The notes under the pieces were generated by a model. The model searched no databases, had not been told where the DNA came from, and worked only from the letters and a program-made list of their open reading frames with translations. From an uncultured Pseudomonadota bacterium (GTDB lineage Bacteria; Pseudomonadota; Gammaproteobacteria; Methylococcales; Methylomonadaceae), in contig CAIQDI010000022.1 of NCBI GenBank assembly GCA_903870545.1, positions 1 through 59,850 of the forward strand: a stretch of DNA of 59,850 nucleotides, read 5' to 3'. This document shows, piece by piece, positions 1 through 59,850 of this stretch; position 1 is the first letter of the stretch; each line of letters opens with the position of its first letter. The translations under genes were made by a program, and so were the position numbers.

Positions 1-3000
1 ATTTGCTAACGTGATTTGTGTATCTGTTACGGTAGACACAACATTCGTCAACGCATTTGTGCCAGTATCTAGCGCATCAGCTAGAATTAACACAGGCGTT
101 GCACTACCTGTTAAAGAGGTGAAACCAGCTAATTGTGCGGCGGTTAAGGTTGTTGTTCCAGCAAATGTCAATATACCCGCCCCCGTTGCAGCACCTGCAG
201 TTGCAGAACCTGCGGTTGTAGCATGGAATTTAGCAACCGCAAGATTAGCCCCAGTTGTTGTACTAATCGTATCAGCCGCAGCCAAACCAACAACGACGGT
301 ACTAACAGTTGGTAACGCGGCGACGGCAATGGTATCTGCAGACGCTCCACCAAATACAACGGTTTGAGCGGCAGCTCCTAACGTCACGCTATTGGCACCA
401 CCTGTGTACAACGTGAACGTTTCAACGGCAGCGGGTAACACTGCAGCCGCACTGATTGCATCACTTACGCTAATGTTTTGCGTACCTGCTGCCGAACTAA
501 TTAACGCCGCTTGCGCTGCTGACAATGTACCTGTTGCTGCGTTATCCACGTTGTAATGAACTGTTCCCCCTCCACTAACACCAAAAACACCACCAGAAAT
601 GTTACCTGCATTTGGTACCACCACCACGTTAGCACCAGCAGCTAAGTTGATCGTACCAGATGGGACAGTAATAGCTCGGAGCGTATCATCACCGGCACCT
701 AACGTAATATTTTGATCACCAACGCCCATTGTGACATCGAAGTTCGCAACAGAACCCGTAAAGGTTTTGCCCGCCCCACTAAATCCAGTCACAGTGATGG
801 TATCGCCAGTTGCACCGGCAATGGTTAAATTACTATGACCAGCCCCCACTGAAATCGCACTGTTTGTGGTGTCATCTGCGAAAGTAAGGTCTAACGCACC
901 GGTAGTAGTGGTAGCGACAACATTTGCAGGGTTAGCTTGCCCAACGCTTGTCAAGGTATAACCTACGTCACCAGCTAACGTGATTGTTGATGTGCCAGTT
1001 GTAGCAGCTCCATTTACAGCTACAGCAGTAACAGCACCCGCCGTATAGTTAATACTCGTATTGCCCGCACCCGTAATAATCGTTGCAATAGCCGAAGTAT
1101 TGGCATTTGTACTCAACACAACAGAACTTGCGCCCGTCAATTGCAATGTTTCCACACCTGTAACGTGAGCAAAACCAGCGTCGGTAAGTCCTGTACTCGC
1201 AACACTCAATACCAACGTATCAGTTTCAGTACCACCTGCAATGGTGACATCATTCAATGTGGCGTTAGAACTAGGGTTAGTGAGAGTAATGGTATCGTTA
1301 TTAGCACCGCCATCGATAGAATCGAGTGCAGAAACTGCACCTGCGTTAATCACATCATTACCCGCTGCGCCGCTGATAGTATCGGCACCAGAACCGCCAG
1401 TAATGGCATCAGATGCGGCACCACCGGTCACATTGAATTTACCATTGGTTTCTGCTGAACCAACAAAAGCGAGGGTGTTGGTTCCTGTTAAGCTACCCAC
1501 GACTGTCAAAGTTGCACCAGCAGCTACCAATCCATCAACCGTGGTGAGCGTATTGCTGGCAACGTCAGCCAAAGTAATCGTTGCATCGCCAACAAATGCT
1601 GTAGCGGGTAGTTCTGTCGTCGCAGGTGATATAGGCGTTAATACGGTCGTTAACGTGATATTAGCAGCGGTACTGTTCACCGTTGTGAAACTGCTCAACT
1701 GCACTGCTTTCATTGTCACTATTCCAGCTGCCGTCAACGTTTCCGCTGTGGTTGCTGCGCCGCTATTCACGCCCGTAATGTTTGCTCCAGCGGTTGTAAC
1801 CAGTACGTCAGTGCCATCACCAAGCGCATAAGTTCCTGTTGCGGTAAGTCCGCTAATGCGTACCGTATCGACTGCCGCACCGCCGGTCACATTAGCCGCC
1901 GCTGCCGTAACAGTCACATCATATTTCGACACGCTACCAGCAAATGTTGTACCGCCAAAGCCAGTAACGGTGATGGTGTTTGAGGCTGAAGTACCCGTTA
2001 ACGTCAACGCAGTGGATGCGCCTACAGCAGATGCGTTCAACGTTCCACTAGCATTCGGTTTGATGTAATCAATTTTCGCGGTGTCTGTAATTAACCCAGC
2101 AAGCCCCGTGCTGATGTTTGATGGTGAATCGGTAATACTAATCGTGTCATCTGCCGCCAATTTCGCGGCGGTAATGTTCACTTCTTGCGCGACGGTGAAA
2201 GCAATTTCTGTTGTATCGCTGGCATCAATGGCATCAATTAACGCTACGTTAGTCGGTGTCGTTAAGGTTGCCACTGCCGCCGCAATATGTGCGCTGGTAT
2301 CGACCACATAAACGGTATTCGCTACAGTCCAAGGCGAGGTAGGTGAAACAAATTCACTGACGGTATAGGTTTTTACGGAAGAAATATCACCGCTCGCATC
2401 TTTAATAATGGCACCGCCGGCGACACCTTGCAATTTCACCAACACGTCATTGGCACCCACGCCCGCAACGGTATCCGAAACGAAAACGTACGAATCGGTG
2501 CCGAAAGTAAACAAGGCAGATTCGCCTGATACTTGCGTGCCGCTTTGAATTGCTTTTTCAGTCGCGACGATTCTTTCTGCAAGCGTATCGTCATCCGTTT
2601 GGAAAGTCGCTAAACCAAGGGTGGAAATTGCAGCCGTACCTGAAACTGGCACAGTGACGGAGGTCGCGTTAATTGTTACGGCGGGCGTAAAGTTAATCAC
2701 ATCCGTCAGGCTACCAAAATCGGTAATCGTATCGAATACGTTGGTACTTGGAGCTGAACCGTTCGCACCCGTTACCATTTTGAAACTGTCATTGCCTGCG
2801 CCACCGGTGACGGTATCAATACCAGAACCGGCGTTAATCGTGTCATTACCCGCACCGCCATCAATCGAATCATTGCCGGAACCGCTGGTAATGCTGTTGG
2901 TGCCAGTCGTAGCCGTGACGGTTAAATTACCGGTGTACGCAGAAGCCGCTAAATCGCCGGCGACCAATGAAACCGTTGTCGCGATAGAACCCGTTAACGT

Positions 3001-5022
3001 CAACGCGGCATCATTAACCAAACTATCGGCATTCACGGTGGTGATACCGGCATTGGTCGCATAAACACCCAACGCCAAAGCCTGTGCGGTGGTCGCGCCT
3101 AATTTAACGATTTCAACGTTAGAAACATGAATTAAATCGCTGTCGGTGTAGGTTGCGGCATTGCCCAAAATCAACGTATCGGTACCATCGCCACCATCAA
3201 CGGTGTGCGTGTGTCCTGCTGTTGAGCTGGTCAAGGTAATCGTGTCATTGCCGGCACCTGATGAAATGCTGTCGCCAGCCGTTCCACCGGTTGAAATAAT
3301 GTCGTTGCCAGCACCAGAAAGAATCGTTTCTGCAACCGCTTCACCGGTGACCGTGCCAGAGGTTTCAATACCAGATGTAGTAATCACATTGGTTTCTGCA
3401 CTTTGTACCAGCGCGAATTTTTTACCCAGCACCCAATCTTGCGCGTCCGCTGAGAAATGCGCCGCTTGAGCCGGTGTAAACCGTTCCAATTGTCCGTTAC
3501 TGACGGTGGTCAATTGCGATAATTGTGCAGAAGTAATGCCTTGCACTGCGTCGGTGGTCAACGCACTCATCACAGCGGTACCGAATCCTTTAAACGACAC
3601 GGCTTTGATTTGTTCCACTTGCGCCGAAGTCAGACCGGCAATTTGTTCCGTGGTCAAGGTGCTGATTTGTGCGGAAGTCAAATACGACGCTTGATCTGGC
3701 GTTAATTTGCTCACTTGCGTGGAATCTAAACCTGAAACGGTCATTTTATTGGTAAGGTTAGCCGGTAATTCTGCCACCGCCGCTGTGTTCAACGACGTAA
3801 GTTGCGTCGATGACATTTTAGCCAATTGCGTGCCGGACATGGCTGCCGCTTGTTCCCCACCCATTTTTGAAATTTGCGCGGTGGTGAATTTAGAAACTTG
3901 TGCAGGGGTAAACGCTGCCATTTGTTCCGTCGATAACGCCGCAAATACGTCAGAACTTAAATTCTTAATCAGGGTGGTGGGCAAACTTTTCAACGTAGAC
4001 GGCTGAAGGGCAGTCACGTCTTCGGATTCCATTGACGAAATTTGAGCAGAATTAAAGTATTTTAATTGCGTTCCGGATAATGCACTGGCTTGATCTGGAT
4101 TTAACGCAACCACTTGGGCGGTCGTCAAACCTTTGATATTGCCTGCATTCAAACCTTTAATCGCGACCGAATCCAAATTGTTAATGGCTTCTGCGGATAA
4201 CACCGATAATTGCTTAGAATTCATCGCCGCTAAGGTCGAAGAAGTCAACAATGCCGCTGTTTCCGCATTGATTTCAGCCAGTTGCGCGGTTTTTAATCCT
4301 GAAATTTGCGTAGGCGTTAACGTGCTGAATTGTTCTGACGTTAACGAAGCTAACGACACGCCACCGATGTTTCCTTTCACAAAACCTTTCAACGCCGCCG
4401 GTGTTAATGCGGCTAAATCTTCGGTGTCCATTGCCGCAATCACGCTCGAACTTAATGCGCCGACTTGTGACGCGGTCAAAACGTGTGCTTGATCTACGGT
4501 TAATGCGCCGATAGTCGCGGTGGTCAAACCGCCGATATTTTTTGCGGTCAATCCGACTATCGCGACAGTGCTAATAGCAGCAATCGTTGAGTTTGCTAAA
4601 TGATTAACCGTCGCTAAACTGAATGCCGCAACTTGCGTTGATGTTAAGCCGGCAGCGTGTTCTGCGCTTAACGTTGCCGCTTGCGCGGTGGTCATTGATT
4701 TTAATTGTGTTGGAGTCAACGCGTGAATTTGGTCACTCGACAACACGGCAACTTGATCGGTTGTCAGTAATTTAAAATTTAAAGCGGGAATTTGTTTTAC
4801 ATCAATACCGGTGAATGAATCAGCCGGAACTAATTTCAATGACAAAGCGGCTAATTGATTTGCCGTTAACGCGCCAAGTTGTTCAGATGTTAACGCAATG
4901 CGTTGTGCCGATGAAAATGATTCAATATCTGAAGAGCTTAACTTAGCAAGTTCTGCCAACGTTAACGTGGATAAATCTAAATGCGTATTGAATTTTGTAG
5001 TAACTACTGCTGCTGTGGCCAT
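1..5022 (-). CDS. Giant RTX-type secreted/surface protein, N-terminal 1674 residues (3' end outside window)
   Basis: One minus-strand frame stays open from the ATG at 5022 to the window edge (1674 codons, no stop). An AGAGGA Shine-Dalgarno sits 7-8 bases before the ATG. Residues ~13-530 are a long run of degenerate octapeptides of the form [LMF]-[TS]-x-x-Q-[IVL]-x-x (for example LTTDQVAV, LSSDQIHA, LTPTQLKS). Calcium-binding RTX nonapeptides follow in three blocks: around residues 575-600, 705-745 and 1200-1250 (GGAGNDTI-like). The remainder is Thr/Ser/Ala/Val/Ile-rich with essentially no Cys, as in adhesins, S-layer proteins and other type I-secreted RTX proteins. No N-terminal signal peptide is visible, which fits type I secretion; the C-terminal secretion signal would lie outside the window. 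Whether it is an adhesin, an S-layer protein or an enzyme cannot be told. The plus-strand open frames opposite it are composition artefacts. Confidence 0.85.
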   Translation of the reverse strand, partial: MATAAVVTTKFNTHLDLSTLTLAELAKLSSSDIESFSSAQRIALTSEQLGALTANQLAALSLKLVPADSFTGIDVKQIPALNFKLLTTDQVAVLSSDQIHALTPTQLKSMTTAQAATLSAEHAAGLTSTQVAAFSLATVNHLANSTIAAISTVAIVGLTAKNIGGLTTATIGALTVDQAHVLTASQVGALSSSVIAAMDTEDLAALTPAALKGFVKGNIGGVSLASLTSEQFSTLTPTQISGLKTAQLAEINAETAALLTSSTLAAMNSKQLSVLSAEAINNLDSVAIKGLNAGNIKGLTTAQVVALNPDQASALSGTQLKYFNSAQISSMESEDVTALQPSTLKSLPTTLIKNLSSDVFAALSTEQMAAFTPAQVSKFTTAQISKMGGEQAAAMSGTQLAKMSSTQLTSLNTAAVAELPANLTNKMTVSGLDSTQVSKLTPDQASYLTSAQISTLTTEQIAGLTSAQVEQIKAVSFKGFGTAVMSALTTDAVQGITSAQLSQLTTVSNGQLERFTPAQAAHFSADAQDWVLGKKFALVQSAETNVITTSGIETSGTVTGEAVAETILSGAGNDIISTGGTAGDSISSGAGNDTITLTSSTAGHTHTVDGGDGTDTLILGNAATYTDSDLIHVSNVEIVKLGATTAQALALGVYATNAGITTVNADSLVNDAALTLTGSIATTVSLVAGDLAASAYTGNLTVTATTGTNSITSGSGNDSIDGGAGNDTINAGSGIDTVTGGAGNDSFKMVTGANGSAPSTNVFDTITDFGSLTDVINFTPAVTINATSVTVPVSGTAAISTLGLATFQTDDDTLAERIVATEKAIQSGTQVSGESALFTFGTDSYVFVSDTVAGVGANDVLVKLQGVAGGAIIKDASGDISSVKTYTVSEFVSPTSPWTVANTVYVVDTSAHIAAAVATLTTPTNVALIDAIDASDTTEIAFTVAQEVNITAAKLAADDTISITDSPSNISTGLAGLITDTAKIDYIKPNASGTLNASAVGASTALTLTGTSASNTITVTGFGGTTFAGSVSKYDVTVTAAAANVTGGAAVDTVRISGLTATGTYALGDGTDVLVTTAGANITGVNSGAATTAETLTAAGIVTMKAVQLSSFTTVNSTAANITLTTVLTPISPATTELPATAFVGDATITLADVASNTLTTVDGLVAAGATLTVVGSLTGTNTLAFVGSAETNGKFNVTGGAASDAITGGSGADTISGAAGNDVINAGAVSALDSIDGGANNDTITLTNPSSNATLNDVTIAGGTETDTLVLSVASTGLTDAGFAHVTGVETLQLTGASSVVLSTNANTSAIATIITGAGNTSINYTAGAVTAVAVNGAATTGTSTITLAGDVGYTLTSVGQANPANVVATTTTGALDLTFADDTTNSAISVGAGHSNLTIAGATGDTITVTGFSGAGKTFTGSVANFDVTMGVGDQNITLGAGDDTLRAITVPSGTINLAAGANVVVVPNAGNISGGVFGVSGGGTVHYNVDNAATGTLSAAQAALISSAAGTQNISVSDAISAAAVLPAAVETFTLYTGGANSVTLGAAAQTVVFGGASADTIAVAALPTVSTVVVGLAAADTISTTTGANLAVAKFHATTAGSATAGAATGAGILTFAGTTTLTAAQLAGFTSLTGSATPVLILADALDTGTNALTNVVSTVTDTQITLAN

Positions 5023-5143
5023 GATTAAATCCTCTGTGATTAAGAAACAATTACGATTAAAAATTAACCTAAGTAAACCAGTTTGGAGACTAAATCTGAA
5101 AACACACCGTTATCCCAAACTCTAAACTTTAGTGCGTGTTTTT

Positions 5144-5170
5144 ATATCGGCTGACAGTCGAAAAAATTAA
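5144..5170 (-). promoter_or_regulatory. Possible sigma-28 (FliA) type promoter for the RTX gene
   Basis: On the minus strand TTAATTTT (6 of 8 matches to TAAAGTTT), an 11-base spacer and GCCGATAT (7 of 8 to GCCGATAA) lie about 120 bases before the RTX start codon. The spacing is the one expected for FliA promoters. This is a visual match only. The rest of 5023-5198 shows no other convincing signal. Confidence 0.4.
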
Positions 5171-5198
5171 ATTTAATTCCAGCACTAATTTTCAGTCT

Positions 5199-7421
5199 TT
5201 ATTTACTCGTGTGAGTAAATGCGCCATCCCAATTTTCTTCGGGCGGCGTTTCGCGGTAATGTTCAATGCGTTCCAGATAAGTTTTATACAATTTATCGTT
5301 CGGCTTTAAATCGTGCAATTGATTAAATACCGCTTCCGATTTATCCCACAACTGTTGCCGATAATCGGCTAATGCTTGATGCACCGAATCTAAAATCGTT
5401 TGTTGTTCCGGTGAAATATCCGCCAATTCGGCAATCGGTTCGTAAATTTTAATCGGTTTATTTTTACCTTTTACCCGCACGCGGTCGAGTTCGCGATAGG
5501 CAAATTCGGGCGCGGCGGCTTTGGTCGATTCACTCACAATCATTTTCACGCCGTATTGTTTGGTCAAACCTTCCAATCGTGAACCCAAATTCACTGTGTC
5601 GCCCATCACCGTGTACGCAATCCGAAATTGCGAACCCATGTTGCCGACCACCATCGGTCCGGTGTTGATGCCAATACCCAAATCAATTTCAGGCCAGTTT
5701 TTTAATTTAAACCGCTCGTTAATAATCGGTAGCGTTTCAATCACCGCTAATCCGGCGCGAACCGCTGCCGTCGCGTGTTGTTCCATGTGCAACGGTGCGC
5801 CCCAAAATGCCATAATCGCGTCGCCAATATATTTATCAATCGTGCCTTTGTGATAATGAATAGCGTGCGTTACCGGCGTGAGAATTTCGTTAATTAAATC
5901 GCACAATTCTTGCGGTTCAAGCCCTTCTGAAATGGTGGTAAAACCGCGCACGTCCGAAAAAAATACCGTCATCTCGCGGTTCTCGCCTTTCAGCGTAAAG
6001 TCTTCGTCGGTTTTGCTCATTTCTTCGACCAGTTCGCTGGGAATATATTGCCCAAAAATGTTACCCAATTGTTTTTTGCGGCGACTTTCAAAGAAAAAAC
6101 CAAAGAAAATTTGTACGCCGTAAAGCAATGAAAATAACAATAATGGCGTGGCTAAATGCGTGTCAAAATTTTTCATTGTCCACACATAAAAATTAGCTGC
6201 CACCACCATCGACGCGAAAATGATAAAGACCACCGCCGATGCCACGACTCCTAAACGCGGGAAAATCAACATCGACAAAATTAACAACACTACCAATTCC
6301 AGCGATTCGGCAGCGAGAATATAAGTCGGACGCGATTTCACCGTTTGATCCAGCAACCCGCTCAAAATGTTAGCGTGAACTTCTACCCCCGCGTAAATAT
6401 TTTGTACTGGCGTGGAACGTAAATCCAATAAGCCCGCCGCCGACGTGCCAACAATCACGATTTTATCTTTCAATTGTGAAATGTCCGCCACGCCGCTTAA
6501 AACATCCGTCACCGAAATATACGGAAAGCTGCCTTGTCGTCCTCGAAACGGTACTAATAAATTGCCGCCGTCATCAACAGGAATGGTCAATCCCGCCAAT
6601 GAAATCGCTTCTAAACGACTGTCGCCGTAATCCTCGCTGGTCATAAATTCAACCGGCGGCAAGCCCATAACGTGACGTAAAATCGACAACGATAAGGTGC
6701 TGTAAAGCTGGTCTTTGTATTCCGTCACCATCGGCAAACGGCGATAAACGCCGTCTTCATCCACATTGGAATTATTTAAATATCCGCCCAACGGAGTGGC
6801 GGATTGTAACTGCGCTAAATTGCCAATATAACTGCGTGCTTGAAATAATAACGCCGCAAAATCACGCTTTTCTGTACTCGCTAACGGCGGCGGCAACAGT
6901 CCTAATTCGTTCGTTTCTTCTTGGTGGTGGCTGAGAAAATAGCCCAACACGACGGGACGATTTTGTAAACTTTTGGCAAACTTATCGTCGTACAATAATT
7001 CGGGACGCACTTTTTCAATGGCGGATAAAAATTTACTGTCTTTCTGTAACTCGGTTTGCGCTAATTTATCCAGCGCATCCATGCCGCCGCTGGTGTCTGC
7101 CTCTGAAAATACCACGTCGAATCCCACGACTTTTGCGCCGTAATAATCGAAAAGCATATCCATCAAATACGCTAATTTATCGCGTCGCCACGGCCAATGT
7201 CCTTCTTGCGCTAAACTTTTTTCGTCAATATCCAAAATAACAATGCGATCATCCATCGTGTTCGGCATGGTGGCGCGTAAACGCAAATCGTACAAAATAT
7301 TTTCCACCCGCTGCATCGTTGGAATTGCCATCCAGCCGGCGGTGTGCGCCAAAAATACGGCGGTGAGAATAATGCACAATAACCACTGATGGATTTTCAG
7401 CCACTTGCTACTTAATTTCAT
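5199..7421 (-). CDS. CHASE2-domain class III adenylate/guanylate cyclase
   Basis: Predicted membrane receptor cyclase making cAMP or cGMP. The ATG at 7421 gives 740 aa and follows the upstream HD-GYP stop by 4 bases; an in-frame ATG at 7520 would overlap that gene by 95 bases and is less likely. Domain order: one N-terminal membrane segment (~12-33), an extracytoplasmic CHASE2 sensor domain (~40-360), three membrane segments (~367-445), then a class III cyclase domain (~480-660). Cyclase landmarks visible are the metal-binding Asp490 (FSDVRGFT) and Asp534 (IGDAIMAFW), and the transition-state pair Asn611 and Arg615 (GDTVNLGSRLE). All key residues appear intact, so the protein should be active. 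The substrate (ATP or GTP) cannot be decided by eye. It probably forms an operon with the upstream HD-GYP gene. Confidence 0.88.
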   Translation of the reverse strand: MKLSSKWLKIHQWLLCIILTAVFLAHTAGWMAIPTMQRVENILYDLRLRATMPNTMDDRIVILDIDEKSLAQEGHWPWRRDKLAYLMDMLFDYYGAKVVGFDVVFSEADTSGGMDALDKLAQTELQKDSKFLSAIEKVRPELLYDDKFAKSLQNRPVVLGYFLSHHQEETNELGLLPPPLASTEKRDFAALLFQARSYIGNLAQLQSATPLGGYLNNSNVDEDGVYRRLPMVTEYKDQLYSTLSLSILRHVMGLPPVEFMTSEDYGDSRLEAISLAGLTIPVDDGGNLLVPFRGRQGSFPYISVTDVLSGVADISQLKDKIVIVGTSAAGLLDLRSTPVQNIYAGVEVHANILSGLLDQTVKSRPTYILAAESLELVVLLILSMLIFPRLGVVASAVVFIIFASMVVAANFYVWTMKNFDTHLATPLLLFSLLYGVQIFFGFFFESRRKKQLGNIFGQYIPSELVEEMSKTDEDFTLKGENREMTVFFSDVRGFTTISEGLEPQELCDLINEILTPVTHAIHYHKGTIDKYIGDAIMAFWGAPLHMEQHATAAVRAGLAVIETLPIINERFKLKNWPEIDLGIGINTGPMVVGNMGSQFRIAYTVMGDTVNLGSRLEGLTKQYGVKMIVSESTKAAAPEFAYRELDRVRVKGKNKPIKIYEPIAELADISPEQQTILDSVHQALADYRQQLWDKSEAVFNQLHDLKPNDKLYKTYLERIEHYRETPPEENWDGAFTHTSK

Positions 7422-7425
7422 GGAG

Positions 7426-9048
7426 TTACTCGATGTCAATTTGTTCGGCGGTGAGAAATTTTTTGGCGTATTTTTTAGGAATGTCGTGCGCGATAAAGGC
7501 ATCGTAAATATCCGGGTCAATATGCCCTTCTTCGCTCATTTTTCCCAAAATAAACAACGCTTCAGACAACTTTTTACCGGGTTTATACGGACGATCCGAT
7601 GCCGTTAAGGCTTCAAACACATCCGCAATCGCCATCGCGCGGGCTTGAATCGGCAATTGTTCGCGCGTCAAACCGTTTGGATAACCTTTACCATCCATCC
7701 GTTCGTGATGACCGCCGGCGTATTGCGTGACATTTTGTAAATGTTTCGGCCATTTAATCGCACTCAACATCGAAATCGTGACGCTGATATGATTATTGAT
7801 AATTTTACGTTCTGCATCCGTCAAGGTGCCGCGTACGATACTAAGATTGTACAACTCGTTGCCGCTCAATAAGGGCAGCATTTCGCCATTTAATTGCCAA
7901 GTAATCGCCTCCAAACTGTTTAATCGCCGTAATTTATCGTCTGACATAAATTCGCCGCCGGTATTACAGGTTTTGATAAACTCGAATTCCTCCGCCAGAA
8001 AATCGAGATTACTTTTTAAAGCGAATTCTAAAATATCTTCGGGCAAGGGTTGACCGGCTTTCAAGGCTTCAACTTGACGTTTCAGCATGGCAATTTCCGC
8101 ATCGCGTTTTAACACTTCAAAGCGTGTTTCGATAAGGTGAATCCGGTCAAAAATGGTTTCTAATTTGGTTGATTTATCGACCACCGCTTCAGGCGTGGTG
8201 ATTTTGCCGCAATCGTGCAATAAACCCGCGATGCGTAATTCGTAACGATCTGCGTCGGACAATAAAAAATCTTTCAAATAGCCCGTGTCGGTATTGTGCG
8301 CGGCATCGGCAATCATCATAGTAAGTTCAGGCACGCGCCGACAGTGTCCACCGTTGTACGGCGATTTTTCATCGAGCGCATTCGCAATCAACATAATCAT
8401 CGATTCAAACATTTGCGCCAAATCGGTAATCAATTGCTGTTTCGTTAATACCGTCGCCGCTTGAGAAGCGAGCGATTCACAAAAACGTTGCGCGATGGCG
8501 TTGAACGGAACAACTTGTTTGGTGTGGGAATCGAGTGCGTTAATCAGTTGCAACATACCCACCGTTTCGTGTTGATGATTTTTAAGCGGAACGGTTAAAA
8601 AGGAGGTCGAATGGTAATGATTTTTTTCATCAAATATTTTTGTGCCTCGAAAATCAAACCCGTCCGCGTTGTAAGCGTCCTCAATGTTAATCGTTTCATC
8701 TTTGTGATAGGAATAACTCACCACGTTTTTTAGATTCGGTTCACCATCGGCACCAAATAATGGCACAGTGGGTAAGTCAATCGCATTTTTGCCGCTGCCG
8801 TTAAGATGAATGCCTAAACTGCCGGAATGAATAATTTCGATTTTAATCTCATCGCCTTGAATCATGTAAATCGTGCCGCCGTCGGCATTCGTCAAGGAAA
8901 TGGCACCAACTAAAATTTTTTCCAATAATTCCGTGGCACTGTGTTCAGAAGATAACGCAACACCAATATCGGTCAGTTTTTCAAACTGGCTTACAATGTG
9001 CTTAACTTCAAGATAATGTTGATAATCGATTTCGGTAATGTTTGTCAT
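7426..9048 (-). CDS. GAF domain / HD-GYP cyclic-di-GMP phosphodiesterase-like protein
   Basis: Cytoplasmic protein of 540 aa. An N-terminal GAF sensor domain (~15-200) is followed by an HD-GYP domain (~215-530), a family that hydrolyses cyclic di-GMP. Visible motifs are HD at 278-279 (LLHDCGK), HHExxDGxGYP at 447-457 and a downstream AIADVFEALTASDRPYK segment, so the metal-ligand and GYP signatures are present. An insertion of about 100 residues, helical and charged, lies between the HD motif and the HHE motif and makes this domain longer than usual. The gene is followed after 4 bases by the CHASE2 cyclase, so the two nucleotide-signalling proteins are very likely co-transcribed. It is divergent from motAB, which is suggestive because c-di-GMP commonly controls motility, but a direct link is inference. 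Confidence 0.88.
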   Translation of the reverse strand: MTNITEIDYQHYLEVKHIVSQFEKLTDIGVALSSEHSATELLEKILVGAISLTNADGGTIYMIQGDEIKIEIIHSGSLGIHLNGSGKNAIDLPTVPLFGADGEPNLKNVVSYSYHKDETINIEDAYNADGFDFRGTKIFDEKNHYHSTSFLTVPLKNHQHETVGMLQLINALDSHTKQVVPFNAIAQRFCESLASQAATVLTKQQLITDLAQMFESMIMLIANALDEKSPYNGGHCRRVPELTMMIADAAHNTDTGYLKDFLLSDADRYELRIAGLLHDCGKITTPEAVVDKSTKLETIFDRIHLIETRFEVLKRDAEIAMLKRQVEALKAGQPLPEDILEFALKSNLDFLAEEFEFIKTCNTGGEFMSDDKLRRLNSLEAITWQLNGEMLPLLSGNELYNLSIVRGTLTDAERKIINNHISVTISMLSAIKWPKHLQNVTQYAGGHHERMDGKGYPNGLTREQLPIQARAMAIADVFEALTASDRPYKPGKKLSEALFILGKMSEEGHIDPDIYDAFIAHDIPKKYAKKFLTAEQIDIE

Positions 9049-9248
9049 AACGAATAGTTAGTTTGTTAATTGATTTAAAACAGCAAATGAACTCATGCTA
9101 AAAATTTAGCACAATAAATAAAGCAGTAAAATTGGGTGCGTGCGTTTGGTCTAATAGTAGCATTCTGCGTGAGTTTTTCACATAAACGTCAGCCAATTGT
9201 ACAAGTAGTTATCGTTACCTCATTATGGTTATTCACAGTATAATTTTT

Positions 9249-9273
9249 TAAAAATACGTTTTGCTGCCGATTA
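9249..9273 (+). promoter_or_regulatory. Possible sigma-28-like promoter for motAB
   Basis: GCCGATTA (9266-9273) matches the FliA -10 box GCCGATAA at 7 of 8 positions. A TAAA at 9249 sits two bases closer than the ideal spacing. It lies in the 9049-9333 divergent gap upstream of motA, the class of gene FliA usually drives. The -35 match is weak. Confidence 0.4.
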
Positions 9274-9396
9274 ACTGGCAAATCTACGCCACATTTAATG
9301 TGATAGATAAAACGTTACGCAATCTATTTAACGATGACGGCTATATCAGAAGTTATAGCGCGTAGTAATTTAATTACACCAGCACACGAGAAAAAA

Positions 9397-10248
9397 ATGT
9401 TAGTTATTATTGGATATGTATTAGTTTTTAGCGCGTTGATTGGTGGCTATATGATGGGAGGAGGACATCCCGTTCTTTTGCTTCAGTACAATGAATTTGT
9501 CATTATTGGTGGTGGAGCCATCGGGGCGATGATTGTTGGTAATCCATTAAGACTGGTAAAAAAATCGATTGCTACTGCCACTACAATGCTTAAACCGGAA
9601 CCTTACACCAAAGATTTTTATTTAGAATTATTGATGTGTTTTTATATGCTGACCAATAAAACCCGTAAAGAAGGTTTGTTGTCGTTGGAAGATTTGATTG
9701 AAAATCCTGAAAGTAATCCCGCGATTTTTACTGATAAAATTAGGGCAGATCATCATTTACTGGAATTTATTTGTGATAATCTGCGTTTAATTGTCACGGG
9801 TGTGGAAGTGCATCAATTGGAAGAATTGATGGATCAAGTGTTAGAAACCCATCATGAAGACGAACACGCACCGGTTCAAGTTATTCAAACCATGGCAGAC
9901 GGTTTGCCTGCATTTGGTATTATCGCTGCGGTAATGGGTGTGGTTCATACCATGGGACTGGTTGGCTCACCACCTGCTGTCATGGGAAAAGCGATTGCGG
10001 CGGCGTTGGTCGGTACGTTTATTGGTATTTTGTTGGCGTACGGTTTTATTGGTCCTGTCGGTTCGTTAATGTCAGTTCGAGCAGAAATGTCCGGAAACAT
10101 TTTCAGATGCGCTCAAAAAGGCTTGTTATGTTGCGCGAAAGGGGTTTCGCCTGCAATGACAGCCGAATATATGCGGGCGATGATTTCTTCTGATAAACGT
10201 CCCGCCTTTCAAGAACTTGATGATTTATTACGCAGCAACAAAGGGTAA
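9397..10248 (+). CDS. motA: Flagellar motor stator protein MotA
   Basis: Inner-membrane stator subunit that, with MotB, conducts ions to drive flagellar rotation. The start at 9397 gives 283 aa beginning MLVIIGYVLVFSALIGGYMMGG, which aligns with the canonical MotA N-terminus. An ATG at 9334 would add 21 residues but lacks a Shine-Dalgarno, whereas a GAG-rich stretch precedes 9397. Four hydrophobic segments are visible: two N-terminal, and two around residues 175-240 containing the conserved prolines (GLPAFGIIAAVMG and GFIGPVG). The large cytoplasmic loop between them carries charged residues that contact FliG in known MotA. motB follows 8 bases later, so the two form one operon. Confidence 0.95.
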   Translation: MLVIIGYVLVFSALIGGYMMGGGHPVLLLQYNEFVIIGGGAIGAMIVGNPLRLVKKSIATATTMLKPEPYTKDFYLELLMCFYMLTNKTRKEGLLSLEDLIENPESNPAIFTDKIRADHHLLEFICDNLRLIVTGVEVHQLEELMDQVLETHHEDEHAPVQVIQTMADGLPAFGIIAAVMGVVHTMGLVGSPPAVMGKAIAAALVGTFIGILLAYGFIGPVGSLMSVRAEMSGNIFRCAQKGLLCCAKGVSPAMTAEYMRAMISSDKRPAFQELDDLLRSNKG

Positions 10249-10256
10249 TCACAGTC

Positions 10257-11132
10257 ATGGCGGAACAACAACAACCCATTATTATTAAAAAAATTAAAAA
10301 AGGCGGTCACGCTCATCACGGTGGCGCGTGGAAGTTGGCTTATGCTGATTTTGTGACCGCGATGATGGCATTCTTTTTATTGATGTGGTTGCTCGCTTCC
10401 ACCTCAGAAGTCTCACGCAGAGGAATTGCCGATTTTTTTAACAACCCGTACAAAGTTTCGATGGAAGGCGGCAAAGATATAGGTGAACGCACCTCAATGC
10501 TTGACGGCGGTGGTTCAGATATGATTTCCAGAGAAGAAGGACAGGTAAAACATGGCGAAGCAATAGACGTAGAGGAATCGTCGTCCGAAGAGATTGAGAA
10601 AAAAGCGGCAGAAATCGAAAAAACCAAACTGGTCTCGTTAAAAGAAAAAATTCAGAATAACATTAACAAAACGCCAGAATTGAGCGACGTTAAAGAGCAG
10701 GTTAAACTGGAAATTACAGCGGAAGGTTTGCGAATTTTAATTGTAGATGATCAAAAACGTCCGATGTATAAACTCAACAGCGCACAAACGGAACCGCACA
10801 TTCGGAACATTTTACACGCGCTAGGTCCTGCCATTAACGATTTGCCAAATCGGGTGAGTCTAAATGGTTATACCGATGCGTCGCCGTTTCCTGCGAACCA
10901 AAAAGGCTACACAAATTGGGAATTATCGACTGATCGAGCGAATGCGGCACGTTATGAATTAACGGAAGGCGGGCTGAAAGATGATAAAATTTTGCGAGTA
11001 GTGGGTTTATCGTCCAGTATTCCGTACAGCCCAACGACTGACCCATTGAATCCAATTAACCGTCGTATTTCGATTATTGTGATGAATAAAAAAACAGAGC
11101 AACAGATTTTACAAGGTGGCAGCGTCGAATAA
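10257..11132 (+). CDS. motB: Flagellar motor stator protein MotB
   Basis: Stator partner of MotA, 291 aa. A short basic cytoplasmic N-terminus is followed by one membrane helix (~28-48) with the ion-carrying Asp31 (AYADFVTAMMAFF), then a linker rich in Glu/Lys (~95-130), and an OmpA-like peptidoglycan-binding domain (~165-285; motif NGYTDASPF and a TDRANAARYEL segment). An AAGGGT ribosome-binding site precedes the ATG. The gene is followed by a clear terminator, closing a two-gene motAB operon. No other flagellar or chemotaxis gene is present in this window. Confidence 0.95.
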   Translation: MAEQQQPIIIKKIKKGGHAHHGGAWKLAYADFVTAMMAFFLLMWLLASTSEVSRRGIADFFNNPYKVSMEGGKDIGERTSMLDGGGSDMISREEGQVKHGEAIDVEESSSEEIEKKAAEIEKTKLVSLKEKIQNNINKTPELSDVKEQVKLEITAEGLRILIVDDQKRPMYKLNSAQTEPHIRNILHALGPAINDLPNRVSLNGYTDASPFPANQKGYTNWELSTDRANAARYELTEGGLKDDKILRVVGLSSSIPYSPTTDPLNPINRRISIIVMNKKTEQQILQGGSVE

Positions 11133-11163
11133 TTTGTTAGCTTGCGCTCTGAAAGGAACGCTC

Positions 11164-11198
11164 GCCCAACCAATTTTTAAATCGGTTGGGCTTTTTTT
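11164..11198 (+). terminator. Rho-independent terminator of motAB
   Basis: Stem GCCCAACC / GGTTGGGC with a 12-base loop followed by seven T residues, 31 bases after the motB stop. Confidence 0.9.
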
Positions 11199-11208
11199 CG
11201 TTTAAAAA

Positions 11209-11847
11209 TTAAATGCCATAACGTGCTTGATACGCTTCAATCGCGGCAAGTTGCTCCATTTCACCGGTTGTTTTCAGATAGTCAATAATGTTACTCAAAC
11301 TAATAATGGCTGTCACCGGTAATGCAAAACGTTCCGTCACTTCTTGAATCGCGGAAATGTTGCCCAAGCCTTTTTCTTGTCGATCCAACGCAATTAAAAC
11401 GGCTGCGGGTGTGGCGTGGGCGGCTTTAATAATTTCTACCGACTCACGCACCGACGTTCCTGCCGTAATCACGTCGTCAATAATTAACACGCGACCGGTC
11501 AACGCTGCGCCAACTAATAAACCGCCTTCGCCGTGATCTTTGGCTTCTTTGCGATTGAATGCAAACGGCATATCCTCACCGGTTATTGCGGCGAAAGCCA
11601 TTGCCGTCGCGACTGCTAACGGAATGCCTTTGTACGCGGGTCCATAAAAAATATCGACGCGAATTTCCGCCGCAATTAAAGCGTGTGCGTAAAATTCACC
11701 CAACTTTTGCAATTGTGCGCCCGTGTTGAATAAACCGGTATTGAAAAAATACGGGCTGATTCGTCCTGATTTCAATTCAAATTCGCCAAATTTCAATACG
11801 CCACAATCTAGCGCGTAACGAATAAAATCCTGTTGATACCTGTGCAT
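11209..11847 (-). CDS. pyrE: Orotate phosphoribosyltransferase
   Basis: Joins orotate and PRPP to give orotidine 5'-phosphate in UMP synthesis. The length of 212 aa is typical of the gammaproteobacterial PyrE. The PRPP-binding loop [12 protein letters not shown] lies at ~121-132, and the substrate-side segments [16 protein letters not shown] (~23-38) and [13 protein letters not shown] (~97-109) match the family. No good Shine-Dalgarno precedes the ATG. It converges with motB and is preceded by hemW on the same strand with a 30-base gap. Confidence 0.96.
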
Positions 11848-11877
11848 TTATAAATTCTCGATTCAAAAAGTTAAAAA

Positions 11878-13005
11878 TTACGCCAAAAATTTTTGCAAAA
11901 CATCATCCAAAAAATTCCAACCGTGGTCGCTACAATAATAAACAGTTTCAAGCTCGACAAGCAAACCCGCTTTGACACAATCAGTTAATGCAGGTTCCAG
12001 CGTCGCGGCATTTAAACCGGTGGCGGCGGAATAATGCGCCAACGAAAAACCTTGCTTTAAACGCAATTGATTCATTAAAAATTCCAACGGTAAATCAGCG
12101 GCTTCAATCACGGTTTCGATAAAATCGTTTTCTTGTTGATAACGGTCGGGATGTTTATTTTTTTGTGTGCGAATCACGCGATTCGGCAAGGCTAAACTCA
12201 ATTTCCCGTGTGCGCCCGCGCCAATGCCTAAATAATCGCCAAACTGCCAATAATTCACATTATGCCGACATTGTTTGCCGCTCAAACTGTACGCCGACAC
12301 TTCATATTGCGCGTAATGGTGTTCCGCTAAAATACGCTGACAATGTTGTTGCGTGTTAAAAATCAATTCGTCCGAAGGCAAAACCGGCGGATAACGGTAA
12401 AAATAAGTATTTGGTTCTAACGTCAATTGATAAAACGATAAATGCGTCGGTTGCAACGCCAACGCGGTGCGAATGTCGCGTTCACTGTGCGCCAACGTGG
12501 ATTTCGGCAGCCCAAACATTAAATCTAAATTGAAATTATCGAAGCCAACTTTGTGCGCCATTTCAGCGGCTAAAATCGCTTCATTGCCCGAATGTACGCG
12601 CCCCAATTCGGTCAATAACGCATCATCAAAACTCTGCACGCCAATCGATAAACGGTTAATGCCAATCGCGTTAAATTCGGCGAATTTTTCAAATTCAAAC
12701 GTGCTGGGATTGGCTTCCATCGTGATTTCAATATCGGCGGAAAAAGGCAATTGCGATTCCACGCCGCGCAATAATCGGTTAATCGCTTCGGGCGAAAACA
12801 AACTCGGCGTGCCACCGCCAATAAAAATACTGTGCAGCGGGCGCGTGACTTGATAGCGTTCAATATCTCGCGCCAAATCCGCCAATAAACAGTCAATATA
12901 ATGCGTTTCTGGCAGCGAATCTTTCACCGCGTGTGAATTAAAATCGCAATAAGGGCATTTTTTCAAACACCACGGAATGTGAATGTATAAACTCAATGGG
13001 AGCAA
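11878..13005 (-). CDS. hemW: Radical SAM heme chaperone HemW
   Basis: Radical SAM protein of the HemN-like family now called HemW, thought to deliver heme. 375 aa with the start chosen. The CxxxCxxC cluster motif is Cys13, Cys17 and Cys20 (PWCLKKCPYC). The following GGGTPSLF and EANPST segments bind SAM in this family, and a C-terminal HemN_C region is present (QLRLKQGFSL). The start is uncertain: the frame has no suitable ATG here. TTG at 13005 gives the family-typical beginning LPLSLYIHIPWC, and another TTG three codons on would give SLYIHIPWC. Coproporphyrinogen oxidase activity should not be assumed. Confidence 0.92.
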   Translation of the reverse strand: MLPLSLYIHIPWCLKKCPYCDFNSHAVKDSLPETHYIDCLLADLARDIERYQVTRPLHSIFIGGGTPSLFSPEAINRLLRGVESQLPFSADIEITMEANPSTFEFEKFAEFNAIGINRLSIGVQSFDDALLTELGRVHSGNEAILAAEMAHKVGFDNFNLDLMFGLPKSTLAHSERDIRTALALQPTHLSFYQLTLEPNTYFYRYPPVLPSDELIFNTQQHCQRILAEHHYAQYEVSAYSLSGKQCRHNVNYWQFGDYLGIGAGAHGKLSLALPNRVIRTQKNKHPDRYQQENDFIETVIEAADLPLEFLMNQLRLKQGFSLAHYSAATGLNAATLEPALTDCVKAGLLVELETVYYCSDHGWNFLDDVLQKFLA

Positions 13006-13101
13006 AGGGAAAATCCAATTAACAAAAAAATAAACGTGCGGCTAACACGCGGAATGATGGGAATTTAGGCGGCTATTATTTGTGATTTTCAAAAATAAAA
13101 A

Positions 13102-13851
13102 CTACTGGAATCCGTCTTGACGTTGACGCAATGCTTCATAAAGTAAAACGCCCGTTGCGACGGATAAATTCAAACTTTCGACCGTGCCGAGCATCGGTAA
13201 TTTCACCAGCACATCGCATTGTTCACGGGTTAAACGACGCATTCCGCTTTCTTCCGCACCAATCACTATCGCCATCGGCACTTTAAAATCACTTTGATAC
13301 AACGTTTGTTCAGCTTCGCCTGCTGTGCCGATAATCCACAAACCTTCGGTTTTCAACCAGCGCAAGGTTCGCGCTAAATTCGTCACCATATAAACTGGCA
13401 CCGTTTCCGCCGCGCCACTCGCGACTTTGCAAACTGTCGGTGTGATGCCAACGGCATTATCTTTGGTGATAATAATGCCGTGAACGCCCGTTGCATCAGC
13501 GGTTCGTAAACACGCGCCTAAATTGTGCGGATCTTGAACATTATCCAAAACCAAAAATAACGCGGGTTCCGTTAAATGTTCGACGGCGGTTTTTAATTCA
13601 TTTTCAGATAATTCTTCGGGCAACGAAACTTCCAAAACGATGCCTTGATGATTCATGCCGTCGGCGAGTTTATCGAGTTTTTTGCGTTCGACTTTTTCAA
13701 TCGTTACGCCTAATTCCGTCAACGTTTCAAACAACGTTTCTAAACGTTTGTCGTGGCGTTCGGTGTTTAGCCACGCGCGGGAAATTTTTTGCGGTGAATA
13801 AGTGAGTGCCGATTGTGCGGCGTGTAAACCGACGATTTTGGTCAATTTCAT
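13102..13851 (-). CDS. rlmB: 23S rRNA (guanosine-2251-2'-O)-methyltransferase RlmB
   Basis: SpoU/TrmD-class (SPOUT) methyltransferase of 249 aa that modifies G2251 in the ribosomal P loop. An N-terminal substrate-binding domain (~4-78) is followed by the knotted catalytic domain. Visible motifs are the DNVQDPHNLGACLRTAD segment (~105-121), IGAEESGM (~197-204) and the C-terminal knot LPMLGTVESLNLSVA (~214-228). The ATG starts two bases after the xoxJ stop, so rlmB is probably transcribed downstream of xoxJ, an unusual partner for a methanol oxidation gene. Confidence 0.94.
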   Translation of the reverse strand: MKLTKIVGLHAAQSALTYSPQKISRAWLNTERHDKRLETLFETLTELGVTIEKVERKKLDKLADGMNHQGIVLEVSLPEELSENELKTAVEHLTEPALFLVLDNVQDPHNLGACLRTADATGVHGIIITKDNAVGITPTVCKVASGAAETVPVYMVTNLARTLRWLKTEGLWIIGTAGEAEQTLYQSDFKVPMAIVIGAEESGMRRLTREQCDVLVKLPMLGTVESLNLSVATGVLLYEALRQRQDGFQ

Positions 13852-13853
13852 AG

Positions 13854-14699
13854 TTAGTCTTTTTTAGAAGGCAATGCTTCAATCGGTAAAAGTGGAATGT
13901 GATAGTGCGACAAAATCGCGGTAATGTCAGCCGATTTTTCAGTAATCAATTTGTCGAGTTGTTCTTGTCGGGCTTTGTCGTTTTTACGCACGCCCATTGT
14001 CATTTGATAATCGACTTTCAAACCCGTTTCGGATTTCAGCGGAATGACGGTGTAACCATTGGGATTTTGCGAAACCACATAACCTGCCAACACGCCCCAC
14101 AACATCACCATATCGATTTTTTTAGCTTTTAAATCCTGCTCAATTTGCATCGCAACGTTGTTTTCACTGTCGCCGGTCATGCTTTGATACGGAATTCCTT
14201 GATCGAGCAAATCGTGTTTTTGCAGCCAATCTGTTCCCGCGCCACGGTCAAACATGGCAATTTTTAATTTTGCTTGTTGCGCGGGTGGAAGTTGCGCGAG
14301 TTGTTCTGCCGTTTGAATGTTGTCCCAACCGCGTCCTTTCGCAATCAACAAAACGTAAGTCGAATGATAATAAGGCTGCGTCGTCAAAACCATGTCGCTA
14401 CCGGCGGGCATTCCTATCACGATGTCGCATTTGAAATCTTTGCTTTCGACGGCGTTGTCATCGGCGAACGCATTGAGTGAGTTGCGAATAAAACCAATCC
14501 GTTGTGGAAACCAAAAGTATTCCAATTCTTGACCCTGTGATTTGGCAAAAAGCGCGGCGATTTTATTTTCAAAACCCGTTTGTGCTTTATCGGAATAAGG
14601 CGGATTGAGCGGGTCGGCGCACACTTTGAATTTTTCGGCATTCGCTGTGAAAACCGTTGCACCTAAAGTTAATCCTAAAATAACAGAAGATATTTTCAT
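13854..14699 (-). CDS. xoxJ: XoxJ-like periplasmic binding protein of the methanol dehydrogenase cluster
   Basis: Exported solute-binding-like protein of 281 aa with a signal peptide (residues 1-21, cleavage after TANA). The mature part begins KFKVCADPLNPPYSD, typical of the MxaJ/XoxJ family (quinoprotein-associated periplasmic proteins with a type 2 substrate-binding fold). It lies directly downstream of xoxF on the same strand, which is its usual partner; XoxJ is thought to help activate or assemble XoxF. The usual third member, the cytochrome xoxG, is not seen next to it. A strong terminator and an inverted-repeat element separate it from xoxF, so it may rely on read-through or a separate promoter. 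Confidence 0.85.
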   Translation of the reverse strand: MKISSVILGLTLGATVFTANAEKFKVCADPLNPPYSDKAQTGFENKIAALFAKSQGQELEYFWFPQRIGFIRNSLNAFADDNAVESKDFKCDIVIGMPAGSDMVLTTQPYYHSTYVLLIAKGRGWDNIQTAEQLAQLPPAQQAKLKIAMFDRGAGTDWLQKHDLLDQGIPYQSMTGDSENNVAMQIEQDLKAKKIDMVMLWGVLAGYVVSQNPNGYTVIPLKSETGLKVDYQMTMGVRKNDKARQEQLDKLITEKSADITAILSHYHIPLLPIEALPSKKD

Positions 14700-14714
14700 T
14701 TTTTAATTTCCCAT

Positions 14715-14804
14715 TTGTAGGGGCGCACTGCGTGCGCCCGTATGACAAAATCTGCATAAATGGTTACATCTTGCTATGCGGGCGCACGCAGTGCACCCCT
14801 ACAA
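14715..14804. repeat. Imperfect inverted-repeat element (REP/MITE-like)
   Basis: Two 29-base arms (14715-14743 and 14776-14804) are reverse complements with only two mismatches, separated by 32 bases. Each arm is itself a hairpin: GGGCGCAC/GTGCGCCC around TGC in the left arm. Such GC-rich palindromes in an AT-rich intergenic region resemble dispersed REP or MITE-type elements. No coding capacity. Confidence 0.75.
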
Positions 14805-14823
14805 TTTTTATATCAATACGAAT

Positions 14824-14862
14824 AAAAAAACCCCAACCGATTAAAGTCGGTCGGGGCTTTTT
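14824..14862 (-). terminator. Rho-independent terminator of xoxF
   Basis: On the minus strand the stem CCCCGACCGA / TCGGTTGGGG with a 6-base loop is followed by seven T residues, about 30 bases after the xoxF stop. A short T-run on the other side could make it work in both directions. Confidence 0.9.
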
Positions 14863-14891
14863 GGCTAACTAAAAAAGCAAATGTGTAATGC

Positions 14892-16751
14892 TTATTTGTT
14901 GTTAGGCAATGCAAAAACGGTGAACACGCCACCTAATTTAGTGAACGAACTCAAACTTCTGTATGCGCCAACCGCGCCTAAACCTTCAGAGTTTGAACCC
15001 GCGTCGCCACTGTCTAAGCCAGCCGCGATGCCGATACCCGCCCAACCACCGATACCAGAAAGCACGCCAACATATTGTTTACCTTGGAATTCCCAAGTAT
15101 TTACGTTGCCGATGATGCCAGATGGTGTTTTGAATTTGTACAATTCTTTACCTGATTTTGCGTCAACCGCTTTCAAGTAACCTTCCAACGTACCGTAGAA
15201 AACTACGCCGCCAGCGGTTGCAACTGAACCAGACCAAACAGAGAATGTTTCTTTGTTAGACCAAGCAATTTTGCCAGTTTTCGCATCAAATGCGGTAAAT
15301 TGACCTAAGTTGGTTGAGTTATCTGGTTTGCCAGTTAATACGTCCGCGCCAGCAGGTCCCATTGTCAACGTCGCGCCAACGTAAGGTTGACCGGCTGTGT
15401 AAGCCACTTCAAATGGTTCATAATCCATGCACAAATGGTTGCCTGAAATATAGAACAAGCCAGTTTGTGGAGAGTAAGAAACAGGCTGTTGGTTTTTAGA
15501 ACCTAACGCCGCTGGGCAAATGCCGGTTGAATTTACGTCTTCGCCGTTTTGTTGTGTGGAGTATTTCGCAACCACTTCAGGACGACCTGATTTCATATCG
15601 ATGTGGCTTGCCCAGTTCACTGATTTGTCGAATTTTTCAGCGACTAACAATTCACCCGTTTCACGATCTAACGTGTAGCCAAAACCGTTACGGTCGAAAT
15701 GTACCAACGTTTTGTGCATTTTGCCTTTTACTTCTTCGTCAACCAAAACGGTTTCGTTGATGCCGTCAAAATCCCATTCATCATGCGGAGTCATTTGGTA
15801 AACCCATTTCACTTCACCGGTGTCCGCATCACGCGCCCACAATGACATTGTCCATTTGTTGTCGCCTGGACGTTGTACTGGGTTCCATGTTGATGGGTTG
15901 CCTGATCCGTAATAAATCAAGTTTAATTTTGGATCGTAAGAATACCAACCCCAGGTTGTACCGCCACCAATTTTCCATTGGTCACCTTGCCAAGTGCTAA
16001 CACTTGAGTTTTCGCCAACAGGTTGAACGCTACCGTCTTTCCATGCTGTGGTTTTTTTCGGGTTGATAATCGTGTCTTTATCGGGACCAACACTGTAACC
16101 TTTCCACGCCAATTTTCCGGTGTTGATGTCATAAGCGGCTAAGAAACCACGCACGCCGAATTCACCACCAGAAATACCGGTAATCACTTTATCTTTAACC
16201 ACGATTGGCGCGTTGGTGTTGGTCATACCCAATTTTGGATCACCGTTTTGGACGCTCCAAATGCGTTTGCCGGTTTTAGCGTCTAACGCCGTTAAAACAG
16301 TATCCGATTGTTGTAAAAAGATTTTGCCATCGCCATAAGCCAAACCACGGTTTACGGTGTCGCAGCACATAACAGGAATGGTTACGTCAGCATCTTGACT
16401 TGGGGTGAATTCCCAAATAACGGCTTGGGTAGATTGGTCAATCGCGTAAACAGTGTTTGGAAATGGAGTGTGAATAAATAACACACCATTAACCGCTAAA
16501 GGACCACCTTCGTGACCACGCAACACGCCGGTCGAGAAAGACCAAGCTGGTTGCAACGTTTTAACGTTTTCGGTGTTGATTTGGTTTAATTTACTGAAAC
16601 GTGTGCCAGCATAATCGCCGCCCCATGTTGCCCAGTTAGCAGGGTTTTGTGTTAATTTTTCTAAATCAGCGTTAGCTGATGCAATAGCGGGAACGGCTAA
16701 CAACGTAGCAATACCGGCTGTGAGCAGCAAACTTTTAAAAGATTTCTTCAT
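14892..16751 (-). CDS. xoxF: Lanthanide-dependent PQQ methanol dehydrogenase XoxF
   Basis: Periplasmic quinoprotein oxidising methanol with PQQ and a lanthanide, 619 aa. A signal peptide covers residues 1 to ~26 (AIASA before NADLEKL). It shows the eight-bladed propeller W-type repeats, the vicinal disulfide Cys129-Cys130 (MCCDTVNRG), and the metal/PQQ ligands Glu197 (GGEFGVRG), Asn285 (GSGNPSTW) and catalytic Asp327. The second Asp329 in DEWDFDG is decisive: calcium-type MxaF has Ala at this place, while XoxF has Asp to coordinate the lanthanide. An AGGAGA Shine-Dalgarno precedes the ATG. xoxJ follows. No mxaI-like small-subunit gene is nearby, as expected for XoxF. Confidence 0.96.
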
Positions 16752-16869
16752 TGAGTTCTCCTGATATTCTGTTACATGACAGAATGATAATTATGTTTGA
16801 CGACTAACGTTAGTTTTAGGAGGCATTTATTATGGTTGAATATAAATAGTAAGCCACTCCAGAGGCGTA

Positions 16870-16897
16870 AATTTAACGATTTTGACTAAAAAGTCAA
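16870..16897 (-). promoter_or_regulatory. Candidate xoxF promoter with overlapping palindrome
   Basis: A perfect palindrome TTGACT-AAAA-AGTCAA lies at 16882-16897. Read on the minus strand its second half supplies a -35 TTGACT, followed by 16 bases and TAAATT (4 of 6 to TATAAT), about 120 bases before the xoxF ATG. A palindrome over a -35 box would suit an operator. Visual match only. Confidence 0.35.
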
Positions 16898-17076
16898 CTT
16901 TAAAAAAGCGCAATAGCAATTTCTCGACTTTCGGCATTGAAATAACGCCGGCGATTTTAAAACCAATCGCCTACGCGCCTGACCTTTACGCGAAAAATAA
17001 TACCAACATTGAAACGAAAACGCCGTGATAATGGCAGGTGAAATGTCTCACTTTGAAAAATTAAAGGAAAAACTCA

Positions 17077-17568
17077 ATGACGACCTCACACTTTAAATCA
17101 CTCGCTTTATTTCTTGCGCTATTGCCAGCACTTTCACCCGCCGAAACGATTAAAGGCAACGTGATTCGGGTATCGGACGGCGATACGATTACGGTGGTCA
17201 CAGCGGCAAAAAAAGTCACCATTCGATTAGCACAAGTGGACGCGCCCGAAATTGCCCATTTCGGAAATCCCGCACAACCGTTCGGCAAAGAATCTGGCGC
17301 GTATTTGAGAAATCTAGTGAACGGTAAATCCGTTCGAGTAGAAGTCGAAAACGTCGATCAATACGGACGCAGCGTCGGCACGATATTTTTAGGAATGATG
17401 AATGTAAATGCCAAAATGGTCGAGTCTGGCAATGCGTGGGTTTATCGGCAGTATGCTCACGATGCCAATTTGATTTCACTCGAAAATACCGCTAAATCAC
17501 AGCGTCGTGGATTATGGGCATATTCGAATCCGATTGCACCGTGGGATTTTAGAAAAGCCAATAAATAG
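17077..17568 (+). CDS. Secreted thermonuclease-family (SNase-like) nuclease
   Basis: 163 aa with a signal peptide (residues 1 to ~22, cleavage near SPAE). The staphylococcal-nuclease fold is plain. VSDGDTITV holds calcium-binding Asp residues. IRLAQVDAPE supplies the catalytic Arg and Glu eight residues apart, as in SNase Arg35 and Glu43. YGRSVG supplies the third catalytic Arg, and the family ending QRRGLWAY...PWDFR is present. Likely a periplasmic or extracellular calcium-dependent DNA/RNA nuclease. It is divergent from xoxF, with a 325-base gap (16752-17076) between the two starts. Confidence 0.92.
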   Translation: MTTSHFKSLALFLALLPALSPAETIKGNVIRVSDGDTITVVTAAKKVTIRLAQVDAPEIAHFGNPAQPFGKESGAYLRNLVNGKSVRVEVENVDQYGRSVGTIFLGMMNVNAKMVESGNAWVYRQYAHDANLISLENTAKSQRRGLWAYSNPIAPWDFRKANK

Positions 17569-17701
17569 CCTCTACAATTCTATGCTAAAAAACAGGGGGT
17601 TGATTTAACTTGAACGCGCTCGAATTCTGTCCTAAACTCAAAATCGCCTGTGACAATTTGTCGCACTTTTCAATTAACGCTTCATCGTTCAAGGAAATTT
17701 T

Positions 17702-19357
17702 ATGACCCTATTTAATCATTCTCGTCGTCGTTTTTTGACACAATCAGGTTTAGGATTTGCTGGTTTGACTGCTCTACCTTCGCTTGCCAAAGCAATGGAA
17801 GGCATGGGAATGCACAATCAGCACACCGGTGACATGATGATGCCCAAAATAACGCCTAACAAAGCGTCGCCGAATTTTCACCCGGACGTGGAATTGGAGT
17901 TATTTTGTAAACCCGCTGCGATTCAAATTTTAGACGGCAGTAGAACTAACCTGCTGCAATACACGGCGAAGTTAATCAAAGGTGAAAAAAACACTCTCAC
18001 CGATTTGCCGAATTCGTATTTAGGCTCAATTATTCGTTTGCAAAAAGGGCAAAAAGTGCGAATTCATTTGCACAATGGTTTGTCGCAACCCACCGTCACG
18101 CATTGGCACGGATTACACGTTCCACAAGTGATGGACGGACATCCGATGTATTTTATTGAGCCAAATGAAACGCTGGTGTATGAATTTGAAGTGCTAAATC
18201 GGGCGAGTTTCAATCTTTATCATCCTCATCAACATGGCGCGACGGCAAAACAAGTTTATTTCGGATTAGCGGGCGGGATAATTATCAACGATGAAGAAGA
18301 AGCCGCGTTAGAGTTACCGGCGGGCGAATATGAAATTCCTTTGGTGATTCAAGATAAGCAATTCGATAGCGATAACCAGCTCGTTTATGCGCCGATGATG
18401 CACAGCAAAATGACGGGTTTTACCGGCGATAAAATTTTGGTGAACGGTCGTCCGAATTTTCATTTGGATGTGGCGAGTCGCGCTTATCGCTTGCGGGTGT
18501 TGAATGCGTCAACGTCACGCATTTACAAATTGGCGTGGAATGACGGCATGCCGGTCACGGTGATTGGCGTAGATGGCGGATTATTGGAAAAACCCGAAGT
18601 GAAATCGTATGTGATGCTGGCACCCGGTGAACGTTTGGATGTGTGGGCAGATTTCAGCGGACGAAATGAAGGCACGGAATTAACGTTGAAAAGTTTGGCA
18701 TTCGCGGGCGTATTGCCAAAAATGGGAATGGGCATGCACAAAGGTGGCATTCCCGTGGGCAGCGAATATCCAATTTGCACCATTCGCGTCACGAAAAAAG
18801 TCAGCGATAGCCCAAAATTACCCGCCCAATTATCGAAATTCCACCATTACGAAATCAGCGACACGGTGAATCCGACTAATCCGTTGCCAATTGGTATTTC
18901 TGAAGCTCCAATGTCAATGTTGCTCAACGGTCGCCCGTATGAATTCAATAATCCGTTGCCGTCTGAACGGGTGAAAGTTGGCAGTATTCAATTGATTGAA
19001 ATTTTCCACGCACACGGAGCAGGCGGAATGAAAATGGATGACGGCATGAAACGCGGTGGAATGGGCATGATGGGCGGAGGAATGGGCATGATGGATTTGT
19101 CGATGGCGCATCCGATTCATTTACACGGTCAACAGTTTCAAATTGTCAGTCGCAGTTTTAGCGGCGATTCAACCGCTTACGATACAGTGCGCGACGGTTT
19201 TATTGATAGCGGTTTGAAAGACGTGGTTCTCGTGATGCCGATGGAACGAGTGAAAATTATTAAGCCATTCCAAGATTTCAAAGGGCTGTTTATGTATCAT
19301 TGCCACAATTTAGAACATGAAGACATGGGCATGATGCGCGAATTTTCAGTCGAATAA
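17702..19357 (+). CDS. Tat-exported multicopper oxidase, copper-resistance (CueO/CopA-like) type
   Basis: 551 aa. A twin-arginine signal (RRRFLTQSGLGFAGL, ~8-22) directs folded export. Four copper-binding motifs are in order: HWHGLH (134-139), HPHQHG (174-179), HPIHLHG (~476-482) and HCHNLEHEDMGMM (533-545) with type 1 ligands Cys534, His539 and Met544. Methionine-rich stretches (MGMHNQHTGDMMM near 35-47 and a Gly/Met-rich insert of about 30 residues before HPIHLHG) suggest a cuprous-ion binding function as in CueO. An AAGGA ribosome-binding site precedes the ATG. In a methanotroph it may serve copper homeostasis, but that role is inference. Confidence 0.9.
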   Translation: MTLFNHSRRRFLTQSGLGFAGLTALPSLAKAMEGMGMHNQHTGDMMMPKITPNKASPNFHPDVELELFCKPAAIQILDGSRTNLLQYTAKLIKGEKNTLTDLPNSYLGSIIRLQKGQKVRIHLHNGLSQPTVTHWHGLHVPQVMDGHPMYFIEPNETLVYEFEVLNRASFNLYHPHQHGATAKQVYFGLAGGIIINDEEEAALELPAGEYEIPLVIQDKQFDSDNQLVYAPMMHSKMTGFTGDKILVNGRPNFHLDVASRAYRLRVLNASTSRIYKLAWNDGMPVTVIGVDGGLLEKPEVKSYVMLAPGERLDVWADFSGRNEGTELTLKSLAFAGVLPKMGMGMHKGGIPVGSEYPICTIRVTKKVSDSPKLPAQLSKFHHYEISDTVNPTNPLPIGISEAPMSMLLNGRPYEFNNPLPSERVKVGSIQLIEIFHAHGAGGMKMDDGMKRGGMGMMGGGMGMMDLSMAHPIHLHGQQFQIVSRSFSGDSTAYDTVRDGFIDSGLKDVVLVMPMERVKIIKPFQDFKGLFMYHCHNLEHEDMGMMREFSVE

Positions 19358-19379
19358 AAATTCGCCGTTAACCGTTAGC

Positions 19380-19416
19380 AAAGCGCAGAATTTTACGGTT
19401 CTGCGCTTTTTGTTTT
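19380..19416 (+). terminator. Rho-independent terminator after the multicopper oxidase gene
   Basis: An 11-base perfect stem (AAAGCGCAGAA / TTCTGCGCTTT) with an 8-base loop, followed by a T-rich tract. An in-frame TTG at 19410 of the next gene falls inside it, which argues against that codon as a start. Confidence 0.92.
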
Positions 19417-19439
19417 TTCACTTTTTGACATTCGGATTT

Positions 19440-21191
19440 ATGACCATTCAAGCGATTCACCATTATCACAACGCCATTCACAAGATTTACCAATTCAGCG
19501 GACAATCGCACGAGCAAGCGATTAAAGACGAATTCAAACGGCTGTTAAATTATTATTGCGATTCGCGCAATTTGTTGGTCGTCAGCGAAATCAACATCAA
19601 AAATAAACGTGGCGATTTGATTCGTCCGGATGGCATTATTAAAAATAATTTGCGGCTCGATTGCGGTTATTGGGAAAGCAAAGCCAACGTCAATTTAGAA
19701 AAAGAAATTCTCGCGAAAATTAACGTCGGTTATCCGTTAAGCAACACGCTTTTTCAAGATGATAAAACCGCGATTCTGTATCAAAACAACCAACGATTTT
19801 TAGAAATACCGCTTGAAAATGAACGCGAACTTGACCAGTTATTAACGCAATTTGTCAGTTACGAAAGCCAAGAAATCAAAGAATTCAACGCGGCGATTGA
19901 ACAATTCAAACAGGATTTACCGCATGTTTTGGAAGCGTTGCGCGGCATGATTGCGGTGCAAGAAAAATCGAATCCGGCGTTTATTTCGGCGCGAGCAAAC
20001 TTTTTAACCGTTTGCCAACACAGCATCAATCCCGCGATTACGCCGACGGATATTAACGAAATGTTGTTGCAACACATTTTGACCGAAGAAATTTTCACCA
20101 GCATTTTCAGTGATTCGCAATTTCACCGTGAAAATAATATCGCCAAAGAATTGTACAACGTTGAAAATACGTTTTTCAGCGGCACCACGAAACGTAACAC
20201 GCTGGCGGGAATTCAAGGTTATTACGCGGTAATTAAAGCGAATTCTGCTGCGATTGCTGACCATCACGACAAACAGTTTTTTCTAAAATCTATCTACGAA
20301 AACTTTTACAAAGCCTACAATCCGAAAGCCGCCGACCGTTTGGGCATCGTTTATACGCCGCGCGAAATTGTGAAGTTTCAAATCGAAACCGTGGATTTAT
20401 TGCTCGAAAAACATTTCTCCAAATCACTCGCCGATGAAGGCGTGAAAATTTTAGATCCTTGCACCGGAACGGGAACGTATTTGTGTGATTTGATTGATTA
20501 TTTGCCGCCGCACCGTTTGGCGCACAAATACGCGCACGATATTTATGCCAACGAATTGGGGCTTTTGCCGTATTACATTGCGAATTTGAATATCGAATAC
20601 ACTTATCAACAAAAAATGAATGAATATGTCGAATTCAATCACATTTGTTGGATGGATACGTTGGACAATGCCAGCGCGAATTTCACCGGTTCAAATAACG
20701 ATTTGTTTGGTTTGAGCGTTGAAAATACCGCCCGTATTAAGCAACAAAACGCCGCGAAAATTTCCGTGATTCTCGGCAATCCACCGTATAACGCCAATCA
20801 ACAAAACGAAAACGATAATAATAAAAATCGTGAGTATTTCAAGGATGTGAAAAAGAAAACAGGCGGTATCGATGGGCGAATTAAAGAAACGTACATCAAA
20901 CAAAGCACCGCGCAAAAAACGAAACAATACGATATGTATAAACGCTTTATTCGTTGGGCTTCCGACAGAGTAGACGATAACGGCATTATCAGTTTTATTG
21001 TGAATCGTAGTTTTATCGACAAAAAACAAGATGATGGTTTTAGAGCTTGTGTCGAACAAGAATTTGAGTTTTGTTACGTCGTTGATTTGAGCGGTGATAT
21101 GCGTTCAAATACCGACAGTGGCGATAATGTGTTTGGGATTATGGTCGGCGTGGCGATGTTATTTTTAGTGAAGAAATCAGGAGAGAAATGA
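19440..21191 (+). CDS. N-terminal half of a split type IIG/ISP-like restriction-modification enzyme (nuclease + adenine methyltransferase)
   Basis: 583 aa from the ATG at 19440. An N-terminal PD-(D/E)xK-like nuclease is suggested by Asp64 (RPDG) and Glu79-x-Lys81 (YWESKAN). A helical connector (~130-300) precedes an N6-adenine methyltransferase domain with SAM motif I DPCTGTG (339-345) and catalytic motif IV NPPY (447-450). Family members continue into a target-recognition region in one polypeptide of about 1000 residues, but here the frame ends at FLVKKSGEK. The stop TGA is formed inside the ATGATG start of the next gene. The missing part follows at 21704 after a two-gene insertion. The two halves may still assemble, or the system may be dead. 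No helicase domain is present. Confidence 0.85.
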   Translation: MTIQAIHHYHNAIHKIYQFSGQSHEQAIKDEFKRLLNYYCDSRNLLVVSEINIKNKRGDLIRPDGIIKNNLRLDCGYWESKANVNLEKEILAKINVGYPLSNTLFQDDKTAILYQNNQRFLEIPLENERELDQLLTQFVSYESQEIKEFNAAIEQFKQDLPHVLEALRGMIAVQEKSNPAFISARANFLTVCQHSINPAITPTDINEMLLQHILTEEIFTSIFSDSQFHRENNIAKELYNVENTFFSGTTKRNTLAGIQGYYAVIKANSAAIADHHDKQFFLKSIYENFYKAYNPKAADRLGIVYTPREIVKFQIETVDLLLEKHFSKSLADEGVKILDPCTGTGTYLCDLIDYLPPHRLAHKYAHDIYANELGLLPYYIANLNIEYTYQQKMNEYVEFNHICWMDTLDNASANFTGSNNDLFGLSVENTARIKQQNAAKISVILGNPPYNANQQNENDNNKNREYFKDVKKKTGGIDGRIKETYIKQSTAQKTKQYDMYKRFIRWASDRVDDNGIISFIVNRSFIDKKQDDGFRACVEQEFEFCYVVDLSGDMRSNTDSGDNVFGIMVGVAMLFLVKKSGEK

Positions 21192-21451
21192 TGCCAACCA
21201 TTAGTTCGTTTTACGGAATTTTCATCAAAATGTTTTTTGATGACCACGCGCCACCGCATTTCCACGCTGAATACGGTGAATTTGAACTCGTGATTGTGAT
21301 TAACCCCATCAAAATTATCAGAGGCGACGCACCTAAACGTGTGAAATCAATGGTTTTAGAATGGACGGCGTTGCATCAAGAAGAATTATTGCGTGATTGG
21401 GACTTTTGTAAAAACATGGAAACGCCTTTTAACATTGAACCTTTAGACTAA
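21188..21451 (+). CDS. DUF4160 family protein (pair A, inserted in restriction-modification gene)
   Basis: 87 aa. The family pattern is clear: PTISSFYGIFIKMFFDDHAPPHFH, then a strand-rich centre and a helix EWTALHQEELLRDW. The start ATGATG overlaps the stop of the methyltransferase half and has an AGGAGAG ribosome-binding site. DUF4160 is usually found next to DUF2442, as here, and the pair is suspected to be a toxin-antitoxin module; which partner would be the toxin is not known to me. Two more DUF4160 genes lie at 28990 and 35297. They share the His-containing motif and the E-W-x-x-x-H-Q-[ED]-E-L helix but are clearly diverged. Confidence 0.85.
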   Translation: MMPTISSFYGIFIKMFFDDHAPPHFHAEYGEFELVIVINPIKIIRGDAPKRVKSMVLEWTALHQEELLRDWDFCKNMETPFNIEPLD

Positions 21452-21456
21452 ACGTC

Positions 21457-21711
21457 ATGTTTCACAAAATCAAAACCATCGAACCCAATGCAGAAAATCA
21501 CAGCATCAAAATAACGTATCACGACGACGTTATTATTGTGGCTGATTTTGATGTTGAAAAAGGCGTTATGTCGTTGTTAAAAAATCCCGAAACGTTCAAT
21601 CAAGTTGAAATTGGCAACAACGAACGTTCAATTATTTGGCGCGAATTTGACATTGATTTTTGCGCCGACAGTTTGCGATTAAAATTTTATCAAGAAACAA
21701 ACCATGACTAA
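21457..21711 (+). CDS. DUF2442 family protein (pair A partner)
   Basis: 84 aa, five bases after the DUF4160 stop. It has the typical DUF2442 arrangement: an N-terminal strand region (IKITYHDDVIIVADF), then a variable middle (LLKNPETFNQVEI) and an ending with WREFDIDFCADSLR, the family's W-x-x-x-x-D-[IL]-x-x-D-x-L signature. Its last codons overlap the ATG of the C-terminal half of the restriction-modification enzyme by 8 bases, so all four cistrons are linked by overlaps or a 5-base gap. Confidence 0.8.
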   Translation: MFHKIKTIEPNAENHSIKITYHDDVIIVADFDVEKGVMSLLKNPETFNQVEIGNNERSIIWREFDIDFCADSLRLKFYQETNHD

Positions 21712-22996
21712 AAAAGCAGAAATTTATTACTTTCGTTTTCCAAACTGCAAAGACAAAGCCGAAAAACTCAGATTGATTGATTCGTCAAACTTCAAAGATT
21801 TACCTTTCGACCGCATTTTTCCCGACAAAAATCACAACTGGATTAACCAAACCGATAACGATTTTGAAAGTTTAATGCCCGTTTGCGATAAACAAGTGAA
21901 ATTGAAAAAATCACAGAAAGCTATTTTTAGATTGTTTTCACTTGGCGTTGTAACCAGTCGTGACGAATGGATTTATGATTTTGATGCAAATAACTTAATC
22001 AAGAAAGTTGAGTTATTCATGAAAACTTATAACGACGAAATAAAACGTTGGGGGAAATCTGACCAACAATTAAAAACTAATGATTTTGTGGATAGAAAAA
22101 TCAAATGGACTTCAGAATTAGAAACACATTTACAAAAAGGTGATGTTCTTAATTTAAACAGCGATTGCGTTGTTTCATCGTTATATAGACCATTTAGCAA
22201 GAAAAAATTATATTTTGACAAAATTATTACTCATCGACTTTATCAATTACCCAGCATTTTTGGCAAAAATAGCCAGCTTGAGAATAAAGTCATCATGTGT
22301 TCGTCGGGGCAACGAAATAACTTTCTCACTTTGGCGAGTAACGAAATTCCAAGCCTTGATGTTTTTATGCCAAACGCCACGCAATGTTTGCCTTTATACG
22401 TTTACGACATCGAAGGAAATCGCCACGACAACATCACAAATTGGGCGTGGACAGAATTCAAAACGCATTATGGAATTGAACTGACGAAAATGGACATTTT
22501 TCATTATGTTTATGCGGTTTTGCATAATCCTGTTTATCGTGAAAAATACGAGCAGAATTTGAAACGTGAATTTCCGCGTGTGCCGTTTTATGATGATTTT
22601 TCGCAGTGGGTGGAATGGGGCAAAACGTTGATGGCGTTGCATTTGAATTATGAAACCGTTGAACCATTTCCGTTAAAACGTGTCGATTCAACCGCCAGCA
22701 AAATTCCAAAAGCGAAATTAAAAGCGGATAAAATAAACGGCGTAATTGAGTTGGACGAAAACACGAGTTTAAGTGGAATTCCAGCGGAAGCGTGGAATTA
22801 CAAATTAGGAAATCGGAGCGCGTTGGAATGGATTCTTGACCAATACAAAGAAAAGAAACCGAAAGATGCGACGATTGCGGCGAATTTTAACGTTTATCGT
22901 TTTGCAGATTACAAAGAAACGGTGATTGATTTATTGATGCGGGTTTGTAACGTGTCGATTTTGACAGTCGAAATTATTAAAAAAATGGAATTATGA
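21704..22996 (+). CDS. C-terminal half of the split type IIG/ISP-like restriction-modification enzyme (target recognition region)
   Basis: 430 aa. It begins MTKKAEIYYFRFPN, which reads as the direct continuation of FLVKKSGEK at the end of the 19440-21191 gene; in intact relatives a K-x-x-I-Y-Y segment follows the methyltransferase core immediately. Later features fit the specificity part of such enzymes: YRPFSKKKLYFDK, a WTEF segment, DIFHYVYAVLHNPVYREKY and a C-terminal LEWILDQY helix. The ribosome-binding site is weak (AAGAAA), so translation may depend on coupling to the DUF2442 gene. No stop or frameshift is seen inside it, so it has not visibly decayed. Confidence 0.82.
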   Translation: MTKKAEIYYFRFPNCKDKAEKLRLIDSSNFKDLPFDRIFPDKNHNWINQTDNDFESLMPVCDKQVKLKKSQKAIFRLFSLGVVTSRDEWIYDFDANNLIKKVELFMKTYNDEIKRWGKSDQQLKTNDFVDRKIKWTSELETHLQKGDVLNLNSDCVVSSLYRPFSKKKLYFDKIITHRLYQLPSIFGKNSQLENKVIMCSSGQRNNFLTLASNEIPSLDVFMPNATQCLPLYVYDIEGNRHDNITNWAWTEFKTHYGIELTKMDIFHYVYAVLHNPVYREKYEQNLKREFPRVPFYDDFSQWVEWGKTLMALHLNYETVEPFPLKRVDSTASKIPKAKLKADKINGVIELDENTSLSGIPAEAWNYKLGNRSALEWILDQYKEKKPKDATIAANFNVYRFADYKETVIDLLMRVCNVSILTVEIIKKMEL

Positions 22997-23196
22997 AAGT
23001 ACAAAACCCGACAAAACGCACCGATCATTAAGTGGTTTTATGGGTTTAATCGCTGGTTTGTGTCGTCATTCTAACGAAGATAAATCACTCATGTGTGAAA
23101 CGTTTGGTGGTGATTTGTGCGAAAATGAGTCGAACACGTCAGCAAAAGTTGGAGAAAGAATGGAAATCCCCCCGAATAAAAAAATTACGCCAAATT

Positions 23197-26100
23197 ATGA
23201 TTCGTTATCTTTCTAATTTTGCACACCACTTTTTGCTGTGGACATTACTACTGATAGCGATTAGTTTTTTGGGCGTGAATTTTTTATTTTCTCAAATTGA
23301 AGATTATAAAGCTGACTTAGCGCATGAATTAAGCGAAATAATCGAAGCCCCCGTCATCATTGGAAAGTTAAATGCCAAACTGCGCGGCATTCAACCCGAA
23401 TTGCAATTGTCACAACTCAACATTTCCGACAAAAAAATTCAGCTCAAGGAAATTCGCTTAACGGTCGATGTTTGGCAATATTTATCGACCAAAAACTTAC
23501 TTTCTGCCACTTCCGTCACATTGATTGGCGCACAAATTACGTTGATTCGACACGCGGACGACAGCATTACACTGGAAGGTTTGAAAGCCAGTGAAGGTCA
23601 ACCGTTGTGGTTGTTACAAGGTCGAAAATATCTACTTTTACAGAGTTCGATAACGTGGCGCGACGAAAAACTTAATAAACCTGCGCGACAAATTTCACCG
23701 GTTAATTTAGCGATTATGAATGACGGTGAACAACATCGAATGAATTTATTAGCACCGTTACAAAAAGTCGAACCGGTGCGCGTGTCGATGATATTTACCG
23801 GAAATCCGTTTGAACCGAAAACATTAAACGGGAGCATTTTTTTGGAGAGTAAAAATATAAAACTCAACGAATTGGGGGCATTCGATTTGCCGTTGTCACT
23901 AAAAATCACCGAGGGTTTGGCGAATGTGAAGGCGTGGGCGAAATGGCAAAATGGACAACTCAGCATGATTAACGGCGAACTTACCTTGCAAAATATCAGC
24001 GCGAATCGTCCCCAGCATATCGCTTTAAAACTTAACGAATTTCGCAGTCGTTTTCAACTCACACATCAAGCCGAAATGTGGCAAATGACTTTGCCTTCAT
24101 TAAAATTTAAATTTCCAGAAACTGAACTTAATGGCACCCTGTCGGTTATGTTTAATGAAAATAATTCGGAGGCAACGGGCATAGGATTATTTTTAGAAAA
24201 GGTGGAAATTTCCCCGCTCATTCCAATCGTTAATTTCTTTTCTGAAACGCAATTTGATCTAAATCAATTGAGTGGCACCTTGAAAAATATGAGTTTATTC
24301 GCGCAACCGCTGCAACAAAAAATTGCAATGGATGGTGGATTTGAAAATGTAAATATGAATTTGGCAAAATCAAACATTGAGAATTTAAATGGTCATTTTC
24401 ATGGAAATGAACAGGCGGGAAAGTTGCAATTAAATTCTGATAAATTGGCATTCAATGCGCCGACGTTATTTCGAGAATCGTTGCCACTGATAAAATTAAA
24501 TGCTGATTTAAATTGGACGAAAACGCCAGCGGCGTGGCATATTTGTAGCGAAAAAATCGTGTTAAATAACAAAGATATTCCGAGTAAAAGTGCGTTGAAA
24601 TTAACGTTGCCGAAAAATGGTGCGGTGTTTATGGATTTACAAACGCAATTTGAAATTCACGATGCGACCCAAACGTGGCGATATTTGCCGGTTGGCATTA
24701 TGGATAAAGGTATTGTGGAGTGGCTAGACAAAGCGTTTGAAAAAGGGCGTGTAAAAAATGGACAATTTTTGTTTTACGGTTTGCTGCAAGATTTTCCGTT
24801 TGAAAAAGGGCAGGGCGTGTTTGAGGTGGTGTTTGACGCTGAAAATGCCCAACTCAATTACGCGCCAGATTGGTTGCCATTGACGGATTTAACCGCGCAA
24901 GTGCGATTTTATCAAGACAGCTTACAGGTAAATTTATCGGGCATGGCGCAAAATGCCACGCTGAAATTTGCTGACATCACGATTCCATCAATGCACACCA
25001 GCAATTACGTCAATATAATCGGTGAAGCGGAAGGCGAAATTTCGCAAGTATTAGGTTTTATGCAGCGAACGCCTTTGAAATCGCGGGTGGATTCGGTTCT
25101 AACGGCGATTGTGCCGCAAGGAAGAATTAACGTTTCGCTTAATTTGCAAATTGCCTTGGTCGAAAAATTAACATCAAAAGTAAAAGGTTCCGCGCAGTTT
25201 CAAAATGCAAAATTAAAAGTGAAATCGTTGGATTTACCGGTTCAAGCGATGAACGGCACGTTGCAATTTACCGAAAATGGCGTGTTTAGCGACACGATAA
25301 AAGCGGTGGCGTTAAACCATCCGATTCAAATTCGTTTGCAAAATAACGACGATAATACCGCCGTTCACGTTGTTGGAAATACGAGCGTTGAGGATGTGTT
25401 TGGTCAATTGAACATTCTGCCGCTGACAAAATTGGCGCAAACGACGTGGATTGATGGCAGCAGCGATTATCAATTAACGTTGATTTTGCCTTACGAAAAA
25501 ACGGCACCGACGTTGCAAGTGCAATCGATGTTGTCGGGAATTACATTAAATCTTCCAGCGGAATTGGCGAAAACGAAATGGCAATCTGCGCCATTTTCGA
25601 TGATTTTCACTCTCGGAAACGACGCATTTTTACCGCTAACGTTGAATTATAACGAGCAGTTGAAAGCAGCGGTAAATATCGATACAAAAAATAAACATCT
25701 CGAACGGGGCGCGATTTTGTTGGGCGATGGAAAAGTTGTATTACCCGACACGTTGGGGTTGACTGTGAAAATTTCGCACGAACAACTTGCGCTGCAAGAT
25801 TGGTTAGGTTTTGCGATGGCGAGTTCAGAAAATAATGCCGCCGCCATTCATACGGTTTCAATTCACAGTCAAAATGCACGCTGGCAAAAATCCGACTTGG
25901 GTGAATTTGATTTAACGTTGAAACGTGAAAATGAATCGTGGCGCGGCAAATTAAACAGTTCGTTTGCTCAGGGTTTATTGGAATGGCAAAATGGCGCGTC
26001 GCTTAAATTGGAACTGGAAAAATTGGATTTAGCGTTTTTCAAACAATTGCCATCGTCCGACGAAACGAAAAATGAAACCGCTTCAACATCAGCAGAATCG

Positions 26101-26982
26101 TCGAAAAAATTGCCGTCACTTTCGTTGCACAGCGAGCAGACGTTTTGGCGTGAGAAACCATTAGGAAAATTAACGATTGAAACCGAAAAATCCACGAATG
26201 GCATGACGTTTAAAACCGTTGATTTACAAGCTGTCACACATCATTTAACGTTGGCGGGCGAATGGCAAAACGCACAAACGCAATTGCGCGGAAAATTGGA
26301 TTTTTTCAAAGCGGGACAATTATTTTCTAATGTGGGTATTACGAAAGATATTGCCGAAACGACAGGCAGCGCAAAATTGGATTTGCATTGGCAAGGCGCA
26401 CCACAACAATTTGATTTAAAAAAATTGCGTGGACAAGCGGATTTGAATTTGCAAAATGGACGCATTTTAAGTATCGAACCAGGTTTTGGGCGAATTTTGG
26501 GCGTGTTAGCGTTAGAGCAATGGTTAAAGCGTTTGCAACTGGATTTTAGTGACGTTTACGCCGAAGGTTTGACCTTCAACAGTATCAACGGACATTTTGA
26601 TATTTCGCAAGGTAAAGCCAGCACGCAAGATTTAACGGTGGATGCAATTCCCGCTAAAATTGTGTTGAAAGGCGATGCGGATTTTGTACAAGAAAATGTG
26701 GATTACTTGGTGAATGTCACGCCTAAAAGTGCTGACGTAGTGCCTATTGCTGGTACAATTGTCGGCAAAATAATGAGCATTGTTGGAAAAACACTGACGG
26801 GTAAAGACCAAGATGGTTTTTTCTTTGGTTCTCAATATCAGGTTAAAGGTTCGTGGGGAAATATTGAAATGATTTCGCTGCACGAAAATGAAGGTTTAGT
26901 ACAAAAAACATGGCACGGCATTACTCAATTTCCGTGGCTACCCCAAAAACTTAATTCTAAAGAGGCTTATCATCATGACTAA
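23197..26982 (+). CDS. yhdP: YhdP-family AsmA-like envelope protein
   Basis: 1261 aa from the ATG at 23197; a GTG at 23095 would add 34 charged residues before the membrane anchor and is less likely. A single N-terminal membrane helix (~10-32, FLLWTLLLIAISFLGVNFLF) precedes a very long periplasmic region of amphipathic strands (DUF3971 followed by an AsmA-like C-terminal part, with LRGQADLNLQNGRIL...PGFGRILGVLALEQWLKRL near the end). Length agrees with E. coli YhdP (1266 aa). YhdP, TamB and YdbH are redundant proteins that carry phospholipids to the outer membrane. The downstream amidase gene overlaps it by 8 bases. Confidence 0.88.
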   Translation: MIRYLSNFAHHFLLWTLLLIAISFLGVNFLFSQIEDYKADLAHELSEIIEAPVIIGKLNAKLRGIQPELQLSQLNISDKKIQLKEIRLTVDVWQYLSTKNLLSATSVTLIGAQITLIRHADDSITLEGLKASEGQPLWLLQGRKYLLLQSSITWRDEKLNKPARQISPVNLAIMNDGEQHRMNLLAPLQKVEPVRVSMIFTGNPFEPKTLNGSIFLESKNIKLNELGAFDLPLSLKITEGLANVKAWAKWQNGQLSMINGELTLQNISANRPQHIALKLNEFRSRFQLTHQAEMWQMTLPSLKFKFPETELNGTLSVMFNENNSEATGIGLFLEKVEISPLIPIVNFFSETQFDLNQLSGTLKNMSLFAQPLQQKIAMDGGFENVNMNLAKSNIENLNGHFHGNEQAGKLQLNSDKLAFNAPTLFRESLPLIKLNADLNWTKTPAAWHICSEKIVLNNKDIPSKSALKLTLPKNGAVFMDLQTQFEIHDATQTWRYLPVGIMDKGIVEWLDKAFEKGRVKNGQFLFYGLLQDFPFEKGQGVFEVVFDAENAQLNYAPDWLPLTDLTAQVRFYQDSLQVNLSGMAQNATLKFADITIPSMHTSNYVNIIGEAEGEISQVLGFMQRTPLKSRVDSVLTAIVPQGRINVSLNLQIALVEKLTSKVKGSAQFQNAKLKVKSLDLPVQAMNGTLQFTENGVFSDTIKAVALNHPIQIRLQNNDDNTAVHVVGNTSVEDVFGQLNILPLTKLAQTTWIDGSSDYQLTLILPYEKTAPTLQVQSMLSGITLNLPAELAKTKWQSAPFSMIFTLGNDAFLPLTLNYNEQLKAAVNIDTKNKHLERGAILLGDGKVVLPDTLGLTVKISHEQLALQDWLGFAMASSENNAAAIHTVSIHSQNARWQKSDLGEFDLTLKRENESWRGKLNSSFAQGLLEWQNGASLKLELEKLDLAFFKQLPSSDETKNETASTSAESSKKLPSLSLHSEQTFWREKPLGKLTIETEKSTNGMTFKTVDLQAVTHHLTLAGEWQNAQTQLRGKLDFFKAGQLFSNVGITKDIAETTGSAKLDLHWQGAPQQFDLKKLRGQADLNLQNGRILSIEPGFGRILGVLALEQWLKRLQLDFSDVYAEGLTFNSINGHFDISQGKASTQDLTVDAIPAKIVLKGDADFVQENVDYLVNVTPKSADVVPIAGTIVGKIMSIVGKTLTGKDQDGFFFGSQYQVKGSWGNIEMISLHENEGLVQKTWHGITQFPWLPQKLNSKEAYHHD

Positions 26983-27793
26983 ATGTGCCGCCATTCAAAT
27001 GGCTTCCAGTCCTAGCATTAGTGCAAATTTATTAGAAGCAGAAAAACTCATCGCCGAAGCGGTCAAAGCCGGTGCGAAACTGGTCGCGTTACCTGAAAAT
27101 TTTGCGTTAATGGGCGATCACGAACAAGACAAAATCAAAGTAAAAGAAGTCGATGGTTTAGGGATTATTCAAAACTTTTTAGAAACTACCGCAAAAAAAT
27201 ACGGCGTGTGGATTGTCGGCGGTACGATTCCGATTGCGGGTGAAAGTGAAAACAAAGTGCGTGCCGCGTGTTTAATTTATGACGACACCGGTAAACGGGT
27301 GGCGCGTTACGATAAAGTGCATTTGTTTGACGTTCACGTTCCAAATACGAATGAAGTTTATCGGGAATCGGATTCGATTGAAGCGGGTGACGATGCGCTG
27401 GTTATTGATACGCCGTTTGGACGAATGGGCGTGGCGGTTTGTTATGATTTACGTTTTCCTGAATTTTTTCGAAAAATGAGCGAACGAGAAGTTGATTTTA
27501 TTGTGATTCCATCTGCATTTACCGCTGAAACGGGTGCGGCACATTGGGAATTATTATTGCGAGCGCGAGCGGTTGAAAATTTGTGTTATGTCATCGCGCC
27601 AAATCAAGGCGGTTTTCACAAAAACGGGCGACGCACTTTTGGACATAGCATGATTATTGATCCGTGGGGCGTGGTGTTGGATTGTTATAAAACGGGCAGC
27701 GGATTTGTTTCTGCCGACATTGACCATGAACGAATCACAAAGGTTCGCGCGGGATTTCCTGTTTTGATACATCGTCGTTTTTTCTGTGAATAG
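26975..27793 (+). CDS. Nitrilase-superfamily carbon-nitrogen hydrolase (Nit1-like amidase)
   Basis: 272 aa cytoplasmic enzyme with the catalytic triad visible: Glu41 (LPEN), Lys114 (YDKVHLFD) and Cys156 (VCYDLRFPE). The sequence is of the Nit type, whose characterised members hydrolyse deaminated glutathione, a metabolite-repair reaction; substrate here is inferred from family only. The position immediately after yhdP is a common gammaproteobacterial arrangement. The gene overlaps yhdP by 8 bases and is followed after one base by a lipoprotein gene, suggesting one operon. Confidence 0.9.
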   Translation: MTKCAAIQMASSPSISANLLEAEKLIAEAVKAGAKLVALPENFALMGDHEQDKIKVKEVDGLGIIQNFLETTAKKYGVWIVGGTIPIAGESENKVRAACLIYDDTGKRVARYDKVHLFDVHVPNTNEVYRESDSIEAGDDALVIDTPFGRMGVAVCYDLRFPEFFRKMSEREVDFIVIPSAFTAETGAAHWELLLRARAVENLCYVIAPNQGGFHKNGRRTFGHSMIIDPWGVVLDCYKTGSGFVSADIDHERITKVRAGFPVLIHRRFFCE

Positions 27794-27794
27794 T

Positions 27795-28376
27795 ATGCGA
27801 AATGTTTTAGGTATTTTGATTTTGAGTAGCGGATTGATGGCGTGTGGCGCGGTTGAAAATAGCCGTTATCGCGACACCGCGTCGTTAGAAAAACCACCGA
27901 CGTTGGCGTTGCAAAAAACCACGCCCAATACGATTGTCGATGACAGCGTTGAACCGAAAAAACAAATCGCTGGTTTGGACGAAAAAGTTTCTTTGCTTGA
28001 TGAAACTCCGAAAAAATTGATTTTGAAACAATCGATTAGTGAAGCGTGGCGTACTGTTGGAATGGCTTTTCGGCAGAGTTCGAGTCGAATTACCGATTCC
28101 GACCAAAATAAATACAGCTACTACGTCAGTTATCAATCGCAAGGTGTGTTGAAAAATATCCTCGGCGCGTTGAATGACGAAGAGACGAAAACGATTTATT
28201 TGGTGACGCTTACACCACAAAATGCTGACACGTTGATTCAAGCCTCATTGGCAAATCGTACCGAACAACGCAGTCAAAATACCGATGAAAATGTGAATCA
28301 CGTTGCGGATGATAGCGATGGTTTGATTGAATCGCTTTATCATTTGTTGCGTGACGATGTGAAAACCGACAGGTAA
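27795..28376 (+). CDS. BamC/NlpB-like lipoprotein (short form)
   Basis: 193 aa from the ATG at 27795; a GTG three codons upstream is also in frame. A lipoprotein signal ends with the lipobox GLMAC. After it, YRDTASLEKPPTL resembles the unstructured N-terminus of BamC that binds BamD. It is followed by a single helix-grip-like domain (LKQSISEAWRTVGMAF...YYVSYQSQG). BamC usually has two such domains and about 340 residues, so this is a truncated or one-domain relative. It is not next to dapA, the usual neighbour of bamC. Assignment rests on pattern resemblance. Confidence 0.6.
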   Translation: MRNVLGILILSSGLMACGAVENSRYRDTASLEKPPTLALQKTTPNTIVDDSVEPKKQIAGLDEKVSLLDETPKKLILKQSISEAWRTVGMAFRQSSSRITDSDQNKYSYYVSYQSQGVLKNILGALNDEETKTIYLVTLTPQNADTLIQASLANRTEQRSQNTDENVNHVADDSDGLIESLYHLLRDDVKTDR

Positions 28377-28380
28377 TAGC

Positions 28381-28989
28381 ATGAATTTAAATCATAAAGT
28401 TGATTTCATCAGCGAAGAAGACTATCTCGAAGATGAAAAAATTCGTGACATCAAACACGAATATATTGATGGTGAGATTTATGCGATGGCGGGAGCGAGC
28501 CGCGTTCATAACATCATCAGTTCAAATGTGTTGTTTGCATTTATGGAACAGTTAGACGAAACCCGTTGCATTCCTTTTGCTTCCGATATGAAAGTCAAAC
28601 TCAGCAATAACAACAGCAGCAAATTTTTCTATCCTGACGTGGTTGTGGTTTGCAACGATGAAAATGGTGACGATTATTACACCGATAAACCACGAATTAT
28701 CGTCGAAGTGTTATCGAAAGCCACGCGCCGTTTTGACAAAATGTTGAAATTTGAAGCCTACAAAACCATTTCAAGTTTGCAAGAATACGTTTTAATCGAA
28801 CAAGATTTTGCCGAAGTGGAAGTGTGTCGGCGCAATAATCATTGGGTTTCAGAACGCTATTTTTTGGGTGACGATGTGATATTTGAATCAATTGGTTTAA
28901 CGGTTTCTGTGGAAGCGATTTATCGCCGTGTGCAAAACGAAGATGTTTTAGAGTTTTTACAAGCGAAAGAACAAAGTAAGGAAAATTAA
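28381..28989 (+). CDS. Uma2-family PD-(D/E)xK nuclease-like protein
   Basis: 202 aa. The Uma2 pattern is evident: YLEDEKIRDIKHEYIDGEIYAMAGAS at the start, FYPDVVVVC with Asp86, and IIVEVLSKATRRFDKMLKFEAY with Glu109 and a following Lys, which together form a restriction-endonuclease-like active site. Uma2 genes are widespread and often multicopy; their biological role is unsettled. The gene is directly followed (stop and ATG adjacent) by a DUF4160-DUF2442 pair, so the three are probably co-transcribed. Confidence 0.85.
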   Translation: MNLNHKVDFISEEDYLEDEKIRDIKHEYIDGEIYAMAGASRVHNIISSNVLFAFMEQLDETRCIPFASDMKVKLSNNNSSKFFYPDVVVVCNDENGDDYYTDKPRIIVEVLSKATRRFDKMLKFEAYKTISSLQEYVLIEQDFAEVEVCRRNNHWVSERYFLGDDVIFESIGLTVSVEAIYRRVQNEDVLEFLQAKEQSKEN

Positions 28990-29256
28990 ATGCCTGTTAT
29001 TTCCTATTTCTTCGGAATTTATATTCGGATGTATAACGACGACCACAATCCGCCACATTTTCACGTTGAATATCAAGGGCAACAAGCGCAATTTGCTATT
29101 GAAAGTGGTGAACTTTTAGCAGGAAAATTACCAAGTAAAGCAATTAAGTTGGTGCGCGAATGGGCGAAAGACCATCAAGAAGAATTGTTTGCAAATTGGG
29201 AACTTGCCGTTGCCTTAAAACCGTTACAACGTATTGCGGGAGCCGATAATGATTAA
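28990..29256 (+). CDS. DUF4160 family protein (pair B)
   Basis: 88 aa beginning MPVISYFFGIYIRMYNDDHNPPHFHVEY, with the family PPHFH motif and the helix EWAKDHQEELFANW. An AAGGA ribosome-binding site lies at the end of the Uma2 gene, whose stop abuts this ATG. The downstream DUF2442 gene overlaps its 3' end by 8 bases. Confidence 0.88.
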   Translation: MPVISYFFGIYIRMYNDDHNPPHFHVEYQGQQAQFAIESGELLAGKLPSKAIKLVREWAKDHQEELFANWELAVALKPLQRIAGADND

Positions 29257-29518
29257 AATTATTCAAGCCTATTATTTGAAACAAAAAATGTTGCGTCTGC
29301 ATTTTTCAGATAATTCTTTTGGTGATTATGATTTACAGCCGCTGGTTGATAGAGATGCCGAATTAGTTTTGCCGTTGAAAGACGATGAATATTTTAAGCA
29401 GTTTTTTTTAGAATTAGGCGCGTTGTGTTGGCGAAATGGTTTGGAATTATGCCCAGACAGTATTCATCAAAAATTAGCCGAAAAACACCAGTTACATTAC
29501 GAAGTACAAGCGGTTTAA
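29249..29518 (+). CDS. DUF2442 family protein (pair B partner)
   Basis: 89 aa. The ATG at 29249 overlaps the DUF4160 stop; an upstream in-frame GTG-type start at 29234 is less likely. The strand-rich N-terminus (MLRLHFSDNSFGDYDLQPL), the centre EYFKQFFLELGALCW and the signature WRNGLELCPDSIHQK are typical of DUF2442. Confidence 0.85.
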   Translation: MIKIIQAYYLKQKMLRLHFSDNSFGDYDLQPLVDRDAELVLPLKDDEYFKQFFLELGALCWRNGLELCPDSIHQKLAEKHQLHYEVQAV

Positions 29519-29530
29519 CAAAGGAAAAAC

Positions 29531-30532
29531 ATGACAAATAATCGTGGTTACATTTACGTTTTAGCCAACAGCGCAATGCCTGATTTGGTTAAAGTCGGCA
29601 AAACCACCCGCTCACCTGCTGAACGCGCCGCCGAATTATCGAAAGTCACAGGCGTACCAACGCCGTTTATCGTGGTTTATGAACAATTGGTTGACGATTG
29701 CACCGCCGCCGAACAATTTGTGCATACGATGTTGCAACAAAAAGGCTATCGGGAATCAGATAATCGGGAATTCTTCCGTGCGCCCGTTAGTGAAGTCATT
29801 CAAATCATCATCAAAATGCCCAACGCACAATCAAGTAATTCTGATTTTGAAGAGGACGAAGACGCTGAGTTTTTCTCAAACGAACCCGATGACGAATTGG
29901 ACGAGTTTGTTTTGCATGATGAGGACGAAGAACAACCTGATTATCCGTGGTTAGCACTTTGGGAAATGGCTGAGCATTATTACGATGGTGACGATGATTA
30001 TATTCAAGATTACGAAGAAGCCATGAAATTGTATAAGCAGGCAATTAAGTTGGGATGTTTGCTCGCTTACAAAAAAATTGGTGATATGTACCTATACGGT
30101 TTTGGCGTAAGCGAAAGTGACAAAAAAGCATTGGATTGGTACAAAGAAGGGGTAAAAAAAGGAAATTACTATTGCTATACAAATATGGCAGAGGTTTTCT
30201 GGAGGGGTGATAAAACGGATAACTTTCACAAATGCCTGAAGTTATATTTCAAAAATACAAAAGAACAACCGAACGAAATGATTGAAGGTTTTTATTATTT
30301 TGTTTGCGCTACTTATATAATTCGTTGTTTTCAATGGGACATGACACCATTAGCAGAGGTGATTGAAGAGAGTTGCGAAAATAAACGCAGCATAATTTTA
30401 TCGCTGACTCGTAGTATAGAAGGCGCGAAAAAATTGCTCGTAGTGTCGCAAGATACCCATGAAATTGAAAATTTTGGCGAGTATATTGAGCTACATCAAA
30501 AAGCTCTCAAATGGGTTGAAGAAAATTTGTGA
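29531..30532 (+). CDS. GIY-YIG (T5orf172-type) nuclease domain fused to Sel1-like repeats
   Basis: 333 aa. Residues ~5-95 are a T5orf172/GIY-YIG nuclease domain: GYIYVLANSAMPDLVKVGKT, Arg32 region, TGVPTPFIVVYEQ, Glu61 and the ending NREFFRAP. A strongly acidic linker (~107-140, rich in Asp/Glu) follows, then Sel1-like helical repeats (YEEAMKLYKQAIKLGCLLAYKKIGDMYLYGFGV and KALDWYKEGVKKG...). A nuclease tied to a protein-binding repeat array suggests a targeted or regulated nuclease, possibly in defence; that function is inference. It follows the Uma2/DUF4160/DUF2442 genes on the same strand by 12 bases, with an AAGGAAA ribosome-binding site. Confidence 0.82.
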   Translation: MTNNRGYIYVLANSAMPDLVKVGKTTRSPAERAAELSKVTGVPTPFIVVYEQLVDDCTAAEQFVHTMLQQKGYRESDNREFFRAPVSEVIQIIIKMPNAQSSNSDFEEDEDAEFFSNEPDDELDEFVLHDEDEEQPDYPWLALWEMAEHYYDGDDDYIQDYEEAMKLYKQAIKLGCLLAYKKIGDMYLYGFGVSESDKKALDWYKEGVKKGNYYCYTNMAEVFWRGDKTDNFHKCLKLYFKNTKEQPNEMIEGFYYFVCATYIIRCFQWDMTPLAEVIEESCENKRSIILSLTRSIEGAKKLLVVSQDTHEIENFGEYIELHQKALKWVEENL

Positions 30533-30610
30533 TGATTTCAAAAGGTCGCAGCTAACAACAAACTAAAAATAATTTTTAAACTTTTTTTAACTAACCAAGA
30601 GGATTTACCT

Positions 30611-31282
30611 ATGAATGAAAATTGGATTGCGCCATCTATTTTGTCTGCAAACTTTGCAAAATTGGGCGAAGAAGTAGACAACGTTTTAAAAGCGGGCGCG
30701 GATGTGGTGCATTTTGACGTGATGGATAATCACTTTGTGCCGAATTTAACAATTGGGCCTTTAGTGTGTGAAGCCTTACGCAAACACGGTGTGACGGCAC
30801 CCATCGACGTGCATTTGATGGTTGAACCCGTTGACCGTTTGATTCCTGATTTTGCCAAAGCGGGCGCGAGCATTATCACGTTTCACCCCGAAGCCTCGAC
30901 ACACATTGACCGCACGTTGCAATTGATTAAAGACCACGGTTGCCAAGCGGGTTTGGTATTCAATCCTGGCACGCCGTTACATTATTTGGATTACGTCATG
31001 GATAAAATCGACATTATTTTATTGATGTCGGTAAATCCAGGTTTTGGCGGTCAATCGTTTATTCCGTCTGCGTTGACGAAATTGCGCGAAGTCAGAAAAC
31101 GCATCGACGAAAGCGGTCGTAACATTCGTTTGGAAATCGACGGCGGCGTGAAAGTGGACAACATTCGTGAAATCAAAGCGGCGGGCGCAGATACATTTGT
31201 GGCGGGTTCGGCGATTTTTAGCCAACCTGATTACAAAAAAGTCATCGACGAAATGCGCGTTGAATTAGCAAAAGCGGTTTAA
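30611..31282 (+). CDS. rpe: Ribulose-phosphate 3-epimerase
   Basis: 223 aa TIM-barrel enzyme interconverting ribulose 5-phosphate and xylulose 5-phosphate, needed for the pentose phosphate pathway and, in gammaproteobacterial methanotrophs, for regenerating the acceptor of the ribulose monophosphate cycle. It shows [15 protein letters not shown], the metal-binding [42 protein letters not shown] and VAGSAIF. An AGAGGA site precedes the ATG. gph follows after 2 bases. Confidence 0.97.
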
Positions 31283-31284
31283 AA

Positions 31285-31950
31285 ATGGACAGCGTTGTGA
31301 TTGCTTTTGACTTAGATGGAACATTGATTGATTCTGCGCCTGATTTGGTGGAAGCGGTCAATTACGCGCTGACCAAACTTAATAAACCAACACATTCGCA
31401 AGCGACAATTCAACAATGGATTGGCAATGGCGCGGATGTGTTGATGAAACGAGCTTTGCTCAATAATTGGCACGTTGGCGAAATTCCCGACGATTTTGAA
31501 ATCGCTTTTGAATTGTATAAAACGTATTACGCCGAACATGATTGGGTTCATAGTCGAGTGTACGATGGCGTTTTGGAAACGTTACAAACACTGAAAAATG
31601 CTGATTTTAAATTAGCGTGCATCACCAATAAAACCGCACGTTTCACGAATCCGTTAATGGAAACCGCAGGACTTGCGCCGTATTTTGATTTCATTGCGTC
31701 GGGCGATACGTTTGCCGAAATGAAACCCAATCCGTTGCCACTTTTAGAAACCGCAAAATTGTTTGCGATTGCGCCTGAAAATGCGTGGATGATTGGCGAT
31801 TCGATTAACGATATTTCAGCGGGAAAACGAGCAGGCTTTAAAACAATCGCCGTTTCGTACGGTTACGCGGGACAACATTCAATGGCAGATTTAAACGCTG
31901 ACTACACGGTGAATGCCATATCAAAAATTGTAGATTTAATTAAAAAATGA
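31285..31950 (+). CDS. gph: Phosphoglycolate phosphatase (HAD family)
   Basis: 221 aa HAD hydrolase. Motif I is [19 protein letters not shown] with the nucleophilic and acid-base Asp pair, motif II CITNKT, motif III Lys in [10 protein letters not shown], and motif [18 protein letters not shown]. The rpe-gph neighbourhood is the standard gammaproteobacterial setting for gph. Its stop overlaps the mnmG start (ATGA). Confidence 0.92.
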
Positions 31951-33815
31951 AATTTAAAAAAGAATTTGACGTTATCGTGGTTGGCGGTGGTCACGCTGGT
32001 ACAGAAGCCGCATTAGCCGCCGCGCGAACTGGCGCACAAACATTATTACTCACTCAAAACATCGATACGCTTGGACAAATGAGTTGTAATCCTGCGATTG
32101 GTGGCATTGGCAAAGGGCATTTAGTCAAAGAAATCGACGCGCTCGGCGGCATCATGGCGAAAGCGATTGACGTGGGTGGGATTCAATTTCGGATTTTGAA
32201 CGCCAGCAAAGGCCCCGCCGTTCGTGCCACTCGCGCTCAAGCCGACCGACAACTTTATAAACAAGCGATTCGCACCGCTTTGGAAAATCAGCCAAATTTG
32301 ATGCTATTTCAACAAACGGTTGCCGATTTGATTGTTGAAGGCACAAAAGTCGTCGGCGTGAAAACACAAATGGGTTTAGATTTTTCAGCGAAAACTGTTG
32401 TTTTAACGGCTGGAACTTTTTTAGCGGGCAAAATTCATATTGGTTTGGAAAATTACAGCGGTGGACGCGCGGGCGATGCGGCTTCGATTACATTGGCGGA
32501 ACGGTTGCACGAATTGCCGTTGCGAATTGACCGTTTAAAAACAGGTACGCCGCCCCGAATTGATGCGCGAACGATTGATTTTTCAGTGTTGGAATTACAA
32601 CACGGCGATACGCCTGTTCCCGTGTTTTCATTTTTGGGCAAACCTGAACATCACCCGCGCCAAATTCCCTGCTATATCACGCGCACCAACGAAAAAACCC
32701 ACGATATTATTCGCAATGGTTTAGATCGTTCGCCGCTTTATTCTGGCATTATTGAAGGCGTTGGCCCGCGTTATTGTCCATCGATTGAAGATAAAATTGT
32801 CCGTTTTGCTGATCGTGATTCGCACCAGATTTTTATCGAACCCGAAGGCTTAAACACGCACGAAATTTACCCGAATGGGATTTCGACCAGCTTGCCGTTT
32901 GATGTGCAATATGAATTTGTGCGTTCGATGTTAGGGTTTGAAAATGCTGAAATCATGCGTCCAGGTTATGCGATTGAATACGATTTTTTTGATCCGCGTG
33001 ATTTGAAAAGTTCGCTTGAAAATAAACATTTGGACGGGCTGTTTTTCGCGGGGCAAATCAACGGCACGACAGGTTACGAAGAAGCCGCCGCGCAAGGTTT
33101 GATTGCGGGTTTGAATGCGGCACGTTTGACACGCGGCGAAGAAAGTTGGTGTCCGCGTCGTGATGAGGCTTACATCGGCGTGATGATTGACGATTTGATT
33201 ACGCGCGGCACGCAAGAACCGTATCGAATGTTCACCAGTCGCGCCGAATATCGGTTGTTGTTGCGCGAAGATAATGCCGATTTGCGTTTGACTGAAAAAG
33301 GGCGCGAGTTGAATTTGGTTGATGACGAACGGTGGCAAGCGTTTGAAACGAAACGTGAAAATATCGACAAATTACAAACCGCGTTAAAACAAAAATGGAT
33401 TCACACTGACACCGAAAATGCCACGCAAGTTGAAACGTTTTGGGGCAAAGCGTTAAACAAAGAAGCGAATTTAACCGAATTATTGCGTCGCCCAGAAGTT
33501 GATATTAAAAATTTGCTGACATTTTTGGACGATGAATTGTTTGCGGAAGACGTGGCGGAACAAGTTGAAATTCAAGCGAAATATCAAGGTTATATCACGC
33601 GCCAACAAGCCGAAATCGACAAATCTTTGCGGCACGAACATTTAAAATTATCGGTGACTTTGGATTATAAAGAGGTTTCTGGTTTGTCGAATGAAGTGAG
33701 TGAAAAGTTGCAAAAACAACGTCCTGAAACGTTAGGGCAAGCCTCGCGGATGCAAGGTATTACGCCAGCCGCGATTTCATTATTACTCGTTCATTTGAAA
33801 AAGAAATCTGCTTAA
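31947..33815 (+). CDS. mnmG: tRNA uridine-5-carboxymethylaminomethyl modification enzyme MnmG (GidA)
   Basis: 622 aa FAD-dependent enzyme that, with MnmE, builds cmnm5U at the wobble position. The FAD-binding [19 protein letters not shown] is at the N-terminus, followed by [23 protein letters not shown] and the GidA signatures [15 protein letters not shown] and [16 protein letters not shown]; the C-terminal helical tRNA-binding part is intact. In most gammaproteobacteria rsmG (gidB) follows directly; here a 4-kb accessory island (33833-37871) intervenes. Confidence 0.97.
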
Positions 33816-33832
33816 TTTTTAGGAAAATCACC

Positions 33833-35032
33833 ATGTTCATTTACAGCCAAAAAGACCTCAACACCATCGACCCCATTTTAGAGCCGTTGTTTGCACGCGC
33901 CAAAGAACACGCCGCGCAAACTGAACAACTCGCGATGGACGCGACACGTTTAATGTCGGTGCGTCCCGACCAATTTGAAATGAGCGCGAAACAACCGTTT
34001 TTCAAGCGACTTGCCGCGAATTTTAACGGGCAAACCGCTGACAACGTCAATAATTTGTACGAAATGCAGCGCATCGGTTGGCGGTATATTCAAATTCTCA
34101 ACGAACGCGATTTGATGATGGCGCATTCGATGATTACCGTGAAAAATAATTTGATGACGCTCGCCGTCAAAGAAACCGAAACGCGCCAAATGTTGACGCT
34201 CATGGCGAATAAAATCGCGGATCGTTTTGAAAAATTAGAAGAATCTGTCGGTAGAATTGAAGCGCAACAAAATATCCACAGTTGGCTTTTAACGCTCGAC
34301 ACTTACGATTATCCCGATAAATATCCTGAAAAATTGCGCTTGTTGCTCATCGTAAAAGAGTTTTTTAAACTCAAACAATCCAATTGGAATTTCACCGAAA
34401 TTAAATATCTGCAAAAAGCTCTCAAAGAAGCCGAATTGCCGTGGCGCGAAGAAATCACCTTAGCCGATTTTATCGACGACTTAATCGACGAAATCGAAGC
34501 CAAAGGCTTTCACGTCTACGACCAACTGATTGCGCTGAATGGGGCAAACGGGCGAATTGAACAAAAATTTATTTTAGAAAACATCTCCGCACCCAGTCAC
34601 AAATCGCTTTATAAAATCGCCGACAACTATGATGCCAGTAGCGATATGATTGATTTGCTCGCTGACCAATTGTCGATTAGTAAAAAAGACGCGATGAAAA
34701 AAGTGTTGCGCGGCTTTATCGAAAAAGAAGGCATCGACACCACCATCAAAATTCCGATGCGTGATTTAGCCGTTGAGTTGCTGGGGTGTCATGGGTTGGT
34801 TTTGGGGTTGGTATCAAAAGAATCAGAAAAAACAGATTCAATTCCTAAACGAAACATTTGGTGGGCAAATACGGGGGAGGTAAATCAATCTACCAAACCA
34901 AATACAATGGATAAGATGGTAAAAAAATCCACAACATATTTAGATTTAACTAAAATTGAAAACGCTAATGATAAAGCAGTGCAACAAGCCAAAGCAGCGG
35001 CAAAAAGAAGAGAAAATAAATCTTGGTGGTAG
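33833..35032 (+). CDS. Unrecognised 399-aa helical protein at the head of the gidA-gidB island
   Basis: No confident family. No signal peptide or membrane segment is seen. Residues ~50-140 (FFKRLAANFNGQTADN...IQILNERDLMMAHSMITVKNNLMTLAVKE) lead into a heptad-like helical stretch (~125-150, RFEKLEESVGRIEAQQNIHSWLL). The C-terminal tail is basic (AKAAAKRRENKSWW). The layout loosely recalls proteins annotated as diguanylate-cyclase regulator RdcB family (YjcZ-like), but this is from memory of pattern and unverified. It is the first gene after mnmG with an AGGAAA ribosome-binding site. The neighbourhood (zinc ribbon, toxin-antitoxin-like cassettes, two Gly-rich membrane proteins) suggests a small accessory system. 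Confidence 0.6.
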   Translation: MFIYSQKDLNTIDPILEPLFARAKEHAAQTEQLAMDATRLMSVRPDQFEMSAKQPFFKRLAANFNGQTADNVNNLYEMQRIGWRYIQILNERDLMMAHSMITVKNNLMTLAVKETETRQMLTLMANKIADRFEKLEESVGRIEAQQNIHSWLLTLDTYDYPDKYPEKLRLLLIVKEFFKLKQSNWNFTEIKYLQKALKEAELPWREEITLADFIDDLIDEIEAKGFHVYDQLIALNGANGRIEQKFILENISAPSHKSLYKIADNYDASSDMIDLLADQLSISKKDAMKKVLRGFIEKEGIDTTIKIPMRDLAVELLGCHGLVLGLVSKESEKTDSIPKRNIWWANTGEVNQSTKPNTMDKMVKKSTTYLDLTKIENANDKAVQQAKAAAKRRENKSWW

Positions 35033-35068
35033 TGTCCTTCGTAGTCTTAGTTTGAAAATGGAGAATAT

Positions 35069-35275
35069 ATGTCCATAAAATGCCCAACGTGCCAGCAAGC
35101 GGTTTTGAGAGTTTTTAAATGTGATTTTTGTGGTGAGATTCGCTGTGATGCCACTTTTTCAAATGCGGGAAAAGGCGCGTGCGGCACGCAATATAGTCTT
35201 TCGGGTAAAGCTCAAGCCGCCGTGCCAGGTCATAAATGTTACCAATGCGGCAAGGGTAAATATCACAAGATGTGA
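35069..35275 (+). CDS. Small zinc-ribbon protein
   Basis: 68 aa with seven further candidate metal ligands after the first CPTC: CPTC near the N-terminus, CDFCGEIRC at ~18-26, a lone Cys near 38, and HKCYQCGKGKYHKM at the C-terminus. The Cys pairs suggest one or two zinc ribbons, often seen in small nucleic-acid-binding or adaptor proteins. Function is not recognised. The ATG has only a moderate ribosome-binding site (TGGAGA). The first copy of the direct repeat overlaps its stop codon. Confidence 0.7.
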   Translation: MSIKCPTCQQAVLRVFKCDFCGEIRCDATFSNAGKGACGTQYSLSGKAQAAVPGHKCYQCGKGKYHKM

Positions 35276-35303
35276 TTTTTTGAAAAGGGAGAATGAATGA
35301 TGC
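35272..35303 (+). repeat. Direct repeat copy 1 (contains the start of DUF4160 pair C)
   Basis: T-rich lead followed by the core GAAAAGGGAGAATGAATGATGC. The core carries a strong ribosome-binding site and closely spaced ATGs. Copies 2 and 3 lie at 35770 and 36204. The repeat begins at the stop codon of the preceding gene in copies 1 and 2. Confidence 0.9.
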
Positions 35304-35554
35304 CAGAAATTAGTCGGTTTTACGGAATTATCATCCGAATGTATTTGATTGATAAAGAACATCCGCAGCAACACATTCATATCAAATATGGTGAGCATGA
35401 AGCCGTGATGGAATTGTTAAACTTGAACATTATCGACGGTAGTTTGCCAAAAAAATGTCGGCAATTGGTACGCGAATGGGCTGAAAATCACCAAGATGAG
35501 TTAATCGAAATGTGGAATACGCAAAATTTTCATAAAATTGAACCATTGGAATGA
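35297..35554 (+). CDS. DUF4160 family protein (pair C)
   Basis: 85 aa (or 84 from the second ATG at 35300). It has MPEISRFYGIIIRMY and the helix EWAENHQDELIEMW typical of the family. The His motif is diverged to QQHIHIKY where pairs A and B have PPHFH. Its start lies inside direct repeat copy 1, which supplies the AAGGGAGA ribosome-binding site. The DUF2442 partner follows after 3 bases. Confidence 0.85.
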   Translation: MMPEISRFYGIIIRMYLIDKEHPQQHIHIKYGEHEAVMELLNLNIIDGSLPKKCRQLVREWAENHQDELIEMWNTQNFHKIEPLE

Positions 35555-35557
35555 ATC

Positions 35558-35773
35558 ATGAAACTGGTAAATTTCAAACAAAAAGAAGGTTATCGGTTTG
35601 CATTAACGTTTGAGAATGGCGAAACAAAAGAAACCGATTTGCAGACGTTGATTGGTAATTATGTCAGCCTCGAATTTTTAAACACGGCGCGAATAGATAA
35701 CGAATGGGGTTGTTTAGAATTCAAAGATGGCGCGGTTGATATAGAACCGAAGACGTTGTACAAAGCGGGGTGA
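35558..35773 (+). CDS. DUF2442 family protein (pair C partner)
   Basis: 71 aa, the shortest of the three DUF2442 proteins here. It has the strand region YRFALTFENGETKETDLQTLIG and ends WGCLEFKDGAVDIEPKTLYKAG, a common DUF2442 ending. Its stop codon overlaps direct repeat copy 2. Confidence 0.8.
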   Translation: MKLVNFKQKEGYRFALTFENGETKETDLQTLIGNYVSLEFLNTARIDNEWGCLEFKDGAVDIEPKTLYKAG

Positions 35774-35799
35774 TTTTGAAAAGGGAGAATGAATGATGC
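35770..35799 (+). repeat. Direct repeat copy 2 (between the two toxin-antitoxin-like cassettes)
   Basis: Identical to copy 1 over the core GAAAAGGGAGAATGAATGATGC, with a shorter T-run. The ATG here opens only an 18-codon frame (MMQTINSKELFS...), so in this copy the start signal is not used by a real gene; yefM uses its own GTG further on. Confidence 0.9.
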
Positions 35800-35826
35800 A
35801 AACGATTAACAGCAAGGAGTTGTTTA

Positions 35827-36090
35827 GTGTTACAAACAACATTCAATGAAGTTAAAACGCATTTTAACGATGCGTGTAATCGGGTGATTGAACAACGTGA
35901 TGTGTTATTAGTGACCCGCGAAAATGCCGATAACGTGGTGTTAATGTCGCAGTCATTATTTGATTCGTGGCAAGAAACCTTTTATTTGCTCAAATCCCCC
36001 GCGAATGCCGAAATGCTTGCAAAATCCATTGCGGAACATCGAAGTGGACAAACTTTTGAGCGAGCGTTGGTTGATGTTGAAAACAATTGA
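35827..36090 (+). CDS. yefM: YefM/Phd-family antitoxin
   Basis: 87 aa from a GTG with an AAGGAG site 7 bases before it. It has the YefM pattern: TTFNEVKTHFNDACNRVIEQRDVLLVTRENADNVVLMSQSLFDSWQETFYLLKSPANAEMLAKSIAEHRSGQ. The N-terminal half is the DNA-binding dimer domain and the C-terminal helix binds the YoeB toxin. The frame is intact while its toxin partner downstream is destroyed, so this is an orphan antitoxin. It overlaps the yoeB remnant by 17 bases, as in intact yefM-yoeB operons. Confidence 0.88.
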   Translation: MLQTTFNEVKTHFNDACNRVIEQRDVLLVTRENADNVVLMSQSLFDSWQETFYLLKSPANAEMLAKSIAEHRSGQTFERALVDVENN

Positions 36091-36195
36091 ATGGACGGCG
36101 ACCGCGTGGGAACAATATGTTTATTGGCAAATCGATTGGTTTATGCGGTTGAAAATTCTCGTGTGACGATTATTGCGTGTCGTTATCACTATTGA
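36074..36195 (+). pseudogene. yoeB: yoeB toxin remnant with internal deletion
   Basis: The ATG at 36074 opens a frame reading MLKTIEWTATAWEQYVYWQ, the N-terminus of YoeB mRNA interferases, then runs to a TGA. In another frame, from about 36130 to the TGA at 36193-36195, the sequence reads RLVYAVENSRVTIIACRYHY, the conserved YoeB C-terminus including its catalytic-region ending. A full YoeB is about 84 residues, so roughly 45-50 codons are missing between the two and the frame is shifted at 36128-36135. The toxin should be inactive. Confidence 0.88.
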
Positions 36196-36203
36196 ATTTG
36201 AGT

Positions 36204-36234
36204 GTGGTTTTTGAAAAGGGAGAATGAGTGATGC
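36204..36234 (+). repeat. Direct repeat copy 3 (after the yoeB remnant)
   Basis: Same core as copies 1 and 2 with one change (GAGTGATGC for GAATGATGC). It opens only short frames of 22 and about 32 codons. It marks the right end of the yefM-yoeB cassette and lies 82 bases before the next real gene. Confidence 0.88.
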
Positions 36235-36315
36235 AATCGACTACCTTATTCAACATCCTAGACTTTTTACGAGCTTGTTGGAAAATTTTTAAACTTTTAA
36301 TTAAACCGAGGAAAA

Positions 36316-36831
36316 ATGATGACAACTGAAACAATGACAACCACCGAAGCAAAACTTGAATTGATGATGTTAAATGCAGACACCAATAATCTGGATTGGA
36401 CGGATATGTTGACGCTCTTACATTCACGAGGTGCGCCGCTGGAATTGGTGACACGGATGGAAGACCTTTGGGACGTGACCAAAGTGATTGCCGGAAAAGT
36501 GGTCAATATCGGGCGGGTGATTTTGCTGCAAATTTGGGAGTTTGTGAAAGCGAATCCGACTATGATTTTAGGTGCGGTGATTGGCGCGGCAATTGGTTCA
36601 TTGGCAAGTATGATTCCGTTTTTCGGGGCATTTTTAGCACCGATTGCGATGGCAATTGGTACGACAATTGGCGCATTAGTTGGGCATCGTTTGGATAAAG
36701 TGGCTAACGGTGAATTTGTCAGCGGTTCGATTTTTGAAGATTTAATCACGGCGGCAAAACGATTTTTTCAGTTTATCGTTGATATATTTTTGGCGTTGAA
36801 AGACGAGTATTTTGCAAATGGATTTTCATAA
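36316..36831 (+). CDS. Membrane protein with glycine-rich (glycine-zipper-like) segments
   Basis: 171 aa, family not recognised. A soluble N-terminus (~1-65) is followed by two hydrophobic Gly/Ala-rich segments (~80-122, for example ILGAVIGAAIGSLASMIPFFGAFLAPIAMAIGTTIGALVG) and a short C-terminal region. Gly-x-x-x-Gly spacing suggests helix packing in a membrane. A GAGGA ribosome-binding site precedes the ATG. It shares one base with the start of the next gene, so the two are translationally coupled and probably work together. Confidence 0.65.
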   Translation: MMTTETMTTTEAKLELMMLNADTNNLDWTDMLTLLHSRGAPLELVTRMEDLWDVTKVIAGKVVNIGRVILLQIWEFVKANPTMILGAVIGAAIGSLASMIPFFGAFLAPIAMAIGTTIGALVGHRLDKVANGEFVSGSIFEDLITAAKRFFQFIVDIFLALKDEYFANGFS

Positions 36832-37871
36832 TGACTGACGAAAACACACCAAAAGCATCCGATTACATTAAAACCTACCACGAAACGAAAAAAGCCGATT
36901 TGGGCGGCGTGGCTGGTAAAACGAGTGGCACGATTTTAGGCGGAATTGTCGGTTGGCTGGGCGCAACACCGATTGCTGGCTGGTTCGGCGGCACGGTTAT
37001 TTCAACATCAGGATTGGGAACGGTTTTGAGTTGGTTGCCTGCTGGACTGGTGAAGGCAATCGGAATCACCAGCATTGTAACTGTGACAACGCCTGTTGCG
37101 TGGGTCATTGGCAGCATTGCGATTTGTTCGGCTATTGGTTTTGGCATTCAGAAATTAACGCACAGCGGTGGAATGAATGACGAAAAACGCCGCAAATTAG
37201 GCAAAGAATTATTGGCCAAATTGCAGAAACTTTGTGAACGTCGAACTGCTACACAATCGGCTGATTCTGAAAATTCAACCGTTGATTCGTCAGCGACGAT
37301 TGCAGAAATCGAGGCGTTATTTCATGAACTCGCTAAAGAGAGCGTGATAAAACCTGAAAAGGTGGCGACGTATGTTGAGAATTTAAAAAGTGGACGTTTG
37401 CCGATTGACGTGGCAATTAACATTCTGAATGAACATGGCAAAGAATTAGTTAATCCGTCGTTAAATCCTAATGCAGATGTCGATGCCGAATTAAGCAAAG
37501 CCGCATCGGCGCGTGCGTTCACGGCAATGAATAAAGGCGTAACAAATGCCGTCGAGCCGAGTGAAGAATTTTTAAGCAATATGAAAAATCGTTTTGGTGT
37601 TGAACGTGGACGCGCAATTGAATTGTATTGTGACGCGCCACTTGACCCGAATCCAAAAGAAACCGCGCAACAATTAGGACAAATTTTCAGTGTTGAAGTA
37701 ATTGGCGCAGCGTTTAGTGCGTTGGCAGAAACCGCGCAAAGTATGCAAAAAGGACAAGCAGCATTCGTACGATTTTTGGAAGTGTCGGCAGTTTTGGATG
37801 GGATATTTGATGAGACAATCGGAACAATGGAAAAAGATATTAGTTTGCACGCGGCGATAGGACGGTTATAA
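36831..37871 (+). CDS. Membrane protein with N-terminal glycine-rich hairpin and long cytoplasmic domain
   Basis: 346 aa, family not recognised. Residues ~25-110 hold three or four Gly-rich hydrophobic stretches (SGTILGGIVGWLGATPIAGWFGG, ITSIVTVTTPVAWVIGSIAICSAIGFGIQ). From ~115 onward the protein is soluble and helical, with a Ser/Thr-rich linker (~142-156), a possible small helical domain (ATIAEIEALFHELAKESVIKPEKVATYVENLKSG) and a C-terminal helical region. It resembles in layout the preceding gene, with which it is coupled. Together they form the last two genes of the island before rsmG. Confidence 0.62.
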   Translation: MTDENTPKASDYIKTYHETKKADLGGVAGKTSGTILGGIVGWLGATPIAGWFGGTVISTSGLGTVLSWLPAGLVKAIGITSIVTVTTPVAWVIGSIAICSAIGFGIQKLTHSGGMNDEKRRKLGKELLAKLQKLCERRTATQSADSENSTVDSSATIAEIEALFHELAKESVIKPEKVATYVENLKSGRLPIDVAINILNEHGKELVNPSLNPNADVDAELSKAASARAFTAMNKGVTNAVEPSEEFLSNMKNRFGVERGRAIELYCDAPLDPNPKETAQQLGQIFSVEVIGAAFSALAETAQSMQKGQAAFVRFLEVSAVLDGIFDETIGTMEKDISLHAAIGRL

Positions 37872-37874
37872 CTT

Positions 37875-38498
37875 ATGAATTCAGAAGAAAAATTATTACG
37901 CGACGGTTTAACCGCGCTAAATTTACCAACTGACGATGACAAAGTCGCGAAATTATTGGCGTTCATTACGTTAATCGAAAAATGGAACAAAGCCTACAAC
38001 CTTACCGCGATTCGGCGACGTGACGAAATGGTGAATTTGCATTTGCTCGACAGCGTGGCGATTTTGCCGCATTTGGAAGGTAAGCGCATGGTTGACGTGG
38101 GAACGGGCGCGGGTTTGCCGAGTATTCCATTGGCAATTTATCGCCCCGATATTCAATTTCAATTGATTGACAGCAACGCGAAAAAAACTCGCTTTGTGCA
38201 ACAAGCCATTTTGGAATTGAAATTGCCAAACGTGAAAGTGACACACAGTCGCGTCGAAGATTTTCAGCCCGAACAATTATTCGATACGGTTTTGACACGG
38301 GCATTTGCGAGTTTGCCTGAAATTGTCGAATTGACGCAGCATTTAATTTCGGAAAATGGCATTTTGCTTTGCATGAAAGGGCAAACTCCCGCCGAAGAAC
38401 TTGCCGCTGTGAATGCAGAAACAACGCTGATTTCCATTAACGTACCACATCTTGAAGCCGCGCGGTGTTTAGTCAAAATTACACATCTGAAAAGTTAA
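37875..38498 (+). CDS. rsmG: 16S rRNA (guanine-527-N7)-methyltransferase RsmG (GidB)
   Basis: 207 aa. The SAM-binding motif VDVGTGAGLPSIPLAI lies at ~74-89, preceded by WNKAYNLTAIRRRDEMVNLHLLDSVA and followed by LIDSNAKKTRFVQQA and SRVED, all typical of RsmG. It starts 3 bases after the island's last gene, so it may now be transcribed from the island. In most relatives parA and parB follow, then atpI; here atpI follows after 223 bases with only a scrap of parB. Confidence 0.96.
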   Translation: MNSEEKLLRDGLTALNLPTDDDKVAKLLAFITLIEKWNKAYNLTAIRRRDEMVNLHLLDSVAILPHLEGKRMVDVGTGAGLPSIPLAIYRPDIQFQLIDSNAKKTRFVQQAILELKLPNVKVTHSRVEDFQPEQLFDTVLTRAFASLPEIVELTQHLISENGILLCMKGQTPAEELAAVNAETTLISINVPHLEAARCLVKITHLKS

Positions 38499-38555
38499 GG
38501 AAAAATTATTACCATTAACAATTAAAAAGTGGCTAGTGTTGCACTTTTGAAATGA

Positions 38556-38645
38556 AAATGGCAAAAAAAACAAATTATTCATTCTTTAGATTTAGACAAA
38601 TTAGAAGGTATTTTGCATAAGATGACTCAAGATAGAAATAAATGA
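38556..38645 (+). pseudogene. Probable C-terminal remnant of parB
   Basis: A 29-codon frame flanked by stops (TGA at 38553 and 38643) reads KWQKKQIIHSLDLDKLEGIL, then HKMTQDRNK. It resembles the ParB C-terminal dimerisation tail (pattern x-I-x-[YH]-x-S-L-D-x-L-[DE]-G-I-L-x-x-[IL]). The position, between rsmG and atpI, is where parAB normally stands. No start codon or upstream ParB sequence remains. The match is short and from memory, so it is tentative. Confidence 0.4.
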
Positions 38646-38659
38646 ATCAAGAAACAGCC

Positions 38660-38688
38660 TTGATTTAACTTAGTTCGCTCTATATAAT
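38660..38688 (+). promoter_or_regulatory. Sigma-70 promoter of the atp operon
   Basis: TTGATT (38660-38665), a 17-base spacer and a perfect TATAAT (38683-38688), 33 bases before the atpI ATG. This is the best sigma-70 match noticed in the window. Confidence 0.75.
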
Positions 38689-38721
38689 CCACGCCATGTT
38701 TAAACCCTTAAAATTAAGTTT

Positions 38722-39078
38722 ATGACTGCAAATGCGTCATCGATTATTAAAATTCTCAAGTATCAGATTTTAGTGATTCTGGCAGTCAGCCTCGTTTTAT
38801 CGCTGGCATTAGATTTTATTTCAGGTGGGTTCGCGTTTTTAGGTGGTTTAATTGCTTTTTTACCTAATGCTTATTTAGGATTTCGTATCGCTCAAGCGGC
38901 GAAACTAGAGGCAAAAAAATTCATCAATTCTTTTTACGCTAACGAGTCGATTAAATTAGTTTTAACGGCTTTATTTTTTTTGTTAGTGTTTAGAATTCCA
39001 AACGTCAAATTATTACCGCTGTTAGCGTGCTATGTCAGCACGTTATCAGTATTTTGGTTCGCATTATTGATGCGTTAA
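38722..39078 (+). CDS. atpI: ATP synthase accessory protein I
   Basis: 118 aa, four hydrophobic segments, first gene of the atp operon. AtpI is thought to help assemble the c-ring or its membrane insertion and is the least conserved operon member. Family features visible are the N-terminal VLKYQI-like segment (ILKYQILVILAVSLVLSLALDFISGG) and the GGLIAFLPNAYLGFRIAQA loop. The gene starts shortly after a strong promoter. Confidence 0.88.
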   Translation: MTANASSIIKILKYQILVILAVSLVLSLALDFISGGFAFLGGLIAFLPNAYLGFRIAQAAKLEAKKFINSFYANESIKLVLTALFFLLVFRIPNVKLLPLLACYVSTLSVFWFALLMR

Positions 39079-39104
39079 ATTTTCAAGTTTAGAAAGTCAA
39101 ATAG

Positions 39105-39887
<783 letters not shown>

Positions 39888-39888
39888 A

Positions 39889-40473
39889 ATGATTGGATTT
39901 GGTAAAAAGTTAATTTTAGTAATTTTCGCCACAAGTTTGTTGGCAGGTAATGCTTTAGCAGTAGAGCCGAAACTTTCAGGAAATTACATTTTTTCTTTGA
40001 TGCTACAACCGCCAAGTGGTGCGATTGTTATTCCACTGATTTTTGAAGCGAAAATTACTCCAAATAAGATAAATACTAGCGGAATGATTACTGTAACTCG
40101 TTCTAGTGTTGATGTTATTGATGGTATAGATTTAGGATTCAATAAGGGTAATATATTAAGTTACCGTATTGAAGCACAAAAGTTGTTTATTTCTGGGTTC
40201 AAATGTCCCGAAGCAACATTATTAGATACAACTGGTTTGGCTCTTCAAGGAAAGAACGATTATTGTACGGGCGAAAGGAGTTTTGATATTTATTATGCAA
40301 ATATCGATGGAAACAAAATTGCACGCTACGCAGCTGTTTATGGTGTGTTAGGTACTAGGCTTGCTAATGGATTAGCATTAGCCAACTCTTTAGTGACAGG
40401 TGGGGCAATAGGTATTCCAGTTAATCAACAATCGTCAGATGTGATTCTTTCAGGAACATTAGTTAAACAATAA
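39889..40473 (+). CDS. Unrecognised exported protein inserted between atpB and atpE
   Basis: 194 aa. A clear signal peptide covers residues 1-24 (cleavage after GNALA), giving a periplasmic or surface protein of about 170 residues with predominantly strand-like alternation (GNYIFSLMLQPPSGAIVIPLIFEAKITP) and two Cys (FKC, DYC) that could pair. No family is recognised. It starts one base after the atpB stop with no clear Shine-Dalgarno, so translation may be coupled. Such a gene is not a component of F1Fo ATP synthase, and the atpB-atpE junction is normally only a short spacer. Codon choice looks more AT-biased than its neighbours. Confidence 0.8.
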   Translation: MIGFGKKLILVIFATSLLAGNALAVEPKLSGNYIFSLMLQPPSGAIVIPLIFEAKITPNKINTSGMITVTRSSVDVIDGIDLGFNKGNILSYRIEAQKLFISGFKCPEATLLDTTGLALQGKNDYCTGERSFDIYYANIDGNKIARYAAVYGVLGTRLANGLALANSLVTGGAIGIPVNQQSSDVILSGTLVKQ

Positions 40474-40511
40474 GTTGTACAAATTTTTTATTTTTTCACA
40501 TTTTTTATTAA

Positions 40512-40817
<306 letters not shown>

Positions 40818-40854
40818 GCCTGTTTCATTTTAATCGCAACAAGAGGAACGCATC

Positions 40855-41328
40855 GTGAGTATCAATGCTACTCTGATTGGACAAATGATTACCTTTGCAC
40901 TTCTGGTGTGGTTTACCATGAAGTACATTTGGCCACCGTTATTTGACTCTTTAGAAGAACGTAAAAAGAAGATTGCTGACGGTTTGGCAGCAGCTGAAAA
41001 AGGTCAAGAACAAATTGTTTTGGCTGAAAAGAAAGCTAAAATTGTTCTTAAAGAAGCTAAAGATCAGTCTTCGGAAATTGTGACGCTTGCTCAAAAACGT
41101 GCAAATGAAATCGTAGAAGAATCAAAACACACCGCGAAACAAGAAGGTGAACGTTTGATTCTCGCGGCAAAAGGGCAGATTGATCAAGAATTGCAACAGG
41201 CAAGAGAAGGTTTGCGAAAAGAAATTACGACGTTGGCATTATCTGCCGCGCAGCAAATTCTGGGTGCAGAAATCGACAAAGCCAAACATCAAGACATTCT
41301 TAATAAAGTCTCTAGTCAATTAGGTTAA
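40855..41328 (+). CDS. atpF: ATP synthase Fo subunit b
   Basis: 157 aa peripheral stalk subunit. One N-terminal membrane helix ([38 protein letters not shown]) is followed by a long charged coiled coil. The start is GTG with an AGAGGAA site 8 bases before it; this frame agrees with the usual 156-aa length. Confidence 0.96.
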
Positions 41329-41333
41329 GCATA

Positions 41334-41864
41334 ATGAGCGAACTAGCAACATTGGCAAGACCTTACGCCGTAGCAGTTTTTAAGCGAGCGAAGGAAACAG
41401 ATTCTGCTAAGACTTGGTCAAAGAATTTAGCTTTTTTAGCCGCTGTGTTGAGTGATAAATCGATTTCGGGTGTGATTGATGACCCTAAAATTGGTAAGTC
41501 AGCGTTATTGACATTGTTGCTGGATATTTGCGAAGGTCAGATTGATCAAGAAGGCAGTAATTTCTTAAAGCTACTGATTGAAAATAATCGCTTGGGTTTG
41601 ATTACGGCAATTACTGAGATATTCGAGACCTATAAAGCTGAGGACGAAGGCTCTATTGATGTTGATGTAAGTACGGCTTTTGCCTTTACCAAAGAATCCA
41701 AGCAGAGTTTCAATACGACGCTAGAAAAGACTTTTGGTAAAAAAATCAATATGAAAATAGCGGTTGATTCGTCACTCATTGGTGGCGTTCTAGTTCGAGC
41801 AGGTGATCAGGTGATCGACGGTTCGGTTAGAGGTCAGCTTCAACAATTAGCACAAAGACTCTAA
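41334..41864 (+). CDS. atpH: ATP synthase F1 subunit delta
   Basis: 176 aa. It shows the family start [16 protein letters not shown] and the C-terminal signature of delta, [41 protein letters not shown]. It links the b stalk to the top of the alpha3beta3 hexamer. It lies 5 bases after atpF. Confidence 0.95.
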
Positions 41865-41883
41865 ACTTAGAGCGAGAAAAAGT

Positions 41884-43425
41884 ATGCAATTAAATCCATC
41901 TGAAATCAGTGATCTGATTAAAAAGAAGATCGAAAACTTCGATTTAAGTACGCAAGTACACACCGAAGGCACCGTTGTCAGTGTAACTGACGGGATTGTG
42001 AGGGTTCACGGACTTTCACAAGCAATGCAAGGCGAAATGCTTGAATTCCCTGGTAACACCTTTGGTATGGCACTCAATTTAGAAAGAGATTCAGTTGGTG
42101 CTGTCGTTTTAGGTAGCTACCAACACATTTCTGAAGGCGATACCGTTAAATGTACTGGTAAAATTTTAGAGGTACCTGTTGGTGAAGCCTTATTAGGTCG
42201 CGTTGTTGATGCGCTAGGCAATCCAATTGACGGTAAAGGTGCCATCGATACCACCGAAACTTCTCCTGTTGAAAAAATTGCACCCGGCGTTATTGCGCGT
42301 CAGTCTGTTGATGAACCTGTTCAGTTGGGTTTGAAGTCAATCGATGCGATGATTCCAGTTGGTCGCGGTCAACGTGAGTTGATTATTGGTGATCGTCAAA
42401 CCGGAAAAACAGCAATCGCTATCGATGCGATTATTAACCAAAAAGGCACTGGTATTAAGTGTATCTATGTGGCTATTGGTCAAAAACGTTCGTCGGTTGC
42501 TAACGTTGTTCGTAAATTGGAAGAGCATGGTGCGCTAGCTCATACAATTATCGTAGTAGCTTCGGCATCTGAGTCAGCGGCATTACAGTTTATTGCACCA
42601 TATACAGGTTGCACAATGGGTGAGTATTTCCGTGATAAAGGCGAAGATGCGTTAATTATTTATGACGATTTAACTAAGCAAGCATGGGCTTATCGCCAAG
42701 TTTCACTATTGTTGCGTAGACCACCTGGTCGAGAAGCGTATCCCGGTGACGTTTTCTATTTACATTCCCGTTTATTGGAACGCGCTTCGCGCATCAATGC
42801 GGCTGAAGTTGAAAAATTAACGGGCGGTAGAGTAAAAGGTAAAACAGGTTCTTTAACCGCATTACCAATTATCGAAACCCAAGGAGGTGACGTTTCTGCT
42901 TTCGTACCGACGAACGTAATTTCGATTACTGACGGGCAAATTTTCTTAGAAAGTAACTTGTTCAACTCAGGTATTCGTCCAGCTGTGAATGCAGGTTTAT
43001 CTGTTTCACGGGTGGGCGGTGCGGCACAAACGAAAATCATCAAAAAGTTAGGCGGTGGTACCCGTTTAGATTTGGCGCAATATCGCGAGTTAGCGGCATT
43101 TGCTCAATTTGCATCAGACTTAGACGAAAGTACACGCAAACAGATTGAACGCGGTCAACGTGTCACTGAATTGATGAAACAAAATCAGTACTCACCAATG
43201 TCTGTCGCACAAATGGCTATTTCTTTGTTTGCAGCGAATGAAGGCTTTTTAGATACTGTTGAAGTCAACAAGGTTTTAGATTTTGAGGCGGCATTGCAGT
43301 CTTATATGAAATCAGAACACACAGAATTGATGACTAACATCAATACGACCGGTGATTTCAGTAGCGATATTAGTAAGGGTATGCGTTCAGCTATTGAAAC
43401 GTTTGTAAAAACTCACAGTTGGTAA
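41884..43425 (+). CDS. atpA: ATP synthase F1 subunit alpha
   Basis: 513 aa, the usual length. Walker [14 protein letters not shown] and the downstream [41 protein letters not shown] segment are intact, with the arginine finger in the [12 protein letters not shown] stretch. It forms the non-catalytic nucleotide sites of F1. Confidence 0.98.
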
Positions 43426-43437
43426 AAAGGTCTTCTT

Positions 43438-44307
43438 ATGGCTGTTGGTAAAGAAATACGCACAAAGATTGGCAGTATTAAGAATACTCAGAAGATCACT
43501 CGCGCTATGGAAATGGTCGCGGCAAGTAAGATGCGTAAAACAAAAGAAAAAATGCTGGCGACGCGCCCGTACTCAAAAAAGATTGGCAAAATTATTAAGC
43601 ATCTCGCGCATGCCAATCCTGAATACAAGCATGATTTCCTAGTTAAGCGTGATGTAAAGCGTGTCGGTATAATCGTTGTTAGCTCGGATCGCGGTTTGTG
43701 TGGTGGCTTAAATTCTAATTTGTTTCGAAAGGTTTTAGGACAGATTGTACAATGGGATCAAGCAGGTATTGATGTTGATGTTTGTACTATCGGTGCAAAA
43801 TCCTACAGTTTTTTTGCTAGTCTTGGTGAAACGACCGTCATTGGGCATACCGCTAAGTTGGGTGATACACCGCATTTAAATGACATTATTGGTATTATTA
43901 AAGTGATGCTTGACGCTTACCACTCTGGTCAGATTGACGAATTGCACATTGTTAGTAACGAGTTTGTTAATACAATGACGCAACGTCCGACTATTGAACA
44001 GTTGTTGCCGATTATGCCTAGTGAATTAGATGAGCAATTGAGCAATCGGCACTGGGACTACATCTATGAGCCAGATGCGAAAGAGGTTTTAGATCATCTG
44101 TTGACACGTTATATTGAGTCGATTGTTTACCAAGGCTTAGTTGAAAACAATGCGTGTGAACAAGCTGCTCGAATGGTCGCAATGAAAAGCGCGTCCGATA
44201 ATGCGGGTAATTTGATTAAAGAATTACAATTGATTTACAACAAAGCTAGGCAAGCCGCTATTACTCAAGAAATTTCAGAAATTGTCGCTGGGGCAGCCGC
44301 TGTTTAA
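43438..44307 (+). CDS. atpG: ATP synthase F1 subunit gamma
   Basis: 289 aa central shaft. It has the family beginning [33 protein letters not shown] and the ending [41 protein letters not shown]. Next to the atpA stop with a 12-base gap. Confidence 0.97.
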
Positions 44308-44331
44308 GTTGGCGAAAAATAAGTAGCGTAA

Positions 44332-45795
<1,464 letters not shown>

Positions 45796-45837
45796 GGCTT
45801 GTTGTCTACTAACTTTAAATTTTTAAGGTAACAAATC

Positions 45838-46260
45838 ATGACTATGACAGTGCATGTAGACATCGTGAGTGCGGAAAAAGAGATTTTTTCGGGTTTAGCA
45901 GAAATGATTTTTGCGCCTGCTGAATTAGGTGAAATTGGTATTACACCTCGTCACGCACCGTTAATTACAAGGCTCAATCCAGGTGAAGTTCGCATTAAAG
46001 TAAGCAATACTGAAAGCTATCCGTTTTTCATTTCGGGTGGTTTGTTAGAAATTCAACCGCATATCGTGACGATTTTGGCAGACACTGCAATTCGTGCGAA
46101 AGACATTGATGAAGCGGCAGCCATTCAAGCTAAAGCAAAAGCGGAAGAAGTTTTAGCGAACAAAACCAGTCGTGTGGATTACGCTTCGGCTGAAAAACAA
46201 TTGCACCAAGCGATTATGCAATTACGCACACTCGATAGATTCAGAAAACGCGGCAGCTAA
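45838..46260 (+). CDS. atpC: ATP synthase F1 subunit epsilon
   Basis: 140 aa. An N-terminal beta sandwich (VDIVSAEKEIFSG...LGEIGITPRHAPLITRLNPGEVRI) and a C-terminal helical hairpin that inhibits the enzyme in other bacteria. Last gene of the operon, followed by a terminator. Confidence 0.96.
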   Translation: MTMTVHVDIVSAEKEIFSGLAEMIFAPAELGEIGITPRHAPLITRLNPGEVRIKVSNTESYPFFISGGLLEIQPHIVTILADTAIRAKDIDEAAAIQAKAKAEEVLANKTSRVDYASAEKQLHQAIMQLRTLDRFRKRGS

Positions 46261-46285
46261 CGACTAAGTTATCGCTCGATTCTTG

Positions 46286-46324
46286 AAAAAAGCCCGATAA
46301 CGTCTGACGCTATCGGGCTTTTTC
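46286..46324 (+). terminator. Rho-independent terminator of the atp operon
   Basis: Stem AGCCCGATA / TATCGGGCT with an 11-base loop, followed by a T-run and preceded by an A-run, 30 bases after atpC. Confidence 0.92.
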
Positions 46325-46346
46325 GTTTATTTTACGGAAAATAAAA

Positions 46347-47717
46347 ATGAACTTAACCACGATTATCCTCGCCGCCGGTAAAGGAACGCGAATGCGTTCG
46401 CAGTTACCGAAAGTTTTACATTCAATTGGATCTAAACCGTTGTTGCGGCACGTTTATGATTTAAGCATTGGATTGGAAAATAATACGATTCACATTGTGA
46501 TTGGACACGGTTCGGAACAGGTTAAAAAAACGCTGGCGGATTTGCCGGTAAATTGGATTGAGCAACCGCAACAATTGGGTACCGGTCACGCGGTTCAACA
46601 AGTGAGTAGCCAAATTGACGATAATTCGATGGTACTGATTTTGTATGGCGACGTGCCATTATTGCAAGCCGAAACGTTACAACTTTTGCTTTCGGAAACA
46701 AATGAAAAAACGCTCGCACTTTTGACAGTCAATTTAGTGAATCCAACAGGCTACGGGCGAATTGTGCGAGATGATTCGGGGAAAGTGTTACGAATTGTCG
46801 AAGAAAAAGATGCAACCGAAATAGAAAAAAAAATTGCCGAAGGTAATACGGGAATCTTAGCCATGCAAGGCAAAGCGTTGAAAAAATGGCTGTCGCAACT
46901 CAATAACAACAACGCCCAAGGCGAATATTATTTGACGGACATTATTGCGTTAGCCGTTGCCGATGGTTTTGAAATTGCGACCTGTTCACCAGAAAGTGAA
47001 GACGAAGTGTTGGGCGTGAATGATAAATTACAGCTGGCGCATTTAGAACGTGTTTATCAGTTGCAACAAGCACAAAATTTAATGCGTCAAGGTGTGACGT
47101 TGCGTGACCCGACGCGATTTGATTTGCGTGGTTTATTAGAAGTTGGACAAGACGTTGAAATTGACGTTAATGTGATTTTTGAAGGTGAAAATCGACTTGG
47201 CAATAATGTGAACATCGGTGCAAATTGCTCAATTAAAAATGCGACGATTGGCGACAACGTGATTGTTTTAGCAAATTGCGTCATTGAAGATGCCGTCATT
47301 GGGGCAAATAGCCGCATTGGTCCTTTCGCGCGGTTACGCCCCGAAACGATTTTAGCAACTGACACGCATATTGGTAATTTTGTCGAAATAAAAAAATCTA
47401 TCATCGGGCAGGGCAGTAAAATCAATCATTTGAGCTACATCGGCGATAGTTTAATTGGTAAGAAAGTTAACATCGGCGCGGGTACAATTACTTGCAATTA
47501 TGACGGCGCAAATAAATTTCAAACTATTATTGAAGATGGCGCATTCATTGGTTCAGATACACAATTAGTTGCACCCGTCACCATTGGCAAAAATGCGACA
47601 ATTGGCGCAGGTTCAACGATCACTAAAGACACACCAGACAATCAATTAACGCTTAGTCGAAGCAAACAAATGTCACTCGAAAGCTGGCAACGTCCCGTCA
47701 AAAAGGAGAAATTATAA
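46347..47717 (+). CDS. glmU: Bifunctional UDP-GlcNAc pyrophosphorylase / glucosamine-1-phosphate N-acetyltransferase
   Basis: 456 aa. The N-terminal uridyltransferase has LAAGKGTRMRSQLPKVLH and EQPQQLGTGHAVQQ. The C-terminal left-handed helix of hexapeptide repeats (IGANCSIKNATIGDNVIVLANCVIEDAVIGANSRIGPFARLRP) ends with the acetyltransferase segment HLSYIGDSLIGKKVNIGAGTITCNYDG. It makes UDP-GlcNAc for peptidoglycan and lipopolysaccharide. It shares one base with the glmS start. Confidence 0.97.
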   Translation: MNLTTIILAAGKGTRMRSQLPKVLHSIGSKPLLRHVYDLSIGLENNTIHIVIGHGSEQVKKTLADLPVNWIEQPQQLGTGHAVQQVSSQIDDNSMVLILYGDVPLLQAETLQLLLSETNEKTLALLTVNLVNPTGYGRIVRDDSGKVLRIVEEKDATEIEKKIAEGNTGILAMQGKALKKWLSQLNNNNAQGEYYLTDIIALAVADGFEIATCSPESEDEVLGVNDKLQLAHLERVYQLQQAQNLMRQGVTLRDPTRFDLRGLLEVGQDVEIDVNVIFEGENRLGNNVNIGANCSIKNATIGDNVIVLANCVIEDAVIGANSRIGPFARLRPETILATDTHIGNFVEIKKSIIGQGSKINHLSYIGDSLIGKKVNIGAGTITCNYDGANKFQTIIEDGAFIGSDTQLVAPVTIGKNATIGAGSTITKDTPDNQLTLSRSKQMSLESWQRPVKKEKL

Positions 47718-49546
47718 TGTGTGGTATCGTCGCTGGCATCGCGCAACGCAACGTGATTCCAATTCTGCTGGAAGGTCTAAAGCGGCTGGAATATCGGGGT
47801 TATGATTCGGCTGGATTGGCAGTGTTACACCAGCAAACCATTGTGCGTCAACGTGCGGTCGGTAAAGTCAGCGGTTTGGAAATGCTTTTGCGTGAAAATC
47901 CAACGTCGGGAAATATCGGTATCGCCCACACTCGTTGGGCAACGCACGGTAAACCCAGTGAGGAAAACGCCCATCCGCACATTAGTTGCAATGCCGTCGC
48001 CGTGGTTCATAATGGCATTATCGAAAATCACGAACAGCTTCGCGCTGAACAACGCCAAAATCATTACGAATTCACGTCCGAAACCGACACCGAAGTGATT
48101 GTGCATGAAATTTATCACGCGCTAAAAACGTCGCTTAATTTGTTGCAGGCGGTCAAAGCAACGTTGTCAAAATTGGAAGGCGCGTATGCGTTAGCGATTA
48201 TGTCGAACGATGAACCTAACACCTTGATTGCATGCCGTAAAGGCAGTCCGCTTGTAATTGGTATTGGAATTGGCGAGTATTTTGTCGCGTCCGATGTGGC
48301 GGCATTATTGCCTGTGACACAGCGTTTTATTTTCTTGGAAGAAGGCGATATTGCGGCAATTAAAATTGACTCGCTCACTATTTATGACGCACAAAATAAT
48401 GTCGTACAACGTCCGATTAAAGAAAGTCAGCTCAAAGCAGATGCTGTTGAAAAAGGTGATTATCGCCATTTCATGCTCAAAGAAATTTACGAACAGCCAT
48501 TCGCGGTGTCACAAACGTTAGAAGGGCGTTTTATCAATCAGCGTGTGCAAGATAGCGCGTTTGGTTTTGATGCCGCGCGGATTTTCGACGGTATTAAATC
48601 GGTGCAAATTTTAGCGTGCGGCACAAGTTATCACGCAGGTTTAGTCGCACGTTATTGGTTTGAAGCATTAGCGCGTGTGCCGTGCAACATCGAAGTGGCG
48701 AGTGAATTTCGTTATCGTCACCCCGTTTTAGCTCCTGATACATTAGTCGTAACCATTTCACAATCTGGCGAAACGGCGGACACATTGGCGGCATTAAAAG
48801 AAGCAAAACGTTTGGGTGCAAAACACACGCTGGCGATTTGCAATGTGCCAGAAAGTTCGCTCGTTCGAGAGTCGGATTTGGTTTTACTAACCCGTGCGGG
48901 GCCTGAAATCGGCGTGGCTTCAACCAAGGCATTTACCACGCAATTAGTGTCGTTGATGTTGTTGGTTTTAGCGATTGGACGACGGTTTGAATTAAATGAA
49001 ACGTTAGAACAACACATTACGGACGAATTGTTTAAACTGCCGCGCCAAATGGAACAAGTGTTACAGCTCGATAAAGAAATCGAAATGTTGGCAGAACAGT
49101 TTGCGGAAAAACATCACGCGCTGTTTTTGGGACGCGGGTCACATTATCCGATTGCGATGGAAGGCGCGTTGAAATTGAAAGAAATTTCTTACATTCACGC
49201 GGAAGCCTATCCTGCGGGCGAATTAAAACACGGACCGCTCGCGTTGATTGATGCCGATATGCCTGTGATTACGGTTGCGCCCAATAACAGTTTGTTGGAA
49301 AAGTTAAAATCGAATATGCAGGAAGTTTCTGCACGCGGCGGGCAATTGATTGTATTTATGGACGAAACGCTGTCGCCCACGCCCGACGAAAATGTGCAAA
49401 TTATAAAAGTGCTGCAAATCGATAATCACATTTCACCGATACTTTACACATTGCCGTTACAATTACTCTCGTATCACGTTGCGGTTTTAAAAGGTACAGA
49501 TGTCGATCAGCCGCGCAATTTAGCGAAATCTGTCACGGTCGAATAA
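47717..49546 (+). CDS. glmS: Glutamine-fructose-6-phosphate aminotransferase (isomerising)
   Basis: 609 aa. The nucleophile Cys2 (MCGIVAG) starts the glutaminase domain (HTRWATHGKPSEENAHPH), followed by two SIS isomerase domains (ACGTSYHAGLVARYWFE, TISQSGETADTLAALKEAK) and the ending LPRNLAKSVTVE-like QPRNLAKSVTVE. It supplies glucosamine 6-phosphate upstream of GlmU. The glmUS operon after atp is a common gammaproteobacterial order. Confidence 0.98.
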   Translation: MCGIVAGIAQRNVIPILLEGLKRLEYRGYDSAGLAVLHQQTIVRQRAVGKVSGLEMLLRENPTSGNIGIAHTRWATHGKPSEENAHPHISCNAVAVVHNGIIENHEQLRAEQRQNHYEFTSETDTEVIVHEIYHALKTSLNLLQAVKATLSKLEGAYALAIMSNDEPNTLIACRKGSPLVIGIGIGEYFVASDVAALLPVTQRFIFLEEGDIAAIKIDSLTIYDAQNNVVQRPIKESQLKADAVEKGDYRHFMLKEIYEQPFAVSQTLEGRFINQRVQDSAFGFDAARIFDGIKSVQILACGTSYHAGLVARYWFEALARVPCNIEVASEFRYRHPVLAPDTLVVTISQSGETADTLAALKEAKRLGAKHTLAICNVPESSLVRESDLVLLTRAGPEIGVASTKAFTTQLVSLMLLVLAIGRRFELNETLEQHITDELFKLPRQMEQVLQLDKEIEMLAEQFAEKHHALFLGRGSHYPIAMEGALKLKEISYIHAEAYPAGELKHGPLALIDADMPVITVAPNNSLLEKLKSNMQEVSARGGQLIVFMDETLSPTPDENVQIIKVLQIDNHISPILYTLPLQLLSYHVAVLKGTDVDQPRNLAKSVTVE

Positions 49547-49569
49547 TCAAAAATTAGGAGAATATTATT

Positions 49570-50637
49570 TTGCAAAAATACAATACCGACGATTTACGCA
49601 TTTCAGGTATGAAAGAAGTGATTGCGCCGTCGGAAGTTCACACGGAAATGCCGCTTTCTGAAAATGCCGCGCACACAACATTTCAAGCACGTCAGGCGAT
49701 TCATAATATTTTGACTGGAAACGATGATCGTCTGGTGGTCGTTGTTGGGCCTTGTTCGATTCACGACACGAAAGCCGCACACGAATATGCCCATTTATTA
49801 AAAAGTGTGATGGTGGAGTTAAGCGACGATTTGTTAATTATCATGCGCGTTTATTTTGAAAAACCCCGCACGACGGTTGGCTGGAAAGGTTTAATCAATG
49901 ATCCCGATTTGGATTCGAGTTTTAACATTAACAAAGGCTTACGAATTGCACGGCAATTATTGCTCGATGTGAATGACATGGGCATTCCTGCTGCGACCGA
50001 ATATCTGGACTTAATTACGCCGCAATATGTTTCAGATTTAATTGCATGGGGGGCGATTGGCGCGAGAACGACTGAAAGTCAGGTGCATCGCGAATTAGCG
50101 TCAGGGTTATCCTGTCCAGTAGGTTTCAAAAATGCCACCGACGGCACAATTAAAATTGCGATTGATGCGATTGGCGCGGCGATGAGTCCGCACCACTTTT
50201 TATCGTTGACGAAAGCGGGACATTCGGCGATTTTCTCGACCACGGGAAATGAAGATGTGCATATTATTTTACGCGGTGGAAATCATCAGCCAAATTATGA
50301 TGCCGTTAATGTGAATCAAGTCGCGCACGGTATGGAAAAAGCACATTTAAACCCCAACATCATGATTGATTTCAGTCATTCAAACAGTTTGAAACAATGC
50401 CAACGTCAATTGATTGTCGGTGACGATGTTGCTGCACAAATTGCCAATGGTGATAAACGAATTATGGGCGTGATGATTGAAAGTCATTTGAAATCGGGTT
50501 CACAATCAGTTGTTCAAGGGCAAGAATTGGTTTACGGTCAAAGCATTACCGATGCGTGTTTGTCGTGGAATGATACGTTGCCACTGTTAAAAACGCTTGC
50601 GAAGGCAGTTCAAAAAAGACGGAGTATTAAAATATGA
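49570..50637 (+). CDS. 3-deoxy-7-phosphoheptulonate synthase (DAHP synthase, class I)
   Basis: 355 aa, first step of the shikimate pathway. Visible are [81 protein letters not shown] and DFSHSNS, all typical of the AroF/AroG/AroH group. The start appears to be TTG at 49570 with an AGGAG site 9 bases before it. Which feedback type (Phe, Tyr or Trp) cannot be read safely by eye. The stop overlaps the next gene. Confidence 0.94.
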
Positions 50638-51611
50638 TGATTTATATCAACGGTGACGGACGCGAAGTGGTTGAAAATAGCACCGTTGCAAATGTCGTTA
50701 CCGAATTAGGTTTAATGGATAAAAAAATCGCTTTGGAATTAAACGAAGAAATTTTACCGTTTCAAAATTTCGCCACGCACGTTTTAAATGCTAATGACAA
50801 ATTAGAAATTGTTCACGCGATTGGCGGTGGACAAGACGATTCATTTTTAATTGCTGGAAAATTGTACCAATCGCGCTTATTGGTTGGCACGGGAAAATAT
50901 AAAGATTTAGAAGAAACTCGTTTAGCGATTGAAACGAGTGGCGCGGAGATTGTGACGGTGGCTATTCGGCGCACAAATATCGGGCAAAATCCGAACGAAG
51001 CCAATTTGCTTGACGTGATTTCACCCGACAAATATACCATTTTGCCAAACACCGCTGGCTGTTACAGCGCAGAAGAAGCAGTGCGGACGTGTCGATTGGC
51101 GCGTGAATTATTGGGCGGACACAATTTGGTGAAATTAGAAGTTTTAGCCGACCAAAAAACGCTGTTTCCAAACGTCGCTGAAACGTATATCGCCGTTGAA
51201 ATTTTAGTGCGCGAAGGCTTTGAAGTGATGGTTTATACCAATGACGACCCAATTGCGGCAAAACGGTTGGAAGAAATGGGTTGTGTCGCGGTGATGCCGC
51301 TCGCCGCGCCAATCGGTTCAGGTTTGGGCATTCGTAATCCGTACAACATTTTAACGATTGTCGAAAATGCGAATGTACCGATTTTGGTGGATGCCGGCGT
51401 AGGTACCGCGTCTGATGCCGCATTGGCAATGGAATTAGGTTGCGCGGGCGTGTTAATGAATACCGCGATTGCGGAAGCCAAAAATCCAATTTTAATGGCT
51501 TCGGCAATGCGAAAAGGCATTCAAGCCGGACGCGAAGCATTTTTAGCCGGTCGAATGCCGCGCAAACGATTTGCCTCCGCATCGTCACCGATTGACGGGT
51601 TATTTTTTTAA
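50634..51611 (+). CDS. thiSG: ThiS-ThiG fusion (sulfur carrier + thiazole synthase)
   Basis: 325 aa. Residues 1 to ~66 are a ThiS ubiquitin-like carrier ([26 protein letters not shown]...[10 protein letters not shown]), joined directly to ThiG (residues ~68-325: [53 protein letters not shown], the Schiff-base Lys in [15 protein letters not shown], and [18 protein letters not shown]). Standard ThiS ends in free Gly-Gly that is converted to a thiocarboxylate; here the glycines are internal, so either processing or a different sulfur transfer is needed. Such fusions are known in databases. The ATG overlaps the DAHP synthase stop (ATGA). Confidence 0.93.
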
Positions 51612-51654
51612 AGTGTGGCAATTTTCGCCCTATGATGTGGCGTTGTTTTATTAA

Positions 51655-53142
<1,488 letters not shown>

Positions 53143-53166
53143 AAGTTTGCGAATTTCGTAATTTTG

Positions 53167-53213
53167 AAAACGCTTTGAATGGTTAAAAAAACCGTCAAGG
53201 CGTTTTGTTTTTT
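53167..53213 (+). terminator. Rho-independent terminator of guaB
   Basis: Long imperfect stem (AAAACGCTTTGAATGGTT against AACCGTCAAGGCGTTTT) followed by a T-rich run. An in-frame TTG at 53205 of the next gene falls inside it. Confidence 0.8.
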
Positions 53214-53237
53214 AGTCAACAAAAGAGGCTTGTATCA

Positions 53238-54089
53238 ATGAAATTCGTAGACCCAAAAACAGATATTGCGTTTAAAAAAATCTTCGGCAATAACGCTCAT
53301 AAAAGCATTTTGATTGAATTCCTAAACGAAATTTTAGAATTGGATTATCCGATTGAAAGCGTTGAAATTGCGGACACTTATCAACCACCTAAAATTTACG
53401 GTTTGAAAAGCACCAGTCTTGATATTAAAGCGAAAGACCAGTCGAAACGTGAATTTTTAATTGAAATGCAAGTCGCAAAAGAAACCTGGTTTTCTCAACG
53501 CGCCATGTTTTATAGCAGCAAAGCCTACAGTCAACAGTTGTCCATCGGTGGTAATTATCAGGAGCTTAAACCCGTTATTTTTCTGGGTATTTTAAATTTT
53601 GAAGCCTTCGACCATGAATCGCATTTTTCTCGGCATTTAATTTTAAACAGTGAAACGAAGCAACACGATTTAAAAGAGTTAGAATTTAATTTTGTGGAAT
53701 TGCCAAAATTTACAAAGTCTGAAAATGAACTCGACACCGTTGCGGATAAATGGATTTATTTTATTCAACAAGCGATGAAGTTGGATCACATTCCAGAAAA
53801 TACCAACACGTCCGCTTTACGATTAGCTTATGAAGTCGCCGCACAACATAAATGGTCTGCCAAAGAACTCGAAATGTATGAAGCGGAAGAAATGGAAATC
53901 CACAGGCGTAATAATGTGCTTCAAACAGCACGAATGGATGGTCTTGCCGAAGGTCTTGCCGAAGGACTTGCCGAAGGTGAATTGAAAGCCAAACACACCA
54001 TCGCAAAAGGAATGTTAGCCGAAGGGTTGGAAATCGAAACGATTGCGAAGGTGACAGGTTTAACTCACGATGAAATTGAAAAATGCTAA
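53238..54089 (+). CDS. Rpn-family (PD-(D/E)xK) recombination-promoting nuclease/putative transposase
   Basis: 283 aa from the ATG at 53238, which follows an AAAGAGG site. The family start MKFVDPKTDIAFKKIFG, the DIKAKDQSKREFLIEMQV segment (Asp and Glu-x-Gln of the nuclease core) and FYSSKAYSQQL identify the PDDEXK-type Rpn proteins, often annotated as transposase-like. E. coli RpnA promotes RecA-independent recombination; mobility here is not shown. The C-terminus carries three LAEG repeats encoded by a 12-base tandem repeat, typical of this family. Inserted between guaB and hisA with a restriction-modification pair. Confidence 0.85.
   Translation: MKFVDPKTDIAFKKIFGNNAHKSILIEFLNEILELDYPIESVEIADTYQPPKIYGLKSTSLDIKAKDQSKREFLIEMQVAKETWFSQRAMFYSSKAYSQQLSIGGNYQELKPVIFLGILNFEAFDHESHFSRHLILNSETKQHDLKELEFNFVELPKFTKSENELDTVADKWIYFIQQAMKLDHIPENTNTSALRLAYEVAAQHKWSAKELEMYEAEEMEIHRRNNVLQTARMDGLAEGLAEGLAEGELKAKHTIAKGMLAEGLEIETIAKVTGLTHDEIEKC
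53943..53978 (+). repeat. 12-base tandem repeat, three copies, inside the Rpn gene
   Basis: Three in-frame copies of CTTGCCGAAGG[TA] encode Leu-Ala-Glu-Gly three times. The copies differ by a single base. Slippage changes length in steps of four residues without breaking the frame. Confidence 0.9.
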
Positions 54090-54157
54090 ATAATCACCCA
54101 CGCGAAAAATTACGTTTCATTATCAAAGAACATGGACAATACATTAAAATTCAATGA
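54083..54157 (+). CDS. 24-codon frame overlapping the restriction endonuclease start (possible leader or truncated gene)
   Basis: Starts inside the last codons of the Rpn gene and reads MLNNHPREKLRFIIKEHGQYIKIQ-like residues (24 aa), ending at a TGA that overlaps the ATG of the endonuclease gene (ATGA). HPREKLRFIIKEHG resembles the start of a family of proteins seen in accessory regions (pattern NPREx-LRxII-x-x-x-G), so it may be a truncated remnant. It could also serve translational coupling. No clear family. Confidence 0.3.
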   Translation: MLNNHPREKLRFIIKEHGQYIKIQ

Positions 54158-54897
54158 CCACTTACAACTTAGCTTTTATTAGCGACATCGATTTGTTTAA
54201 TCACGTTCAAGAAACAATTCAAAAATACCGCTTTACGATTGATTTAGATGACTTCAACAAAAATATTATTGACCCCATTAAACTTACGTTTGATGCAAAG
54301 GTTTACGACAAAAATATCCGCGACGTAATCGAATTTGAAATTTTGCGGCAATTGGATAAATCGAATACCAATCATATTGGCTACTTTCATCAAAACATTT
54401 TCAAATATATTGGCGATGGTTGGCGCGTGCCAGAAACAGGTTTTGACGTTGTAAATGACGCGCAAAAAATCTATGTCGAAATGAAAAATAAGCACAACAC
54501 CATGAATTCATCGTCTTCGCAAAAAACGTATATGCGAATGCAGTCCGTGTTAATTAAAGAGCCAACAGCAACGTGTCTATTGGTTGAAGTAATCGCAACG
54601 AAAAGCCAAAATGCAAAATGGATTGTGAGTTTAGACGGTGATCGAGTTGAAAGTGAAAATATCCGGCGGGTTTCAATTGACCAATTTTATGCGTTAGTGA
54701 CAGGCGAACAAACTGCGTTTAAACAATTGTGCGAAAAATTGCCGACGGTAATTGAAGATGTTATTGCTACCATGAAACAAAAAAATAGTGTCAATACGGT
54801 TTTTGCCGAGCTTGAAAAAATATCCCCCAATTTAATGAAAAGCCTCTATTTACTGGCGTTCAAAAAATACCAAGGTTTCGAGAATTTTAACGTATGA
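54154..54897 (+). CDS. Type II restriction endonuclease, Eco47II-like
   Basis: 247 aa. The fold core is suggested by Asp98 (TGFDVVND) and Glu109-Met-Lys111 (YVEMKNKHNTMNSSS), a PD-(D/E)xK site, and by the DGWRVPETGFDV segment seen in the Eco47II family, whose members recognise GGNCC. Partnership with the cytosine methyltransferase that overlaps its stop by 4 bases supports the assignment. Recognition sequence is inferred from the family. Confidence 0.82.
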   Translation: MTTYNLAFISDIDLFNHVQETIQKYRFTIDLDDFNKNIIDPIKLTFDAKVYDKNIRDVIEFEILRQLDKSNTNHIGYFHQNIFKYIGDGWRVPETGFDVVNDAQKIYVEMKNKHNTMNSSSSQKTYMRMQSVLIKEPTATCLLVEVIATKSQNAKWIVSLDGDRVESENIRRVSIDQFYALVTGEQTAFKQLCEKLPTVIEDVIATMKQKNSVNTVFAELEKISPNLMKSLYLLAFKKYQGFENFNV

Positions 54898-55925
54898 ATT
54901 TTCGGTCAATTGAATTATTCGCTGGTGCGGGCGGCTTGGCATTAGGTTTAGAAAAAGCCGGTTTCAACGCTGTTTTGCTGAATGAAATCGACAAACACGC
55001 TTGTGCAACTTTGCGTCACAATCGCCCAAATTGGAATGTAGTTGAAGGCGATATTTCGCAAATTGATTTCACTCCGTATCGTGGTAACGTAGATTTTTTG
55101 TCAGGCGGATTTCCCTGCCAAGCCTTTTCTTATGCAGGCAATAAACGAGGTTTTGAGGATGTGCGCGGGACATTATTTTTTGAATTTGCTCGCGCCATTA
55201 AAGAGGTTCAACCCAGCGTTTTTTTAGGTGAAAATGTACGCGGTTTATTGAGTCATGATGATGGGCGAACGTTAGCAACAATCAAAAATGTGATTGCTGA
55301 TTTGGGTTACACGTTGCTGGCATCGAATGTTTTAAAAGCGATTAACTACAATGTGCCGCAAAAACGTGAACGCTTATTTTTGATTGGTGTGCGAAATGAT
55401 TTAGTGGGCGAAGCCTCATTTGAATTGCCCAAATCGCATGAACGAATTATGAATTTGCACGATGCGTTAAAAGCGGGAGCTTTATATGATTGCGATGTGC
55501 CAAAATCTGAAGGGCAGATTTATCCATTGAAAAAAAAAGCTGTTTTAGATTTAGTACCCGCTGGCGGTTGTTGGCGACATTTACCCGAAGAAATACAGCG
55601 CGAGTACATGAAAAAAAGTTATTTTATGGGCGGTGGTAGAACAGGAATGGCGCGGCGGTTATCGTGGAATGAACCTAGTTTAACATTGACGTGTTCACCC
55701 GCACAAAATCAAACTGAGCGTTGTCATCCTGACGAAACACGACCTTTAACCGTGCGGGAATATGCGAGAATTCAAACGTTTCCAGATAATTGGCAATTTT
55801 CAGGTTCAATGGCAGCACAGTACAGGCAAATTGGTAACGCTGTGCCAGTCAATTTAGCGCATTCTGTAGGTCAAAGTTTGATTGATTTGCTTAAAAATTT
55901 AATCACTACTGATTTTAGGACGTGA
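54894..55925 (+). CDS. DNA (cytosine-5)-methyltransferase
   Basis: 343 aa. All main C5-methyltransferase motifs are seen: I ([20 protein letters not shown]), IV with nucleophile Cys75 ([17 protein letters not shown]), VI (ENVRGL), VIII ([12 protein letters not shown]) and X ([12 protein letters not shown]). The variable region between VIII and IX determines target. It protects the host from the neighbouring Eco47II-like enzyme and probably methylates GGNCC. It overlaps the endonuclease gene (ATGA), giving a compact R-M operon. Confidence 0.93.
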
Positions 55926-55975
55926 TTTTGTCACGTTTTTTATTTTTACCATTCACAAAAAAAGAGAGAGATTTT

Positions 55976-56707
55976 ATGTTACTAATCCCCGCGATTGATT
56001 TAAAAGAAGGAAAATGTGTGCGTTTACGTCAAGGGCGCATGGACGATGACACCGTATTTTCAGATAATCCTGTTGAAGTGGCGGGACGTTGGGTGGAAGC
56101 CGGCGCGAAACGGATTCACTTGGTGGATTTAGATGGTGCGTTTGCCGGAAAACCACGCAACGCCGAAGTTGTTCACGCAATTGCTAAAGCGTATCCAAAT
56201 TTACCCGTACAAATTGGCGGCGGAATTCGTGACGAAGCCACGATTGAAGCGTATTTAAACGCGGGCGTGCAATATGTAATTATCGGTACAAAAGCCGTTC
56301 AAGAACCGCAATTTGTCCGTGAAATGGCAGCAAAATTTGCCGGTCACGTCATGGTTGGTTTAGATGCGAAAGATGGCAAAGTTGCTACCGACGGTTGGGC
56401 AACGGTTTCACAATTCGACGTAATCGAATTAGCGTTGGAATTTCAAGAAAATGGCGTTGCCGCGATTATTTACACCGACATCGCACGCGACGGCATGATG
56501 CAAGGCGTGAACGTTGAAGCCACAGCACGATTGGCGCGAGCGATTTCAATTCCCGTGATTGCGTCAGGCGGCATCACCAATTTAGACGATATTTACGCGC
56601 TCGGAAAAGTGGCGAGCGACGGCATTATGGGCGCAATTACAGGACGTGCGATTTATGAAGGCACGTTAGATTTTGCCGAAGGTCAACGAATTGCAGACCA
56701 ATTTTAG
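55976..56707 (+). CDS. hisA: HisA: phosphoribosylformimino-5-aminoimidazole carboxamide ribotide isomerase
   Basis: 243 aa TIM barrel from the ATG at 55976, which has an AGAGAG site; in-frame codons upstream reach into the methyltransferase gene. Active-site Asp8 ([13 protein letters not shown]) and Asp129-region ([10 protein letters not shown]), [13 protein letters not shown], and [13 protein letters not shown] are present. Histidine pathway, followed by hisF after 9 bases. Confidence 0.96.
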
Positions 56708-56716
56708 GAAATCAAA

Positions 56717-57490
56717 ATGAGTTTAGCAAAACGAATTATTCCGTGTTTAGACGTGGACAATGGGCGCGTGGTCAAAGGCGTGCAGTTTGTAGACATTCGC
56801 GACGCGGGCGATCCTGTTGAAATCGCGCGACGTTATGACCGCGAAGGCGCAGACGAAATCACTTTTTTAGACATCACCGCGACGCACGATAATCGCGCCA
56901 CAATGGTTCACGTTGTCGAACAAGTTGCCAGCGAAGTATTTATTCCGTTGACGGTTGGCGGAGGTATTCGTACTTTGGAAGATATTCGCCGAATGCTCAA
57001 TGCTGGCGCAGACAAAGTCGGTATCAACAGCGCGGCGGTTTTCAATCCCGATTTCGTCAAAGAAGCCGCCGACAAATTTGGTTCACAATGTATCGTTGTG
57101 GCAATTGATGCGAAAAAAGTCAGTGGCGAAGGCGAACCAAATCGTTGGGAAATTTTCACTCATGGCGGACGGAAACCAACCGGTTTAGACGCAGTCGAAT
57201 GGGCGCGAAAAATGGTACTTTTTGGCGCAGGCGAAATTCTTTTAACGAGCATGGACAAAGACGGCACGAAATCCGGTTTCAATTTGCCATTAACTCGCGC
57301 AGTCAGCGAAGCCGTTTCTGTTCCCGTCATTGCGTCAGGTGGTGTGGGGAATTTAGACCATTTAGCCGCTGGCATTTTGGAAGGTAAAGCCGATGCCGTT
57401 TTGGCGGCGAGTATTTTTCATTTTGGCGAATACACGATTGGACAAGCCAAACAACGCATGCGTGAACGGGGAATTGAGGTGCGTTTGTGA
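56717..57490 (+). CDS. hisF: Imidazole glycerol phosphate synthase cyclase subunit HisF
   Basis: 257 aa TIM barrel. It has [19 protein letters not shown] with Asp11, the [31 protein letters not shown] stretch and the catalytic Asp in [14 protein letters not shown]. It joins with HisH to make imidazole glycerol phosphate. The start of hisI overlaps its stop (GTGA). Confidence 0.97.
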
Positions 57491-57879
57491 GTTGGTTGGA
57501 TGAAATTCGCTTCACTGAAGACGGTTTAATTCCAGCGATTGCACAAGATTCGACCACGGGAAAAGTCTTAATGTTTGCGTGGATGAATCGGGAATCGTTG
57601 GCGTTGACGGTTGAAAAGGGTTACGCGGTTTATTGGTCGCGTTCACGTCAAAAATTGTGGCGCAAAGGCGAAGAATCCGGTCATCAACAAAAAATTATCA
57701 GCATTCAAATAGATTGCGATGAAGATGTGTTGCTGTTGAAAATCGAACAGGAAGGTGGAATTGCTTGTCACACCGGACGCGAAAGCTGTTTTTATCGGCA
57801 ATTGATTGAGGGCGAATGGCAAACTGTTGAGGCGGTTTTGAAAAATCCCGACACCATTTATCATTCGGCAAAAAAGTAA
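57487..57879 (+). CDS. hisI: Phosphoribosyl-AMP cyclohydrolase
   Basis: 130 aa, GTG start overlapping the hisF stop. Zinc-binding and catalytic residues are seen in [41 protein letters not shown] and [20 protein letters not shown] are family hallmarks. The monofunctional length shows hisE is separate here. Last histidine gene in the window. Confidence 0.97.
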
Positions 57880-57920
57880 TTTTAGCCACGACAAACGCTA
57901 TTCCAGAGGTAACACAACGC

Positions 57921-59306
57921 ATGATAAAAACGCTGTTAATTATTGAAGATGAAAAATTGTTGGGTTTTGAACTCTCGCGCCATTATAAACAAATGGGTTG
58001 GGAAGTCGTTTTAGCGACAACGCTAAACGAGGTGAAAGAGCTTTTAGTGTCTAAAACCATCGAGCCGCTGTTGATTTTATCGGATATGAATTTGCCCGAT
58101 GGCAACGCGCTCGATTTTATGGAGAAAATGAAAAAGCTGGTGAGCATCGCGGAATGGATATTTTTAACCGGATTTGGCAGCGTGCCAGATTCGGTGCGGG
58201 CGTTGCGTTTAGGAGCGTACGATTTTTTGGAAAAACCGTGTGATTTGGATCGCCTCGATTTAGTTATTACCAGCGCGGCACGAAGTGCGTCCATGCGGCG
58301 GCGCGTTATCGACCAAACGAAACAAGGGCATCGGCGTTATTCACCCGAAGCTTTTGTCGGACACAGTTCGCAAGCCCACGCCGTTCGGCAATTATTGGCG
58401 AAACTGACGCAAGTGCCGTTTAGTGCGTTGATTATTGGCGGTGAAACGGGAACCGGAAAGGGTTTGATTGCGCGAATTCTACATTACGGCGGATCACGAG
58501 CGTCGCAACCGATGATTGAAGTGAATTGTGCGGCATTGCCGCGCGAATTGTTGGAATCTGAATTATTTGGACACGAAGCCGGAGCTTTTACCGGTGCAAC
58601 GGGACGACATCGCGGCTTATTAGAACAAGCAGATGGCGGTACGTTATTCATGGACGAAATTGGCGAAATGCCGTTGGATTTACAAGCCAAATTATTAAAA
58701 GTTATTGAAGATCACCAAGTTCGACGACTTGGCAGCGAAAAAGAAATTAGCGTCGATGTGCAAATTATCGCCGCGAGTAATCGAGATTTAGAAAGTATGG
58801 CGAAAGCGGGAACTTTTCGTGCAGATTTGTATCATCGTTTAAATGTTTTTTGTGTAAATTTGCCGCCATTGCGCGAAGCCGTGGATGATTTAGATGAACT
58901 GGTGCCGTTATTTGTCGCGGAATACAACGCGAAAGCGGGTCAGCACGTTAAACAAATTCCCGCTGAAGTGTGGCAAAAGCTCAAAGCGCATGATTGGCGC
59001 GGCAATGTGCGCGAACTGCGAAATGTGATTGAGCGTTGTGTATTATTTGCCGATGATACGATTTTTCCGGTGCAATGGTTGCAACTCGGAAAACCAGCTG
59101 AAAACATCATGACTGCTGACACAACGCATTTACATTTGCCGCTTGATGGTAGTATGGCGTTGGATGATATGGATAAATTTATTATCAAAACGGCGTTGGA
59201 ACGTGCAGACAACAATTTAATGGCGGCGGCGCGAGCATTAGGAACCACCCGCGAAACATTGCGGTATCGAGTGAAAAAATACCAGTTGAATCACGTTGAT
59301 GTGTAA
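57921..59306 (+). CDS. NtrC-family sigma-54-dependent response regulator
   Basis: 461 aa. A receiver domain (~1-120, phospho-acceptor Asp55 in LILSDMNLPDG) is followed by an AAA+ domain (~145-380) with Walker A GETGTGKG (174-181), the sigma-54 contact loop GAFTGA (221-226) and TLFMDEIGEM (Walker B). A Fis-type helix-turn-helix is at the C-terminus (NNLMAAARALGTTRETLRYRVKKYQL). It should activate sigma-54 promoters when phosphorylated. The following PAS sensor gene is a plausible partner; the target genes are unknown. Confidence 0.94.
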   Translation: MIKTLLIIEDEKLLGFELSRHYKQMGWEVVLATTLNEVKELLVSKTIEPLLILSDMNLPDGNALDFMEKMKKLVSIAEWIFLTGFGSVPDSVRALRLGAYDFLEKPCDLDRLDLVITSAARSASMRRRVIDQTKQGHRRYSPEAFVGHSSQAHAVRQLLAKLTQVPFSALIIGGETGTGKGLIARILHYGGSRASQPMIEVNCAALPRELLESELFGHEAGAFTGATGRHRGLLEQADGGTLFMDEIGEMPLDLQAKLLKVIEDHQVRRLGSEKEISVDVQIIAASNRDLESMAKAGTFRADLYHRLNVFCVNLPPLREAVDDLDELVPLFVAEYNAKAGQHVKQIPAEVWQKLKAHDWRGNVRELRNVIERCVLFADDTIFPVQWLQLGKPAENIMTADTTHLHLPLDGSMALDDMDKFIIKTALERADNNLMAAARALGTTRETLRYRVKKYQLNHVDV

Positions 59307-59365
59307 AATAGCCGAAACTCGCTTCTGTATTCTTTACGGTTTCTATTAAGGCAAATCCAAATCTT

Positions 59366-59850
59366 ATGATAAAGAAAATCTCTCCTCTCTCATCAACGGT
59401 CGATGACATGCCCAACGCTAAACGGTCTTTAAAAGTAATCGCTTCAGATGAAGCGTTACTCAAAGCCGGCGCGTTGCAAAGTGCCATTTTCAATAGTGCT
59501 AATTTTTCCAGTATTGCCACCGATGCAAAAGGTGTGATTCAAATTTTCAACGTCGGCGCAGAGCGTATGCTCGGTTACAGTGCAGATGATGTGATAAACA
59601 AAATTACTCCTGCTGATATTTCCGATCCGCAAGAAGTGATTGCTCGCGCTCAAGCCTTGAGCGATGAACTCGGCACGTCGATTACGCCAGGATTTGAAGC
59701 GTTGGTGTTTAAAGCCTCGCGCGGCATCGAAGATATTTACGAATTGACCTACATTCGCAAAGACGGCAGTCGTTTCCCCGCCGTGGTGTCCGTGACCGCG
59801 TTGCGCGATACCGATGACGTAATTATTGGCTATTTGTTGATTGGCACAGA
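59366..59850 (+). CDS. PAS-domain sensor protein, N-terminal part (cut by window end)
   Basis: 161 complete codons from the ATG at 59366 to the edge without a stop. A short linker is followed by a PAS domain (~40-160): SIATDAKGVIQIFNVGAERMLGYSADDVINKITPADISDP, then the PAC part YIRKDGSRFPAVVSVTALRDTDDVIIGYLLIG. No membrane segment precedes it. It is likely a soluble sensor histidine kinase or a cyclic-di-GMP enzyme; only the missing part could tell. Next to the NtrC-type regulator, a kinase is the likelier reading. Confidence 0.8.
   Translation, partial: MIKKISPLSSTVDDMPNAKRSLKVIASDEALLKAGALQSAIFNSANFSSIATDAKGVIQIFNVGAERMLGYSADDVINKITPADISDPQEVIARAQALSDELGTSITPGFEALVFKASRGIEDIYELTYIRKDGSRFPAVVSVTALRDTDDVIIGYLLIGT

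Follow-up and report, generated by a model that had tools for sequence, protein, structure and literature searches.

The window, which is the whole stretch of DNA analysed (59,850 nt), contains at 19440–22996 a restriction-modification enzyme encoded by two genes with a DhiT/DhiA-like pair between them, the four genes forming one overlapping chain (Table 1). The A half opens with an ATG at 19440, with an in-frame TTG at 19410, and its stop codon TGA (21189–21191) lies within the sequence ATGATG at 21188–21193. The DUF4160 gene is followed after a gap of 5 bases by the DUF2442-like gene, which overlaps the C half by 8 nt since the ATG of the latter, at 21704, lies inside its end; the C-half stop codon ends at 22996. 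The coordinates and the overlaps at both joints given in an earlier note on this DNA were borne out when the sequence was re-read.

Table 1. Features of the split restriction-modification locus, numbered as in the window
Feature	Position	Strand	Remarks
A half	19440..21191	+	PD-(D/E)XK-type nuclease region, ISP coupler, N6-adenine methyltransferase (NPPY); DrdV-like type IIG
DhiT-like predicted toxin gene (DUF4160)	21188..21451	+	4 nt shared with the A-half stop
DhiA-like predicted antitoxin gene (DUF2442, weak match)	21457..21711	+	Gene order as in dhiTA
C half, target recognition, own gene	21704..22996	+	Type_ISP_C 314 bits; DrdV 586–1024
Exchange block	21159..21714	+	30-nt A tail, DhiTA-like pair and 11-nt C head
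C-half recognition centre	21979..22381	+	Diverged from nearest orthologue, better conserved stretches on either side

When aligned to the type IIG enzyme DrdV (1029 residues) the A half covers residues 1–579 and the C half residues 586–1024, and in the PADLOC type IIG profile (1024 positions) the two halves occupy positions 1–587 and 616–1012; this collinearity confirms the earlier claim that both products read as one uninterrupted chain. The stretch RPDG...ESK in the A half is what we take to be a PD-(D/E)XK-type nuclease motif, and D59, G60, E74 and K76 together with the NPPY columns are invariant across 15 fused relatives. Searches in Pfam placed the start of the coupler at residue 154 of the A half and gave no match to a helicase/ATPase family in that half, while Type_ISP_C was the sole match of the C half at E ≤ 0.001. 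The domains expected of a DrdV-like type IIG enzyme are present (nuclease motif, N6-adenine methyltransferase and recognition domain, with no ATPase match), divided between two genes where DrdV is a single polypeptide. A separate S gene is present, as in type IIB RM + S systems, and the two recognition domains and conserved helices of a type I-like S were not found in the C half. A full type ISP enzyme was ruled out for this locus because a helicase match is absent and the coupler begins already at residue 154. The label type IIG/ISP-like given earlier holds for type IIG, DrdV being the closest solved match, and fails for a full type ISP enzyme; likewise, the recognition half described there stands, while its "methyltransferase half" also carries the nuclease and coupler regions.

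The first gene of the insert is a clear match to DUF4160 (71.8 bits, Pfam cut-off 23) and scores 80.1 bits with the NCBIfam model NF048015 (toxin_DhiT), under its cut-off of 100. The DUF4160–DUF2442 pair proposed earlier is well founded in its first member and weak in its second, which gives 19.3 bits with DUF2442, below the cut-off of 23.9. In Dickeya dadantii, dhiTA is described as a proven toxin-antitoxin pair in which the DUF4160 toxin comes first and the DUF2442 antitoxin second (PMC8198452); the gene order is the same here, but the Dickeya pair is described as a bicistron with its own promoter while the present one lies within a restriction operon.

Of 99 relatives set on a tree, 78 are fused across the joint, another 20 are split, and one (L041, left out of the final 78/20 count) ends at the joint with its contig. 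At least nine changes between the fused and split states are needed; starred branches of the tree forced them in the count with L041 taken as fused. Other DNA fills the joint in all 20 split rows, the smallest measured gap (513 nt) being that of the locus under study, and no cargo-free split was seen among them. The earlier note had the pair inserted into an ancestral single enzyme at this joint, which fits the 78 of 99 relatives that are continuous through it, and neither pattern it had named as contrary (the halves belonging to different families, or two genes always standing at this boundary) was encountered. Its further suggestion of a very recent insertion is not supported in the sense of one event confined to this genome, as the nearest orthologue (L026) carries the same DhiTA-like pair together with a second pair, and the joint is split by other cargo in another 18 relatives. 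Only part of the first-look candidates were scored per genome, so that the relatives counted here are a minimum. From the first set L080, whose contig ends close to the joint, L110 and L074 were dropped, as were duplicates and all rows whose A match was too short or whose A identity was under 41%; L183, L185, L186, L189, L197 and L206 were dropped from the second. Two of the 20 split rows (L030 and L150) stop before C, with the contig or stretch, and the fused rows L033, L140 and L207 are broken further on within C. One scan of viral contigs found no relative and phage records gave only two distant Listeria phage matches. Plasmid records gave 163 matches at E ≤ 1e-30, four of them covering ≥ 80% of the query; three of these loci are fused and one, from Roseomonas (L110, kept off the tree), has a transposase-like ORF after A, with C not found.

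The cargo of the split loci includes DhiTA, BrnT-like, PIN, PemK and ParE toxins, GIY-YIG, Y1 transposases, DinD-like and DUF3800 genes, and varies even inside split clades. Toxin-family domains occur in the cargo of 9 of the 20 split rows, so the cargo is not always a toxin-antitoxin pair. Names for the cargo of L086, L087, L142 and L143 come from similarity to the searched proteins of L085, L029 and L030; the transposase match of L030 itself is below its cut-off, and DinD (L032) and the REP transposase (L029) are below the NCBIfam cut-offs. In L204 the cargo is presumably RhuM and an antitoxin, named by eye, the pieces searched being without Pfam match, and L150 gave no domain match for its cargo. 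In a rough control for the chance that toxin pairs are simply frequent beside such enzyme genes, taking the longest ORF beginning ≤ 600 nt past the stop of the fused frame in 31 loci, an ORF was present in 30, that of L140 being the rest of C. Seven small ORFs were searched in Pfam, giving two HigB-like toxin domains (Gp49 and HigB_toxin) and one HipA-like kinase; the others were judged by eye.

Two loci, L026 and L040, have stacked inserts with a copied tail of the methyltransferase gene between the blocks. The copy in L026 lies just before DhiT and scores 22 against a maximum of 12 in 100 shuffles, that in L040 lies before the PemK block and scores 28 against a shuffle maximum of 13, and the other 16 inserts tested contained no A-tail copy at the reporting score. 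When compared with L026, the exchange block shows 3 differences in 556 nt with identity dropping at both ends, while the left flank is 5.6% different, which argues that the block moved as a unit and supports a recent exchange between the two sister loci. In the C half no blastn alignment with L026 was obtained between 21978 and 22382, and 40-residue identity windows likewise mark this recognition centre as diverged between better conserved stretches. Relatives carrying different small gene sets at the joint already make it look like a reusable slot; taken together with the recurrent changes of state, the tail copies and the near-identical block, sequence comparison indicates a joint that has taken up cargo repeatedly and a DhiTA block that has passed from one lineage to another in one piece.

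The likely reading is a DrdV-like two-subunit type IIG enzyme into whose RM-S joint accessory modules are inserted and moved by recombination. RM (the A half) and S (the C half) would act as two subunits made from one overlapping gene chain, and the joint would take up small modules, here the DhiT/DhiA-like pair. Type IIG enzymes are described as being accepted also with a separate S module (PMC4081073). Tight coupling of the genes is not universal, the left gap being 51–205 nt in 6 of 15 and the right gap 176–308 nt in 5 of 16 measured loci. In a structure model of the fused relative L056, of middling confidence (pTM 0.56), the joint is a loop (567–573) between strands 559–566 and 574–579, and DrdV is the top structural match of a fused relative (PDB 7lo5/7lvv). 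Inserts may survive there because the loop is short and variable and cutting the chain would cost no conserved residue. Both enzyme genes have a short conserved end at the joint, A tail on the left and C head on the right; recombination there would gain, stack and exchange cargo, and since cargo would recombine within these ends the pair would travel with the restriction locus and probably stabilise it. A bolder version, which we put forward tentatively and hold to be possible though doubtful, makes the joint a recombinase-free cassette site of DrdV-like enzymes, with stackable modules, often toxin-antitoxin, bounded by A tail and C head. Cargo would there hold the enzyme in its two-subunit form and make the recognition subunit dependent on translation through the toxin-antitoxin genes, so that a single linked device would restrict DNA, switch specificity and arrest growth abortively.

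The order of events could be reversed, stop and start codons having arisen first at the linker to give an RM + S state whose gap was filled later. Both RM + S and fused RMS forms are described among related enzymes (PMC11997821, PMC4081073) and a fusion of EcoKI hsdM and hsdS is reported to keep function (PMC3510504), but this order is unlikely given the absence of cargo-free splits among the 20 split rows and a genome in which filled and empty sites occur together. There the cargo-bearing split copy L204 has a close fused sister, L187: the 1500 nt of A that lead up to the joint are 88% identical in the two, 633 nt at the end of C are 95% identical, and the start of C is different.

It also seems improbable, to a similar degree, that the nested pair is a restriction-linked guard in which, by analogy with PrrC, a phage blocking or shutting off the operon would let a labile antitoxin fall and the toxin stop growth. 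In its favour, of 18 loci tabulated, 15 of them measurable, 9 have a left joint of -4 to +5 nt, and there are described precedents in PrrC with a type I system (PMC12707154) and in DarTG2 within a type I locus of a phage-protective island (PMC12255303). Transposases, GIY-YIG and DinD-like genes fit a guard poorly, however, and the type of toxin is not conserved.

That the insertion killed the enzyme, and that the halves look intact only through recency in a decaying locus, is very unlikely. The near-identity of the DhiTA block in two sister loci does make its latest movement recent, and L087 has an internal stop in its A half while the A match of L142 starts only at residue 58. Both halves are open here, as stated earlier. 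Against decay, 17 of the 18 split rows examined have an A match free of internal stops. Every pair with a finite dS gives a dN/dS below 1 (A 0.046–0.245 in 7 of 9 pairs, C 0.104–0.403 in 9 of 9, several dS values being near saturation), in both halves also of the diverged split pairs L085/L086 (dS about 0.48–0.49) and L029/L142 (dS about 0.53–0.62), and the changes in the recognition centre lie within otherwise conserved C halves. An assembly or binning artefact is hardly credible: the studied locus and many relatives do come from draft assemblies, the split loci mostly from draft or metagenome-assembled genomes, but the same arrangement occurs in the separately assembled sister genome (L026), contigs as long as 4.9 Mb (L142 in G353) and 5.3 Mb (L143 in G337) carry split copies, and the split recurs with different cargo.

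With the joint read as an insertion slot, an apparent oddity of one genome becomes a repeated natural experiment in which the same enzyme is fused or split, the gap being filled in every split copy seen and holding a toxin-family gene in about half. This gives a tractable test of how operons come to be built from defence genes, and lets one ask whether the recognition subunit, once split off, is freer to change specificity and whether nested toxin pairs guard restriction loci against loss. Hotspots for embedded defence genes, a concept published on the hsdS–hsdR gap of type I loci (PMC12255303), would be extended to a joint within a normally single-chain enzyme.

A search of the literature on toxin-antitoxin genes between M and S and on split type IIG enzymes found no description of a one-chain enzyme split by toxin-antitoxin cargo. 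The closest published precedent is DarTG2, a toxin-antitoxin pair within the type I restriction-modification operon of the RRDM island, at a site which the authors call a potential recombination hotspot and which holds another gene pair in four genomes. It resembles the present locus in that such a pair is nested in a restriction operon at a proposed hotspot, but as described the DarTG2 pair lies between separate hsdS and hsdR genes of a type I system and no enzyme chain is split (PMC12255303). In the EcoPrrI type IC locus the anticodon nuclease PrrC is likewise an accessory toxin gene in a restriction-modification locus, described as a single sensor gene of a type I system and not as interchangeable modules as here (PMC12707154). 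Type ISP enzymes share the coupler, methyltransferase and C-terminal recognition domains but are described as single chains with an ATPase domain (PMC11997821), for which no helicase match was found here. BcgI and BsaXI (type IIB RM + S) similarly combine a nuclease-methyltransferase chain with a separate specificity subunit; their S is described as type I-like with two recognition domains, while here it is of the DrdV/ISP type, and the descriptions drawn on mention no cargo (PMC11997821, PMC4081073). To DrdV itself (type IIG, PDB 7lo5/7lvv) the alignment is nearly full length, the difference being that DrdV is one chain of 1029 residues and the present enzyme two genes around a toxin-antitoxin-like pair.

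Judged by their alignments, the two halves of the restriction-modification gene in the window, A (nuclease, coupler and methyltransferase) and C (recognition), are one enzyme. When aligned to DrdV, a type IIG enzyme with a solved structure, A covers residues 1–579 and C residues 586–1024 of 1029; the halves also match positions 1–587 and 616–1012 of a type IIG profile that is 1024 positions long, and a profile search matched no helicase family. DrdV was also the top structural hit for the predicted model of L056, a relative in which A and C are fused (alignment of 15 rows, mean pLDDT 75, pTM 0.56), and in this model the A–C joint is a 7-residue loop (567–573) with strands on either side. The overlapping gene ends described in the earlier note were borne out: the left joint overlaps by 4 nt and the right one by 8 nt, and 5 nt separate the two genes of the DUF4160/DUF2442-like pair.

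Features of the window's four-gene chain and cargo between the halves at split loci
Locus	Feature	Position	Strand	Remarks
Window	Four-gene chain	19440–22996	+	
Window	A half	19440–21191	+	ATG at 19440; 583 residues; first gene of chain
Window	A half, nuclease region			RPDG...ESK; profile search and sequence
Window	A half, ISP coupler	residues 154–275		profile search
Window	A half, N6-adenine methyltransferase			profile search
Window	DUF4160 gene	21188–21451		between A and C halves; 71.8 bits, above cut-off
Window	DUF2442-like gene	21457–21711		between A and C halves; 19.3 bits, under cut-off 23.9
Window	C half	21704–22996		430 residues; last gene of chain; Type_ISP_C over most (residues 73–410, 314 bits)
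Window	Cargo: DhiTA			
L026	Cargo: BrnT-like pair + DhiTA			BrnT under cut-off; DhiT also present
L027	Cargo: UPF0175 + weak PIN			MAG labelled Thiomargarita; PIN under cut-off
L084, L053, L205	Cargo: PIN genes			
L040	Cargo: PIN + PemK blocks			
L144	Cargo: ParE-type pair			
L139	Cargo: DUF4411 + peptidase_M78 protein		opposite	
L085	Cargo: UPF0175 + GIY-YIG			
L086, L087	Cargo: GIY-YIG alone			
L029, L142, L030, L143	Cargo: Y1-type transposases			
L028	Cargo: DUF3800			
L032	Cargo: DinD-like gene		opposite	
L204	Cargo: antitoxin-like gene + RhuM-like gene			named by eye
L150	Cargo: one gene, no family assigned			

The counterpart of the DUF4160/DUF2442 pair is dhiTA of Dickeya dadantii, which passages of PMC8198452 describe as a demonstrated type II toxin-antitoxin pair with the toxin gene first. 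The NCBIfam DhiT model gave 80.1 bits against the window and did not reach its cut-off of 100, and for this reason the pair is named DhiTA-like. At 28990–29518 and 35297–35773 the window has two more genes of the DUF4160 type, both with a small gene after them where DUF2442 sits in the pair, and DUF4160 matches in the window's genome number 16 in total; one match (G000:C18:112475-112669; L208, ~2476–2670) falls close to the end of an open frame of 711 residues, TPR-like by eye, which is perhaps a fusion protein.

Relatives were collected from one genome-contig scan (33 loci), from 61 and 311 genomes of the window's relatives and order, from 341 genomes of the order to which a Cytophagales relative belongs, from 369 genomes of the window's class using the C half as query, from 395 genomes of the phylum of the Cytophagales relative, and from plasmids. 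Distinct loci were classed as fused or split by whether or not the reading frame continues from A into C. Of the 99 rows in the A-half tree, 78 are classed as fused across the joint and 20 as split, and one (L041) ends at the joint; the label changes at least 9 times, the starred branches forcing 9 changes when L041 is taken as fused, and the first 75 rows (57 fused, 18 split) give 7 changes. By this number of changes the split state has arisen or been lost many times. The insertion at the joint that the earlier note had reported for the window is both real and wider than claimed. Other arrangements were also observed: the fused relative L194 (1231-residue open frame) has ~600 nt extra inside the recognition domain, away from the joint (3999–4603), in the fused relative L206 two genes, one small and one PIN-like by eye, come immediately after the C half (1781–2546), and on a Roseomonas plasmid (L110, 5737–7208) an ORF that looks transposase-like by eye comes after the A half, with no C half in the stretch examined.

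In split pairs dN/dS was below 1 in both halves wherever dS was finite, ranging over 0.046–0.245 for the A half in 7 of 9 pairs (dS infinite in the other two) and 0.104–0.403 for the C half in all 9, with some pairs near saturation and the C values taking in the recognition centre. This centre is strongly changed between otherwise similar C halves (window/L026, L085/L086, L086/L087 and L029/L142), a pattern that resembles specificity switching. In 17 of the 18 split rows checked the A match is free of stops; the A half of L087 contains an internal stop codon, which reflects either true decay or an error in the assembly, and in L142 the A match starts only at residue 58.

The gap is filled in every split locus seen (n = 20), two of which (L030 and L150) are called inferred splits because the contig or stretch ends before C, and the shortest distance from A stop to C start, 513 nt, is the window's own. 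A toxin-family domain is present in nine of the 20 (the window, L026, L027, L040, L053, L084, L139, L144 and L205), three of these being weak or indirect (BrnT in L026, PIN in L027, and L139 with DUF4411). As a rough control the ORF after the fused frame was inspected in 31 fused loci (present in 30; 7 profile-searched, the others judged by eye), revealing 2 HigB-like genes. The first cargo gene starts -4 to +5 nt from the A stop in 9 of 18 tabulated loci (15 measurable), and of the 16 loci measurable on the right, 9 have the C start -8 to +3 nt from the stop of the last cargo gene. We regard it as fairly probable that the split enzyme is functional as two subunits and that its joint is a recurrent slot for cargo; a guard or addiction function of the cargo is hypothetical.

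Copies of a CTTCGACAAGCTCAG-type palindromic repeat lie on both sides of the GIY-YIG cargo genes in L086 and L087, genes and repeats perhaps constituting a small mobile element. Between the A stop and the Y1-type transposase gene a CACCGTCGTGTGTAT-type sequence was found in L029 (after 5377), where it seems to be repeated, and in L142 (after 2700).

The window and L026, its nearest orthologue, are orthologous loci; their left flank and A gene, aligned over 3870 columns, are 94.4% identical in DNA. Within 1.5 kb past the match to the neighbouring multicopper oxidase the A gene is absent in 12 of 16 other genomes of the genus (in the other four the stretch is shorter or the match partial), which makes the restriction locus look like a local gain of the window and L026. 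The two differ at 3 of 556 positions in the stretch that starts 30 nt ahead of the A stop and ends 11 nt inside the C gene, against ~31 expected at the left-flank rate, and beyond both ends of this block the similarity collapses, so that the DhiTA block was probably exchanged after their divergence, with break points inside the ends of the enzyme itself. L026 has a second pair ahead of DhiTA, and after this pair, directly 5' of DhiT, comes a 22-nt copy of the tail of the A gene (score 22, shuffle maximum 12), and in L040 a 28-nt copy precedes the second block (score 28, shuffle maximum 13); the other 16 inserts tested gave none at the reporting score. In one genome (G936) the split L204 and the fused L187 have 88% identical DNA along the 1500 nt of A that lead up to the joint and 95% in a 633-nt stretch at the end of C, the C start differing; a further fused copy (L190) is 92.8% identical across the first 1325 nt, with divergence setting in ahead of the joint. 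Putative cassette-like movement via recombination in the enzyme ends is supported by the window/L026 comparison, and the tail copies of L026 and L040 hint at it.

A two-chain RM + S organisation is an accepted form of type IIG and IIB systems (PMC4081073, PMC11997821), and EcoKI stays functional when its hsdM and hsdS are fused (PMC3510504). Among the papers listed by the literature searches, none was found to describe an enzyme of the DrdV type, normally one chain, in which the joint between methyltransferase and recognition parts serves repeatedly as a slot of this kind. PrrC is an accessory toxin embedded in a type I locus (PMC12707154). The nearest published parallel is the toxin-antitoxin pair DarTG2, which sits inside a type I operon between hsdS and hsdR (PMC12255303); in four genomes another gene pair occupies this site, and the authors suggest a recombination hotspot.
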